A stretch of 64,000 bases of DNA from contig PSQN01000017.1 of the NCBI GenBank assembly GCA_002989075.1, positions 372,001-436,000 on the forward strand, in the 5' to 3' direction. The DNA comes from Arthonia radiata (Eukaryota > Ascomycota > Arthoniomycetes > Arthoniales > Arthoniaceae). The notes below the pieces were generated by a model that did not search any database, had not been told where the DNA came from, and worked only from the letters and a program-made list of their open reading frames with translations. Of this stretch, positions 1-64,000 are shown piece after piece. A program made the position numbers and the translations under genes. The first letter of the stretch is position 1. Each line of letters begins with the position of its first letter.

Positions 1-2
1 GA

Positions 3-56
3 ACGGATGAGTCTTGCGAGAAGCTCGAGAACGCTGAGGTGCGCAAGGTGATGTAG
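3..56 (+). CDS. Possible C-terminal end of an upstream gene (partial)
   Basis: One plus-strand frame is open from the left edge and ends in TAG at 54-56. It would encode a charged tail ending in NAEVRKVM. The stretch is too short to assign to a family, and an open frame of 17 codons can arise by chance. From 57 to 366 I see no gene; that stretch holds the 3' flank of the convergent Srp40-like gene. Confidence 0.25.
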   Translation, partial: TDESCEKLENAEVRKVM

Positions 57-366
57 AACGGCGGCATTTCGCCGTTGGTGCAAATTCACCCGGCATACTG
101 GATCCCATTCGGCGCATTATTTTACACTCTCCACTCTTGAGCTGTTATTCCAACCACACAACGTCGAGAAATATGGAATTACGACTGTTTACGTATGAGC
201 AATGGTTTATGTTATGACTGCTTTCTGCAAGTACGATAACCTTGCCGTGAGCTATGAACGTCTGCGCATGCGCCAGATACGCCTTGCCGCTATGCTGAAT
301 GAATGATATCGCAGTTCACACCGCCACTCACCTCCTAATCACAGGGATACTCACCTGCATCTTCTC

Positions 367-2124
367 CTAGTCCTCAAACTTCACGGCCCGATTGCTATCC
401 ACATCAATATAGCCACCTCTAAACCCCTGGCCCCGCTTCTTCTTGTTCTTCTCCTTCGTGAAGTTCTTGCCCCTCACCACACTCAGATCGTTGTACGCTT
501 TCTGCGCGTAGTCATAGGGCACGTAGTCGTTCGACGCGAATTTCTTATCGACCTTGACGTTGTCCGGGATGCGGCTGAATGGTTTCGCGAGGCCTTTACC
601 TAAGCCATGCTTTTCCGGGGACGATGCACTGGCAGTAATGGCGTCGCCATTGGTAGTGGCTGGTGGCTCCAATTTGGCTTTCTTGGGGAGGGGCGCTCCG
701 CCTGAGGCGTCAGAGTCGGTGTCGCTTGAAGAAGATGAGGACGAGGAGGATGAGGCGGGGGCTTTGCGTTTCTTGGACGACGCCGCTGGCGCTGCGGTAG
801 CGGCGGCGGCGGCGGGTTTTGCGGGTGGGGTATTGTCGCTGTCACTGTCGGAGGATGAGGATGACGAAGAAGCGGGAGCTTTGCGTTTCTTAGACTTTGA
901 TGTCGCAGAGGTAACTACGATTGCTTTGGCTGGGGGCGCGGAGTCGCTCTCGCTCCCGCTTGAGCTGCGAGAAGAAGAGCTTGAGGAAGTTGGTGACCCA
1001 GCTTTGGTCGTTGTTGGTCTTTTTGTGCCGTGGGCGACCGGTTTAGACACCCGGGTCTGTTCTTCATCCGAGGAGCTTGAGGATGAGGATGGTGAAGCTG
1101 CCTTCGTAGGAGCAGATTTGGCTACGCCATTGGTCGTTGGTTGCGCTACTTCTTTCTCGTCCAATGAGCTTGACGAGTCTGATGACAATGTTTTATCACC
1201 GTCGTCGCCCTTGGCCGTTTTCGGCGTTGTCGACGTGCCATTGACGGTGAGCTTGCTGCTTTTCGCGGACTGGGCCTTAGCCAACGAGTTCGCCGTCTGC
1301 TCATCGTCTTCGGAAACTGAATCTGAATCGCTTTGATCATCGTCCGCTTCAGACTCGTCATCACTTTCAGACCCAGATTCGAGCGCCCTGTTCGTTTGCT
1401 CGGGTATGCCTGGCTTGATCTCTCCAGCGTCACTGTCGGAGCTGGAATCATCCTCTCCATCGTTTTCCGACTCAGTAACGCTGTGCCCATCGAGCCTCTG
1501 TTGTTCCTTTTCCGCCTTACGCATCTCCTTACGCATCCTCGCGACGGCATCGAAGTCTTTTTCGACTTCGAGTCTAGCGGCTTCGACCGCCATGTCACGC
1601 CTCTTGCGCTTGAGTTCTTTCTTCTGCCTCTTCGCTTCATTCGTCTCCGCCTTCCAACGCTCGCGCTCTTCAAGCCAGCGCTTTCGTTCGACGGCTGCCT
1701 GTTGCACCGCGTCCGGGTTTTGCTCCTTCCATTGGATGAAGATATCGCTCAGGAACGGCAACCCTTTGCTTGTCCACTTCCACACTTCTTGACTGTGACC
1801 AGGCCTGTTTTGATGGTCTGTGCGCATGCCGTGGGCTGCTTTGACATACCTGTAGTCTGCCAAGAACTCATGGATTGCGTCGAGCAGCTGCGGCGGTGGA
1901 ATGGGCGGCTCACCCGAGTTAGAGAAGCGGTTGGGTCGTTTAGGATTGCGTTCTGGGCGCTTGACGCGCTGTCTTCCCAATATCTCAGACTCTTTCTTGA
2001 GTTTGGCTTCCTCCGCAGCGGTTCTGCCGACGAGCTGCGCGCGTGCTTCGGCTTCGCGGGCGCGCTTCTTGTCTTGTTTTATGCGTATCTTCTTTTTCTT
2101 CTTGGGCCCGATCGGTTTAGGCAT
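367..2124 (-). CDS. Srp40/Nopp140-like nucleolar phosphoprotein with LisH-like segment
   Basis: Single exon, 585 aa. The last ~70 residues match the Srp40/Nopp140 C-terminal domain (FSRIPDNVKVDKKF near the start, RGQGFRGGYIDVD near the end). The middle (about 215-500) is the family's low-complexity core: runs of serine and acidic residues alternating with Lys/Pro/Ala-rich linkers, a typical CK2 substrate pattern. The N-terminus is very basic (KKKKKIRIKQDKKR), and residues ~80-105 (LLDAIHEFLADYRYVKAAHG) resemble a LisH dimerisation motif. A Lys/Glu-rich predicted coiled coil follows at ~140-215. Known family members chaperone snoRNPs in the nucleolus. The C-terminal assignment is firm. The long N-terminal half is less typical, so the exact orthologue is uncertain. 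Confidence 0.85.
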   Translation of the reverse strand: MPKPIGPKKKKKIRIKQDKKRAREAEARAQLVGRTAAEEAKLKKESEILGRQRVKRPERNPKRPNRFSNSGEPPIPPPQLLDAIHEFLADYRYVKAAHGMRTDHQNRPGHSQEVWKWTSKGLPFLSDIFIQWKEQNPDAVQQAAVERKRWLEERERWKAETNEAKRQKKELKRKRRDMAVEAARLEVEKDFDAVARMRKEMRKAEKEQQRLDGHSVTESENDGEDDSSSDSDAGEIKPGIPEQTNRALESGSESDDESEADDDQSDSDSVSEDDEQTANSLAKAQSAKSSKLTVNGTSTTPKTAKGDDGDKTLSSDSSSSLDEKEVAQPTTNGVAKSAPTKAASPSSSSSSSDEEQTRVSKPVAHGTKRPTTTKAGSPTSSSSSSRSSSGSESDSAPPAKAIVVTSATSKSKKRKAPASSSSSSSDSDSDNTPPAKPAAAAATAAPAASSKKRKAPASSSSSSSSSSDTDSDASGGAPLPKKAKLEPPATTNGDAITASASSPEKHGLGKGLAKPFSRIPDNVKVDKKFASNDYVPYDYAQKAYNDLSVVRGKNFTKEKNKKKRGQGFRGGYIDVDSNRAVKFED

Positions 2125-2591
2125 CTTGAAAGCGCTTTTAGAGTGACTTGAGCTCCAATGGCTTGAAATGCGCGAACTGTCGAAAGGTGAAAAGGCGAGG
2201 AAGAGCTTAGAAGCGCATTTTGTGAAATTTGGGGAAAGAGGTGGAGCTCATTTGGGAAGGAGACGAAACGAAAGCTTTGTCCAAGTGTCCAGTCCATCTC
2301 CTTTGGTCTGGACGATGTAGAAGACCATGCGATAGCATTGCTGTATTAATAGGGTGATCTTTGTAGGGCCTCGAGCGCGTATGGCGACGAGCCTCAGGTG
2401 TCTACTAATTGCGCGTCCATATACGAGTCGGTGTAGAGGATCTCACGACTGCCCAGGCCATCCCGCCCACCCCGTTTCACATTGGTATCTGCACCGGCGT
2501 GCATGAGATAAAAGGCTTTGAGCTGGGTCGGGCCTTCAATTACGTCGCGCTCGACTTTGGCGACACATTCTGTTCTGGCGGACCATTGGCT
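2125..2591. promoter_or_regulatory. Divergent promoter region between the Srp40-like and SEC3 genes
   Basis: This 467-bp gap separates two divergently transcribed genes, so it must hold both promoters. The reading frame of SEC3 stays open upstream to 2409, but that extension looks like untranslated leader and has no family similarity. I see no clear TATA box. Confidence 0.4.
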
Positions 2592-5406
2592 ATGTCGTAT
2601 CAAAGACCGAACGGCCACCCTCCAGGACCTGGCTATCCAAACGGCAACTATGCCCGATCACCAGCTCCAGAACCATTGCGCCAGGCGCAGCCACCACAGA
2701 TGAGTCGTGCGGCGGCTTTTGACGATGAGAAGCGGCGCATTACCGCCAGTTGCTTCAGCAAGAAGGATGAAGCCGGCAGTGGGCCTGTTCAATCGTATAT
2801 CACACACATAAGAGTGGAGGAAGATGGCGCGTATCCCTCCGAGCCTCCACCACCGAACGCGGACCCGACGTACAAGAAGCAGCGCGTCATCATCGTCGCT
2901 GTGAAGCAATCGGGCCGAGTCTTTTTACACAAAGCGAGGGAAAACGATGATCGGACATTTCAGATCGGAAAGACGTGGCCATTGGAGGAGCTCTCGATGA
3001 TTGAATCTTTCTCAGGAAGAGTACAGCGAAGTCCTCAAGACCAGACGAGAGCGCAAATAGCAGGTGAGATTGGATTTATCATTACGATTGCCAAGCCATA
3101 TTTCTGGAAAGCCAAGACGCCGAAAGAGAAGTTCTTCTTCGTTGGTAGTGTAGTTAAGATCTACAGGAAATATACGAATGGTACACTTCCCAAGCTAGTC
3201 GGCTTTGACGCAGACGAAGAGCGCCAGCTTCTGGCTTCCAGCGAGCCTCCGCCTCAGCAGCAACAGCAGCCGCCGCCCCCACCTCAGCAGCAATCACCAA
3301 TGCCGCAGCAACGGCCTCCTCCAACTAGTCCCTTACCCCCGCACCCTTCTGGCTCTCGAATCTTACCGGGTCCTCCACCGACCATGCCTTACGCGCAACG
3401 GCCACCTGGCTCCGACTCCTCTCTTCCCAGCCAAGCGTCTGCGTCTCGGAGACACCGTAGGCCAAGTGACGCGACGGTCGATTCCTCACGACGTTCTCCT
3501 AGTGCTGCTTCATCTGGAAGGCAAAGGCCGCCGTCTCCAGGACGATATCGTAATGAAGTACCGCCCTTACAAACTCAGCACCTACCTGGGCCATCCCCGA
3601 TTCATACACCAACAAGCCGTAGCATCACGCCCAATCTACGATCTGCTCCTTCACAAGACTCGCATTTGCGTTCTCGGCCGAGCCAAGATCAGATGCGATC
3701 AAGAACCCCGGAACCGCCTCCCAGAATAGGGTTCCAGCATTCACGCTCTAATCTTTCGTCCCCAGCTCCTCCCGAAGATCGCCAGGACCATCGAATGCCG
3801 TCGTCACGCTATGGCTCAGAGACGCATGATATTTCGACCGCCAAGTCACCGAGCGTGTATGCCTCGCCGCACGACGCCTATCCATCTGCTACTTCCATCA
3901 CGAGCTCAACCGCTGAACGATGGCGACCTCCGGGTGCTCCCGTTGCTCCTGTACCAGTTGGCCGCGATCGTGATCGCCCTCATACGCCCAACGATTCGAT
4001 TGCTTCTAATACGAGCGGACCGTCTCGACCATCATTCCAGTCAGAACGCTCGCTTGGCAGTAATCTGAATCCAGCAATACCGGAGAGACGAAGACCCACG
4101 CTCGAAAAGGGTTCTTTTAGCTCCCAGCGCGAAACTCCGGAGGCCATTGAGGAGGAGTCGGTGCCTCAACCATTGCGGTCCAAGAAGTCAAATGCACAGG
4201 AGCCGCCTACTAGGCCGAAGATGCAAGAGACAGCCTCGCAACTTGACGCGAGAATACCAGGCGCTTTCACGCCAGCTTCGCCTGCACCCTCAGCACCCCC
4301 CTCAGCTCCACCTCCATTGCAGACCGACTTCCCCCCAGGTAAGACTCGGAATCTTTCTAATGATTTGAATGGTCAGGGAAGAAAATCAGAAGAATCGAAG
4401 CCGGCAGAACCGGTCAGCTCCGCACCGAACACAGCGCGACCTACGCCAACTCCCCGCCCTTCGACACCTGAGAACCGCGAGACCAAGGAAGAGCCGACGA
4501 GCCCCAGCACACCGAAGCCTGGGCTCGGCCCAATGATAGGTAAGAAACTCATGGAGGGCAACGCAGCAAGCAAATGGAAGAAGGCTACTCAAGCTGCGAC
4601 TGTGGCGAGTGCTTTCAAGCCAAGAGCAGGAGGCGCTGGGGCAAGGCTACTCGCGAGCAAAAACAAGCCTACTGACGAGGGACCGGACGGTGTAACGGGT
4701 GTTGTACCCGCACCTGGCTTCAAGGCTACACCTAACGAGAGTATCAACGAGCGATTGGATGAGTCGAAGCAGGACGAGCCGCCAGATGTGCAGGTGACAA
4801 GTGCTTCGCCTGTTGCCAAATTGCGCACAAGACAGCCCCTGGATGATGTTCCCACTCACACCCGCGACCCGTCTGTGGTAACTCAGAAAGCACAGCCGAC
4901 ATTGGCATACCAGTATGAGAAAGCTTTGGCCGCGCTAGAGATTGACGCATCGATTCTTGGTGGGCAAGGTCAAGAATATGACGCGGCGCTCACGGAGTTT
5001 GGCTGGGCTTCAAATATCCTGCAAAGCAAAACAGTCGACAATATGGAGGCAGACCTGAGAAGGGAGATAGCAAGATTAGAAGCGGGTCCATGGCTGGGTC
5101 AAGAGACGGAGGATGGCGGGCATAAAGACGCAGGCGTTGAAGGCTTTGAGAAGGTGCTCGACAAGGCCATTGCCGAGTGTGACGAGATGGAGAGGCTCCT
5201 CAGTCTGTACGGGGTCGAGCTGGGCGTAAGTTATGCCAGTCGTTGTATTTTGTGGGTCATGCTAATGTGCTTTTCAGACGCTCAATGATGATATATCCTT
5301 GATCGAATCACAAGCGTCCGGTTTACAGGTCACCACTGCGAATCAGAAGCTTCTCCAGATGGAACTTCAGAGACGTATTGGCGACAGTGGGCAAGGATAC
5401 CGATAA
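2592..5406 (+). CDS. SEC3: Exocyst subunit Sec3, C-terminally truncated
   Basis: Exons 2592-5225 and 5278-5406, 920 aa. Residues ~30-200 (start SRAAAFDDEKRRI, then HIRVEEDG, RVIIVAVKQSGRVFLHK, LEELSMIESF) are the Sec3 N-terminal PH-like domain, which binds PI(4,5)P2 and Rho GTPases and marks sites of exocytosis. A long Pro/Ser-rich linker follows (~215-690), then helical segments (LAYQYEKALAALEIDAS; LYGVELGTLNDDIS; LQVTTANQKLLQMELQ) that match the start of the exocyst coiled coil. The intron (52 nt, GTAAGT...TTTTCAG) is in phase and restores this motif. The frame then ends in TAA at 5404, within the coiled coil. The usual C-terminal helical-bundle region of several hundred residues is absent, and FBP1 begins only 540 bp later. 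The start chosen is MSYQRPNG, since residues upstream of it have no family similarity. Confidence 0.85.
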
Positions 5407-5945
5407 TGAGTAAGATCACACTTGTAGTCAGCTAGCTATCGGACTACATTTGCAGAGCTTGCGCGGCATTATCACGCCGTTTCTGTACAACCCTTTGGAT
5501 CGGAATATGTACTGTTTTCACCGCTTTGTGACTACATACCAAGCTCATAGCGTATGCAAAGACGACAGGGTGCAGCGTAAATGCTCCGAATGACGTCTGA
5601 TCTCCCAACAGCCGAGCCGAGCACTTTGCGGGGGAGGGGCGCTTCTTTCAATTCAATGCTCTCCTGTATTCTCGGACCAGGAAACTACTGACAGCACCCT
5701 TCATCTGCCTAAGTAATGAAGCGTGGATAATTGAGAACACACATAGCTACCGTGGCTGCCTTCTGAAGAACAGGTCCTGTATAGTAGATTACCAGCTTGT
5801 GTTGTAAAGGAGACAACTGCTAAGACTCCGACTTGTTCCGAGCTAGCATTATATTCATTGAACGCGTTTCCTTCTTTCCCTACTTTCTATCCGTCCTTTC
5901 ATCCACCCCAAGTGACCTAATCCACGCTTCCTACAACTGCACACG
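5407..5945. other. Intergenic region between SEC3 and FBP1
   Basis: No complete gene is seen. A frame shifted by one base relative to SEC3 stays open across the stop, and a GTAAGA...TTTGCAG intron-like stretch lies at about 5410-5455. The residues beyond it do not resemble Sec3. The segment also holds the FBP1 promoter. Confidence 0.35.
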
Positions 5946-7176
5946 ATGGCAACAAACGGGACCAATGCCGCCAACGCCAACCCTCCTCCGGTAGGACACG
6001 AGAACATCAACACTGAAATCATTACCCTTACTCGCTTCCTCAATGAAGAGCAAGTCAAACATAAAGAGGCCACAGGTGACTTCACGTAAATCTAGATCAA
6101 GGCCCTGTCTGCCGCTCGTTACTGAAGCTAGTTAGGCTGCTTTGTCATGCATTGCAATTCGCGTTCAAGAGCATCGCCTACTATATCCGGAGGGCTTCCC
6201 TGATCAACGTACGTACTTCAAGCACCGCCTCAATCACCGTTCGTTGACGGATCTCGACAGCTTTCGGGTCTCGCAGGCTCCTCCAACATGACCGGCGATG
6301 AACAGAAGAAGCTCGACGTGATTGGTAACGACGTCTTCATCGCGGCCATGCGAAGTTCGAAGCGAGTGCGACTGCTGGTATCCGAAGAGGAAGACGACGT
6401 GATAGTCTTCGAGGATAGCCCGGACGCAAAGTACGCGGTGGTATGCGATCCCATCGACGGCTCCTCAAATCTCGACGCTGGTGTCTCGGTCGGTACCATT
6501 TTCGGGGTGTATCGATTGGCCGACGACGCAAGAAACACCAAAGAGGACATCTTGCTGCCGGGAACAGAGCTCGTAGCCTCTGGTTTCACCATGTACGGCG
6601 CCTCAGCTCAACTCGTGATCACAATGAGAGGAGGCACTGTCAACGGCTTCACCATGGACAACGGACTGGGCGAGTTCATCCTCACCCATCCCAACATGCA
6701 GATGCCGAAAAAGCGAGCCATATACTCTGTCAATGAGGGCAACAGTCTGTACTGGGAGGACCCCGTCAAGGAGTGGTGCGATAGCTGCAAGTTTCCCAAG
6801 GAGCAAGGTGGCAAGCCGTACAGCGGCCGATACATTGGGTCAATGGTGGCGGACGCCTACCGGACGCTGTTGTATGGCGGCATCTTCGCATATCCGGCGG
6901 ATAAGAAGAGTGCTAAGGGCAAGCTGCGCATCCTGTATGAGTGCGCGCCGATGGCCATGATATTTGAGAATGGTGAGTGGGATTAAAGCTCTCCGCTGAT
7001 CAACTCCAAGGTGTATGCTGACTGTTCTATTAGCTGGCGGGCAGGCCGTGAACAGCAAGATGAAGCGCATGCTCGAGATTGTTCCGGAGCACATCCACGA
7101 CCGCTCTGGCATCTTCCTGGGCAGCCATGATGAGGTTCAAAAGGTGATTGACATCCACAAGAAGTACGGCTACTGA
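5946..7176 (+). CDS. FBP1: Fructose-1,6-bisphosphatase
   Basis: Four exons: 5946-6085, 6136-6208, 6261-6972, 7034-7176; 355 aa. It hydrolyses fructose 1,6-bisphosphate to fructose 6-phosphate, the cytosolic control step of gluconeogenesis. The metal-binding signature DPIDGSSNLD begins at residue 134, GTIFGVY follows, and the family signature GKLRILYECAPMA lies near the end of exon 3. All introns are 50-61 nt GT-AG, and splicing joins ENG/GTGAGT to give the conserved FENAGGQA. Length matches the family. In budding yeast an N-terminal proline serves as the degron for glucose-induced degradation. Here the N-terminus is MATNG, so that exact degron is absent, although prolines occur at residues 13-15. 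Confidence 0.97.
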
Positions 7177-7777
7177 GTGGGACACCGTTGGGGCGACCGA
7201 ATCGTTTCAGCGCAAGCCGCGGCGTAGTTATGACCCTCTGTATAGCTAGGTCTGGAAGACAATTGAACAGAAGAGTCCAGACATCTGGAACTGCGTTCAC
7301 GATCTGGTGTTTGACTCTTGGGCGAGATACAAGCTTCCAAGTATAGATAGCCGCCGCGCCCCATTGAATTCCGACACCGCTCATTGGCCATCCCTCTCAA
7401 GCGACGCACAGACCGTGACGGCCCTGCATTTTGGTCCAGATGAGAGCGCCTCCATCTGCTCATTCGCCGGCGACAGTGAGGTTCTTTGCCTCGATCCGTC
7501 CTCCACTCGAGCAGGTCTTCCTACTAACGCAACTTGTTGCTGGCACGCTCAGCTTGTTGCAGTAGTGCCCGAGTATGGAGCCAGTCCGACCCTCCAGACA
7601 GCCTTGTGCTGTCCCTCACTACCCACCCTAGGCCGCTTCTCGCGCTCCTCCAACCGCGAGAATGTAAGGCGCTGTCACTTTTCTGGCTAAGATTTGTTTG
7701 TGATACGAGAACAACAGCCGCGTCTGTTGGAACGCGCTTGTCAGTCGATCCGCGCACATGGGGGTGGAATCTCCAAT
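7177..7777. other. Intergenic region upstream of the large disordered-protein gene
   Basis: This 601-bp gap lies between two co-directional genes. It holds the FBP1 3' flank and the promoter of the next gene. No credible coding or RNA feature is seen. Confidence 0.4.
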
Positions 7778-10700
7778 ATGACCAGTAGCCACCCTCTTCA
7801 CCAATATCCCCCTCCTCCGCCGGGGCCTCCGCCAGCACCTGTGGTCCAGTCCTCCCCTCTGTCGAACCGCAGACCTGAGGTTCCCAGCATCACTACCACG
7901 CTCACCGCCGCCCAACGCTTCGGATCACGTCTTCAAGCAGGCGCTCCGGGCTCGCCGAGGGGAGGGCAAGCACCGCCTTCTCCACGACCCAGCGGATCAC
8001 CTCTTTCATCTCACAGCTCATCTCCCATGGCAGCCTCGAGAGTGCCGCCCAATACCTCAACTGTTTACAATCCCTCGGAATGGAGGCGCGGTGGACCTGT
8101 CAGCGGCGGCTACATGCCTCACGGTCCTCGAGGGGCACCACAAAGGGTTCCCAGCACAAGAGATGCCAGTGGCATGGAGTGTAGGTCTGATTCTTGAGTG
8201 TTCAAGATCACACCCATGGCTTGATGTCGTGCACGCTTTTCGCAAGGACATCTTCCTGTAATGGATACTGAATGCTGATTCGCTTTCGTTAGCATTGATG
8301 CCCTCCCCTCCTCCGCCGTATAGCCCGGCGCCACAGTCCTCACATCATCCTGGTCGGAGCATTTTTGCATCCAGCAACCAAGGCGGCATCACATCCTCGC
8401 CGACAAGCAACTCAGAACATGTCACCCCCATCAGCGCGACGACGTCCATATCATCAAGCAACTTCTTTCCTACCTTTCAACGCGCAATGTCCATTGAACA
8501 AACACCAATCAGTACCACACAGGAGTCGCCAACGACATATCCTGCTCCTCCCCCTGCTCCGCAAGAGCGAAGTGGGTCTCGATCCCGGTTCAATTTGTCT
8601 TCCATCGCCTCGAGACATGGGATAAATCTAACCAGCTCCACTTCCGCCGCCCCTAGTGTTCCACAGCAGCAACCTGGCCGCTCTATGCCGCAGTATGTAA
8701 TACCGCAACCACAGTATGGCGCCATTCCTGTCGTGGCTCCAGCGGCTCGCCGGGCTGCATCGACTGGCGCCATTCACTCAACACCTCCTCCACTTGCAAC
8801 CGATTCTCCCTCGGCATCCCTGACAACTTCGCCAGAGCAAATGCAACATGGGTTTGCATTACCCCCTCCGCCACCTGGACCACCGCCTGGCGGCCGATCA
8901 CAGAGTTTGAACCGGGTGCCAGATCGTTCTGCATTCGTCGGCAGTGACGGCCAGGCCGTAAGAGGGTACCCGGCTTCGCGCGTGGCTGCAATGAGGAGCA
9001 TTCAACTGGGTCCCATCCCGCCCACGCCCGCAGACTGGGTCGAGGAAGCCACTCGTCTGCAGACCCCAGCAATCACGACTTCACATCGATCGACTTCACA
9101 ACAACGCCAGTCTTCCCCACACAACGCTACGGACGGTAGCTTTGAGCACACGAGAGGTAGCAATGACCGCTCCCAGGTGCCTGCCGCTGTGCCGAGGGAA
9201 CCTTCTGTCGTGCGCGGCATTCGTGAACGCCGCAGTGACAGCAGGGCAAGCCGCGAGCCATCAAGGTCTCGAGAGGAGCAAGTACGACCGGTTTCGCCTC
9301 AAGAGGCACGCGTTCCCGATGCGAAACCCGCAGATCTTGTGCTCCAGCCGTCAGGAAGTGGAGCGCTTGGCAGGAGGCGTCACGTCAGCAAGGCTAAGAT
9401 TAGCCCCCTGATGGATGGCCGTACCTCCCCGGCTCTACAGAGACATCGTCGAGACGCTGAAGCGGCAGCATCTTCTCAACCGGGTTCAGCATCTTTACCA
9501 CAGTCCGGAGGCCAGGCCTCTCTCCCAGCAACGCCCTTTTCTGGTGGTAAGTCGAACAACGCCCAGTATGACAGCCCTGCACCGCGATCACAAACACCGA
9601 GTGATCAACCGCTTTCAGGAAGAGGCAGCCTCCGCAGTGGTGTAGGAAAGATTACCCTCGACACCAGATCTGCGAGCAAGCAACGCCCAGTCAGTCACGG
9701 TCTCCACCCGCCTAATGAGGAGAGGTCATCCACAATTTCGTTTGTGCCGTCGAGGCCATCATCCTCGAGGGACCCGCCGTCGGCAAGGGGCGAGACTGCG
9801 TTGCCCCCGTTTGCGAAGGAAGCAATAGCGCGGCATGCCAAATTCGTGGAAGCCGAGAACAAAGCTAATACAGATGAGGAGAGATTACAACTTTTCGCAG
9901 ATTTCATCGTTAACGAGTCACGCTTGCGGAGAGATCGCTACGGCCAAGCTTTTGATGCTCTCGGCAGTGATGTGCTCGACCTCACAAGGGACATGTGGCG
10001 GTCTTACAATTCACCAAAGCGTCACAAGAAGGCTCTGGCTTCGATTGATACCAAGATGCACGAGCGGCATGCAGCCCCGCCACCTCCCTCAAGTGGTTCA
10101 GACATACCTACAGGAGGCATTTCAGCAACGACCACGTCACCCAACAGCAATAGTGATTTAGTCACACCCCTTTCTGCGCCTGATTCTCCAATTAGTGGGA
10201 CCAGTCAAAAGCTTGCTCGTGCTTGCTCTAGGAATGCCTTCCAACCGATGTTATCGCCAATACAGAGCATGGCCATGAGCACAATCATCGATGATACGGA
10301 GAGCTCAAGAGGTAGATCGGCAAGCCGCTGGTGGGAAGCGAGCACGGACGCGAACTCTGTCGGTGGTGCTCGTCGCCTTGAGCGAAGTCGACGTGAGACG
10401 AAATACATGGGTCTTCCACGCGAGGCGCGTGAGAACTTGCAATATGATCAATCTTTCGAAGATCCGGGCGCGGGACCGAGCCACCAGAAGTACGCATATG
10501 GACCGAACGAGTATCCTCCTGAGAAAACTGGATGGCCTGAAGATCCTATGGCCAGTCCCGATCAAGGCCGGCACATCACACCGGAGCCTCAAGGCATGGA
10601 TATGTCACGACTGATAACACTGCCTCCATCCTACCCTCGACACCATCCAGCGGTAAACAATAAACACCCAGATCTGGCCCCTCTTCGTGGGGTGCTGCGC

Positions 10701-11876
10701 ACGTTGAATGCGCGCGAGGAGGTTGCTCGCGTGCGAGAAGAATATGAGGCCGGCTCAGGTGGCGATGTGATGCATCCCGAGCGCTCCGATGAGACTGCTG
10801 CGCGCCGCAAGATGTTCCGCAACTCGATCCAAACAGGCGTCACTAACGGCGAGATCTCTTTTGCAGAAGCCGCACAAGCAGAGGCCGATTTTGATGCGAC
10901 CGAAGCCAAGCGTGGTCGGGATCAAGCTCAAAAGGCCTTCAATCATTTTCAAAGCCAGGTGGTCGCGCCACTCAACAAGATGTTCAAAGATGGCATGAAG
11001 AAAGCTTCTGTGTCTATCGAACAGCTCAATGACAGTTTGTCGTACGAGGCGCAGAGTCACGACCCTAATCAGACTCAAGAGGAGGGCGACGAAAAGCCAG
11101 AGCTATTGGAGAAGCTGACACTCATCAAGTGGTTTCACGAGGCGCGTGAGCTTCTTCACAAGGAGATGTTCAACCTTGAAGGCGAGAGTGACGAACGCTA
11201 CAAAACGTTGATACTTCTGCCCTATCGACAAGCTGGCAACGACGACAAAGTCCACGAGGTGGAGTCGTTCTTTGAGCGAGACAAGCAAGAGCGTCGGGTC
11301 AAGTTCGAGAAGGAGGCCCTCAGGCGTTCTGAGGAGCTGTTAAGGGTCACGGAGAAGCACGTCTCCCGCGGCGCCGAGGTTCAACTGTCTGCATTTTGGG
11401 ATATCGCCCCCGAACTCATGACTGTCATCCAAAAAGTTCCCAACGATCCCGAGGCGTTTGAGATGATGATCCCAGCTGAAGAGCTGGAGGAGAACCCAAA
11501 CTATCACGATCATCCGATGCAATACCTCTATACGATGCTTTCACACTCTGAGAAGAGCGCGTATCAGTTCATCGAGGCTCAGACAAACCTGTTGTGCCTG
11601 CTGCATGAGGTCAAGTCTGGCGTCATGAATGCAAGCTGCAGGCTTATGGAGACTCAGCGAGCCATAAAGGGAGACGAGCCGGAAGAGGTGGAAAAAGAAA
11701 TGAAGGAGATCCGCAAAGGGGAGGACGCAAGCTTGACTAATGATCTGAAAGAGCGAGTGACCCTCGTAGAAGAGCAATGGCGGCAGGCGTTAGGAAAAGG
11801 ACTTGAGGAGTGCAAAGAGCGGGTGAAGGTGTTTCTGTTCGATAGTGGTGGCTGGGAAGATAGTCTCGATGAATGA
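7778..11876 (+). CDS. Large Pro/Ser-rich coiled-coil protein, unknown function
   Basis: Exons 7778-8180 and 8293-11876, about 1,328 aa. I do not recognise the family. Residues 1-~630 are disordered and rich in Pro, Ser and Arg (YPPPPPGPPPAP near the start, similar runs later). A helical block at about 640-720 (FAKEAIARHAKFVEAENKAN, then LRRDRYGQAFDALGSDVLDL) looks structured and conserved. From ~880 to the end the protein is strongly Glu/Lys-rich and probably coiled-coil. No membrane segment is seen. The intron (112 nt, GTAGGT...TTTCGTTAG) joins GMES to LMPSPPPP in frame; the start MTSSHPLHQ is chosen because the proline-rich style begins there. The architecture suggests a scaffold or cytoskeletal adaptor, which is inference only. 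Confidence 0.75.
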
Positions 11877-12289
11877 TGAAAAGTGGGAGGCCACCCTATA
11901 TATGATACCCATAGGATCTTTGAACACCACGCCGCCCGGTGTCGTCTGGCTTTTGCCTTCTTAGAGCATGAAGTAGATATTGATTATGCTGGCGTAGCTA
12001 GTCGTGCTAATATCTGGCGAGCAAATGTGTGAGACTGGAAATGGACTAGCGCGAGGAAGTTAGTTCACATGCGTCTCGATCGATCTTATTCATTGCTCAA
12101 CCTAAAGCTTCCAATATCCATATGATCGCTGCCCCAATTCAGTTCGTACATCAGTGTTGTTATACGTATAACGCTGAAAGCATCAGTCTGAGCCTAACTC
12201 CGTCTGACAGAGTCTTTCACCATCGCCGATCTTCTCAAAAAACCCTAAGGTCTCCGCCCATGCTGCCCTGATCTTGCAATGCCAGGAGC
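11877..12289. other. Intergenic region
   Basis: This 413-bp gap lies between two co-directional large genes. No gene or RNA is seen; it holds a 3' flank and a promoter. Confidence 0.4.
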
Positions 12290-15200
12290 ATGACAGATCC
12301 CGCTCTTGAGAATGCGATTCCAGGAGCCAATGGATATCCACATAAACTCCACAAGCGCTCTGCGAAGAAGCCGCAGACGGAGTCGGATCCTCGGGATGCG
12401 AAACGACAAGCCGGCCGTCTGCAGGAGCTGGAGCAAGAGCCTGAGTATCATGCTTCGGACGAGCAGGGAAATGCCGCGGAAAACGTCGAGACGAAGCATA
12501 CATCGTTAATCAATCTCAAGCATCGTTTCTCGAACCGGAAGAGCTCAGGGGGTTTTCTTGTGGAGGGCGAGCACCAGAAGAAGCAGCATATTTCGCTCGA
12601 GTCTAGCATGAGCTCCAAAGGGAAACAGAAGGACAATTCGAAGATCACCGAGACGCTTCCGGAGGAAAGAGGTGGCTCTGTTGAGGCATCGCACACGCAA
12701 GAGCAAGAGTTGAGGATGCGTCCTAAGTCTGCTGCGCCGGGGTCGTTCCTTTCCAATGATGTCGGGTCCAGCGGATCTTCGTCAGGACGCCGCAACGTCA
12801 ATTTTGAGGATCAGATTCTGTCTCCTGGTCGTCAAGCCTCACGAAGTCCAGATTCCCACAAGCCCACAGTCCGGACCTCGCCCTTCCATACGCCCCAAAG
12901 AAGCTCGATGGCTTCCACACCGCGCGCCGCAACCGAGTCGCCGACAATCGATCCATCACAGATCGTCCGCATGGCTTTGAACTTGAGTGAGGGACGAAGA
13001 ATGCATCTAGATCCCGGACACGTACCCTCAATTCGGACCTCGGTCGATCGGAGGGCTGTCTCGGCCTCTGTTCCGTCCAAAGCAAGGCCGTCAAGTGGAA
13101 GCACCGACCATCGCTCATCGGATCATGGCAGAGAATCGAAGGCACATTCGTCAGGCCGTGACACACCCAAGAAACTCCATCCAAGCCTAAATAGTGCATC
13201 GTCGAGATCCAGTGTTGCTAACAGCTCGCTACTACTTGAAGACCAGCACCCGGAGTACACGTTCTCGCCGGCGACGCTCACTCGTGCTGAAAGAGCCAAG
13301 GCTTACTTCGAGCTCGCGAACGAACACCGACGCCTGCTGCAATGTTTACCGCCACTCGAACACAATGCCCGCGTCGAAGATGGAAGGAAGCCCGCTCTTG
13401 GTCGCGACTATAATCCCGTTCAGTTTCTACGCAATCGTGAAATTCGAACATCATCGAAAGGTAGCATTGATGCCGAGAAGGCAGGCTGGACACACGTTTC
13501 TACGGTCACTAGCTGGGTCAATGCAGTGGAAAGTGAAGCTAAGCAGGATGGCTACGTCGAAGGCGATATTGCCCATCTCCCAAGGTGGGTCTACGGCACC
13601 GGCATGTCTACAAATCCACAATCAGAAGCAAACCGCCGTAACGAGGACGCTGCTTTCCAAAAACGATTCCAATACTCTCGCAGTCCGTGGTCCACGGAGC
13701 CTTCAGATCTCTTGGCCGATGTGTATTGGCTTGAGCAGGACGATCATAAGAAAACGATTCGGGCCAAGAACGGCTCGCCTATCTTCAAGAGCTTCTGGCG
13801 GCCAGCACGGCCTCGCGCTGGTACATTCACCTCCAGCACAACTAACGATACACGGTATACGACCGGCAGCGACGAGGATGTCAACTCTCCGAAGTCTGCC
13901 AGAGATAGAAGGTTCTCCAGCGCGTCTTTTGAAGGCCTTCACAACACTGGGCAAGATGCTAATGATATACGCTTCTCACCGCAACAGAAAGGCAAAGCAT
14001 CTGCCGTGAAGCGGCACTTGTTAGGCAAGCGCAAAGGCGCGCAGCGCAAGGCTCGACATTCTTCCGGTAGTGAGAGCGAGCGCTCTCTTGACGGGGTTCC
14101 ATCTAAGCGCGGCCCGAAAAGCAACAACATCGGGCCTTTGGAGAGACATATGAAGAAGATCATGGAGAAGGAGCAAGAAGGTCAAGGCTCACCGATGGAG
14201 TCCTCTGTTGCTGATCCCAATTCACCACAAAGTCCGGAAGGTGTCCGTCGTGGTGGAGTTTCTCAAGAATCTCCTGACCTAAGTCGCCAGGACAGTCCTG
14301 AGGATCGTCGCAAGACTGTCTATGGTAATATACGATATCCGGAGATGGCTTTTAAGCGCAACTCGTCAACAACGCCACGCGTATCAGTTGAGCTCGCAGA
14401 TGGCGAGAGGTCCAGACGCGGATCTCAGTCTCAAGCGAATGGCCAGTCCAAGCAGCCGCATCATAAGCCAGCGCAACTTGGAGAGCCCATTGAGGTTGAG
14501 CGTATGATCAATCGAGCATCGCGGCTGGGCTTTTGGAAGAGACATCGGGCAAACACGCGTCCCGCCACTGCTGAAACAGATTTTGCACACGGGAACAACG
14601 CTGGCGATCGTCCTCAGGAGCGACGAAAGTCCATCGCGTCACTCTCAGCTTCGGACAATGAGGCTGACTTTGCAAGTCCGGCAGCGGGCTCTACTCAATA
14701 CGCTTCTTCCGAGTCGCTCACTCGCGATGGAAAACAACCCGGCGGGATTAGCCCAACGACGAGGCATTTCTTCAGAGCTGGTCGTATTGGCGAAATAATG
14801 CGGTCTGAGAAGCCTGCACCAGATCTTCTGGAGCCGCCAGCTTCGCCTCGTTCGAGAGAATATCTGTCCTCAGATACTGATGACACTCGCTCGCAGACCG
14901 ACTACGAGAGGAAGCACAAGAAGACACACTCCTCGAAATCGTCGCCGACTAAGCGACGTCCCCATAGCTCGTCTAATTCGAGCCAACTTTACAGCCGCGG
15001 GACTCAGCGACCGCAGTATCACATCCAAAACCTACCTTCGTTTAGACCTACAAACGCCAGCCCGGAGAGAGATCCAAAGCATCTTCTTTCTCCATATGGC
15101 GACCGCGTGAAAGATCAGCAGAGCGAACGTCGCGATCAGCGCAAGCGGACCGGACTCGATCAACTCGCCCCGCCATCACTCGACACGTCGGACGTCTCGC

Positions 15201-16135
15201 CCACAACCTCCTCTCCCGACCTTACTCGCACGGGCACGCGCGCCTCGACTGCTCCGACGGACAAGGCCAGTCGTGGTGACCGATCAGGCTACAACTCAGG
15301 TTCGGGATCTGAGACCCCAGGGTCGCAGGCACAGTCCGCAGCTGCACGCTTGACGAGCGCACTCGGCGTTCCAGGGACAGTCGGTAAAGGAGGCCTGCCA
15401 ATGACCGGTCTCTCGTCGTTGGATCCGCGCCTCGATCCGGTGCGCCGTGCGCAGATGCCTAGCAGGGATACGGATAAATCTTTCAAGACGCCTGTCTCTT
15501 TACAGAAGCATCAAGGCAAGAGCATTACACGTCGTGACATCGCCTACGTGCGGACACTACTACTGGCGACTGGAGTCAAGTCGTCGACGATTGTGGCAAA
15601 AGCTAATGCGCCACGTGACAAGCTGCCAGACCATATCGTACGGGCGCTGCACACTGCGGGCAAAGATCCCGCAGAAGTCGGACCGGTCACGCGACAGGAA
15701 GAGCACGTAGTGGCCGCGCGGCTGCTATCATCGCAACTGCAGTCATCGATGTCCGCATTCGACAACTCCGCCGTCAATTTCCGCAACAAGACTTGCCACA
15801 ACCTGAACGCGCGTATCGATGACCTGCGCGACCTGGTCTCGAACCAGCTGACACATCAAGTCCACGAGGAGGGCGACCGCGCTGACGGCTTCGTGGCACA
15901 GCTGACGACAACACACATGCTTAGCATCAAGCAAGTCAACGACAGCGTGGACATGATGATGCGGAAGAGACGTCAGCGGTTGCGCTGGCTCAGAAGAGCA
16001 GGATTCAGCATCCTCGAGTGGGTACTGGTGGGCGTGATGTGGGGTATTTGGGTGGTCGTCTTCGCCATCTCAACAGTGAAGAGAGTAATTGGGTTTTTCG
16101 TCGCCATTGTGCAATGGTTGCTTTTCCTTGGTTGA
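12290..16135 (+). CDS. Large disordered protein with C-terminal membrane anchor, unknown function
   Basis: Single exon, 1,281 aa. I do not recognise a named family. Residues 1-~310 and ~480-1,040 are low-complexity and Ser/Arg/Pro-rich, with many possible phosphorylation sites. A structured block lies at ~318-420 (FSPATLTRAERAKAYFELAN, HRRLLQCLPPLEHNARVEDG, GRDYNPVQFLRNREIR, then W-rich VSTVTSWVNAVESE). A second lies at ~1,075-1,230 (RRDIAYVRTLLLATGVKSS; LTTTHMLSIKQVNDSVDMMM). The last ~50 residues begin with a basic patch (RKRRQRLRWLRR) followed by hydrophobic segments (ILEWVLVGVMWGIWVVVFAI; VIGFFVAIVQWLLFLG), a tail anchor of one or two spans. This layout suggests a cytoplasmic protein anchored to an internal membrane, probably conserved across Pezizomycotina. 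The second claim is inference. Confidence 0.8.
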   Translation: MTDPALENAIPGANGYPHKLHKRSAKKPQTESDPRDAKRQAGRLQELEQEPEYHASDEQGNAAENVETKHTSLINLKHRFSNRKSSGGFLVEGEHQKKQHISLESSMSSKGKQKDNSKITETLPEERGGSVEASHTQEQELRMRPKSAAPGSFLSNDVGSSGSSSGRRNVNFEDQILSPGRQASRSPDSHKPTVRTSPFHTPQRSSMASTPRAATESPTIDPSQIVRMALNLSEGRRMHLDPGHVPSIRTSVDRRAVSASVPSKARPSSGSTDHRSSDHGRESKAHSSGRDTPKKLHPSLNSASSRSSVANSSLLLEDQHPEYTFSPATLTRAERAKAYFELANEHRRLLQCLPPLEHNARVEDGRKPALGRDYNPVQFLRNREIRTSSKGSIDAEKAGWTHVSTVTSWVNAVESEAKQDGYVEGDIAHLPRWVYGTGMSTNPQSEANRRNEDAAFQKRFQYSRSPWSTEPSDLLADVYWLEQDDHKKTIRAKNGSPIFKSFWRPARPRAGTFTSSTTNDTRYTTGSDEDVNSPKSARDRRFSSASFEGLHNTGQDANDIRFSPQQKGKASAVKRHLLGKRKGAQRKARHSSGSESERSLDGVPSKRGPKSNNIGPLERHMKKIMEKEQEGQGSPMESSVADPNSPQSPEGVRRGGVSQESPDLSRQDSPEDRRKTVYGNIRYPEMAFKRNSSTTPRVSVELADGERSRRGSQSQANGQSKQPHHKPAQLGEPIEVERMINRASRLGFWKRHRANTRPATAETDFAHGNNAGDRPQERRKSIASLSASDNEADFASPAAGSTQYASSESLTRDGKQPGGISPTTRHFFRAGRIGEIMRSEKPAPDLLEPPASPRSREYLSSDTDDTRSQTDYERKHKKTHSSKSSPTKRRPHSSSNSSQLYSRGTQRPQYHIQNLPSFRPTNASPERDPKHLLSPYGDRVKDQQSERRDQRKRTGLDQLAPPSLDTSDVSPTTSSPDLTRTGTRASTAPTDKASRGDRSGYNSGSGSETPGSQAQSAAARLTSALGVPGTVGKGGLPMTGLSSLDPRLDPVRRAQMPSRDTDKSFKTPVSLQKHQGKSITRRDIAYVRTLLLATGVKSSTIVAKANAPRDKLPDHIVRALHTAGKDPAEVGPVTRQEEHVVAARLLSSQLQSSMSAFDNSAVNFRNKTCHNLNARIDDLRDLVSNQLTHQVHEEGDRADGFVAQLTTTHMLSIKQVNDSVDMMMRKRRQRLRWLRRAGFSILEWVLVGVMWGIWVVVFAISTVKRVIGFFVAIVQWLLFLG

Positions 16136-17272
16136 AGCTTTGACGCGTTTGAGCGAGGAGTCTGGGAGAGATGATACAATATACGGCCGCGAGAGATACC
16201 ACAGTCTTTGAGCTCTTTAATGTCGAATGGGGATATAGATATACATTACCTCTACTATACATAATTATTTCAACAAGCACGACTTGCTCAATCAGCTTCT
16301 CCAATGTTTGCTCAGAAGGATCATGATTGCAAGCACGCGAGAGGAGCAAGGGTGACGCGTCCGCACGTGCGCATCTGACAAGCGGGGATTTTAGGGTCCA
16401 ATCGAACCACGGCTCGGAGAGGGTCTCCCTCGCACAACGGAAGCCACGCAAGCTCTTTTCTGAATCTCTCCAGCGGCGGATGATCATGATTGCCAGGCGT
16501 GCGGGCGTGAGACATTTCTACGGGGCAGGTGATTGAAAGTGCAGTGGCACAGGCCGCGTCAGAAGTGTGATGTTTGCTGATGGATAACGAAGGCTAGAGT
16601 GTTGGATCGAGAGAAGAGTTTCAGGAGGAGATGCGAAGAGATGGGCGGGTGCACGGGCCACTTCGGCTCCAGGTCAAGCCAGACGCCTCGTAAGGCTGAA
16701 GCCGGGTGTAGTCCTCTGGTACATGCGGAGATCACCCCGACACACATCTGTACCGGCTACAGCTTGAGACGTTCGAACAGGAGTATGCTGTCGTTGGAGG
16801 ATATGCCATGAGAGCTTCAGACACGCTGCAGTAAGGATCAGACGCAGGAACGAGACGTCTTAACAAAAGGGCGTCGTGGCCGCAAGATGGGCGGCTTGGC
16901 GGCTTGGCGGCGAAAGGCTTCGTCAGCTCTCAGTAGATCGCGTCAAAGCGTGCGTGCGTGAGCCTGCACTCGTCAGCACCTCTCTCCCAACGCCGCCCTC
17001 GTCGCTCTGCACTCTTCCCATCTCTCCCTTCTGAACTTCTCTTCATTTCCTGCTCGCCGTCGCTCCGGTCTTTACAGTAAGAATCGACAGCCATCGCTCT
17101 CATCACTCTCGTGCGGTGCGGGTGTGCGGCGGCTCATCCTCACCCTCCCGGCTGTGCTAGGCTGTGCACCCCTCGAAACCCGCACCATCTCCCACATTGA
17201 CCACCACCTCCATCTTGCGCTTCATAAGTCGCTGTGTATCGTCCGGAACGATAGAGTTACACAACCACCATC
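16136..17272. other. Gene-poor 1.1-kb stretch upstream of the PNG1-like gene
   Basis: No coding frame here resembles a protein family. A short duplicated motif (ggcggcttggcggcttggcgg) lies near 16890-16910. Pyrimidine-rich leader sequence precedes the PNG1-like start at 17273. Confidence 0.4.
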
Positions 17273-18736
17273 ATGTCGGGCGCAAGAACATCCGGTCGCG
17301 TGCCGCCCTCCTCCGTCCCTCTGCCACCCCACTGGGAGAGAGACCTCACAGAACAGTTCCGCCAGAAGCTGAGCACGCAGCGCATGGCCGAACTCAGTCG
17401 CCGATCTTCATCTCGACATTCGCGCTCGCCTCGACCTCGACGTGAACTCGCATCTCGCCAGCCTTCCGTGCGATTACCACCCCGTCATGGCTCCGCAAAT
17501 CCGCAACTCGAGTCACCGTCTGCTTCGATTGATGATTTCTCCCTTGGTCAACCTCCACAGACATACTCTCTACTTCGCAATCTTCCCCTGGTACCCGCAC
17601 CACCCTCAGATACCCAATCACAGCGCTTCCGCAACGAACTTCACATGCTCTCCGAGACACCTTGCAAATGGGAGAACCCGGGTCTCCTAGACGAGGCCAT
17701 GACTCTGATACCCCTTGAGCGGATATACAGCGAAGCGACAGAGGAGTCCTCAATGCTGCAAGCCACCGCCGAGTCCATGGGCAAGAAGCCAGCGTGGTCA
17801 TATCAAGACTGCTGCATACGCGCGCTCATGCGCTGGTTCAAGCATACATACTTCACATTCATCTACAACCCGCCATGCGCTCGTTGCGGCAGCCCGACGA
17901 TCGCTAAAGGCATGGTGGCGCCGACACCAGACGAGAAGGCACGAAGCGGCAACCGTGTTGAGCTTTATCAATGCTCACTACCAGACTGCGCACAATATGA
18001 GCGCTTTCCACGATACAACGATGCATTTGTTCTCATGCATGAACGGCGAGGGCGCTTGGGCGAATGGACTAACTGTTTTAGCATGTTTTGCCGCGCTATG
18101 GGATCTCGAGTGCGGTGGGTCTGGAACTCTGAGGATCACGTCTGGACAGAGGTGTATTCCGAGTATAGGCGGCGATGGGTACATGTCGATGCGTGCGAGG
18201 CGCAGTTTGACAAGCCGCTGATGTATAGCGAAGGTACGTCCTTCCCATGTTCAGTGTCATACAATCCATGTGCTAACGATTGGATAGGCTGGAACAAGCA
18301 AATCGGGTATTGCATTGCATTCTCCGCCGACGGCGCCATGGACGTCACGCGGCGATACTGCCGCAATCCGATGAAATACGCTGCCGAGCGAAACCGATGC
18401 GCCGAGTCCGTCCTCCTCTACGTATTGGACGAGATCCGACGGATGCGTCGGCGGTCGATGCCGAAGAATGAGAAGTTCACACTCGAGGGTGACGACATGC
18501 GCGAGATGAAGGAGCTGCGACATTACTACTTTAGCACACTTACTTCCGACCTGGCGAAGAGCTACGTTCCTGGCAAACAGAAAACGCCTTCCGAGATCGC
18601 CGACGCACAGAAGGCGGCCGAGAGCCGACAGCGGCATCAGGCTCGCCAAGCCAACGCTCCAGATCCCAAACATGCCAAGGGCGACAATGAAAGACGTGGA
18701 AGCCACCCGGAGCGACGAGATGAGTCCACGCGATAA
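17273..18736 (+). CDS. PNG1: Peptide:N-glycanase-like protein (PNG1) lacking the catalytic cysteine
   Basis: Exons 17273-18233 and 18288-18736, 469 aa. The transglutaminase-like core is clear: zinc site CARCGSP...CSLPDC, then GEWTNCFSMFCRA, VWNSEDHVWTEVYSE, RRRWVHVDACEAQFDKPLMY, and WNKQIGYCIAFSADG after the intron. Active Png1 removes N-glycans from misfolded glycoproteins with a Cys-His-Asp triad. The His (residue 289) and Asp (306) are here, but the nucleophile in the usual RCGEW motif is Leu262 (RLGEW), so deglycosylation is unlikely. Loss of activity is known for PNG1 of Neurospora crassa, where the protein has a glycosidase-independent growth role. The 54-nt intron is a multiple of three and can be misread as coding. 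It has GTACGT, a GCTAAC branch point and GATAG, and homologues lack its residues. Confidence 0.92.
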   Translation: MSGARTSGRVPPSSVPLPPHWERDLTEQFRQKLSTQRMAELSRRSSSRHSRSPRPRRELASRQPSVRLPPRHGSANPQLESPSASIDDFSLGQPPQTYSLLRNLPLVPAPPSDTQSQRFRNELHMLSETPCKWENPGLLDEAMTLIPLERIYSEATEESSMLQATAESMGKKPAWSYQDCCIRALMRWFKHTYFTFIYNPPCARCGSPTIAKGMVAPTPDEKARSGNRVELYQCSLPDCAQYERFPRYNDAFVLMHERRGRLGEWTNCFSMFCRAMGSRVRWVWNSEDHVWTEVYSEYRRRWVHVDACEAQFDKPLMYSEGTSFPCSVSYNPCANDWIGWNKQIGYCIAFSADGAMDVTRRYCRNPMKYAAERNRCAESVLLYVLDEIRRMRRRSMPKNEKFTLEGDDMREMKELRHYYFSTLTSDLAKSYVPGKQKTPSEIADAQKAAESRQRHQARQANAPDPKHAKGDNERRGSHPERRDESTR

Positions 18737-20397
18737 CAATTGATCATCGACTGGCATTCACGTACCCAAAGTTTTTTTTCACGGGAAGTCGTTCAGGTTC
18801 ACGGTGACTATTCGACGCCCCCGCAAATTTACTGCACCTGTTTACACAGCACTCATTCATGAGTATACTCCCTATCTTTTCTTCGCAAGGCGCAGGACAG
18901 GGGGAAAAAGGCTATCACCAACTGCGGGAGGAAACACTCGTTCTACGTTCTGATATCATGCAAGGCGCCTGGGCAAGCATCACGACTCTCATGTGAACGT
19001 TCTTTTGGGTCTCTTACGAGCATGGAGCGATAATGTGGAGTCAAGGTCTCACAAAAGAGGGGCTTTCAAAGGCGAGACATATACAAACGATCTTGTACAG
19101 CATTTGGTGCATATCAGATTAAGATACTGACAGACACGATTTAACCGAATAGCACAACGTGGCGAAGTGCGACTGTTTAGAGTAAAAAATCCTTGTCCGG
19201 GATGGGCAGATCGTTCGAGCGCTTTGCGGTGACAGGATTTTAACCTGCGCTCACTTTCGCTAGCTGCAGATGACTACCTACATCGCTTTTATCTTGTTAC
19301 TCTCCTTTTCTTTCCTTCACTACGCTATGATATCGAGATATCGCCAGAGAAATGGGCTTATAAATCATCTGCAATAGACGCTGTTGTCGCAAAGACGATT
19401 TTCCAGACGTATACAGCGAATGCCTGGGGAAGTGCAAATCCAGGCTTCGCTATCCGCCACGACGGATTCTAGAGAAACGCTTTTGCAAATGAGAGAGTAG
19501 AGTAGCTTGACGAGAAATGCCCACATATCGAGCTGGGACGCGCAAGTGACTGGACAAGCCGATTTGTTGATTTGTTGATCGATTGATCGACAGGCGAACA
19601 TGGAGAACATTGATACTCTTGCGCTCGCCTGGGGGGCCAAGGTGATATGCATCGCTCGATGGAGTTGAGAGCCCGTTGATTTCACGAGCCGTATCATTCA
19701 AAGTCTCTCAATGTAGGGTCGAAGCTGCAGTACACGAACATCTGACCTATGTCGTACTTCTTCAATCTTCCATGTTTCAGCCTTCCTAATCTGACACGTA
19801 TTTTCCTACGCAACGGCACATTCGTAACGCCACCGATGTGCTCATTAAGCCATCTCGTTACTGTCTGCGGCCCCGGCGACACTAGTGTTGAACCACGGTC
19901 GGTTCAGGCAAATATCTTGATGCCTTTATTAATATCATTTGCCTCTAGAAAATACTTCGCGGCAAATTTTATCACTCGTCAGGCGCGCTGTACAGCGAGC
20001 GGGAAGATACTTGCGAGATTTGACATGCGAGCAGTGCCGGAGTTCGCCATTAATGTGCTATTTGATGGATGCGTCGACGTCATGATCATGCGCATGCCGT
20101 TGCTCGTAGCTGCCATCACACCGAAGCAATGCTGACGCCTGAAAAGGCGAACGGGCTACTTGTTGTCCCTTGGCTTGCTCTTCGAGCTGGATTCACAGCC
20201 TGAAGTTCTCGTCAAAGCATGCGCTCTCGAGTCATAATGTCATCTCCCCTTTCATTTCCGTCACCACAGCAGATACAAGTACTCCCACCTCCCTCCGCAT
20301 CCTTGAGACTACCATCCTAAAATCATTCCACCCAAAAACAATAGCATCTTCGTCCCTCCTACCATCCTCTACAACCCAAACAACACACTCCTCCACA
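18737..20397. other. Gene-poor 1.7-kb stretch
   Basis: No frame resembles a known protein. A 128-codon plus-strand frame at 19749-20132 has no recognisable features. The sequence around 19210-19270 includes a tRNA-like arm but no complete cloverleaf. The last ~150 bases are a pyrimidine- and CA-rich leader for the small secreted protein gene. Confidence 0.4.
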
Positions 20398-20694
20398 ATG
20401 TGGTCACCAACCCTCCTCCTCACGCTCCTCACCATCATCTACACCGTCCACGGCGTCGCCCTCCCCGACGTCGTCGACGTCCGCGAAGCCGTCCCACCAG
20501 CCACTGCACCCCCGCCAACATGGCGGCCTGTCGTGCGTAACGACGCTGCTGGCCCGTCGCGGCCGGTCTCGGCTCGCAATGCCTTGCCCCCGGCCACAGC
20601 ACCGCCAGATACAGCACCGCCAGATACAGCACCGCCAGATACAGCACCGCCACCGCCGACCACAGCGCCGGCGTTGGCGAAGAGACGGTCGTAG
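20398..20694 (+). CDS. Small secreted proline-rich repeat protein
   Basis: Single exon, 98 aa. A signal peptide is evident (MWSPTLLLTLLTIIYTVHGV, cleavage probably after HGVA). The mature part is Pro/Ala/Thr-rich. Tandem copies of APPDT (three perfect, with flanking degenerate ones) lie near the C-terminus, and the protein ends in LAKRRS, a dibasic site. I do not recognise a family. The start was taken at the ATG immediately before the hydrophobic signal, because the in-frame upstream extension has no features. It could be a wall-associated or effector-like peptide; function is unknown. A CA/CT-rich leader supports transcription in this direction. Confidence 0.6.
   Translation: MWSPTLLLTLLTIIYTVHGVALPDVVDVREAVPPATAPPPTWRPVVRNDAAGPSRPVSARNALPPATAPPDTAPPDTAPPDTAPPPPTTAPALAKRRS
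20596..20652 (+). repeat. 15-bp coding tandem repeat, 3.8 copies
   Basis: The unit acagcaccgccagat occurs three times without change (20596-20640) and a fourth time partially. It encodes the (T)APPD repeat of the small secreted protein. Identity at every base, including third positions, points to recent expansion. Confidence 0.9.
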
Positions 20695-22329
20695 GATCCG
20701 GTTAGGACGTGTGATCCGGTGGTTACATTTTGTTAGGGGATGGGAGGTGGGGGGTGTGTGTGGGGACTTGTGGTGTGTGAGGGTTAAAGTGTTGAAAGGA
20801 TAGGATGATGAAGGAAGAGAGGCAAGGTGAGCGAGGAGGGAAATGGTGTTTCAGAGGGTTGCTTGTGAAGCTGCGCGTGTTACATCAAAGTTGGTCATTG
20901 TACGATGTTGCCACGTTAGTAGTCCGGATTTGTCAAATATTCTTCTACTGTGACTCGGTCCGTCACGGTCGGCAATGAGACGAGCGATTAGCATTTGTGC
21001 TGCAGACTGAAGGCCAGGTGCGATGTGATCGGCTCGACCGGCTGAGCAGAGAAGCTCGGTTCATCATGCGCGCCTGACGTAAATCTGGTCAATAACTACT
21101 TAGTTCTCAACGCCTCCTCATCCTTATATTTCTTCAGTGGGCGCGCCTTCGAGGTCTAGGAAGGAGCTCCATCCTCCGTACTTTTCTGCAGACCACGGTA
21201 CGCCGTGCGTTCACAAAGTCGGTCAATCGGCATTGGCTGTGCATGATCCTTCGAGCGATGCGAATCCTTCCGACCCCACAGTCTCCATCGCACCAGTCTC
21301 GACTGGACTCAATGCTGAGTATTGGTAGTCACACCTCTACTGCAAGTCAGTGCTTGCTTTTCTGCCATCGCTACTGGCCATGGTAAAATCCTCATGGGTT
21401 CCCACGAAGGTGTATACGCATCTTCGGTCTGATCCGCAGTATGAGGCGTTGAGGACAACATTAACGGTGGTACTATCGGCAAATTCGCGTGTTCAAGAAG
21501 TCTCCGAGGGACACCAACATATACAACCGATGTCTGTACTCGTCACCCTGGCGGTCGGTCCACGATCGCACTCCTATCCGACCATCAGGATGCTCCTAGC
21601 CTCCCTCTCGACTTCAACTGGACGGTCCGTGCACAATAACATGAGCAAGGACTCGCCGAAATTTGGAACGTTGCCTTGGCACAACCAAGAGTGGGCCACC
21701 TTGATCTCTGGTGAATCTGCAATGCTACGACGTCCATCTTGTTCCATGCTCGCCGGACTTCACCGCCGGATTGCAGCTACGTTGAGGATTGCTTGTGTCT
21801 CCCTCATCCGATGGAGTGTGGCAGATCTCCTTGCACGCTATGGTCAGTAAAGGGTGCTACCCCCGGTTTTCAGAAGCAGTTACGCTTGATTGTGCTTGGC
21901 TTAGCCGGATCAGGTCTCAGTAGAGGGTCTCAGCGGCAAGCGCGCGCGACCACGCCAAACGCTGCATTTGCGACGCGCCCCTGTAGCCGGCCATGCCGAG
22001 AAGCTGCATGGTCATGCGTCGCTGTGCATTCTCCTTCGCAAGAGTCAACGAAACCTCTCTTCTCGTTCTGTGATTATGTATGTTCTGATTCATCTAGCGT
22101 TCCAGACGACACGCATCCCTGAATTATATGTGGGTGCTCAGCTGGCATCCTTCGATCTTCAGTCGAAGCCTACGGTATCTCCTTTTACCCAAGCTTTAGA
22201 ACACGATAAATAGATGTCGTGTCTCTCAGACTTCTTGACTTTAGCAGCGCTCTCATTTCATTGATTCGATCTATAAGACTTTTTATCTTGGGTGCTGGTC
22301 CACGAAATCTAGTACTCACCATCATCACC
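20695..22329. other. Gene-poor stretch, possibly holding decayed coding sequence
   Basis: No intact gene is convincing. Between about 21350 and 22120 two overlapping plus-strand frames run long (166 and 127 codons), and short protein-like pieces appear in several frames, such as DNINGGTIGKFACS near 21450. This mosaic could be a frameshifted relic, or chance. The last 100 bases are the promoter and leader of the repeat-protein gene. Confidence 0.3.
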
Positions 22330-23277
22330 ATGCGCACCTCAACTCTCCTCACCTCCCTCCTTCAGCTCACCCTCATCAGCGCGCTTCCTAATCCAGTCCC
22401 AGCAGAGGCAGCGATCACCGCCGCGCCTTCCCTCGAGGACCGCGCTCTCTTCGAGCCCGACGCTCCCAGCACGAAGAAATCTTGCAAAAACCTTCTGGGC
22501 CCCTGCAACGCCCTAGACGCCCGCGACGAACAGCCCACCTCCATCCCCATCAATATTAAGCCACCCAAGAAGCTCTCGCGCGCATCTTCTGTCATCAAAC
22601 CAACTATCCCACACGCCGCACTCGAGCAGGTTACCGCCCTTGACAAACGCAATGCAGAACCGACTGCCGAGGCCAAGTCGAGAAGCAAAAGAATGAGTGT
22701 CTCGCGCCCCCCACAAGGACAAGCAACGGCTCTTGAGGTCCGCGACGAACAACCCACGTCCATCCCTATCAACATCAAGCCGCCGAAGAAGCTCTCACGT
22801 GCGTCTTCCGTCATCAAACCGACCATCCCGCACACGGCGGATGTGACAGACCTCGAGATCCGCGACGAACAGCCCACGTCTATCCCTATCAATATTAAGC
22901 CGCCCAAGAAGCTCTCACGTGCGTCTTCTGTCATCAAGCCAACCATCCCGCACGCCGCTGAGGCAGAGGTGACCGCGGCGCCGCTGCGAGAGAGAGCAAA
23001 TGCACCGGTCCCACAGGGCCCGTCGGCTGTGCAACCGGTCAAGTGTTTGCTTGGGTGCAAAGCGCTCGAGGTCCGCGATGAGCAAACGGCTTCGATTCCT
23101 ATTAACATCAAGCCACCGATAGTGCACTCACGGGCGTCTTCCGTTAACGGACCGAGTATTCCGCACGCTGCAGCAGAGGTGACGGCGGCGCCCGTGCTGG
23201 AGAGAGCGAATGCGCCGGTTCCGCAGGCGCCGACGTTCGTTCGAACGGCTAAGTGTTTGCTTCCGCCTTGTCATTGA
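22330..23277 (+). CDS. Secreted protein built of tandem repeats, possible processed-peptide precursor
   Basis: Single exon, 315 aa. The N-terminus is a signal peptide (MRTSTLLTSLLQLTLISALP). The rest is almost entirely two alternating modules. Module B is 33 residues beginning RDEQPTSIPINIKPP and ending in VIKPTIPHAA. It is present at residues 65-97, 138-170, 178-210 and, degenerate, 249-281. Module A (ITAAP/VTAAP, then ERANAPVPQ, ending in a close cysteine pair such as KCLLGC or KCLLPPC) occurs three times. Candidate Kex2-type sites (LDKR, SRSKR, PKK) lie between modules. No catalytic domain is seen. Known fungal parallels are kexin-processed repeat precursors, including RiPP precursors, but no modifying enzyme is recognised nearby. 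Function is unknown. The start was chosen at the signal peptide; an upstream in-frame ATG at 22219 has no features. Confidence 0.7.
   Translation: MRTSTLLTSLLQLTLISALPNPVPAEAAITAAPSLEDRALFEPDAPSTKKSCKNLLGPCNALDARDEQPTSIPINIKPPKKLSRASSVIKPTIPHAALEQVTALDKRNAEPTAEAKSRSKRMSVSRPPQGQATALEVRDEQPTSIPINIKPPKKLSRASSVIKPTIPHTADVTDLEIRDEQPTSIPINIKPPKKLSRASSVIKPTIPHAAEAEVTAAPLRERANAPVPQGPSAVQPVKCLLGCKALEVRDEQTASIPINIKPPIVHSRASSVNGPSIPHAAAEVTAAPVLERANAPVPQAPTFVRTAKCLLPPCH
22522..23172 (+). repeat. 99-bp coding repeat, four copies
   Basis: Copies at 22522-22620, 22741-22839, 22861-22959 and 23074-23172. The first three encode nearly identical peptides with mostly synonymous differences. The fourth has diverged (PPIVHS in place of PPKKLS, NGPS in place of IKPT). 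The spacers differ in length, so this is a dispersed intragenic repeat, not a simple array. Confidence 0.92.
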
Positions 23278-23662
23278 TGAGGCGAACTTTGGGGGTTTAA
23301 GAGGGGATAGCTGCTGAGGGCATTGTTTTTAGGCTGCTAGGAATTTCGTCAGTCTTAAGGAATACAAAGGCTGTACTGTAGTCGATCAAATCCAGTTCAT
23401 GTGCTTCTGATTACCTCACTACTGCACGACGTCGACTACGCGTACTCCTGTTGCTGAACATGAAGGTAGAAGGGAAAAGCCACTAGCTATAGTGAATCAA
23501 ACACGTGTGGTGACGTCGGCACTGCAATCGCATCATGGCAGGCAACCCAGCTTGTAGACACACCCGGTGCTTGTACAGATGCATAAATCTGCGGCTAACA
23601 GACTAAAAGCTACTACCTTTTCAACGACCACAATCTCTTCACCCCTTTCAAAACGCAGGCGT
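23278..23662. other. Convergent intergenic region
   Basis: This 385-bp gap separates the 3' ends of the repeat-protein gene and the NmrA-like gene. No feature is seen beyond 3' flanks. Confidence 0.4.
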
Positions 23663-24598
23663 TTACTCCAACTTAAGCGGATTCCCCTCTAAAAACTCCT
23701 CCAACCCCCTCGCGTCACCCCTTGCATTCTCCACCGCCCACCTCACCAACCCCTCCGACTCCCCCCCGTAATACCCAAACTCCTCTGGATAGCTAAACGC
23801 CTCTCCAAAGATCTCCTGCCCAAACGGCAGACTCCCCGTCCACTCCTCCATCGACACCTGCTTGTACACCACCTTCTTGCCAGTCACCTTACTCATTATC
23901 CCAGCAACCTCCTCCATACTCCACAGCCCTGCTGCCGCGCAGAACGTCTTTCCCTCGTACTTCTCCGGCTCTGCTAATATCGCGCCCACGAACTTGCCTG
24001 TGTCGGCCACTACATCTATCATCGGCATTTTCGCGCTCGGGGAATTATGGCGGGTCATCACCCAAGTGCCGTCGTCTGCTTTCTGCGGCGCGAGAAACGG
24101 GATGGCCCCCAGGAAATTCTGCATGAAGAAGCCTGGGGAGTAGAACGCGCTCTGAATCGGCAAAGAGCGGATATAGCTCTCGGCCTTGGCCTTGGCGTCG
24201 AAGTGCGGGACTTTCGTGTATTTCCCATCGCTAAGTCCGGTGACGGACGGGAGGGTGCTGAAGATGAGATACTTGACCCCTTGAGCGACAGCGGCGTCCG
24301 CGATGGACTTGGCGGCGTTGTACTCGTTCTCGAAGCCTTGCGGAGAGAAGTCGCCGGTCGTCATTGCGAAGACGGTGTGCACGCCGCTCAAGGCTTTGTC
24401 GAGGGAGGCGGGGTCGGATGCGTCGCCGGCGACGACATCGACTCTTTCTTTGAGCTTCAAGGCGGAGCTGGAGGCGGGGTCGCGCGTGATGGCGCGGATG
24501 CGATACATTTTTGAGAGGTCGGGGTCGGAGAGGACGAAGTTGATGACGGAGCCGCCTTGTTGGCCGGTGGCGCCGAAGACGGCGAGGGTGTGGGACAT
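23663..24598 (-). CDS. NmrA-like NAD(P)-binding protein
   Basis: Single exon, 311 aa, the usual length for the NmrA-like (atypical SDR) family. The Rossmann motif GATGQQGG lies at residues 9-16, followed by RAITRDP, the region that contacts the adenosine ribose in NADP-binding members, and DASDPASLDKAL. Further family marks are YLIFSTLPSV, PHFDAKAKAESYIRS and FYSPGFFMQNFLG. Family members are either redox-sensing regulators, like A. nidulans NmrA, or reductases. The canonical SDR YxxxK pair is not obvious, so a sensor role or a reductase are both possible. The gene sits alone between gene-poor stretches and points toward the repeat-protein gene. Confidence 0.88.
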   Translation of the reverse strand: MSHTLAVFGATGQQGGSVINFVLSDPDLSKMYRIRAITRDPASSSALKLKERVDVVAGDASDPASLDKALSGVHTVFAMTTGDFSPQGFENEYNAAKSIADAAVAQGVKYLIFSTLPSVTGLSDGKYTKVPHFDAKAKAESYIRSLPIQSAFYSPGFFMQNFLGAIPFLAPQKADDGTWVMTRHNSPSAKMPMIDVVADTGKFVGAILAEPEKYEGKTFCAAAGLWSMEEVAGIMSKVTGKKVVYKQVSMEEWTGSLPFGQEIFGEAFSYPEEFGYYGGESEGLVRWAVENARGDARGLEEFLEGNPLKLE

Positions 24599-26230
24599 GG
24601 TGTGGTTTGTTTGGGTTGCAGAGCTGAGACTCCAATGGAGTTTCTGTTCTACGAGTCTTGCTTATTATACAAACAGAGGATTAAATAGCGGTTACGAATG
24701 CTGATTGCAGGATTGAAGTGCTGTTCTCCGGAACAACTAGGATTACAAGCTTACAAATGAGGGTCTTTTACTGCTTACAAACCAGGTATACGATTTGGAA
24801 ACATGACGCGAGCTATGAACGCAAAGAGGGAGGTATTCTTGATGGGAGGAGGAAGTCGCCATGGAAGTAAGGGAGACAGTTGCCATGGACTTGGAGAAGG
24901 GCTGAGCCTCGCGACATGGCTTTGGTCGTGAATGTACTCTCGTCAAGCCTGCGGTCGTATTGGGTATAGCGGCGCACCAGGCCGCTTAATTCATACGTCC
25001 GTTATGTATCCGCCGGCAACGCAGTGCTGTCATCAAGCACGAAAGGCACCTTCAAACTTTACATCCAGGTAGCGAGGGTAGTGTCAAACGCTGACTCAAA
25101 ATCGCTATATCATACACACCACCCTCAGAATTCTCGAGCACCAGCGCAGAAGAGGCAGCAAATCGAAAGCTCCATGCATCGGTTGAGCTGCTGACGTTGC
25201 TGAGGTTCATGGAGCCCGCCATCCTCCCTATTTTGTGTATGGGCACTGCTCGTTACTATGGGGAAGGAGGTAGCTCAAATCTATCTTCAAACGCGTAATA
25301 TTCGCTTGCCCTGAGATGCTCGGCCGGTGCTGACAGTGCCCAAGCACCGCAGGCGTGAACGGTCAAAGTGTATTGCACGACTTAGTGTGGAGAACGAAGT
25401 CAAGCAACAGTATTGGATTTTCCATGTCTAGTACATTATCGAGCTTGCTTGCGTATATTCTTTGTCCGTACTGCTTGGTGATAATTCCCTTCAGAAGCGA
25501 TGACTCCACCCTCAGTGTTTCAATCTCCCACAGGCTATGCACCTAATTCCTCCCGCAAAGTCCACTACCCTCGTCGCCCTCATCAGCATGTCCCGTTTTG
25601 GCATTCGAGTGGCGTCGACTACTAATATATCAGCACAGCGACCCTCAGCTAATAGAACTCATGGGCGTAGTGAGGCTGCGTGATCCGTCTTCTATCACCG
25701 GCAGTGCTGACAGAAACATGTCTGTCCGGCGTCAAGCTTTCGCTGCATGGCGTAGATGGCCATTGTGTTGAACAGTATGGCAGCGCTTGTAGCATCCGAC
25801 ACACGTGTTAACATGATTCAGCGCTTCTCGTCATCTGCTTCTCGCTTGACCAGTATATTCATGACATGCATGAGGTTCTGCAAAGCTGTCACGACGCCTG
25901 TCGAACCAATAGCTTCCGCTGCGCCTATCAAACGGTAAATCGTCCTTGCCAAAGTCATACACAGCTTGCTCCTACGGTCGATGGGTGACATGTTTCGCTG
26001 AAGCAAAGGATGTAGCGGCCGCCTTCTCTATGCCAATCGAGCGGGCACATTGCTGCGTCGTTAGGCAGTAGACACTATTGGGGATGATATCGTTACCAGT
26101 AAATACAGAGAATGTACACTGTAACTAGCACATATAGTTCTACCTTGTGCCACCATGATAATCGTCATCTCAGTCCACGCGCCCTCGCCGCTTTAAGTCG
26201 ATCGTACTCTCGGCTGCGCTCGCATCCACC
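24599..26230. other. Gene-poor 1.6-kb stretch
   Basis: Only short open frames occur and none has domain-like sequence. There is no tRNA, long terminal repeat or obvious inverted repeat. It includes the promoter of the NmrA-like gene at its left end and the 3' flank of the next minus-strand gene at its right end. Confidence 0.4.
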
Positions 26231-27847
26231 CTACTGCTTGTTGTTGACAGCATTCCACGATCGAGACGTGGCATCTGACTCAGCCGCAGGAGCAACGTTC
26301 TCAGTAGCTTTCTTTGAGCTCCCTGGGCGTGCAGAGCGCTTTGCTGTTCCCGGTTTCTTTTTTCGCGCTGGGGGGCTGGCTGACAGCTCGCCTAGATCGA
26401 GGAACGCTTCGTTGGTGAGGTTAGCGAGAGCCGTGCGCCTAGACTCAGGAGCAACGCTAAGGCGGCGAGGATCGATCGTGGTGAGGGCGCGCACTTCGGT
26501 CGTGCTGTAGAGGTCGCCCTGTGACTCTTGTATCTGTGACTCTTGTAGAAGACCCGCGCGCGCTGACGCCTCTGACTGCACAATGTCGGCATCCTCGTCC
26601 AGCTCGCCGTGCTGTACAAAGTCCAAGGGGAGGGTAGCGATGGTGTTGTGCTGGACAGGCGAGCTTGTCTGAGCCGCCTCGACTGCCGCATGCTTTCTTT
26701 TGAAGGGTATGTCTAAAGGGCTCGACTGACCGTCGCCAGTGCTGGGGGACGAGTGTTGATTGTTACCAGGTCCTCCGTCTTTCCGGGGGCTGTTCATGGA
26801 ATGAGAGCTCGCGTTACTATCCTCGATACCATCTCCTTCACCGTCGTCCACCCAGTTCTCAGCGTGACGGTCTGGAAGCTGTGAGCCATCTGGCGCGGGG
26901 GAGCAGAATGGGCCGTTGCCACCCTCATTATAATCTTCGTTGTCAGACCCGTTGGACGAGCTTGGCTCTTGCTCGCAGTCAGAATTGTGATTGTCACTGG
27001 CTACCTCCGCGGCTTGATCATCGGGCAGATCTGACTCTGATTCGCTTCCACTGTCAAGGGAAATTGGAATCGGCGGCGGTTGCTCTACTGTTGGCACTGT
27101 GAACGCCTCCCATGCCCGTGAATAAAGCGGGCCAACCCGGTGGGCCCATTGCTCGGGGCTCTCTGCTTCGACACAACGTTGCCAAGCTCGTGCATATTCG
27201 TCGCAGTACTTCTCTATCGGCATAACCTCATAAACGTATCTTCTAATCTGAACAAGCAGGCCGGAGTCCCCTGGGGTTACATCAATAGTTGGGGTGTCCG
27301 TCACCGGCGTCAGCGAGATCGGTTTGGTTAAAGTCCCTTGCGCTTTGCACTGCTTGAGCGAAGTTGGTGTCTTATAGACTTGGTACGCTTTCCAAGGATC
27401 CGCTGGCATGCAGGTGTCAGCTCCGATGTTCGCCGCTGGAAATCGAGAGTTGACGCTCGCCAATCTCAACGTACCACGTGTCTCATCCGTACGAGCCTTC
27501 GTGAGCTTGTTTGCTGGGGAAAGTTTCCGTTTCTTGGGCGGCGCAGGCTTGGGTTCGACAGAGGTCACCAGCTCGCCGTCATCGTTGTCAACAAGGTCCG
27601 GACGCTGTGAGTATTGTCCAAGCTTGTGCCGCTTGTTTCGAGCTCGACCTGGCTGAGTTCTCTCGTCCATGGGATGGTAGCCGGCATAGTAGGCTACGCG
27701 CTTCTTGGGATCATGACTGGATCTGCCGCCACCAATGAGTTCGACGAAGCGGGTAGATGATGGATATACTTGCCTTTGGCTACGTCGAGGCGCGGGGGAT
27801 TCAGCAAACTCTTCCGAGACCGAGACCGGGCGCTTCTTGCCAGGCAT
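26231..27847 (-). CDS. Acidic, probably nuclear protein, unknown function
   Basis: Single exon, 538 aa. I do not recognise a family. Basic clusters that could be nuclear localisation signals occur near the N-terminus (MPGKKRPV, RARNKRHK, PPKKRK). A possibly structured segment lies at about 200-255 (LLVQIRRYVYEVMPIEKYCD, YARAWQRCVEAESPEQWAHR). The following 130 residues are strongly acidic and Ser/Asn-rich. A C-terminal part has LTNEAFLDLGELSASPPARK and a basic tail. The composition resembles chromatin-associated proteins, which is only a hint. Confidence 0.7.
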   Translation of the reverse strand: MPGKKRPVSVSEEFAESPAPRRSQRQVYPSSTRFVELIGGGRSSHDPKKRVAYYAGYHPMDERTQPGRARNKRHKLGQYSQRPDLVDNDDGELVTSVEPKPAPPKKRKLSPANKLTKARTDETRGTLRLASVNSRFPAANIGADTCMPADPWKAYQVYKTPTSLKQCKAQGTLTKPISLTPVTDTPTIDVTPGDSGLLVQIRRYVYEVMPIEKYCDEYARAWQRCVEAESPEQWAHRVGPLYSRAWEAFTVPTVEQPPPIPISLDSGSESESDLPDDQAAEVASDNHNSDCEQEPSSSNGSDNEDYNEGGNGPFCSPAPDGSQLPDRHAENWVDDGEGDGIEDSNASSHSMNSPRKDGGPGNNQHSSPSTGDGQSSPLDIPFKRKHAAVEAAQTSSPVQHNTIATLPLDFVQHGELDEDADIVQSEASARAGLLQESQIQESQGDLYSTTEVRALTTIDPRRLSVAPESRRTALANLTNEAFLDLGELSASPPARKKKPGTAKRSARPGSSKKATENVAPAAESDATSRSWNAVNNKQ

Positions 27848-28250
27848 GCTCAGTGATATGGTGGTAGCAACTCTTTACAGCTTGACGCAAACACTGGACG
27901 CACGACGCGCGTGTGAAGAGGTCGAAAAGCAAAGAGTTTGGAAGAAAGACAGAAGCGTGGAGAGGACAAGTGGGGCGAGATGGAAGCGGTGAACGAAAGA
28001 GAGGGGAGGTGCGACCGACCGTAGAAAGTGCGTGCCTCAACCGATGACACCGCTTCTTGGATGGTCGACGCGTTTTCGAAGCTGTGTTTGCTTCGACAGA
28101 TCGGATTTCATCTTGGTACAGTTGCTGTTGTGCGCAAAAATCGCAACGTGTTGGAAACAATACATCTGTGTCTTAAAAATACCTGCAGCGCCATTGCTCT
28201 TTCGTTCGTGAATTCGTGAGTGGGTATCTCTTCCACTTTCCATGCTTTCT
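27848..28250. promoter_or_regulatory. Upstream region of the acidic nuclear-protein gene
   Basis: This 403-bp gap lies between two minus-strand genes. It holds the promoter of the 26.2-27.8 kb gene and the 3' flank of the next one. No element stands out. Confidence 0.35.
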
Positions 28251-29042
28251 TCACCTCACGGGCCGAGATACAAGCCTTGTTGCGGCTGCAGAGATGTTTT
28301 GCTTTTCATGAACACGTGCCATGTCCATCTCATCAACCATAAGATTCGGCATCAAGGGTACTGTCGTCTTCTGCTTTTCTCTAAAGATACCGTCGTCATG
28401 CAGGTCCAATCTTTCAGTAAGTCGCTCTTCCATGATCTCACGTCGACTAATCTCATAGAGGTGTCCCAGTATCGCTGACGCATGTTGTGCTTCTCTTCGG
28501 CAGCCGCCAGTCTTGAGCAATTGGAACGCGGCGTCTTCGCAAGAGTTCGAGGCCTTGTTGAGACTTCGAACCATTCCTTTCAACGCCTCTCGCTGCCCGC
28601 TCTTTTTGATGTGGTATACCATGCGGTCAACGCTCTTCACAGTACTTGCAAGCTTGTCTTGAGCGCTTGCGTCGTAAAGCACTGGCATGCGTGGCGCAGA
28701 CGAGTTGCCCCGGGTTCTTGAGACATTAAGGCGCTGAGGTGATTCTCGCCGCAGTGCCGTACGCGACTTAGATATTTCATTGACAGCTGTATTTGAATGA
28801 TTTAATTGACGGATGATATGGCCGGGTCCTGAGCCTGCAGTAGCTGAGTCTGACGTGCTGCCGACGGTTGTAGTTTGATGTGTGCTGAGCTCCGGTGTCT
28901 CTAGGTTGTCGATCAGAGAACTCTTCCGCCTTCTCGTGTCTTCTGTGAAGGGCGCAAGAGCCTCAAGCCAAGCGGGTACGTTATCGAACAGTTGCTGACA
29001 GAAATCTTGACCAGTAGTTGACATGCTGGTACTGTTGTTCAT
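28251..29042 (-). CDS. Hypothetical protein, unknown function
   Basis: Single exon, 263 aa. No family is recognised. The N-terminal half is Ser/Thr-rich. Residues ~130-220 look helical (LASTVKSVDRMVYHIKKSGQ, LKGMVRSLNKASNSCEDAAF, HASAILGHLYEISRREIMEE) and could form a small helical domain. There is no signal peptide or membrane span. The complementary strand holds no competing gene. The call rests mainly on ORF length and this helical pattern. Confidence 0.5.
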   Translation of the reverse strand: MNNSTSMSTTGQDFCQQLFDNVPAWLEALAPFTEDTRRRKSSLIDNLETPELSTHQTTTVGSTSDSATAGSGPGHIIRQLNHSNTAVNEISKSRTALRRESPQRLNVSRTRGNSSAPRMPVLYDASAQDKLASTVKSVDRMVYHIKKSGQREALKGMVRSLNKASNSCEDAAFQLLKTGGCRREAQHASAILGHLYEISRREIMEERLTERLDLHDDGIFREKQKTTVPLMPNLMVDEMDMARVHEKQNISAAATRLVSRPVR

Positions 29043-29900
29043 ATGCGGAAGGTGTATGTTAGTGGAAACGTGAACGATGGATGTAGTAGCAGAAAGGCAG
29101 GCAGCGGGCGCATTGGATGACGTGCGCCGTATCTAGCATACTGTGCGAGAAGTGCAATGGTGTTCTCACGCAAGCCATTTATGGGATCAGGGAACGTGTT
29201 CGCAAGATGACAGGTAAGACGGGTTGCAACTCGGACCTATAGCACAGTGAGCGGGCATCATTCGGGGCCGCGACAGCAAAATGCTGTCAATCAAGCTGCG
29301 CAAAGCGGTATTTGGAAATTCGACCCTTGTCGAGGATGAGCTGCGGATGAGGTTCACGGTGCTGGAGTCAAATAGCGATGAGGATGCTTGTCGTATGTAC
29401 GCTAACGTGGCGCCGGCGGCAATGAGCACCATCCACCAATCACAGCGCTGCTCAGGCGCGCCGGGACCAGCCCTTTGCCTGCTTCAATAGTACGGCCTCC
29501 CCCTGCAATGCTGTCTGTTTCTTCTCCATCAGTCGATTTATGGTGCAAACGAAGCCATTGCTGTCGTGCAATTGCATCATCACGACTTATCTGACGATAG
29601 CGATTCTTCGCTCGCCTGAATCTGAACACCGTTCAATACGTAACGCTCTCTCTCGTTCTTTGTGCTACCAAATCTCTGGGTTTTAGTTTGGTCCCATGTC
29701 TTCCCACGTATCATGCAAGAAATCGAATGATTAGCTGCGCGTGGAACCAAAGGCTGGATGCAGCTTCTAAGGACGGGCCACAGTTGTGCTCGTGGTCCTC
29801 CGGATTTCCTTTTCGATGCCTCTAATCCAGTTGTAATCTGCGATGGGACAAAACGTCTTAGGACGAATACCTCGAACAGGTGCCAGCGCATACAATGACG
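29043..29900. other. Intergenic region
   Basis: This 858-bp gap lies between two minus-strand genes. A 103-codon minus-strand frame directly after the DcpS stop has no domain features and is probably 3' UTR. No RNA gene is seen. Confidence 0.4.
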
Positions 29901-30961
29901 CTACGTGAGTATAGGGGCATGTCCGTTCTTCAACGGCTCGAAGAGCTCTTTCCACAATTCACTCGCCTCACCCAATCCATAGGTGAAGCTCACAGCATCC
30001 ATGCCCGCCTCATCTCCAGCCATGTTCTCAAGCTGGCTAATGATGTTCTCGAGTCCCAAGGCTTTGCCCACTGCTTGGGTAGCGCCGGCTTCCAGCACGA
30101 CGTGTACAACGTGGATGTGTAGGTGATAGTACGTCGGCTGATAGTGCATGTACAGCTTCAGTTGATCTGCCTCGACATCCGGGTACAGCTTGGTCGTGGC
30201 CTCCAGCACCTTCGCGCGCATCGACTTCAGCCAAGGCACCTGACGCTTTGTCAGATCTCGGACAGACCAGATATCTCGACGCTCCGGTAACACCAGTAGA
30301 TGCAGCGCTTCGATCGTCTTACGGTCCCAGTTCAGATCTGGCATCAGCAGAAACCCCTCTTCCTCCCCAGACGTCGCACCCGATTCGGAGCCCTTGCTTC
30401 GAAGCATAACATCTTCTTGCTCCGTTTTCCCATCGAGGATGTTGAACACCCAGTTCAGACGGCCCGCCTCACGTTGCTCCTGCATGTAGGGTCGCACATA
30501 CTTGTGGTAGATCTCAGGTGTCTCCGTAACGGTGCGAACGCCTTGCGCTGAGTACTTGGCGATATGTTTGGCCGTACATGGGCAGATGAGGTCGAGCTTG
30601 AGGTCGTGTGGCGCGTTTACATCGCTACCAGACCAGCCGAGATACCATGCGTAGATATCGTTACCGCTGAGGTTATTGACTTTGGCAAGTGATTTGACGA
30701 AACCTCGCAGTACGTCTTCATCCTTTGAGAAGGCTGCGCGCTGGATCAGGAAAATGGCTTGGTGACCATCGACCTTGCCGAGGAGGGAGATGCGGCGTCC
30801 AGCTTGGTCTTGCTGCCGAGGTGATATCAACATCTACGACCTCCATTGCTTTCCCCATGGCATGTACCTTGATTTAATAGTCTCTCGAATTCGAAACGCT
30901 GGATCAAAGCTTCTGTCGTCTGTTTGCTGTCCGGATCAATAGGCCGATCTTCCGACGCCAT
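29901..30961 (-). CDS. DCS1: Scavenger mRNA-decapping enzyme (m7GpppX diphosphatase)
   Basis: Exons 30868-30961 and 29901-30808 (minus), 333 aa. It hydrolyses the residual m7GpppN cap left after 3'-to-5' mRNA decay. The HIT motif HLHIHVV is at residues 260-266, preceded by LKLYMHYQPTYY. LLVLPERRDIWSVRDL and the N-terminal FERLLNQDQAGRRISLLGKV are typical of DcpS/Dcs1. The 59-nt intron was placed so that FERLLNQ joins DQAGRR. Without it the second exon would begin with an unrelated MLISPRQ. It lies divergent to the TMEM42-like gene with only 237 bp between starts, so the two share a promoter region. Confidence 0.95.
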
Positions 30962-31198
30962 GCTGCACTTTTAATGGCTTGACACCATGCTAGTCGAGGT
31001 TCAACTGAAATTATTGCTTCAGATATCAGATGGAAGAGCAAACACACTTGAGAATCATCTGCACGCCAAGCCCACTAAGCCTGTTCCTGTTGCACCCTCG
31101 CATCTCCAGGACCGTAAGAATTTCGAGCTTTCCTGCTGTGTCCTGAGGTCTCGGACGTCGCCTCGCCCAGATTTCGAAAGCAGACTCTCAGCCCAGCC
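30962..31198. promoter_or_regulatory. Compact divergent promoter, DcpS / TMEM42-like
   Basis: Both start codons face outward from this 237-bp segment. No TATA box is evident. Confidence 0.5.
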
Positions 31199-31908
31199 AT
31201 GTCCGACCAACCCTCCCCACCGCCCGCCACACCGTCCCCCAAATCCGCAAAGCCCCAATGGCTCCTCTGGGCGCTCGGCTCCGGCGCCTTCGCAGCCACA
31301 AACGGCGTGTTCGCTAAGCTGTATGCTCCTCACCACTGCACAAATCCTCACCCTGCATCTCAAGACTAACAGCGCGCAGCACAACAGCAGACACGACCCA
31401 TCACCTCTCCCAACGGCTCTTCGCCTCCTCCGTCTTCATGGAATACGCCCTGCGCGCTGTCTTCTTCGGCCTGAACATACTCTCTAATGCCATAATGTGG
31501 ATATTGTTCACGCGCGCTTTGACTGCCGCTTCCTCGACTACACGTGTCTCGGTATTGAATACGAGCGCGAACTTCCTGGTTACTGCGGTGTACGGCCTTC
31601 TGGTGTTCGGCGAGGGTGTAAGCTGGGAGTGGGCAATTGGCGCTGCGATGTTGGTTGCGGGATGCGTGGTCATAGGACGGAGAGAGGGTGGGGAGGTGGA
31701 GAAGGGCGAGGGTGAGATTGGAGAAGTTGCGGGGAGGGAGGGCGCGATTAGGCTGAGCGGAGAGGAGAGGCGTGTAAGGGCTGAGGCCAGTGAGGGAGCA
31801 AGTGACAGTAGTCAAGAGAGGGAAGAGGCGGATTATGTGGATGTTGATGGGGATGAGGCGCAAGAGGAGACACGCAAAGAAAGGGAAGTGTGGGATAGAA
31901 ACGATTGA
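31199..31908 (+). CDS. TMEM42/EamA-like small membrane protein
   Basis: Exons 31199-31320 and 31380-31908, 216 aa. Four hydrophobic segments fit a half-size drug/metabolite transporter fold: WLLWALGSGAFAATNGVFAK, ALRAVFFGLNILSNAIMWIL, TSANFLVTAVYGLLVF, WAIGAAMLVAGCVVIG. The pattern TNGVFAKL followed by NIxSNAIMWxLFxxAL resembles the TMEM42 family, whose transport substrate is unknown. The last ~85 residues are very acidic and disordered. The 59-nt intron has GTATGC, a GACTAAC branch point and CGCAG, and splicing reads KLTTADTT. Subcellular site cannot be told from sequence. Confidence 0.85.
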
Positions 31909-32458
31909 TTCACACAGCTGGGGAGACGAACTTGTACATGAATGCATGACATGCGTGATGACACGTTCAATTGGATTGTGAGCTATCTATGCGACTGCTC
32001 CTGTGGTGGTCTGGAAGGCAACGACCGACGAGATCCTCCAATTTCGCCAATCCATAGTCGTCTCTGCCTCAATTTGATCGACGTAACCTCTTCCAAGCGA
32101 GTGATTGGCATGGCAAAGTTATGTTGCAAGCGTTGGCGATGTCGCATTTTCTCAGGGCATCCGAGCTATGGATCCGGCCCATGGCCTGCGACTGCTTTCA
32201 CATCCACCATGGCTCCATCTTGGGGATCGGAGAGGAGGCCTTGCGCTTCTTGCCTTTGCCCTTTTTCTCCTTCTCCTGTTCCTCCTCATCTTTGGCATTC
32301 TTGTTGTAGAGCGCGACCTTGAGCTCAACATGTTAATAATATTCCTGTGCTGGGCCTCGCACGGCTCGTACAAAAAGCACCAAACACAGGAACAATTCCA
32401 AGCAATAAGACAATCTCTTAACAAGCGACAGCAAGCATGCACAACCAATACTCATACA
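31909..32458. other. Convergent intergenic region
   Basis: This 550-bp gap lies between the 3' ends of the TMEM42-like and TFIIA-gamma genes. I see nothing beyond 3' flanks. Confidence 0.4.
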
Positions 32459-32914
32459 TCAGGCCTCAGCCTTCTTGTTTGTGCAACTCACGATTTTCAC
32501 TTTGTCGCTCTTCAACGTGCTCTGACTGTCCAGCTTGAAGTTCACATCTTTGACCATAAAGGTCCAGACGTCGTCGCAGAAGCGGTAGGTGTCGAGGTGG
32601 CCTTTGAAAGAGAGGCGGCTCTTGACCTTCTCCGCGATGATCTCTGCGAAGGCTTTGTCGAAGTTGCCGAGAATCTTCATGGCGAGCTGAGGCTCAATCT
32701 GGTTGGAAGAGATGAGGTCGTCGAGGGTGTCTGTGAGCGCGACGCCGAGACTGGCGAACCAGTTAGGATGCTTATCAATGCGGTACTCATCCCAAAAGCT
32801 GGGTTGCGTGGAGGAGGGCATGGGCATGGGCGCGGATGCGGGGTGTGACGGTGGGGTTGTAACTGACCTGGAAGTGCGGTAGAGTTCATACGCTTGCACT
32901 CCTGCGCCTGCCAT
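32459..32914 (-). CDS. TOA2: Transcription initiation factor IIA, small (gamma) subunit
   Basis: Exons 32868-32914 and 32459-32750 (minus), 112 aa, the normal family length. TFIIA-gamma pairs with the large subunit and stabilises TBP on TATA DNA. The spliced N-terminus reads [20 protein letters not shown], followed by [20 protein letters not shown] and the C-terminal beta-barrel part ([20 protein letters not shown]). The 117-nt intron has GTCAGT, a CCTAAC branch point and CGCCAG. It happens to be open in frame, so an unspliced reading would give a false 178-residue protein. Confidence 0.96.
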
Positions 32915-33155
32915 GATAGCGAATGTGGTTGTAGATGGACGGCGACCTGGACGATGCTTTATGGGGGAGTTGAAGCAATCGATCGCAGGTGACAAAGAAA
33001 CAGCATTGTTGAAGGCAGCAGAAAGGTGAGTATGGCAGCCGCGCTAAGCCGCGCGCTAAGACAGCCTTACATATCTTGGCAGATTCATGCGGCCGTCTCG
33101 AAACTCCAGATTGTCAGATGTCCTATAGAGAACTTACGAGCCTTCACACAGCGAT

Positions 33156-33980
33156 ATGGCGCTTTACACATGGCTCGGCGGAGCCTCGACGTTCTTGATC
33201 GTAGTTGGGCTTTGTAAGGCCTCCGAAAGCGCGACACATGGCAATGGCTAACGCGGACAGATATGCTGTTCAACGGCGAGGGAGAAGCATTTAACGTACG
33301 TCGAGACTAGGACAAGAAAAATGATGGAATACAGTCGCTGACAAGGCATCAAGGTTGGCCAATTCATCGAAACAGTATCACCTTACGCATGGGGTAGCTT
33401 GGGCATCGGTCTCTGCATCAGCCTGTCAGTAGTCGGAGCGGCATGGTACGGAAGGCGCCTTTCCTCGATATCAAGTCGAATATCGCTTACGACGCCATAT
33501 AGGGGCATCTTCATTACTGGCTCATCCATCCTCGGCGGCGGTGTCCGCGCACCTCGAATCCGAACCAAGAACCTGATCTCCATCATCTTCTGCGAAGTCG
33601 TAGCCATATACGGCGTCATCATGTCCATCGTGTTCTCGGCCAAGATGAAAGATGTCAACGCAGAGAGTGTATACAGCGGCGCGAACATGTACACAGGCTT
33701 CGCGCTGTTCTGGGCAGGCTTGACGGTTGGCCTATGCAACTTGATATGTGGCGTCAGCGTGGGCATCAATGGCAGCAGTGCAGCATTAGCAGATGCTGCG
33801 GATCCGACATTGTGAGCCGTAGCGAATGTCTTTCGCTTTATATGGAGACTAACGCAGTGCAGGTTCGTCAAGATTTTGGTCATTGAAATCTTCAGTTCTG
33901 TGCTTGGGCTCTTTGGACTGATCATCGGCTTGTTGATGTCGGGCAAAGCCTCCGATTTTGCGGATGTTGTCGCTTCATGA
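33156..33980 (+). CDS. VMA16: V-type ATPase proteolipid subunit c''
   Basis: Five exons: 33156-33213, 33261-33295, 33354-33445, 33503-33811, 33863-33980; 203 aa. This membrane-ring subunit carries protons through the V-ATPase V0 sector of vacuoles and endosomes. Conserved pieces are [40 protein letters not shown], the proton-carrying Glu in [13 protein letters not shown], and [20 protein letters not shown]. The first exon supplies the extra N-terminal span ([20 protein letters not shown]) that separates c'' from c. The four introns (47-58 nt) are all GT-AG and restore a continuous family sequence. Confidence 0.95.
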
Positions 33981-34704
33981 TGAGATGCTTTCGGGACAAA
34001 CTCGCGGGCGTCACCGAGCATAACGAAAGGGCGGAGGAGGTATGGAAAGAGCATATTGCATATACAAGCATCGGCGCAAGGCGCTCGGGGGTCTCGTTGA
34101 GAAGCTGTACTGGAAGCAGCGCCTCGCTGATGTATATTTACGGACAATTTCTCGCTATGTGCTAGCATTCTTGTGCGACTTCAAGACATGTTATTGGCCT
34201 TCTACTTGTAGCTTACGTTTTGAGGCTTGACCTGAGAAGAGGGCAACTAGGTGATAGCCTTAGTTTTCCGACATGACACTTCGAGCTTTCTTACCGTATT
34301 AGCATAGCACCAACAGTCTCTCTGTCAATGCTGGAGAGCTGGTGCGACAGAAGGCAACCTGAAGCGCAGACCTCTTCGTGTCACATGCGGGCTCTACTGT
34401 TCGTCATCTGGTTTCTATGAGAGTGCACCACACCACGCCATTACTTGCACGATTCTGCCGCGCTTTGGAGTTCTCGCTTCTACTTGACCACCATCTTTGT
34501 ACAGATAGTCACGTACTACGAAAGGAGATAATTTGCTTGAGTCAGATGTCCTCCGTGAAAAGTGTGGCGGCGCGAACAAGCACCCTTGGACATCACCTTT
34601 GTCCCACCTAATCCTGTCACCTTGGCGCAATAAGTAACAAACAGGATCATGGTCATTATCGACTTCTTGTACATTCAACTTAGACTCTCCGGCAATAGGA
34701 ACTA
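33981..34704. other. Intergenic region
   Basis: This 724-bp gap lies between two co-directional genes. No gene or RNA is seen. It holds the VMA16 3' flank and the promoter of the molybdenum-cofactor gene. Confidence 0.4.
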
Positions 34705-37191
34705 ATGGCGATCTCTCTCAAAGCAGCAGTTCTCGTCATCTCAGATACCGCTGCTAATGACCCGTCGACCGACCGATGTACGGACACGCTCAAAGCAGTC
34801 TTCGACGAGAACCAAGCTACCACCAACATCGAGTTTACAGAACGCCGCTTTGTGCCTGACGATGTCCTCAAGATCCAGGGGGCGATCACAAGATGGACAG
34901 ACGATAGAATTGGTGATGATGCCATCAACCTGATCGTCTGCAGCGGTGGGACTGGATTTGCTAGGAAAGATGTCACACCTGAGGTAAGTTGAGTTTGAAG
35001 TTCGGCTTGAGCAGCAGTGTCAACCATGAGATACTGAAGTTGTTCGTTTTGCGAAGACTTCAGCTGACGTGCATTCGCGAAGACGGTATCACCATTGATT
35101 CATCGACATGCTCCAGGACTAGTGTGAGTAGATTGCAGCCCGGTCTTTCATGTTCGTAACTAATGAGTCGATACCAAAGTCATCTCATGCTCTCATCATC
35201 GCTCAAGGTCACACCGTGTATGCTCAGCCCACCACGTTGTCTACGTACGACGCTGACTCTTGATAGTCGCTGCCATGTCTCGTCCAGTAGCTGGCGTACG
35301 GCATTCTACGCTCATATTGACTCTGCCGGGATCCCCCAAAGGTGCCAAAGAGAACCTAGAGGCTGTAATAAAGCTTCTCCCACACGCTTGTCAGCAAGCC
35401 GCCGGACTAGACTCACGTCAGGCTCACATTGGCGGAACTGATCGACTCGAGAGGGATGTTGGTCTCACGAGCCGTTCACAAGCTCATGCCTCTCATGCTT
35501 CTCATCAAGATCACTCACATACGCACAGCCACGATCATGTTCATCATCACGGACCAAAGTCTCATACTTCTGCCGACCCGTCCCTAGGACCTACTCGTCG
35601 CGCCCGGCAGTCCCCATTTGAGATGCAATCCGTGCCCGCAGCGCTTAGACTGATCGCAGAGCATACACCATCGACTGTCGCAACGACTCACCGCGTAAAT
35701 CAGTCACTTCTCACCCATATTCTCGCGTCGGATGTAAAAGCTGTGGAGTCTGTGCCAGCCTTCCGTGCCTCTATCGTCGATGGCTACGCAGTGAAATGCA
35801 CATCTTCGGCTGGCACAAGTGAGAAAGCTACCTTTCCTGTAGCATTTGCGGCGCATGCTGAGGCCGGCAAAGAGCGTGAGCTAAAGAGTGGTAAGTCCAA
35901 CAGTATTCACATTCCCAACTTTGCTGCTTGCGCAGCGCTCGGTTGGCCAGCCCAGCATAGTATAGCATAATGTGTATCATACGGGCAATCACTGGGGTGG
36001 GCCGTACGCAGGATGGCACCGGACAGCTGCTCTCGATTGTGTGTTGTGCACCGTCTGCGAAAAGTCTCTGCTGTGAGCGCTGCCCAGAATTCTTGTACTG
36101 ACGTGCTGTCCATAGGCGAGATAGCTCGAATAACTACGGGTGCACCGCTGCCGAGCGGTTCTGACGCTGTCGTTATGGTCGAGGACACAAAGGTAGCTTC
36201 GACAAAGCCTGCTGAGTCGGACGAAGGTGAAGAGGAAGACACAGTCGAGATTTTGACAGATGCTGTGAAGAAAGGTGAGAACGTACGTGAGCCTGGCTCG
36301 GATGTCAAGGAAGGAGCCGTGATCATGAAGGCTGGCGAAGGTATCTCGGCGCTTGGTGGCGAGTTCGGTCTTCTTGCGTCGTGTGGCGTTCAGGAGGTAG
36401 AGGTGTACCAGAAGCCGGTTGTGGGCGTACTGAGCACTGGCGACGAGATTGTGCCTCACGATCACTCGGGAACGCTCAAGTCAGGTGAGGTGAGAGATAC
36501 TAACAGACCAACGCTGCTGTCGGCAGTAGCTGCGCAAGGCTATGAAGCAGTTGATCTGGGCATCGTCAAGGACAAAGCCGGTGAGCTTGAGTCAAAGCTT
36601 CGCTCTGCACTGAGCCGCTGTGATGTGCTCATCACGTCCGGCGGTGTGTCAATGGGCGAGCTTGATTTGCTGAAGCCGACCATTGAGCGTAATTTGGGTG
36701 GCACCATCCATTTTGGACGCGTGAGTATGAAGCCAGGTAAGCCGACCACGTTTGCCACTGTCTCTTCCAGCAGCATCAAAGACGCTGCGAGTGGAGAGCG
36801 AGGTGTTGGTGTGTACGACAGTAAGGTCATCTTCAGCTTGCCCGGCAACCCTGCAAGCGCTGCTGTGACGTTCCTCCTCTTTGTGTTGCCAGCTCTGCAC
36901 AAGATGAGCGGCGTCGAGCCCGTCGGTCTGCCGCATGTTTGGGTCACGGCGGGAGAAGATTTCAAGTGCGACCCGCAAAGAGAAGAGTACCAGCGAGCCT
37001 TTGTCATGGCTGAGAAGGGAGGGAAAGGTATGCTCGTCGTAGTGAGTACTGGCGGCCAGAGAAGCAGCCGGATTGGAAGCTTTCAAGGTGCCAATGCCCT
37101 GGTGAAATTGAGTCCAGGCGGCGTCGTCGTCAAGAAAGGTGATTTTGTCCAAGCTCTGGTAATGGATAAAATCGCTGGACCAATATCGTGA
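34705..37191 (+). CDS. cnxE: Molybdenum cofactor synthesis protein, MogA-MoeA fusion (gephyrin/CnxE type)
   Basis: Five exons: 34705-34983, 35083-35123, 35180-35217, 35267-35890, 36116-37191; 685 aa. The N-terminal MogA/MoaB-like domain (residues 1-~165: VLVISDT, ICSGGTG-type VCSGGTGF, MSRPVAGV, LPGSPKGAKENL) adenylylates molybdopterin. The C-terminal MoeA-like domain (from ~235: VDGYAV, RITTGAPLPSGSDAVVMVED, VLSTGDEIV, DTNRPTLLSAV, ITSGGVSMGE, MKPGKPTTFA, SLPGNPASA) inserts molybdate. Together they complete the cofactor for nitrate reductase and other molybdoenzymes. The linker is His-rich (DHSHTHSHDHVHHH), as in some homologues. The two small exons and the 225-nt intron were placed by domain continuity. 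Fungal genes have the domain order G then E, as here. Confidence 0.95.
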
Positions 37192-37989
37192 AGGCTCTGA
37201 GCCTTCTATTCAGTGTCAGAAAGAGTGACAAAGCGATGTCTAAAAAGAAACAATTTGAAAAGGAAAAGGTCAAGTCACACGACACTTGAACCTGGGTCGC
37301 TCCTTCCACGCCTTATGCGCACCACCCCTCCATCATCACGTCTCAATGCCAACAAAAAGGCAAAAAACTCCTCAGTCCCGAAGGACTGTGTGACACCTCA
37401 ATGAGGCGGAGCGAAAACCCAAGGGTTTTTCGGAAGATCAGCGATCCCATTCCACTGTATCACAGGTGGCTCGAGGCTTCTTGACTACTTTTACTGGTGG
37501 CTCTAGGGCTTCTTTGCGATTTTTACTGTGGCTCTTGGGCTTCTTGACGATTCTTCCTACTCTGTTTGCGAGTACTCCCATTTTTGATTGCGGAGCCCAC
37601 GGGGTAGGACTTAGCCACTGCGCCAACGAAGCTGAAAATCGATGGCACAGCTACCAATCTAATGGAGGCCACAAGAAACCATCATTGATTTACAATATAT
37701 AAGGTACTTTCCCGGATTCTGATTTGCCCTCGTTGGCGCTTTCTCGATTCATTACGTTACTGAATAGCAGGTCTGTAACATCATACTGCGACCGTCGTTG
37801 CAGGAATACATACTCGCATAATTTTCACTGTTGCTACCATTGAAAACAATCTCATCACTGTCTTCGTCATCGCAAATTTGCAATTGGTGAATTTAGAACG
37901 TCTGAGGAACGAAAGCCAAAATGGCGATCACACGTTGAACACCGTTTCATCACTTGAATCAATATCCGCCGCGATAGTCGCATTCGTCC
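37192..37989. other. Intergenic region with a minisatellite
   Basis: This 798-bp convergent gap contains the imperfect tandem repeat at 37466-37560 and scattered tRNA-promoter-like words on the minus strand (GGCGCAGTGGCTAAG near 37600, GGTTCAAGTG near 37290). They are about 300 bp apart, too far for a tRNA or ordinary SINE. No intact gene is seen. Confidence 0.4.
37466..37560. repeat. Imperfect tandem repeat, about 32 bp x 3
   Basis: Units start at 37466, 37497 and 37529. Each begins (g)tggctc, continues ggcttctt and ends near ttttactg, except that the third ends in ttcttcc. On the minus strand the repeat lies in an open frame of 62 codons rich in Lys-Lys-Pro, which I do not regard as a gene. 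Confidence 0.8.
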
Positions 37990-38691
37990 TCACCCCTCAT
38001 CACTACCATCGTCTTCACTCTCATCACCCCCACCCTCATCCATCACATCACCAACATCAACAACATGCTCCTCACCCTCACCCTCCGCAACCCTCCCCCG
38101 TCCCATGCCCAAAACATCCTGCAACTCCAATCCCCCTGCACTCCCCAACCCCCTCTCCACACCCTCCAAGCTCTGCTCCATACCTCGCACCCTCCCCATC
38201 ATCGCCCGATTCCGCCTCACAACCTCCTCTAACGCCTTCTTCACGGTCCCCGACACCCTCACAACCCTGAATACCACATCCCTGTCCTCCTTTCCCCTGC
38301 CGCCACTCTCGGACATCCCCGGCAGACTCCGCATGAAGCTCAAACTCGCCCACAGCATCCGGAGCATCTCGCGCCGGCACCGCAACACAAACGTGCTCGT
38401 CGCGTTACTCCAGTACATCATTTTCAGCCCATCGCCGCCGGCGACTGCCGCGCCGTAGTCGCCAAAGAGTTGGGCGAGCGAAGCACGGATAGCGCGTATG
38501 AGCGCACGGATGTCGGTTTTGTCGGGGGTGGGCGCGTGGATGGAGAGGACGGTGTCGGTGATGGTGTGGTTGTGAGACTTGGGTGTTAGGAGGTTTGCGG
38601 GTTTTTCGTAGGACGCGGTTGTGCTGGGAATTTTGAGCAAGGAGGGGGAGAGGACTTGCACGAGGAGGTAGCGGTGTTTTATGCGGACCAT
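37990..38691 (-). CDS. POP5: RNase P/MRP protein subunit Pop5
   Basis: Single exon, 233 aa. The N-terminus MVRIKHRYLLVQVL is diagnostic of Pop5. RAIRASLAQLFGDYGAAVAG and LKMMYWSNATSTFVLRCRRE follow, matching the conserved fold of this subunit of RNase P (tRNA 5' processing) and RNase MRP (rRNA processing). Residues ~155-233 extend past the yeast length with a low-complexity acidic tail rich in Gly, Asp and Glu, whose codons are strongly G-rich. The gene converges on the molybdenum-cofactor gene. Confidence 0.95.
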   Translation of the reverse strand: MVRIKHRYLLVQVLSPSLLKIPSTTASYEKPANLLTPKSHNHTITDTVLSIHAPTPDKTDIRALIRAIRASLAQLFGDYGAAVAGGDGLKMMYWSNATSTFVLRCRREMLRMLWASLSFMRSLPGMSESGGRGKEDRDVVFRVVRVSGTVKKALEEVVRRNRAMMGRVRGMEQSLEGVERGLGSAGGLELQDVLGMGRGRVAEGEGEEHVVDVGDVMDEGGGDESEDDGSDEG

Positions 38692-39444
38692 AACGGTTTT
38701 GATGTGTTTGTTTGAGGATGAATATACTGAGGTCGGCGTCGCAGTATCAGAGGCGTGTGGTGTCTGCGATTAGACTTGGCCGTATGGGTTCGCAAATTTA
38801 TAGATTCTCTACGAGGGTCATCCTATTATGTATCTTGGTTACTTATGTGTACTTGCAGCGGCTGCAATCAGAACGACTACTGGACCCGAAACGAGAGATC
38901 GGAGGGATTGTTACTGTTTTAGGATATACATGATCTCCGGGTTCAAGAACTGTTGAGGTTTGGACAATTATTAATTCCGGACTGCATGAGGGAGAGGTCT
39001 AGGATACATGGTGATGAGCGGCAAAGTGTGTGCGCGTCCATCACGTGACTACAGTATATGCCTATTTAGGCAATTCCCCACTGAGCATCCCGTGTCTTGG
39101 CATACTCATCTGGACTGGCCGATCCTGCACATAACAAGAACGCGTCCTCCATTTTAGCTAAAGAGGAAGAAAACCTCAAGAGTAGGCAGTCTAGATCGTA
39201 ACAGTGGTAGTGCACAATGAATTAAGATGCACGTGCGTACAGCGGCCTCATCTCGACGTCGAAAAAGGTTGGAGCTACACGGGCGCATACGAAGAGCAAC
39301 CACAACATTGAGCCGATCATCGTTCCGATTGACGATTCTACAGTAATTAGAAGAGTAGTGGTATCTGGTCAGTAGTTTCTAGAGCAAGCCCCTGCTTTGT
39401 GTCTCACAGGTGTTGAGCTCGAGGCGGGTGCAGCCCCGTACCGA
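38692..39444. other. Intergenic region
   Basis: This 753-bp gap lies between two minus-strand genes. It contains the POP5 promoter at the left and the 3' flank of the receptor-like gene at the right. No other feature is seen. Confidence 0.4.
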
Positions 39445-40932
39445 TTAATCCGCGCCTTCATCGAAATCAAAATCATACCCCAACAATATCGCCAAAGCGT
39501 AGCCTTGCGAGTATCTCTGGTCGTCGGAAATCTGAGAAAAGCTCGTTGATGAGTTCATGTGTGGACGAGACTCCGCTGTAGGGGAGTCCGAGAGATCGGT
39601 TACTTGCACATTCTGAGGCATGGCGCTTGCTAGGGCCTGGAAACCTTCGCTGCGCAGGCTTGGAGGTAAGGCAGCCTTTGAGCAATGAGCAGCCCACGAC
39701 TGAGGTCGGAGAGCTGTATTTTCAAGCCGCGATTCACCGTTTGCGGCTTCACTCGCGGAGTGAAGCCGTGTCAAATGGACCCGTGAAGAAGCTCCTGGAA
39801 GATCGTCTTCAGCCGTGCCCAAAGCCGAGGTTGGTTCTCGAGGCCTTGATCCTTGAGGCACGTGGCGATGGTACATTGTGATGATGAGATTTCGCGCTTT
39901 CGACAATCTCCTCAATAGCGGGCCTAGAGAAGGGAGGCAAGCGGCGACAATCTGCGCCGCGGTTTGTACCAAAGTAAGAAGATCGAGACGACTGACTTCT
40001 TTGAGCCTGGTCTGGTCCGACTCGGTATTGGAAGCCTGCCGGAGAGCCTGGACATTGGATGAGAGCAGCGCGAATCCTGTGATGACGGAAAACCATCCCA
40101 GCAAGAAGACGCCAGCTAATGCAACCTTTTGGCGTCTGTTCATGTGTAGCTCCTTGATGCATGGAAACGGCGTTGATAGAATCGTAGCATCAAGCACAAG
40201 ACAGGCAACTCGCCGTGCGATCATGATCTGCGGGATACGTCAATGAGCATCGAGCTGACAACAGCTGCCTATCTGGTGTTGGTCATGGTATTCATGACTA
40301 TACGACCAGGCCAACTTACCTTGACCGCGATTTCTTGCGGAATACAGTTCGTCTGAAGGCTATGAGACTTCGTCCAGAACTGGCGAAAATGGGCGCCACA
40401 TGGAAAGATGCCCACCGCAGTGGAGCTTGTATAAACAACAACTACCAGCGCAATTAGTGCACTATTGAAGATGTTGAATCGATGGTGTCTAAGAAAAATG
40501 CGTCTGAAGAAAAACAAAACGCTGATTTTGATCATGCTATCCACGATTTGCGTTGTGAAGGACTGGAAGTAGCTGTTCTATTCCTATCAGCAGAAGTCCT
40601 TTCAGTCGTGAGACCCCGTCGCACCTTTCTTACGACTGCAAAAGCTTGAGCAGCGTAATCAGACGACTCGGAGTTGATGGCAGTCACAAGATAGACTTTG
40701 CGTCGTCAGAAAACTCTTTTTCGGGAGACACATATGGACTTTTAGTACCGGAGGCTATTGATAAGCCTTTGGCAAAGTTTATGCCTGCGGCTAATGCAAT
40801 AAGGCGGTCATCCCATCCTACGTAGGTTGGCTGGACGCAAAGTCGAACCCAAAATCGTAGTAGCACCACACACAACGCGATAGTCGGAAGACATATACCG
40901 GCAGCGGCGACACTTTCTGTGATTGATGACAT
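39445..40932 (-). CDS. Fungal rhodopsin-domain integral membrane protein (PTH11-related)
   Basis: Exons 40688-40932, 40320-40572 and 39445-40227 (minus), 426 aa. Seven hydrophobic segments can be read: CLPTIALCVVLLRFWVRL, WDDRLIALAAGINFAKGLSI, FTTQIVDSMIKISVLFFFRR, IALVVVVYTSSTAVGIF, ACLVLDATILSTPFPCI, VALAGVFLLGWFSVITGFAL and LLTLVQTAAQIVAACLPSLG. KISVLFFFRRIF and GWDDRLI are marks of the fungal rhodopsin-like family that includes PTH11-type candidate receptors. The ~200-residue C-terminal tail is cytoplasmic and Ser-rich. No CFEM domain precedes the first span. Splice sites at 40687/40573 and 40319/40228 were chosen to keep the family sequence continuous. The first donor, GTGACT, is weak. 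It lies divergent to the FAD oxidase gene. Confidence 0.82.
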
Positions 40933-41550
40933 GCTCTCTCAAGATGAAGAGAGCCGAGTCGTAGTTGCAGATCGAATCCGCGAGCTACGAGGGCCCAGAG
41001 AGCCTTTTATAAGAGACGAAATATGCACAGCTGCATCTTTACGGAGTATCACCTATCACCTGCAGGTAATGCCTGTAATTTGTCTCGCCTTTGCAGTAGG
41101 AGGTATAACGTGCTGATGCGCCAGATAGTCCATCACTTGCAAAATGCAGATCGTAGAAGGTACTCCGTAAGCAAGGTCCCGCAGCGGTGCTCCGCACTGT
41201 CAGCAGAAAGCTTTGCGATAGGAAGGCTCAGATTGATTGCGCTGCGGATACCGCTTCGCGGCGTCGAGCGTATCATGAGTCAGTGGGCCGGCTGGGATGG
41301 CGATCGTTGGCGGCAGATCTCGGAGACTTAGACGGCCCGGACCGTCCTCGCTGCATCTCTCCCTTTACAATTCTTACTGCTCATCCACGCCGGCCTTCGC
41401 TCGCGCCCCATGCTGCATGTGCGGACAGTCTCGCCCACCTTGCGTCTGAGAGACAGGTATGAATAGGGTAACCCTTCCTTTAGTCTCAACATCAGTAGAC
41501 CACATCAAATCGTTAAGACTGTTTCACCGCAATCTCCTGTTTCCCGTGTA
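40933..41550. promoter_or_regulatory. Divergent promoter region, receptor-like / FAD oxidase
   Basis: This 618-bp gap separates two outward-pointing genes, so they may be co-regulated. I see no clear operator-like repeats. Confidence 0.35.
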
Positions 41551-43270
41551 ATGCATCAAATCGACCGTGTTGTCTTTCAGAAGTTCTTTCGTGCCATGCC
41601 AGCCTCAGAGCTCGCCATCCCTTCGTTGGTGGCCTTCATTGCCCTGGTTTTAGCCTCGGCCCTGGCTGTGATCAGACGTGACCATCCCAGGGATCCTCTC
41701 AGAAGCGCCGTTGACATAGCCGAGATTCCAAACGAAAGAGTCAGAAGAGTTGTTCAAGCTTTGCAAGGCAAAATTCCACATTCAGTGTTCGAACGCTCTG
41801 ATCCAGCTTTCTTGGACTCCATCAAGTCGTATTGGTCGCTGCAAGAATGCTTCACCATCCCCGGCTGCATCGTGAAGCCATGCAATCGTGAGGAAGTTTC
41901 AACTACCATCAGAGAGATCAGACACGAGCATCTCAGAGGAGGCACTGAGCCGTTTCATTTTGCTGTACGCAGCGGAGGCCGCGCGCCTGATGCCGGCAGT
42001 GCAAACGTGCAAGGAGGCATCACGATTGACTTAAGCCTACTGAAGACGGTGAGAATACATGATGATGCCGATCTGGTGGACATCGGCCCAGCCGCTCGCT
42101 GGGGGGAAGTGTACGAACAACTTGAGAAGTTAGGCCTTGGCGTAGGAGGTGGGCGAGTCTCCAGCGTTGGAATAGCAGGACTTGCTCTTGGAGGCGGCCT
42201 CTCACTCTTCTCACCGCGGATGGGGCTCGTTTGCGATAACATTATGGAGTACGAGATCGTGCTAGCAAATGGCGATATCAAGCAAGTTACCACAAGCTCA
42301 GAATGTCGAGACCTCTGGAAGGCACTCAAGGGCGGCGGCAACAACTTCGGCATCGTCACCAAATTCGTAGCACGCACTTTCCGTCAAGGAAAGATATGGG
42401 CTGGATACAACTTTCACTTACTGGCATCCACGTGGCCAAGACTGCTCGAAGAGTTCTATAAGTTTAGCAAGCCGGAGGTTTGCGATCAATTTGCGACTAC
42501 ATGGCTTGCACTTGGCTTCAGAGCGAGTGTCGCACGGATTCCGGGTGTCTCAGGTATAGCCATGGTTACGCATACCGTGTACACGAAGCCGGAGAAAGAT
42601 CCTTCTGTGCTCATGCCGTTGAAGGCTTCTTGGCCGCTGAGCACGGCGAAGATACAGACACCCTCTGACGCTGGGCGAGAAATGGATTCCCACACGCCTC
42701 CTGGCCAACGGTAGGAATCATCTATGAAACAGGCGGTTGCTGCTTCAGCAGAACCGGATTAGCTGACTCCTTATGTACAGTGCACTATTCAGAACAGTGA
42801 CGTTCGAGAATGATTTGAACATGCTCCGACACGCCTACGAAATATTTCGGGCGTCAACCAGAGACTTGAAGGCAATCACGGGTCTCGACTGGTCGTTCGT
42901 CTTCCAAACGCTCCACCATACAACAACGTCCAAGAGCCAAGATTCAACGTCTAAGCAACCCGACAACGTTCTTGGGATAGATACCGACAAGACGTTGATT
43001 GTGGTGCTTATCTCCGCGTCTTGGAAGCTGGAGGGAGACGACAAAACTGTAGAGGATGCAGCGAAGCTGAGGATTGCCCAACTAGAGTATTATGCGAAAG
43101 AGAAGAAGCTCTGGAATAGATACAAATACATGAACTACGCAGGAAAAGAACAGGATCCGATTGGCAGTTACGGAGGAAAGGAAAAAGCATTTTTGCAAGC
43201 GACGAGCGAGAAGCACGATCCCACCCGTCTGTTTCAGGAAGTGTGTGTGGGAGGACACAAGCTGTTCTGA
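41551..43270 (+). CDS. FAD-binding (PCMH/BBE-type) oxidoreductase
   Basis: Exons 41551-42710 and 42781-43270, 549 aa (534 if translation starts at the second Met at 41596). The FAD-binding domain is clear: VRSGGRAPDAG, GGITIDLSLLKTV, ARWGEVYEQLEKLGLGVGGG, VGIAGLALGGGLSLFSPR, CDNIMEYEIVLANG, KGGGNNFGIVTKF. The C-terminus ends with a BBE-like part (WNRYKYMNYAGKEQDPIGSY, DPTRLFQEVCVGGHKLF). Such enzymes oxidise alcohols, sugars or alkaloid-like metabolites in secondary metabolism. Most carry FAD covalently on His in an SGGH motif. Here that position is Arg (SGGR), so only non-covalent binding is expected. The N-terminus has a hydrophobic signal anchor (LAIPSLVAFIALVLASALAV). The 70-nt intron joins HTPPGQ to RALFRTVTF. 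Confidence 0.87.
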
Positions 43271-43386
43271 GAGGATCTGGCCATTTGATTTTGATCTCGC
43301 TATCTCAGACTCGATAATCGGTGTTTCTCATCAGCCACAGACGCCTGCACTTCTGGGAGCATTGTAAATGCCACAACGGAAGTCCG

Positions 43387-43949
43387 GAAGCCGCAAAAGC
43401 AATGGGCCTCGAAACATCCAGCGCAGACATGCCATTGATAGACAGCTTTTTCAAAGAGACTGCTCGGCTGAACCCAGATCACCTCCGTGAGTAGATCGGA
43501 TGCAGTGACCAACTCACATCGTACACAATAGCTGACAGAAGAGCAGTCGGCGCGCCTCGCAAGTTCATATCCAATGAACAATATTCAGCGACGGCATGAT
43601 AGTCCCCAAAGGCAACTGGGTAGCCATCCCGCATTATCAGCTCGCGCGCGATCCGACCGTCTACGAGAACGCGGACGTGTTCGAGGGCTTCCGCGTCGTA
43701 GAAACGGAAACACGTCTCAGCCATCCGGCTTGTAATTTTACCTTCTGAGGCAATAGCAAAGTCGGCTGGTGTGTATCGCATCACCCAGCTCTACTACTTC
43801 GATGAGTGCGCTGACTTCAGGTTAACAGTTCGGCAAGGTTTTACGTTTCCAGCACCGCAAAACTGTTGTTGTCGAAGGTTATGCTTGAGTACAATATGAA
43901 GCCGCAAGACCCGACCATGCGGAAGAGCTGGACTTTTCGTCTGGACTAG
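43387..43949 (+). pseudogene. Cytochrome P450 C-terminal relic
   Basis: Three pieces on the plus strand match a fungal P450. First, MPLIDSFFKETARLNP from 43428 carries the ExxR motif (ETAR). A GTGAGT...AATAG intron-like stretch of about 45 nt follows, then DRRAVGAPRKFI. Second, about 25 bases later and in another frame, comes SDGMIVPKGNWVAIP and ARDPTVYENADVFEGFRVV. Third, SARFYVSSTAKLLLSKVMLE resembles the helix after the haem loop, but the cysteine position reads NSSAR in place of the usual CPGR. Stops and frame changes separate the pieces. The N-terminal two-thirds is absent. It is a decayed fragment next to the FAD oxidase. Confidence 0.75.
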
Positions 43950-44304
43950 TTTCCGAATCCGAACTTGAAGATGTTGATCCGAAGGCTGCAGGCTGTCATT
44001 TGACTCCATGCTTGTAGTGAGACCGGTGTGCAATTACAGAGGCACCATATGGAGCCTCGTTGTCGCGCTGTGTCGACAAAGAGCGTCCGTTCTACTCATC
44101 GACTTAGACAGAAAGGGTTGTTCAAACTTACTGGAGTACCCACTGCTAGAGATTGTCCCACAAGGGTGGCGCAGGCATGAGCAGGTGCGACAAAGCTTAT
44201 TTCGAATCATTTGTTCACACCGGAAGTCTGAAGGAGTTCGCTTATTTACCTGGGAGTCAACGATTCCCGCCTTCAACGCGATCAAAGTCAGACCTTTGCG
44301 TGGG
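43950..44304. other. Convergent intergenic region
   Basis: This 355-bp gap lies between the P450 relic and the stop of the DUF3112 gene. No feature is seen. Confidence 0.35.
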
Positions 44305-45732
44305 CTACACCTCTGAGCTTCCGCCATCCCGAATGGCTTCCTCGCCCAAGCCTGAGGATGGCTTTGCTGTTTCCTGACTGCTTGAATTCTCCTCTACGCT
44401 GTCCCCTCGCACTGCTCCGTCCAAAGACGCGTTCGACGTCTTGTGCATCTCATATTTTCCTGACCTCCGATTGATGCCGAGGTACGATTGTGAGCTGACA
44501 GACTCCTTCTCGTCTAATGAGGCGTCACGCTTCTGTTCTTGCACCCCAGCGTTGCTCACTGAAGAAGCATCCGCCATCGAGAAGGTTCTCTTGTCGGCCA
44601 GCGAGAAAGTCCTGCCGTCCTGTAACGACAGCGTTCGTCCATCAGGATTCAGCGTAAACACATCGGCCTCATCGTCCTTCGGCGGCTCATGTACCTTCTC
44701 GCCAGAGTATTCGCCTTCGGCGTGAGCGCCCGGCGGCACGTGAAACCTCCGATCCACTCTCACGGCAGCGTATGCCATGACAACGATAAGCTCGATCATG
44801 AGATCGAAGCAGTAGAAGCAGGCCTTGCTGTAGTACCAAGGCACCGGCGCCCTTGTGGGTGTCGGCGCCACAAATGATGTTCCGCATCGGAAGCCAGCTC
44901 CCACAGTGAGTACAGCCGAGGAGAGGATGAGGATGAAAATCTTGGTCCTGAAGCGTCCTGAGCCGAAGCTGTCAATATAGGAATGCCGCGGGACAGCCAG
45001 CATGACAGCCACAACCGGTATTGGTAGAAAGGCAACAAAGGTGAAGTAGCACAACACCGCTTTCTGAATGTCCGTGTCAATTCGTCGCGTGTTCGGGTTC
45101 AGCGTGTAGAAGCTCTGCACAACGACAATGATGACCATAAGGATACCTGTAATGGTGAGAGCCACGAACACCCAGGGAACAAATATCTTGAAAGGCGCAT
45201 GCCATCCCACATGCGGATGCCGCGCTCGCATCAACCTCTGTGTGAAGAAAAGATTGATCACAAAGAGGATGACAGTACCCGCTGCGACGAATATCTGCGT
45301 CGCAATGGCCAGCTTGATATTGCGCTGATTGTATGACCAGCCAATGCGTAGAGCCGTTGATATGACTCTGATCATGCAGAACACTGGCGGGGGTTAGACG
45401 AACAGTAGCAGTGGTAAGCTGACTAGGTACCACTTACTGAACATGGCGAATGAGAATACAAATTTGTGTTCATGCTTCTTGTTGCTGATGAAAAGCTTCA
45501 AATGTAAAGCTCCGGTGATGAGAAACAAGGCTAAGAAGACAGCAGACGGTGGAACATCTGGTATTGGGGTAGGCGGCGTGCCTAGATTCTGAACCTGGGG
45601 AGGATACGGTGGGCCCATACGTGCAAGAGCGGCTCGCATGCTCTGTATACAATGTCAGTGATCCTGTCGCGTGTGTCAATATGGACAGAGCCATACTGCA
45701 GGGCTGTTCGCGCCCGCCTGGCCGGATGCCAT
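44305..45732 (-). CDS. DUF3112-family integral membrane protein
   Basis: Exons 45697-45732, 45438-45642 and 44305-45383 (minus), 439 aa. The order YPPQVQNLGTPPT, DVPPSAVFLALFLITGALHL, ALRIGWSYNQRNIKLAIATQ, IFVAAGTVILFVINLFFTQR, ARHPHVGWH and VVQSFYTLNPNTRRIDTDIQ matches a fungal membrane family known as DUF3112, whose function is unknown. About seven spans are visible up to residue ~290. The C-terminal ~150 residues are cytoplasmic, with short degenerate repeats (GRTLSLQD, GRTFSLAD, KRTFSMAD) that could be phosphorylation sites. Both introns are 54 nt. The 12-codon first exon is inferred from GTATGG...TACAG and an in-frame start. It is less certain than the rest. Confidence 0.83.
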
Positions 45733-46238
45733 ATTGAGTACCGCCCCCGGGTAGGCGAAGGTGCGTGAGATAGAAGTTGTCGCGCCTCTGACTAATTTGC
45801 GGTTGTCGAGTAGCAGCTGAGGGCGCGCAGAGACGGTAGACGGGTTTGATGCGAGAATGAAGATGATCGGTCACACCCTAGGTTATTGTGGTCGTCCGGT
45901 GGAGAGCCGCAGATCTCATATAAGTTACTGCTGTTCGCACCGCACCATTATCACATAATCCTCCAGGGACGTGCGAGGCGCTCAAGATTTCGAGTTTGTC
46001 GTTGGTCATCTTCGTACGAGACACTCTACAGTCAAGACTCCGAGTCGGACGTGTTTGGCGCCTGCCGTCGTGCAGAGGGTGATGTCAAACTCCGAAGAAC
46101 AAAGCGAGATTGCCGCATGCGGTATGCGCCTTCCCGCAACGGAATTAGCGCGAGTCGAAACCGTCGGCAGTCATAAGCCCCGACTTCCTTACCTACCTCC
46201 CTGGGCTCCCTCTCCTTCGCGGCCGCTGATGGTTGGCC
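45733..46238. promoter_or_regulatory. Divergent promoter region
   Basis: This 506-bp gap lies between the DUF3112 gene and the unknown gene at 46.2 kb, which point away from each other. No distinct element is seen. Confidence 0.35.
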
Positions 46239-48457
46239 ATGACTACACACGTCGCCCGTTTCTGGGTTGACGACACTACTGAAGAGGTCTCGGCACTTTC
46301 GTACGAGCAGTATCTCTTTGTTCTCTCCAAGCATCCCGTCGAGAGAGCGGAGCGTGTTGAGAAGCGCCGTAGAGAAGCTCTTGCGCAGCTAGAGGACGCC
46401 CAGCTGCCGCAAGCAAAGTGCCTTCGCTCCTCGGAGACCAGTATACTGCAGTCGAAGAACCCGGATAATATAGCTCCCGCGTTCGTTGCTGCTTCGCAAG
46501 ACCATGCACTCGCTCATACTCAAGGCTGTCGAGAAAAGCCACTCACAACTGCTAACCCACCGTTCTTGTTGACTGATCGACAGACCGGTTCTCCATATGT
46601 CGACGATCAAGAGAACAAGGATGCGAAGCAAGGCAATGACAGTCTAGCAGGTGCCTTCAGCGAAAGGCAGTCATGCTCAAGGATCTCCTCTGGACCTCGA
46701 CCGACTTCGCAAACACTGCCTGATGCCTTGATTTCCTTCCCCTTGACTGACTGCGACCCGGATACGTGTATCGATGCCGAAGATGCTGGAGATGGCGAAA
46801 GAGAAGAACCGTTGAGCCCGCCCCTCAGGGATGGCGACCCAATGACAACTGACGCAAAGTGCCGGGGAATGGTTGCCTTACACGATCTGTCGACACCACC
46901 AGAAATTGTTGCTCATAACGAAGAGGCAGATCAAACAGTGGTCTGCTTGCCTGTTGTTCTTTCAGCCGCATGCTTACAATAGTACAGGTTGATGAAATCT
47001 CTCCGACATCGAGCCCGAGCGACGACTCCATCGTATCCACACAACAGCAACCACTCATCAAGTCACCTTCGAGACTACCACATCATGTAAGGGAGGAGCA
47101 AAGGTCTCCAAGAAAATCGCCGACGAAAGCCCGTGTCAGCCATCGAAGCAGCATCGCGCAATTAGAGAAATCCTTCGCCTTTCCCCAGGTCGAAAGGATC
47201 CCAAGCATTCTATCTCAGCGATTTGTCGCAGGAGATGGCTTCGTAGGAGCTGAACGACTTATGCCAGCGCCTACTCCAAAAAGCAGGAGGATCAAGGCCA
47301 ACCTAGGTTTTGGTTCCACCTCGACAAAGAGGTTCACCGTGCTGGTGACAGGATCGACCCGCTCTGTCCAACAAGTATCACAGCACACGGGTCGATCCAG
47401 AAATGGAGACTCGGAAGAACCAGGAGGTTACATCGATCGACACGCAAGGATGCGCCTCAATGGCACTGCCCACTCTCCATCAGGAAATGGGGGTGATTAT
47501 AGATCTGGGCGAGAGATCAACACGTACGCGAGATCATCTTCACAGCCCGGCCATCCAAAGCGATCAACGCGAAGAGCTTTTAGTGGAGTAAGCGTGGACA
47601 TCGAAAGCGTTAAGGACATAATCAATGAGCACGAGCGATCTTCAGAACAAGCCACTAAAGTACAACCTAGGCTCGAAATAGCTGCTTCCAGGCGGAGTCG
47701 CCGTCTATACGACAGGCTCGAGAGCATATCATCCGAGGCCACCAGCGGCCGCGACGAGCGACCCCCGATAGTAGACAAAGGCCATGGAGACCCAGGCTTT
47801 CCACCCGCCGGGACTTTGCCAGATCTAGCCGTGCAATGTGACCAATCTGAAGACCAGATGAATAGGACCGACGGCCATTTGAACCAAATGGTGGAATCCA
47901 TCAATATTGATGAAAGTAATCCAGATGAGATTGCAGTACGCCAGCTCGCTCAGTCAGATAAAGACTCCGAGCCAGTAGAAGACTTTGACGGACTTGTTCT
48001 GCTTGAACGTAGCGAGCCGAACCTTTCTCAGCGCCAGCCTAGCAAAGTGGTTGAAGAGCGTTGCGGCAGGGACGACTTCGAAACACCACAGCGTGGCGAT
48101 GATCATATGCAGTTGAACGACGACCAGAAAGATCGTGAGCGAAGCACGAACGGTAATGCAAGCCCAGAGGACGAATCAACAGCGGGACTCGGCAGTCAAG
48201 CAGAACCTGGACAACTTTCAGAAACTTCACAATCTGTGGCAAGAGCTTTTAAAGGTGCAGCAGATCGGAAGACACGTCGAAAAGACGGCGGGGTGACGTT
48301 CGTGTACGTGCCAGTCCGACACGGGAGGAGGGTCACTCAAGGACTCGAGCAGCCCCAGCAGCGCTCGCTACCTGCTCGTATAGCAACGACAAGCCTCGGT
48401 GCACTGTTTACTGCTCCACCACTTGCCACTCGGCCGCCGTTCTACGAGCATTACTAG
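46239..48457 (+). CDS. Disordered protein of unknown function
   Basis: Likely exons 46239-46937 and 46988-48457, 722 aa. No family is recognised. Only the N-terminal ~45 residues (HVARFWVDDTTEEVSALSYE, QYLFVLSKHPVERAERVEKR) look folded. The rest is Ser/Arg/Glu-rich and disordered, with RRAFSGVSVDIESVKDIINE and a C-terminal GGVTFVYVPVRHGRR as the most protein-like spots. The join uses a 50-nt intron with a weak GTGGTC donor and a TACAG acceptor; it keeps the frame. If the donor is wrong, this could be two genes. The start MTTHVARF is the first ATG of the frame. Confidence 0.6.
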
Positions 48458-48721
48458 GGAAGACATGCATTCACACCTCGACATCAATCTAAGCGTGACG
48501 GTCTCGCTCAGCATTCGAACGTGCTCAGGTACTGCAACATATACTGTGGTCGAGAAGACGTGAAAGCACCATCGGGAAAGCAGATGGCGGCATAGAAAAT
48601 GCATACATGGAACATGATCAAGATGATAGTCAACTATGAAGGAAGCAAGAAGTGTGAAGTGTCCGTTACACGTGTCGATAGTTGTAATTTCAAGATATCA
48701 CATAATCAACACGTCTGACTA

Positions 48722-49889
48722 TCAGGATTTCCTTACTACCTTGATGCCACTGTCCCTCCCAGCGCTTGGTTGATGACTGGCATTTCGTCCATTTTTACCC
48801 GCCTGCTTGTTTGCCTCCTCTGCTTCGCGCTTCCACTGCTCCTCTTCGGCCTTGTCAAATTCGTCTCTTCTTGTGATCCATCTCTCCTCTATGTCATTGA
48901 TGTCCATCATTTGTCCGCCGCCCCCTTCTCGCACAGCCAGCTCCCAAGCATTTGCCTGGTTCAGACCCTCGGTGCCTCCAAAGGCAAATCCACCGGCTCG
49001 ATCTATGGCTCGAAGAAGCTGCCACATAGACTGCCTGTCCTCTACACATAATGTTTCAAATCCCACGAGCCCGTAATCTTCCACAAGCTCCAAGATTGCG
49101 TTGTTGAGAGCATGGAACTTCGACTTTGGTCTCTCACCCTGGTCTTCTTCCTCAATGTCTCCCTCAGAGGTACTATGAATCTTCGGCGTCGGCTCTCCTC
49201 GCTGCTCAGCTTCCAAATGCGGCTCGAGGTAATCAAGCGATCTCGCCTCTGTATAGAAATGCAAAGGCATGGGCAGCTCGCCATACGACGCCAAGTTGTC
49301 AATCTTAGTGAGGACGTTGATGTGCGGCAATTCGAGTTGCAGCATGCTTCGCAGGGCCAGTATCAAGCTACTCACATAGAGCGAAGGTAATGATACGACA
49401 TAGGAGTCCGTGAGCTGCACCACGACTAGCTGGAGCCAAGTCAGTCCTCTGTTCGTCTAGGCATGCCAGGAGCCGGTATCAACGAAGGGAAGGGCAGACT
49501 CTGTACCCGAGCTTCTGAATCCGCTGAAAGACATTCCGTAACGATTCGTGATTCGTGAATAGCTCCGCTTGGCCCGGACAATCAAATAAGACGTATTTGT
49601 CGCCGAGCCCTTTCAAGCCCTGCTCAAGCCATTCGAAGTTGTGCTCCAGCTCCTCCATGGCATACAGCATGCCACCATTAGGTCCAAGCTCCTCTTCTCG
49701 CATGATGTCGTCGAGCGTTACTAGACCGCGCACGTCGAGGTCAGCGTCGTAGGATGTGTGGTCGTTGGCGGGGTCGAGGTTGACGGTTGCGCAAGGGCGC
49801 TCGATCGCCGTCATGAATTGCTGCATGCCATCACAGTATGTGGACTTGCCTGCGCCCGGCGCGCCGATGACGAGCTGAGCGAACGGCAT
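48722..49889 (-). CDS. GPN2: GPN-loop GTPase 2
   Basis: Exons 49500-49889 and 48722-49429 (minus), 365 aa. GPN-loop GTPases assist RNA polymerase II assembly and nuclear import. The P-loop GAPGAGKST is at residues 9-17, the defining GPN tripeptide at 69-71 (LGPNGGM), the G3-type DCPGQ at 103-107, and NVLTKIDNL after the intron. TVNLDPANDHTSYDADLDVR is typical of GPN2. The 70-nt intron (GTCTGC...CTCCAG) joins LGYR to LVVVQLTDSY in phase. The C-terminal ~60 residues are charged and possibly coiled-coil. Its start lies 147 bp from the divergent BUB3 start. Confidence 0.95.
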
Positions 49890-50036
49890 TGTGGGAAGAA
49901 GATGATCAAGAGCGTGGACAGAAAGGAAAGATTGAATGTTGGTGGAGAGAGTGACCGCAACGCCAAGACTTTGTCAACAAACACAAGCTCAATTTGAAGC
50001 TTCGTTCTTGATGTGCGACAATTTAATTCAGTCAAG
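49890..50036. promoter_or_regulatory. Compact divergent promoter, GPN2 / BUB3
   Basis: Only 147 bp separate the two start codons, so both genes must share this promoter region or start inside each other's leaders. Confidence 0.55.
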
Positions 50037-51199
50037 ATGAGTTCGAGTATGTACACGAAGCGCATTTGGAGACTGACAGATACTGATGATACTATCTGTT
50101 TCTAGATCAACAAGACCTAGCACCGCCTCCAAGCGACGTCATCTCCTCCCTCGCTTTCCACCCAACCAACCCTTCTCATCTTCTGGTGACTTCGTGGGAT
50201 CGCTATCTGTACCACTACGATATTTCCGCTCCACAAGCCTCCCAACTACAGACCAAAGTCGAACACCGAGCACCGCTCCTCTCCTGCACATGGCACTCAT
50301 CAGAGCCTCCAAGCATTGCATACACAGTTGGTCTCGATTACGACGTGCGCGCAGTGAATCTTTCGGCTTCAGAGCAGACGGTGTTGAGCAGCCATGAAGC
50401 CCCATCCGCTCAAATTGCCTACGACGCTCCTTCAAACACCCTCGTCAGCGCATCGTGGGACTGCACGATGCACATTCATCAACCCAACTCACAGGACCCT
50501 TCAGATGTAACATCCTCCAGCGTCGCAAGAGTACAGCTTCCTGCGAAACCTTTCGCTATCGCTATGAGTCCCACCAACCTAATCGTTGCCATGTCGACGA
50601 GAGTCGTTTACGTGTACAGTATTGCTTCTCTGGCTCAACTCTGCTCACAGCCACCGTCCAATGCCCCGATCGAGGTCGAGCCGCTACAGCGAAGAGAGTC
50701 AGCATTGAAGTTCATGACACGCACAGTCTCCGCTATGCCCTCGGATCTCGGCTTCGCATGCGGCAGTATCGAAGGTCGTGTCGCCGTAGAGTGGTTCGAT
50801 CCGAGCGAAGAGGCACAGAAGAAGAAGTACGCCTTTAAGTGTCACCGAGTGAAGAAGACGGAGCAGGATGCGCAAACAGGGCAGAACGAAGATATCGACG
50901 TGGTGTACCCTGTACACGCGCTGGCGTTTCATCCTGTGCATGGTACGTTCGCTAGCGGTGGAGGCGACGGGACGGTAGCATTGTGGGATGCTGTCGCAAA
51001 GAGAAGACTAAAGCAGTATCCGAATTTGAGCTCAAGCATTGCAGCTATGGCGTTCAGCTGCGATGGGAAATACCTTGCGATGGGGGCAAGCCCGGGGTTC
51101 GAGAGTGGTGACGAGGGCGAGGGCATGCAAGACGGCGACGTAAGAATTGTGGTGAGGGAGCTGGGTGACAAGGAGGCTGCGAGCAGAGGTGCGAAATGA
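50037..51199 (+). CDS. BUB3: Mitotic checkpoint WD40 protein Bub3
   Basis: Exons 50037-50046 and 50106-51199, 367 aa. Bub3 binds phosphorylated MELT motifs of the kinetochore protein Spc105/KNL1 and recruits Bub1 and the checkpoint complex. Family marks are PPSDVISSLAFHPTNPSHLL, VTSWDRYLYHYDI, GLDYDVRAVNL, LVSASWDCTMHIH, DLGFACGSIEGRVAVEWFDP, YAFKCHR, and VYPVHALAFHPVHGTFASGG with GDGTVALWD. The first exon is only ten bases (ATG AGT TCG A). The 59-nt intron (GTATGT...TTTCTAG) joins it to give MSSNQQDL. Confidence 0.95.
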
Positions 51200-51614
51200 G
51201 ACAAGCCTAGAGCGTCGAGCTCGCATGCTTTGACATCCCTCAGAGATTCGTCCGAAGAGAGCATTGCTGTCTCATTGAAGCCATTCCAACACATATTTAA
51301 TCATACCAAGCTGTCGGCGATTGCAGTACAACACTGCACAACAGCTTTGCGAAGACATCAAGCAAGCTCGGATGTGGCCCCTAAGACGCTTTCCGCGTGT
51401 ACTCGGAATCGATTCGCAAGAAGTGTCCCTGTTGGGTCGCTGACAGGTTATACGGTGTTATGCTCACACGAGCTTCCAGAGGGTGATACGTGTCCTCGAA
51501 CTCTACACTTCCTGTACGCTGTAGGTCAGTATAGATCAACCCGAAACATCTCTGTCCAATACGAAATGGCACCGTCTGTTACGTCAAAATAAATTACCTT
51601 TGTCAATCAAGAGC
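51200..51614. other. Intergenic region
   Basis: This 415-bp gap lies between BUB3 and the orphan gene. No feature is seen. Confidence 0.35.
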
Positions 51615-52377
51615 ATGGCGTTCACTTTCGATGTACCAGAATGGATCATCGAAGACGATGCGTTACCAGCGGACTTCAAGATCAACGTCTGTCACGACAA
51701 CAGCGTCAATCTTTTGGTGAAGCCTAATCGCGGCGTTGAACGCTGCATCTTGTATGGAGGCTACAATAAGTATCCTATGAATAAAGCCGCTCGTGCGTTC
51801 CACGAAACATCCTCATGAATTTAAACTGCTCGCCAACTCTCACGCGTCATGACAGGTTTAATGGACATCGCCCATCCTGAGCAAGATTACATCAAAATCA
51901 GTCACCCGAAAGTTCCTCTATGCAAACCAGGAGAATCGCATGTCTTGTTGCATGAGCAAGAGAAATACAGACTGATAACTTCCTATCCCACTGGCAATAT
52001 GCCACAGGTGCAATGTCTATCGAAGCCTATGAAGTTTGCCCTTCACGAAACTGGCGAAGGCTTAGTCTCTCACGAAGCTAGCATCAATATACAAGGTGTT
52101 GGTGGCGACTCTGCTTTGAAAGCTCAACGCCTTTGCACTGACAATGCCCATACGTACTATCTCAGGGTACCGAAGGAAGCGGGTATGATTGACGCCGGTG
52201 TCGTAAGTACTCGTAACCTAGTCAAAGGTATCTTGTCGAGATCATTTGCGATGCTAACGTGGAGAACAGCTCCTTGCGGGCATATTCGTCCTGGATGTCT
52301 CGGCTGGCGGCCACCAGACTGCACACGAGGAGTGCAAAAAATTCCACGGTCTCTCGCGCAAAGATCACAAGCTCTGA
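51615..52377 (+). CDS. Putative orphan gene, structure uncertain
   Basis: Three coding-like pieces share one strand. A 68-codon frame from 51615 begins MAFTFDVPEWIIEDDALPAD. A second piece ending at 52202 includes HEQEKYRLITSYPTGNMPQV and KAQRLCTDNAHTYYLRVPKE. A canonical 67-nt intron (52203-52269; GTAAGT, GCTAAC branch point, GAACAG) then leads in frame to LLAGIFVLDVSAGGHQTAHE and a stop at 52375-52377. How the first and second pieces join is not clear. One option is an intron from 51771 to the AG before codon SHPK. No family is recognised and no signal peptide is seen. The canonical last intron is the best evidence that this is expressed. Confidence 0.4.
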
Positions 52378-54492
52378 AGTCGAGGACATCCTCCGGTTGT
52401 GGGTGTTACATCGTCATCTATGCAACTCCAAACCATTCTTTGTTTCCACTTATCGCAAATCAAGCCACGCATCTCCCGTAACACCACCTCGCGGTCAACT
52501 TTCCGCAGTCTGAATTCGTTTCATTAGTGTGCTTCAAATTGGCTTTCTTCAGGCTGGAGAATGGAGAGTCGAATATGACTCTGCATACCTCTCGCGTCTG
52601 GAATGTTCGCTCTTGGAGCTGTTTTATAGTACGGCCTCTCGAATCTCCGTTGGACCCTCAGCATTTCCGGCAAGCCAATCTTCCTAGCGATATGGTATAG
52701 ATATCTTTTAGGCCACCTGCGCTATTGATAAGATCTGGAATGGTAGGTCTATACCACTCACCCGTCAATACCTCGAATAAGCGGATCGTGGCAACCTTCT
52801 TCATGAGGCTTGTCTTGTGGAACAGCCAGCTATCGTCACAGACCCCTAAGATTATTTTACGGCCAGCAGAAGCTAGAGAGAGGGATTTAGCGCTCTTTTG
52901 CTCCTGTCAACTTAGTGTCTGCCCGTTCTTCTCCGGTCGCTGGAGAAGATCAGAAAAACACGATGAGCCGCGTTTGAACCGTTTAGAACATACCACACTG
53001 AACCATTGAGATTGATCGAGCTCGAGATCCACGGCGAACTGGAAAATCTCATCGACGAGGATATTTTCGTGAAACCGCCCTAACACCACGAAAGTCATTC
53101 AGATGAACCAAGGAGAAATGCTCCTCAAATTCGAGTGCCGAGATTTTGACGAAGCACGCTGGCTTAAACGCCTGCCACTCGCTTTGTGGGTTCCGTTACA
53201 AGTGCTCAAGAATCTATGTCCTCCACATGGCCCCAATCGTACCCTAACTTCAAGGTATACCTGTTCCCCAGGATATGTCTTACGAGGTTTGGGTACACGG
53301 CTTGGGCGCTGGATATCACCTGTGCGCATTACAGCATCTTCAAGAAGTCAGCCGAGTCACCCGATAATGAAAGCTCACGCAGATCTGCACTTACTGTTTC
53401 ACTTAGATCGGGCCCGACCGTAAGCTGATATGTCTACGGGACAAAGAGCACCACACGGCTCAACTACACTCCGTGGCAGGCCCCGAAGCAGCGCAAAACT
53501 GGTCAATAGCAATCTTATAGCTCGTAGGTCTGTCGAGCGTCCTGGGATTGACATCTGTAATCTGCTAATCAGTTGTTGACTTGCTTCGGGTAGATGAGAG
53601 CGGCGAGTGCCTGAGAGTAAGGACACACACTGAGGTTGCAAGAGGATTATGGCTCGAGATGCAGGAATGCGCACAAGGGCTCCACAGTCCTTCCCCACAC
53701 AGTTTGTATCACCCAAGTCACGTCAGCCTCATCTCAGTAACCACGCCTCGCTTACGTAACAGGTTGCCTAGCATAAGCTGCTTACATCTCGGGCGACTTC
53801 GCACGACAATCTGCCCAATGCCCAGTTAACTCTCTAAACTTCTGGGGCCGTTCATTTCGAGACGATTGGCTTTTGATGCTGCCGCCGACTCCCCTTTCCA
53901 TTTTTCACAACAGGAGGTGTAACCAACTCAAGCGAGGCTGCATGCACGCTTGCATACGCACCTGTATGTTCTCCTGAGGCACCGCCCTCGAGAGCGGTGT
54001 ACAACTTGCGGGAGATTTCGTCCGATCAGCAGCTCTATGGAAATTCTGCTATCCACTCAGTCAGCGATTGGCTCAACGTCGCTTCGACCACATACCGTCG
54101 CTTTAGGAAGCCAGACAAAGCAGCGTTCGACATTGATGGACATTGCTACATGCCAACAGCATCCGCATACGCAGTCACAAGTGGGCCAAACCCATGCTAT
54201 CCATACTCACCACCTCCACGTTGTCTTACACGTCCAGATACGGTATCATCATCAAGCATTATCCAGACACCGCTCATGCCAGCGGCGTCCGCTTGATTTT
54301 CCTTTCCTATAACGCTTCATGTCGTAGCCCGCACCCCAGCTGCGAGATATTTAAAGGGCTCTCCAGCCCGCCCAATTTATTCGCACAAGCATTGTTAGCC
54401 TTCACAGTCTCCACAGCGTTCACAGCTTTCATTGCCTCTAACGCGGTCAACGAATTACCAATCACCACCCAAGCTCCCACACACTAGCCACC
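52378..54492. other. Gene-poor 2.1-kb stretch
   Basis: No intact gene is recognised. Open frames near 52.7-53.4 kb overlap in different frames. A plus-strand piece near 53010-53080 reads ELEIHGELENLIDEDIFVKP and then stops. This could be a relic or chance. The right end holds the promoter and leader of the small secreted protein gene. Confidence 0.3.
54348..54355 (+). promoter_or_regulatory. Possible TATA-like element
   Basis: The word tatttaaa lies about 140 bp upstream of the small secreted protein start, in a CT-rich context. Spacing to a transcription start is plausible but untested. Confidence 0.35.
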
Positions 54493-54910
54493 ATGAAGTC
54501 CGTTCTCTCGCTCATCCAGGCTCTCGCCCTCTTGGGGACGACCCTGGCCGTACCCACCGGCGCTGCCCTCGGGGAACGCGCCAATACTGGTTCCTTCACC
54601 GCGTACTCTGGCTACACCTGCGACGGCTCCGGTGGCAACGTCGACAGCTTCACCTCATCAGGCAGGTGCATCCAGGCTCAAGGCCGTCACTCGTTCAACA
54701 TCGGCGGAAACTGTGCTTCCGTCGTAAGTCTTCCCCGTTCGAGTCCCTTTCGCAAATCTACTTGTTAACATGCGGCTGCTTTAGCAAGTGCTCCTCTACT
54801 CCGATAACACCGACTGCACTGGCGCGTATACCGCGGATCAAGCCCACAACAACTGCAACACTGTCGACACCGGACACCCTTGGAAATCCGTCAAGGTCTA
54901 CTGCAACTGA
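54493..54910 (+). CDS. Small secreted cysteine-rich protein (effector-like)
   Basis: Exons 54493-54723 and 54785-54910, 118 aa. The signal peptide is MKSVLSLIQALALLGTTLAV, followed by a short pro-like part ending in LGER. The mature protein has six cysteines (YTCDG, GRCIQ, GNCAS, TDCTG, NNCNT, VYCN), enough for three disulphides, with the motif SFTAYSGYTCDG. The start sits in a strong context (gccaccATG). The 61-nt intron (GTAAGT...CTTTAG) joins NCASV to QVLLYSDNTDC. The size, secretion and cysteine pattern fit fungal small secreted proteins of the kind expressed on hosts or in antagonism. No specific family is claimed. Confidence 0.83.
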
Positions 54911-55854
54911 ACGAGGCGGGTGGACTCAAGCATGATGGGCCTTTTGGCGTGCCAATATCTGCTCATTTCAGGCAACCTTGAGGTGAAATAGGAAGGGGCC
55001 TGACCATTTGCTTCGAATGCACACCGTTTAAGCTGGGAGCGGCGGGGAAGGAAGGAATACATCTCACACTCATTTGAAATCTGGCTCCAACAATACAATT
55101 TCTTTGGTTTGCGAGTGCCTCTTCTTTTGCTATGAATGCTTTCAAAATGTATAAGATCGCTGTTGCGTTCTGGTAAATCCGCATGAGATGCATTTGCACA
55201 CATTCTCTTAGTCCGTAGCTGGAGAGCGACGTTGGAATGTGAAGGCTGAGTTCAATAAGATGGTAGAAGCCAGCTGGGAATGAAGCCTGCATCTGGACCG
55301 AATTTCATGGCAAGACTGGTGCTAGTATCTACTGTCGTGGCATACGGCTACCGTACTAATGCAAATAAACAAGAGCACGAAGACCGAGAATGAGCATGTT
55401 CGCGAAATCTCGGCGAGGCCACTTCAGATTTGTCCCGTCAGCGAGCGTCGCCACAACGCAGCTTCAACCCACCTCCTTTCGAACGGGCTGGGTAACACGA
55501 GTGTACTGCAAATGTTCTATGCGTCTAGCGGGCAGAATCCGCCGATTTCTCGAGATATTGAACTCCTGAATAGGCAGGTCCTCCACGCACACTGACCACG
55601 TGGGCCGAGCGATTGGCCCGGCACTAACACGCTTGGCTGGGATGGGTTCAGGAAAGGGAGCAAAGCTTGGGCCTCGATACGTCAGTGACAACAATGGCTA
55701 ACAACTGACAAGGATACAAGAAGCTCCCTGCTTCTTGGCTCCTGAATCCTCATGATCTGACACGTCTAGCCAGAGGACTTCACTGTCACTTGCAGCAGCT
55801 TCAGTCATTTCCAGATAGCTGTAAGAGTAGGTTTGCAGCAGCCAAGAGTCCACG
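54911..55854. other. Intergenic region
   Basis: This 944-bp gap lies between two co-directional secreted-protein genes. No gene or RNA is seen. Confidence 0.4.
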
Positions 55855-57571
55855 ATGCGGAACTTCGCCTTGCTAGTGGTCCTTGGCCTGGCCAGTGCGG
55901 CTGCTGTGGACCTTGAGAAGAGACAGGACAGCTCCAGCTCAGATGTCCCAGACTATTTCCAGACAACAGCTACTGATTTTCGAGGTCCAACTCCAACCGG
56001 CAATCCAGCTTTCCTTGCGGAGACCAACCCAGCACCGTTTCCCAGCCGGTCATACATCCCACCACAGCCGTTGGAGACGCAGGTACCCATCCAGGGTGCA
56101 CCCGAGGGCGGTAACATATACCAGCTTCATGGCCAGCTCTCACATTACTTTCCCAATCCTGATGGCTTCGGCGTGGATGAGTTTCCTTTGCCCAAGGGTG
56201 CCGACATCAGCTACCTGTACATGCTGAGCAGACACGGCTCTCGATACCCGACGTCAACCCCGAGCGTGGTCGGCAAGATCAGGAATGCCACAGGTAAGTA
56301 CACGGCCTCTGGTCAGCTCGCTTTCCTCAATGACTGGACCTACAAGCTGGGAGCTCAGATCCTGGTGCCGGTTGGGAAGCAGGAGTACGTTGATCCCCTA
56401 ATCAAGAAAGCTTTGGCAAACTTTTGTTGACGTTTTCAGACTTTTTGACAGTGGAACATTGCACCAGTACCTCTATGGTCATTTGTATGACAACAATGGT
56501 ACTAAGATCATCGCCCGTACGACCACCCAAGACCGTATGTTGCAGTCCGCGGAGTACTTTTTGGCTGGTTTTTTCGGCCTTCAATGGCCGCAGAACGCAA
56601 CTCTTGAGGTCATCATCGAGCAAGACGGCTTCAACAACACGCTTGCTGGCTACTACGAGTGCCCTGCATCTAATCTTCCAGCATCTCAAGGTGGCAACAA
56701 TGCGACCACGCAGTGGGCGAGCATCTATCTTGCCGATGCCACCTCGCGTATCAATGGCCAGATCCAGGGCCTTAACTTCACGGTCACTGACGTGTATAAT
56801 ATGCAATCGCTCTGTGCTTACGAGACTGTCGCGCTCGGCTACTCTGCATTCTGTGATCTGTTTACATACGAGGAATGGGAAGGTAAGGGCTCACCCAACA
56901 TGCTATCTCCGTTCGTGGGCTGATCATTTCTAGGTTACGAGTACTCGGTAGACATCAACTTCGCCGGCAACGACGCGTTCCAATCACCGACTGGCCGCGC
57001 CGTCGGCATCGGGTGGGCTCAAGAACTAATCGCGAGGATGACGCATCACTACGTCAATTCACCTGCCGGTACTCAAGCCAACACAACACTGGATAGCATG
57101 CCTTCCACCTTCCCTACTAATCAAGTGCTGAACTTCGATTTCTCACACGACACCAACATTATGTCCGACCTGACCGCGCTGGGTCTTACTCAGTTCGCAG
57201 ACGTCCTTCCGGCAGATCACATCGTGGATCGTGACCTCATCGTCAGCCATCTGACGCCGTTCGGAGCCCGCCTCGACATCGAAGTCATTGACACGCCGCA
57301 GCCGATCAAGGCAGACGACTGTCTCGACTATGACGAAGGCGGTCCGACGCAGTACGTGCACTTCATACTCAACCAGCGGACCATCCCGCTCGGTAGAAGC
57401 TACCCGCAATGCGGCGATCTGCAGAACGGCTGGTGTGAAATGAGTGCTTTTTTGAACGCTACGGCGAACATTGTAGCTGAGTCGCAGTATGAGTATGCTT
57501 GCTTCGGCAATTACTCAGCGGTGCCGTATGGCACGCTGACCAATGGGGTGCCGCAGCCGCAGAGCTCTTAG
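55855..57571 (+). CDS. Secreted histidine acid phosphatase, phytase-like
   Basis: Exons 55855-56384, 56440-56882 and 56934-57571, 536 aa. It likely releases phosphate from phytate or other phosphomonoesters outside the cell. The catalytic RHGSRYP starts at residue 126, and the proton-donor HD pair is at residues 396-397 (DFSHDTN). The signal peptide MRNFALLVVLGLASAAA is followed by LEKR, a Kex2 site. Several N-glycosylation sequons occur (NNGT, NAT, NNT, NFT). FQTTATDFRGPTPTGNPAFL and LFDSGTLHQYLYGHLYDNNG match fungal members. Introns of 55 and 51 nt restore QELFDSG and EEWEGYEYS. It is longer than classical PhyA because of the N-terminal insert. Confidence 0.93.
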
Positions 57572-57739
57572 AGAGAGCCATGCGGAGGCCCATATGTACA
57601 GGTGCCGATGTTGCATATAATGTAATGATGACGTTGTCGATGTCGTTTGTATATGGATCCACAGATGTGAATGTTGTCGAACCACGTAGTACATATCATC
57701 ATTATACACATTACTTGCATCTTGTGCTGGCTCAAGATA

Positions 57740-57902
57740 CCTTCGGTAGCTCAGTGGTAGAGCATACGATTGCAGTGCCGGTCTGTGACTCAGGCCCGAC
57801 TCATCAAGTATCGTAGGGTCCCGTGGTTAGTGGTAATCCTGTCAATGCATTGCACAGGGCCTTGCGTCTAACACAAGCTCGGTTCGAACCACGGTTGAAG
57901 GT
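57740..57902 (+). tRNA. tRNA-Cys(GCA) gene with an anticodon-loop intron and a second insertion in the T-arm
   Basis: Three pieces, 57740-57775, 57810-57825 and 57883-57902, join into a complete 72-nt cloverleaf. The acceptor stem is CCTTCGG with TTGAAGG (two G.U pairs), D-stem GCTC/GAGC, anticodon stem TACGA/TCGTA, anticodon GCA at 57772-57774, T-stem CCGTG/CACGG and T-loop TTCGAAC. The discriminator base is T, as expected for tRNA-Cys. The first interruption (57776-57809, 34 nt) is at the canonical 37/38 site. The second (57826-57882, 57 nt; the boundary may shift by one base) separates T-stem from T-loop, where eukaryotic tRNA introns are not expected. The A-box and B-box words are intact in the DNA and TTTT follows near 57915, so polymerase III transcription is plausible. 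Whether it yields mature tRNA is unknown. Confidence 0.8.
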
Positions 57903-58537
57903 CAGAACTCTTTAATCTTTTGTACTTCTGGCATATTAGATTACTACTAACTTCACGGTCTTCGACACTTCGCTGACACTGTAGGTCGGTCTGCGCGCAT
58001 ACAGCATTGCAGATATTGACTGCGGACTCCAAATCTACCTTCGAGTATGCCAATGTTCCTCGGTCCTTGTAAATGCAAGGGGAATCCGTAAGCACGCGGA
58101 TATCCCCTTGCCTTCAAAGCGGCGAAATGTATATTTGCAGATAGTCGTGGCTTTCTTGCCGAAGACACACGATCTTATACGTCTATAACGAACAGTGAAC
58201 AGGCTTGCATCAATCTGAACTGGTGCCTTTGAAGCAATGGTCTTTCGAAGCACGCAGTGAAAGTGAAAAGTTATAACGACCCTGTCGTTCCTCGATATTC
58301 TGGGCGTGCTTAGTCAGCCAGCCCTACGAGAGGTCAACCAATGAAAGATGTCATTGGAATCTTTCCCGGCAGTCCCCTTCGTAGCTTCATCTGCGACAGC
58401 TCTTTAGCCGTCAGTCCTCAATTTAGCGAGTTTTGCCTCTCGTCGCTTCTCCGTCCCATTCTAAGCACTTTGTGAGCGTACAGCCGAGCCATCGACGTGC
58501 AAGCGTCTAATCGGCCTACTCCATCACATTATCAAAC
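57903..58537. other. Intergenic region between tRNA-Cys and QCR6
   Basis: This 635-bp gap holds the TTTT terminator of the tRNA near its left end and the QCR6 promoter at its right. No other gene is seen. Confidence 0.45.
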
Positions 58538-59163
58538 ATGGGTCTCTTCGACTCCCTAAGCTCGTTCTTCGTGAGCGAAGCTTACGCCGAAGAGCCGCCT
58601 GCCGAAGAGGAGGAGGAGCAACCGCAACAGGAAGAGGGCGGTGAGAAGGAGGAGGGCGAGCAAGAAGAAGGCGGCGATGACGCTGGTGCTGAGGGCGGCG
58701 ACGATGAGGAGGAAGAGGAAGAGGAGGAGGAGGAGGAAGAGGAGCCCGAGGACCAGATGCCTAAGATTCAAGAGGGTGAGTACATCACCGGAGACACGCC
58801 ACAATTCCATACTCGACACCGTCCCTCGCGTTACTGCGCCACCCTAGTAGGACACAGGACACGATTAGGCAGAGTCTAACAGTGAACCAGAATGTGCCAA
58901 GACACCCTCATGCTCTCACGCTAAAGGCGAATACGACGAGTGCGCCGAGCGCGTCACAAAGTGGAACGAGGCCGATGAGGAGGAGCGGAAAGCACTTGGA
59001 CCAAAGGAGGATTGCGTCGAAGAGTGTGAGTCCACCACCAAAATCCATACCTCTTTTGCTGCACACGTCTAGTCTCCCTACTGACCATCACGCTGCAGTT
59101 TTCGAGTACACCCACTGCATCTCCCAGTGCGCTGCGCCCAAGCTTTTCAAGCAACTACGGTAG
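58538..59163 (+). CDS. QCR6: Cytochrome bc1 complex hinge protein (subunit 6)
   Basis: Exons 58538-58775, 58891-59025 and 59099-59163, 145 aa. The acidic hinge protein sits on the intermembrane-space side of mitochondrial complex III and aids cytochrome c docking with cytochrome c1. The N-terminus is followed by a long Glu/Asp run (residues ~19-75), typical of the family. The C-terminal domain has its cysteines (EECAKTPSCSHA, YDECAERVTKW, EDCVEE, FFEYTHCISQCAAPKLFKQL). Introns of 115 nt (GTGAGT, TCTAAC, ACCAG) and 73 nt (GTGAGT...GCAG) restore this sequence exactly. Confidence 0.95.
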
Positions 59164-60301
59164 ACGCCGTCTCCCTCCGAAACGATCGCAGCTGCTCAGA
59201 CATCGACCTGCGATTTTCGAGCGATCACCGTACCACATCTTCAAGACGATGCGCACCTTTCACGAGGCCGAGCGCATCACCCAGCATACCTGTATTTAGT
59301 AGTGAAGCGACAGAGTTTGAACATTATGTACCCCTAGCGACAGGCAAGCAACGTTGGGCACGCCACACTCACATCTTCGAAGAAGCATCGTTCTCCCATG
59401 CTCCCTCTCATATCGCTTTCATAGCTGTCTCTATCGACTGGCGCAGGTCGAGAAGCATGTGTGGTCGTCTACAGCAGGTTCAGACCCAAATACGGTGAGC
59501 ACTATTCTACTTTCCCTCAGATCTCCACCTTCGAATGATGACCACAAGTATTAAAAGATGTTAGACTACGGAATCTCTATGTCGACCGAAAAACTGCCTG
59601 ACATGATACCCTCTTTGCATATTAAGTCAATCTCAACTTTGTCACTAGCTAACGCAAACTCCTCAGGACCTCTGCAGACGCTCATATCCCTTGTGGCGTC
59701 CACTATTAACAGCGTTCTGCGAAGTGTCCCTTCCAAGGTCTGGCTTCGCTTCACGTCTGCGTGCATCCACGCACCATGACTTACGCCTTGCTTTGGTTCA
59801 AGCCAGTCGCGTAACTCGCTTCTTGTCCGCTTCTTGTTTGCATGCTACCCCTGCTTACATGCTCTTCCCCCGTTGGCACAAATACACAATACGCACAGTA
59901 TCTTTCTGAGCTCATGTACTCCTTTTCGCCTCTGCCATGTACCGCTCATGTTGTTCGCCTGAAGCTTCGTCTTGCAAGTCTTTCATCCACACGCCGACTG
60001 CTTCACATTTCGTCCCAACAGCGGGAAATACAGAGAGTCCCCTCAACCTCCACTGGGAACAGTGGGAAGACCCGTTGAAAAGTGGTTTTTATTGGTGAGA
60101 GGCGTAATGCTGGTAGTCTAGTGAAGCACGCACCATGGATGTTTTCGATTGGGAATGGGTGGTAAAGGAACGCTCCATACAGTCGCAGTTAGCAGCCGTC
60201 ATAGCAGCAGTTTGAAATCTTCAGCATGTCAGATTGGCACCCAGCGTATCTTATTCCCCACTATCCAAGCGCTCATCCAACTCAACCCCCTCCTCAAATA
60301 G
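59164..60301. other. Convergent intergenic region
   Basis: This 1.1-kb gap lies between the 3' ends of QCR6 and the FLVCR-like gene. Short open frames have no recognisable features. Confidence 0.4.
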
Positions 60302-61876
60302 TCACACCCCGTCCCCATCCCTCCCATCGCCTCTTGTCGTACCATCAACCCCTTTACTCCTCTTCGCGACACCCAGGCCCCTCCACCCCAACATCATCGG
60401 CCACGGCACAGCCGCCCACGCCACAATGGCCAGCAGCACCAACCCCCCCTTCATGTTCCCCTCCGGCTCTCCCTCCCAATCACCCCTCAACCCATCCATG
60501 AGCAGAATTGCGATCGCGCCCCCAAGCTGCCCACCCGCCCATACTACCGCTGACGAAACCTCCGGCCCCGCATCCTCCCACGTCACCTCCACGAGCACGT
60601 CCAGCGCCAACGGCACAAGCACGAATGACGCTGCGCCCATAATCGCAGCGATGGCGTACGACGCCGCGACTCCTCTGGTCTGCGGCGCCCACACGAACGC
60701 CAGATAGCTCACCGCGGTCACCACGACGAGGATTTTTATCATGACCAGCCGCGCCGGTGACGTTGGCGTCGTGTATTTGTCCAGAAGCGGACTGGCTACA
60801 CCAGCTGCTACCAGTCCGACGACTATCAGGATCGCGCCGGTGATGCCGGCTTGGTCTTCGGTGTAGGCGTAGGGGTAGAGGATGGAGTTGAGCTCGGAGG
60901 AGATGGCGTTGAAGGCGGAGACGAGGAGGGCGAAGGGGAGGGCGAGGATGTGGAAGGAGGGGTTGCGGAGGAGGCGTGTGAACGTGGTGAGGGTGAGGGT
61001 GTGCGATGTGGTTGAGGTGTGCGGTGTTGGCGGTGTCGGAGGGCGGGCGGGGATGAAGGGCGCGGGGAGGGTTGTGAGTGTGGACTACACGCTGCTGTTA
61101 GCCGCTGGACATGGTTGAGAGTAAGACTTGTCAATTGGAAAGGTCCGGAAGTTTGTGCATACTATGATAGCCACATAAAGCGTCATACTAGCCACATCCC
61201 CCGGCCCACCACACCAAAACGGATCAATCAACTGCCCCAGCGCGCCCCCAAATGGGTTCGCCAACGACGCCACCGCCGTCGCCGCGATCCTGCCCGATTC
61301 CGTGAACCACAGATCACTGTATCTCGTCGGCGCGCTCAGCACGAACGGCTGCGCGAACCCAATGAGAATCTGCCCGAACATCGCCGCGCCGTAGCTACCC
61401 CCTCTTGTCCCGCCATATCTGATCCAGCTGCCCACCGCTATGAGCGCGCTCGCGACCACGATCGCGGCTTTCGGCCCGTGTCTGTTCAGGACGTAGATCG
61501 TAGCGGGCGTGGCGGCGACGAACGCGAAGAGGAAGGCGGTGGACAGCCAGTTTATGGCGGAGACGGAGACGGCGAAGTACTGCGAGGAGGTTGTGGAGAC
61601 GGGGGCGTAGGTGATCCAGGACCAGGAGACGACGATGTTGAGGGCGATGAGCTGGAGGAGGCCGAGGAAGCGGCGTTTGTAGACGCGGTGGTGATTGCCG
61701 TCGGGGTGGAGGGCGGTGGTGGATGTGGTGGAGGACGCGTTGTGGTATTGCAGAGGAGAGGGTGGGGCGTCGTGGGAGGAGGTGGCGGAGAGGTCGGTGA
61801 AGGGGGAGTCGGTGTAGTGGGTGGTCGTCGTGGGGTGTTTTGGAGAGGAATGCGGAGGTGCAGAGGTGGTTGCCAT
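60302..61876 (-). CDS. MFS transporter, FLVCR/SLC49-like
   Basis: Exons 61163-61876 and 60302-61084 (minus), 498 aa. About twelve spans are visible in two halves around a long hydrophilic loop (~238-290). Key segments are FLGLLQLIALNIVVSWSWIT, INWLSTAFLFAFVAATPATI, VASALIAVGSWIRYGGT, FGQILIGFAQPFVLSAPTRY, WFTESGRIAATAVASLANPF and GGALGQLIDPFW. The last set resembles the FLVCR-type family, whose animal members move haem, choline or ethanolamine. The fungal substrate is not known. The second half starts RLLRNPSFHILALPFALLVS. The 78-nt intron (GTATGC, GCTAAC, GTGTAG) is in phase. The N-terminal ~70 residues are Ser/Thr-rich and cytoplasmic. Confidence 0.88.
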
Positions 61877-62196
61877 GTGGGCGTGGGTGTCGCTGTAGAG
61901 CGCGGAGGAGGGGCCTTAGGACATAATGAATAATACTACAACTGCTTTTCACGTCCGAGAAGCCTAAACGAGAGTCTACAGAAAGAAAGGAGCGAGCACA
62001 GGAGATTTCGCAAGTGTTCAACTTCACAGTCGCGGCCCGTATGCCGTTGATTGTTTCGCGCGATCTCGCAAGCCCAAAATCTTGGCGTTGCTGACAGGGG
62101 CAGCAGATAGTTGAACCAAAATAGGTATCAATTCGACAATCATTCTCAATTCTTAGTGTACAGAGACGGCAAGTTTAGACAGAGGAATGCGTGAGA
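61877..62196. promoter_or_regulatory. Upstream region of the FLVCR-like gene
   Basis: This 320-bp gap lies between two minus-strand genes: the promoter of the transporter and the 3' flank of the RraA-like gene. No specific motif is evident. Confidence 0.35.
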
Positions 62197-63127
62197 CTAC
62201 AGGTTGCCCCGAAACTTCGCAAAGGCGTCCTTGACAGACATGCCTTTCTCGACTTCCTCCTTCACCTTCTCGTCAGCTCTGATCAGCTTGGGTGCCAAGT
62301 CGAGAACTGCATCAATTTTGTCCTGCGGGATCACTACGCAGCCTTCGACCGGATCGCTGACGACGACGTCGCCCTGCAAGAAGTCGTCAGTAACGAGCTA
62401 GGTAATGTGTTTGGCGCCTCATACCGGTCTGATGAGGACACCTTGAACCGTGATCGGCACATTGATCGCCCACGGCTTTGTCTCCATGCCAGCGCCCACT
62501 GTCGATGTGCCGGTCGCCCAGATCTAGCTTCTATCAGTATAGGCTTGCCACAAGCGCATCGACCTCAGCGCACCGGGATGTGCTTCGTTTTCAGCTCGGT
62601 CAAGTCTCTGATCCTACCGCCGATCAGGATGCCCTTTGCGCCACGCGTCTTCATTCTCGAAGCCATGATTCCACCCAGCGCAGCGCAGCTCTGCCCCTTC
62701 GGTTGGCTCATAACCACAAACGTCTCCGGCGGCGTGAGATCGACCCAGTGAGTGTTCGCCGGGATGTTGGACATCATAATCCCTTGAAAGTCTTCGCCAT
62801 CATCATGAGGAGCGCCACCTTTCGGCACTAGAAGGACAGTCGATGCAGGTGCAGCGATCTTGGGCAGGAGCTGAATCTTGTCAGATGTGACGCCGTTGGG
62901 TGCGAAATGCCCTGCCGTGGGTCAGGACGGTCACAGCCTTGCGTACTTTTCTGTTGTACACACTGAGGTCTGGTAGGAACCCTGCATTGGGAACCTTTAG
63001 TTTGAGTAGGACGTCTGAAATCTATTCTTAGTGAGTATGAGGCGTTGACACACTGAGACGGCAAGAGGCGCGAGCTCACATCGCAAGCACTCAACTGCGC
63101 CAGCGCTTTGATCTTACTGCTCGCCAT
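62197..63127 (-). CDS. RraA-like protein / 4-hydroxy-4-methyl-2-oxoglutarate aldolase family
   Basis: Five exons (minus): 63080-63127, 62964-63021, 62574-62911, 62425-62523, 62197-62373; 239 aa, a usual family length. The active-site region reads CAALGGIMASRMKTRGAKGI then GGRIRDL, the G-x20-R-D pattern shared by RraA and the HMG/CHA aldolases. IWATGTSTVGAG, PITVQGVLIRPGDVVVSDP and EGCVVIPQD follow as in other fungal members. These enzymes cleave 4-hydroxy-2-oxo acids or decarboxylate oxaloacetate, and the substrate here is unknown. Four short introns (50-58 nt) were placed by family continuity. The second donor (GTGTGT at 62963) is the least certain. Confidence 0.87.
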
Positions 63128-63330
63128 CGAGGGTGGCTTGTAGAATAGGTGTTGTTGTGAGTCCGACTACCTCAGCTCAAGGTCAAGTAAGCTTGGCCGA
63201 GGCCCATGACGTGCAAGCTCGGGGCTTTCCCCTTTTTCGCCATACGCTCCTTCTTTGAGTTAGGAGACAGGTGGACTGATTCGAGGTGGTGGCAGCCGCG
63301 ACCGCAATGGGCTGAAGTTGGCAGAACACG
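63128..63330. promoter_or_regulatory. Upstream region of the RraA-like gene
   Basis: This 203-bp gap lies between two minus-strand genes, and no element stands out. Confidence 0.3.
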
Positions 63331-64000
63331 TCAAGTCATTGGCTTTTCCCAGGTACTTCGCCGGACTTTGAGCACATTTGACTGCTTATGCGGGAAAGTC
63401 ACCTCCCCTTCTTTGAAGAAGCCAAGCTCTTGACAATAGTTCAGCAGCTTGGCGTTATCGACTCGAGGCTCCATCAGAACCGTGTTCGTCCGCATGTCAG
63501 CCAGCCAGCAGTAATGGATCAAAGCCGACAACCAGATCTTGATGCGGTGTGGTCCTCGGAATTCCTGCTCCCCCACAAGGACGTGCAAGCCTCGATCCCA
63601 GTCATCGACTGCTCCTCCAAGGTACTTGCCCAGGTTGTCTTCTTTGACCCAGTAGATCTCGAAGTATCCGAAAGGCTTACCATCCCAACAGCCAATCACT
63701 GGAAAGCTGTGCCTGCTTTGCATGCCATGCTTGAGAAACTCTTCCTGGTGTGACTCGGGCCCTTGCTCGCCCCATGAGTATGACACACGGGGATCGTTCA
63801 TCCACCTATTAAGCAGCTGGACGTCGTTCTCGCTTTCAAGCTCCATGGACGCCATGGATGCCATAGTAGGCACAAGGTTGTCCGACAGACTTTGTCGCGG
63901 AGTCGAGAAGCCTCCTAAGCTAGGCTGACCGGATTGGATCGACCAGGGGCCCTGCCTAGAAGGCGCCTTTGGAGATACTGACGCTACACGAAACGACAGG
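63331..64000 (-). CDS. Siderophore-type N-acyltransferase (SidF-like), 5' part outside the window
   Basis: The minus-strand frame is open from the stop at 63331 to the right edge, about 220 codons without a start that fits, so the gene is cut by the window. [48 protein letters not shown]-type [40 protein letters not shown] and [12 protein letters not shown] match the GNAT domain of fungal hydroxyornithine transacylases such as SidF (and bacterial IucB/MbtK relatives). These add an acyl group to N5-hydroxyornithine in siderophore synthesis. An ATG run ([10 protein letters not shown]) inside the frame could be mistaken for the start. The upstream frame ([20 protein letters not shown]) continues open. 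Confidence 0.85.

Follow-up and report, generated by a model that had tools for sequence, protein, structure and literature searches.

The closest described systems fall into two kinds, spliceosomal introns in other non-coding RNA genes and ectopic introns in tRNA genes. The U6 RNA of Schizosaccharomyces pombe carries an mRNA-type intron in a Pol III transcript, which is removed by the spliceosome (PMC8917221). In lichen-forming ascomycetes, the rDNA contains short spliceosomal introns, and a 57-bp intron of Cladonia grayi was removed from Pol I transcripts in yeast (PMC8527467). For tRNA genes, the canonical introns occupy one fixed position, 37/38, and are spliced by an endonuclease without the spliceosome, and the available part of a 2026 review holds tRNA splicing apart as a spliceosome-independent process (PMC13149111). 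Several introns per tRNA gene, in the D, anticodon and T arms and including position 53/54, are described in Cyanidioschyzon merolae and some archaea (PMC9602550, PMC3978253), and the ectopic introns of C. merolae have been linked with the tRNA endonuclease and with BHB motifs (PMC3978253). The description of tRNAscan-SE 2.0, in its available part, treats noncanonical introns for archaea (PMC8450103). Our targeted literature search, which covered mostly titles and the first lines of abstracts and left most subscription papers and bioRxiv outside its coverage, found no report of spliceosomal introns in nuclear tRNA genes.

The locus studied here lies in a window of 64,000 nt of DNA from the ascomycete Arthonia radiata, and coordinates without a contig name refer to this window. 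It holds a tRNA-Cys gene with inserts at 37/38 and 53/54, and GT-AG introns were found in 17 other tRNA genes of the same genome. As in the S. pombe U6 gene, a Pol III RNA is interrupted by a GT-AG intron, found here in each of the three U6 genes that passed the cut-off; however, the S. pombe case concerns one RNA family, whereas A. radiata has 28 sites in 17 tRNA genes. The lichen rDNA introns are likewise short and spliceosomal and interrupt genes of non-coding RNAs, but they occupy few sites in Pol I rRNA genes rather than tRNA genes. With C. merolae and archaea, A. radiata shares multiple and ectopic tRNA introns and the 53/54 site itself; in contrast, its introns have no strict BHB and carry GT-AG ends and branch sites. 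The nucleomorph of Guillardia theta, a relict algal nucleus, also has tRNA introns outside 37/38, many of them with no defined BHB (PMC3978253), a likeness drawn from the description and not from the intron sequences. Unlike the canonical introns with their single position, the 28-intron set occupies many positions.

Results

The tRNA-Cys(GCA) gene spans 57740..57902 on the forward strand, as do all its parts. It consists of a 5' exon (57740..57775; acceptor 5' strand, D arm, and anticodon arm up to position 37), a 34-nt intron at the canonical 37/38 site (57776..57809), presumably of the tRNA-endonuclease type judging by its position, a middle exon (57810..57825; position 38, anticodon stem 3' strand, variable region and T-stem 5' strand), a 57-nt insert at 53/54 (57826..57882), which we interpret as a spliceosomal intron whose 3' splice site is defective, and a 3' exon (57883..57902; T loop, T-stem 3' strand, acceptor 3' strand and T73). 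In letters, the gene is CCTTCGG TA GCTC AGTGGTA GAGC A TACGA TTGCAG (34 nt) A TCGTA GGGTC CCGTG (57 nt) TTCGAAC CACGG TTGAAGG T, and the 57-nt insert has one equivalent placement, 1 nt leftward. An earlier note on this DNA had given the gene and both inserts with the same coordinates and lengths, and the full cloverleaf that it described was reproduced: with both inserts removed, 21/21 stem pairs form, T73 lies at 57902, and ARAGORN calls a tRNA-Cys(gca) of 72 nt with a score of 117.7. Unspliced, the gene received no ARAGORN call and scored 16.3 bits against the Rfam tRNA model, below the cut-off of 29.

Removal of the 34-nt intron joins TTGCAG to ATCG, which matches an intact tRNA-Cys gene of the same genome (L002). 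A GT-AG reading of the 34-nt insert was rejected by eye, because position 37 would then be a T, which it is not in the intact gene. A TATA at -37 (57703..57706, forward strand) and a TTTT, a possible Pol III terminator, 15 nt downstream (57918..57921, forward strand) complete the picture at the sequence level of a functional tRNA gene with a full cloverleaf and a GCA anticodon. The presence of another intact tRNA-Cys in the genome, one of the conditions under which the earlier note would call the window gene a dead copy, is shown by L002 itself (C13:1951379-1951450; ARAGORN 121.4). The window tRNA-Cys is identical to it at 56/72 positions and differs at 16/72, and six stem pairs, read from the pair lists, are changed on both sides with pairing kept. 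Because all pairs are kept and six of them show two-sided changes, the window gene was selected as a tRNA after parting from L002.

The 57-nt insert begins with a 5' splice-site-like GTTAGT (57826..57831, forward strand), which starts exactly where the T-stem strand ends and which also opens one intron each in Tyr-GTA and Lys-TTT. A branch-site-like CTAAC follows at 57868..57872 (forward strand), with the branch A 11 nt from the 3' end by our count, compared with 10-15 nt in the other 28 introns. The length of 57 nt, the 5' splice site and the branch distance are all inside the range of those introns, and the 5' start and branch signal occur together in 0.024% of random 57-mers from the window. 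At the 3' end, the insert reads GG (57881..57882, forward strand) in place of AG, whereas 28/29 compared introns end in AG; it is therefore classed as defective or non-canonical and not as a normal member. The AG nearest upstream of the structural junction (57876..57877, forward strand) was rejected as a working 3' site, since its use leaves five extra nucleotides, CTCGG, in the T loop and lowers the ARAGORN score to 107.5 from 117.7. The insert had also been described as structured, with GTTAG pairing with CTAAC, but the stretch 57810-57902 folds no better than its shuffles (z 0.04); a stable structured element was therefore rejected, and the two motifs are better read as a putative 5' splice site and branch site than as stem arms.

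A search of the genome with the Rfam tRNA model gave at least 20 places, at least 18 of them over the cut-off (63 of 1065 candidates scored), one of them being the intact L002, and several of the other matches become complete only after the removal of inserts outside the anticodon loop. Two B-box motifs, GGTTCGANYCC (58 places) and GGTTCAANYCC (56 places), were also located, and all 114 places were inspected by eye, by script or both. The window tRNA-Cys gene lies outside these 114 places, and other B-box patterns, with 188, 253 and 258 matches, lie outside the inspected locus set. The motifs showed no enrichment over reversed controls (58 vs. 120 and 56 vs. 66); therefore, the tRNA calls were made from structure alone. 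Second names of the same gene were left uncounted (e.g., L033, L037, L039, L040, L044, L049, L050, L099 and L076-L079), as were the doubtful loci L089, L096, L101, L102 and L108 together with L022, L055, L057 and L074. The last four look like tRNA genes that are interrupted; L022, L055 and L074 have tRNA-like arms and B boxes, and no GT-AG removal gave a good tRNA from these three. At L057 (C11:461848-462248) and L131, the 3' acceptor strand is seemingly split, between CAGGA and CC, by GTTCGT...CCTAACGCGATCACAG, and further inserts are seen, one of them bounded by GTGGAAGG...CCTTCCAC as an inverted repeat.

The curated set holds 28 GT-AG introns of 49-61 nt in 17 tRNA genes, with three each in Ser-CGA, Asn-GTT and the initiator Met, two each in Arg-CCG, Thr-CGT, Ala-CGC, Tyr-GTA and Thr-TGT, and one each in Gln-CTG, Leu-CAG, Ala-TGC, Arg-TCT, Leu-TAA, Trp-CCA, Thr-AGT, Lys-TTT and Ile-AAT. 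A branch-like A lies 10-15 nt before the AG in 28/28, the branch site being identified by its motif. In the standard numbering of tRNA positions, the sites span 4/5 in the acceptor stem, the D stem, D loop, anticodon stem and loop, variable region, T stem and T loop, up to 64/65, and some of the introns split the A box or the B box. ARAGORN calls a tRNA in 17/17 spliced products and names four of them otherwise than we do by eye (Leu-CAG as SeC, Asn-GTT as Ala, Leu-TAA and Thr-AGT as unknown); Thr, Asn and other identities lean on what we take to be the usual look of fungal tRNAs. By our reading, one acceptor mismatch remains in the Ile-AAT product. Another 14 tRNA genes are without such introns (L002-L014 and L054), and canonical 37/38 introns occur in the same genome and often in the same genes, measuring 34 nt in the window gene and 6 to 76 nt elsewhere. 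Two of the 14 genes, L009 and L014 (C7:416249-416544), are an adjacent tRNA-Phe and tRNA-Pro with anticodon-loop introns of 72 and 76 nt according to ARAGORN, and the best unconstrained boundaries of these introns are other than GT-AG.

With the window insert included, the start is GT in 29/29 introns, with G at position 5 in 26/29 and T at position 6 in 25/29. These 29 introns form no common sequence family, the best local score being 12 against 10-13 in five shuffled sets. Introner-like elements occur as many near-identical copies in one genome; such an element, or another repeated mobile element, was rejected, as the 29 tRNA introns have no near-identical copies among themselves and the window stretch is unique in the 33.5-Mb, 16-contig genome. 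Likewise, the search for the insert elsewhere in the genome, which the earlier note had proposed, gave no second match of the 181-nt stretch 57730-57910.

For the branch-blind placement of introns, every GT..AG stretch of 40-110 nt was removed singly or in pairs, and the products were run through ARAGORN. Loci with tRNA arms then yielded high-scoring tRNAs, whereas the other B-box regions were nearly all blank, the exceptions being L102 (104.7) and L096 (100.1), which were kept among the 63 control regions despite their weak ARAGORN calls. The branch-like motif lies 10-15 nt before the AG in 17/17 branch-blind introns, compared with 2.4% of 1053 GT..AG control segments from the 63 regions, within a range that was fixed only once the set was known. 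The start is GTNNG in 16/17 of these introns compared with 24% of controls, and in 14/17 with the starts as first found, since two of them (the first of Thr-CGT and the second of Tyr) were shifted by 2-3 nt among equal-scoring products. For 11/28 boundaries (Ser 3, Asn 3, initiator Met 3, Lys 1 and Ile 1), the choice was made by script or eye with the branch motif known.

In boundary-free runs, the GT-AG product ranked first for Arg-TCT, Gln-CTG, the first Tyr-GTA intron, the second Ala-CGC intron and the two Thr-TGT introns, and it shared the first rank for Trp, Leu-TAA and the two Thr-CGT introns. Other products scored higher for Thr-AGT, Ala-TGC, Leu-CAG, the second Tyr intron, the first Ala-CGC intron and Lys-TTT; Arg-CCG, which was run as a one-intron gene, stands outside this comparison. 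When all pairs of start and end dinucleotides were compared, GT-AG had the top summed score (3197.7), followed by GT-CA (3082.0), and GT-AG was optimal or co-optimal for 13/28 introns against 5 for the next pair. For the remaining 15/28, some dinucleotide pair beats GT-AG. The pairs that do so number 184 for Lys-TTT, 47 for Ile-AAT, 31 for the second Tyr intron, 30 for the third Asn intron, 23 for the first Ala-CGC intron, 16 for the second Arg-CCG intron, 14 and 12 for the other Asn introns, 13 for the third initiator Met intron, and at most 5 for the rest. Since ARAGORN accepts long variable regions as well as introns in the anticodon, it is poor at telling boundaries apart there.

The junctions were also scored for BHB pairing in the archaeal and eukaryotic geometry, using the strict form (two 3-nt bulges and a 4-bp helix) and leaving relaxed forms (hBH) aside. 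The window junction reaches 6/9 at best, and 0/28 of the others reach 8/9, compared with 2.5% of random junctions; at the lower level of 7/9 pairs, the real junctions (9/28) are somewhat commoner than random ones (15.8%).

The only initiator tRNA-Met gene found (L130 and L136, C13:583980-584440, minus strand) carries three GT-AG introns. Its layout is AGCATCGTGGCGCAGCGGAAGC (51 nt) GCGCCGG (51 nt) GCTCATAACCCGGAGG (57 nt) ACACTGGATCGAAACCAGTCGATGCTA, followed by CTTTTT, and the gene shows A1-T72 and an ATCGAAA T loop, which are hallmarks of an initiator. With up to one mismatch allowed, the anticodon arm, GGCTCATAACCCGGAGG, matches the genome at a single place; a copy with an intron inside the arm would escape this search. 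If the assembly is complete and there is no further copy, the sole initiator tRNA of the cell would need splicing at three GT-AG introns. A tRNA-Gly-like stretch, GCATGGTCTAGTGGTAG, lies upstream of this gene.

In the U6 search (47 of 2173 candidates scored), three genes exceeded the cut-off, L137 (C12:477511), L138 (C14:1994194) and L139 (C2:1988232), and 3/3 contain a GT-AG intron. These introns measure 51-56 nt, lie at one common place after CCCCTGCA, and have TACTGAC 11 nt before the end by our count. With such an intron in each U6 gene that exceeded the cut-off, the spliceosome would be expected to act on Pol III transcripts in this organism. The seven 5S genes found (47 of 1547 candidates scored) are uninterrupted. 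The flanks were tested for 28 of the 32 resolved tRNA genes (17, 14 and the window gene): a TATA lies at -45..-20 in 18/28 (background 4.1%) and a T4+ run within 30 nt downstream in 21/28 (background 7.7%), which fits, as expected, Pol III genes with an upstream element.

In the window, a neighbouring protein gene, presumably encoding an acid phosphatase, has two probable mRNA introns on the forward strand, both placed by eye: one of 55 nt (56385..56439; GTACGT...TTGACGTTTTCAG), which is one of four frame-keeping joins and was picked with the protein sequence as guide, and one of 51 nt (56883..56933; GTAAGG...CTGATCATTTCTAG), one of two such joins. Both share the format of the tRNA introns. 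In a gephyrin-like gene, three candidate joins were tried, and none has such a branch motif; the protein (36013-37188) reaches up to 78% identity with its closest records, its best named matches being from Coniocarpon cinnabarinum and Alyxoria varia, both Arthoniomycetes. The hexamer enrichment for mRNA splice signals in the window yielded 96 anchors, too small a number to be of use, with GTNNGT at 15 per 96 vs. 15 per 168 in the control. At 22219-23277, a predicted protein has repeated segments, with DEQPTSIPINIKPPKKLSRASSVIKPTIPH occurring several times.

Discussion

We consider it likely, with good confidence, that the 57-nt insert of the window tRNA-Cys gene belongs to a large set of spliceosomal (GT-AG) introns that interrupt nuclear tRNA genes in this genome. 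Behind this reading stand the anatomy of the sequences, its recurrence in 17 other tRNA genes, the structure of the spliced products, the initiator gene and the introns of the U6 genes. Under such a mechanism, the tRNA genes would be transcribed with their introns included, probably by Pol III and with the help of the upstream TATA box. The spliceosome would then remove the GT-AG introns from the pre-tRNA by means of the 5' splice site, the branch site and the AG, and the tRNA endonuclease would separately remove the 37/38 introns, in an order of steps that we can only infer. The earlier note had considered a new intron class, which comes close to the present reading, though not in the archaeal or algal sense of its comparison: the insert is one member of a set of GT-AG tRNA introns that extends over the genome.

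Concerning the GG end, the simplest account is that the insert is a spliceosomal intron that lately lost its 3' AG. Since GG stands where the AG should be, the window copy is probably broken: the gene may no longer be correctly spliced, may be spliced poorly, or may contain a sequencing error at this place, and the first is the most likely. It is also possible that GG serves as a working 3' site. If the window copy is now inactive, the intact tRNA-Cys on contig C13 could be used instead.

A base-calling or assembly error, by which the 3' end would really be AG and the window gene intact and working, would fit the fact that a single substitution parts the insert from a rule that all 28 other introns follow; we nevertheless regard it as unlikely. 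It is quite unlikely that the window gene is a dead tRNA-Cys copy that took up an unrelated insertion whose splice-like signals arose by chance. The intact L002, the absence of the 3' AG from the insert and the lack of a second copy of the insert in the genome agree with a dead copy. However, a random 57-mer would very rarely carry the two signals where they are needed, as estimated above, the length and branch distance of the insert match those of the 28 other introns, and the 21 kept stem pairs, six of them with two-sided changes relative to L002, point to selection as a tRNA after the split. As for the earlier suggestion that a mobile insert had killed the gene, a mobile origin finds no support, given the single-copy 181-nt stretch and the 29 introns without a common family; its other half, a copy that has stopped working, may hold in view of the GG end.

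A tRNA-endonuclease (BHB) intron at an ectopic site is very unlikely. It would have a parallel in C. merolae, where tRNA-Ile(UAU) likewise has an intron at 53/54 and multi-intron genes also occur (PMC9602550), and a missing BHB is by itself no bar to it, because a defined BHB motif is often absent from the ectopic tRNA introns of the G. theta nucleomorph (PMC3978253). However, the strict BHB scores are low, and nothing about endonuclease introns would call for GT, AG and a branch site at a constant spacing.

With the spliceosomal reading preferred, it is very likely that much of the nuclear tRNA complement, with the only detectable initiator tRNA-Met among it, needs the spliceosomal removal of one to three introns from Pol III pre-tRNAs, besides the removal of endonuclease introns. 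If this is true, it would account for standard tRNA finders completing so few tRNA genes in this genome, and it raises the questions of how Pol III is recruited by A and B boxes split by introns, given that an upstream TATA is frequent, how splicing competes against the folding and modification of these RNAs, and whether the introns also occur in related fungi. It would also mean that spliceosomal introns can settle at many positions of very short, tightly folded Pol III genes, and it would break the division that holds tRNA splicing independent of the spliceosome. As the tRNAs would need the spliceosome, translation in A. radiata would directly require the machinery that splices mRNAs, for its tRNAs no less than for its mRNAs.
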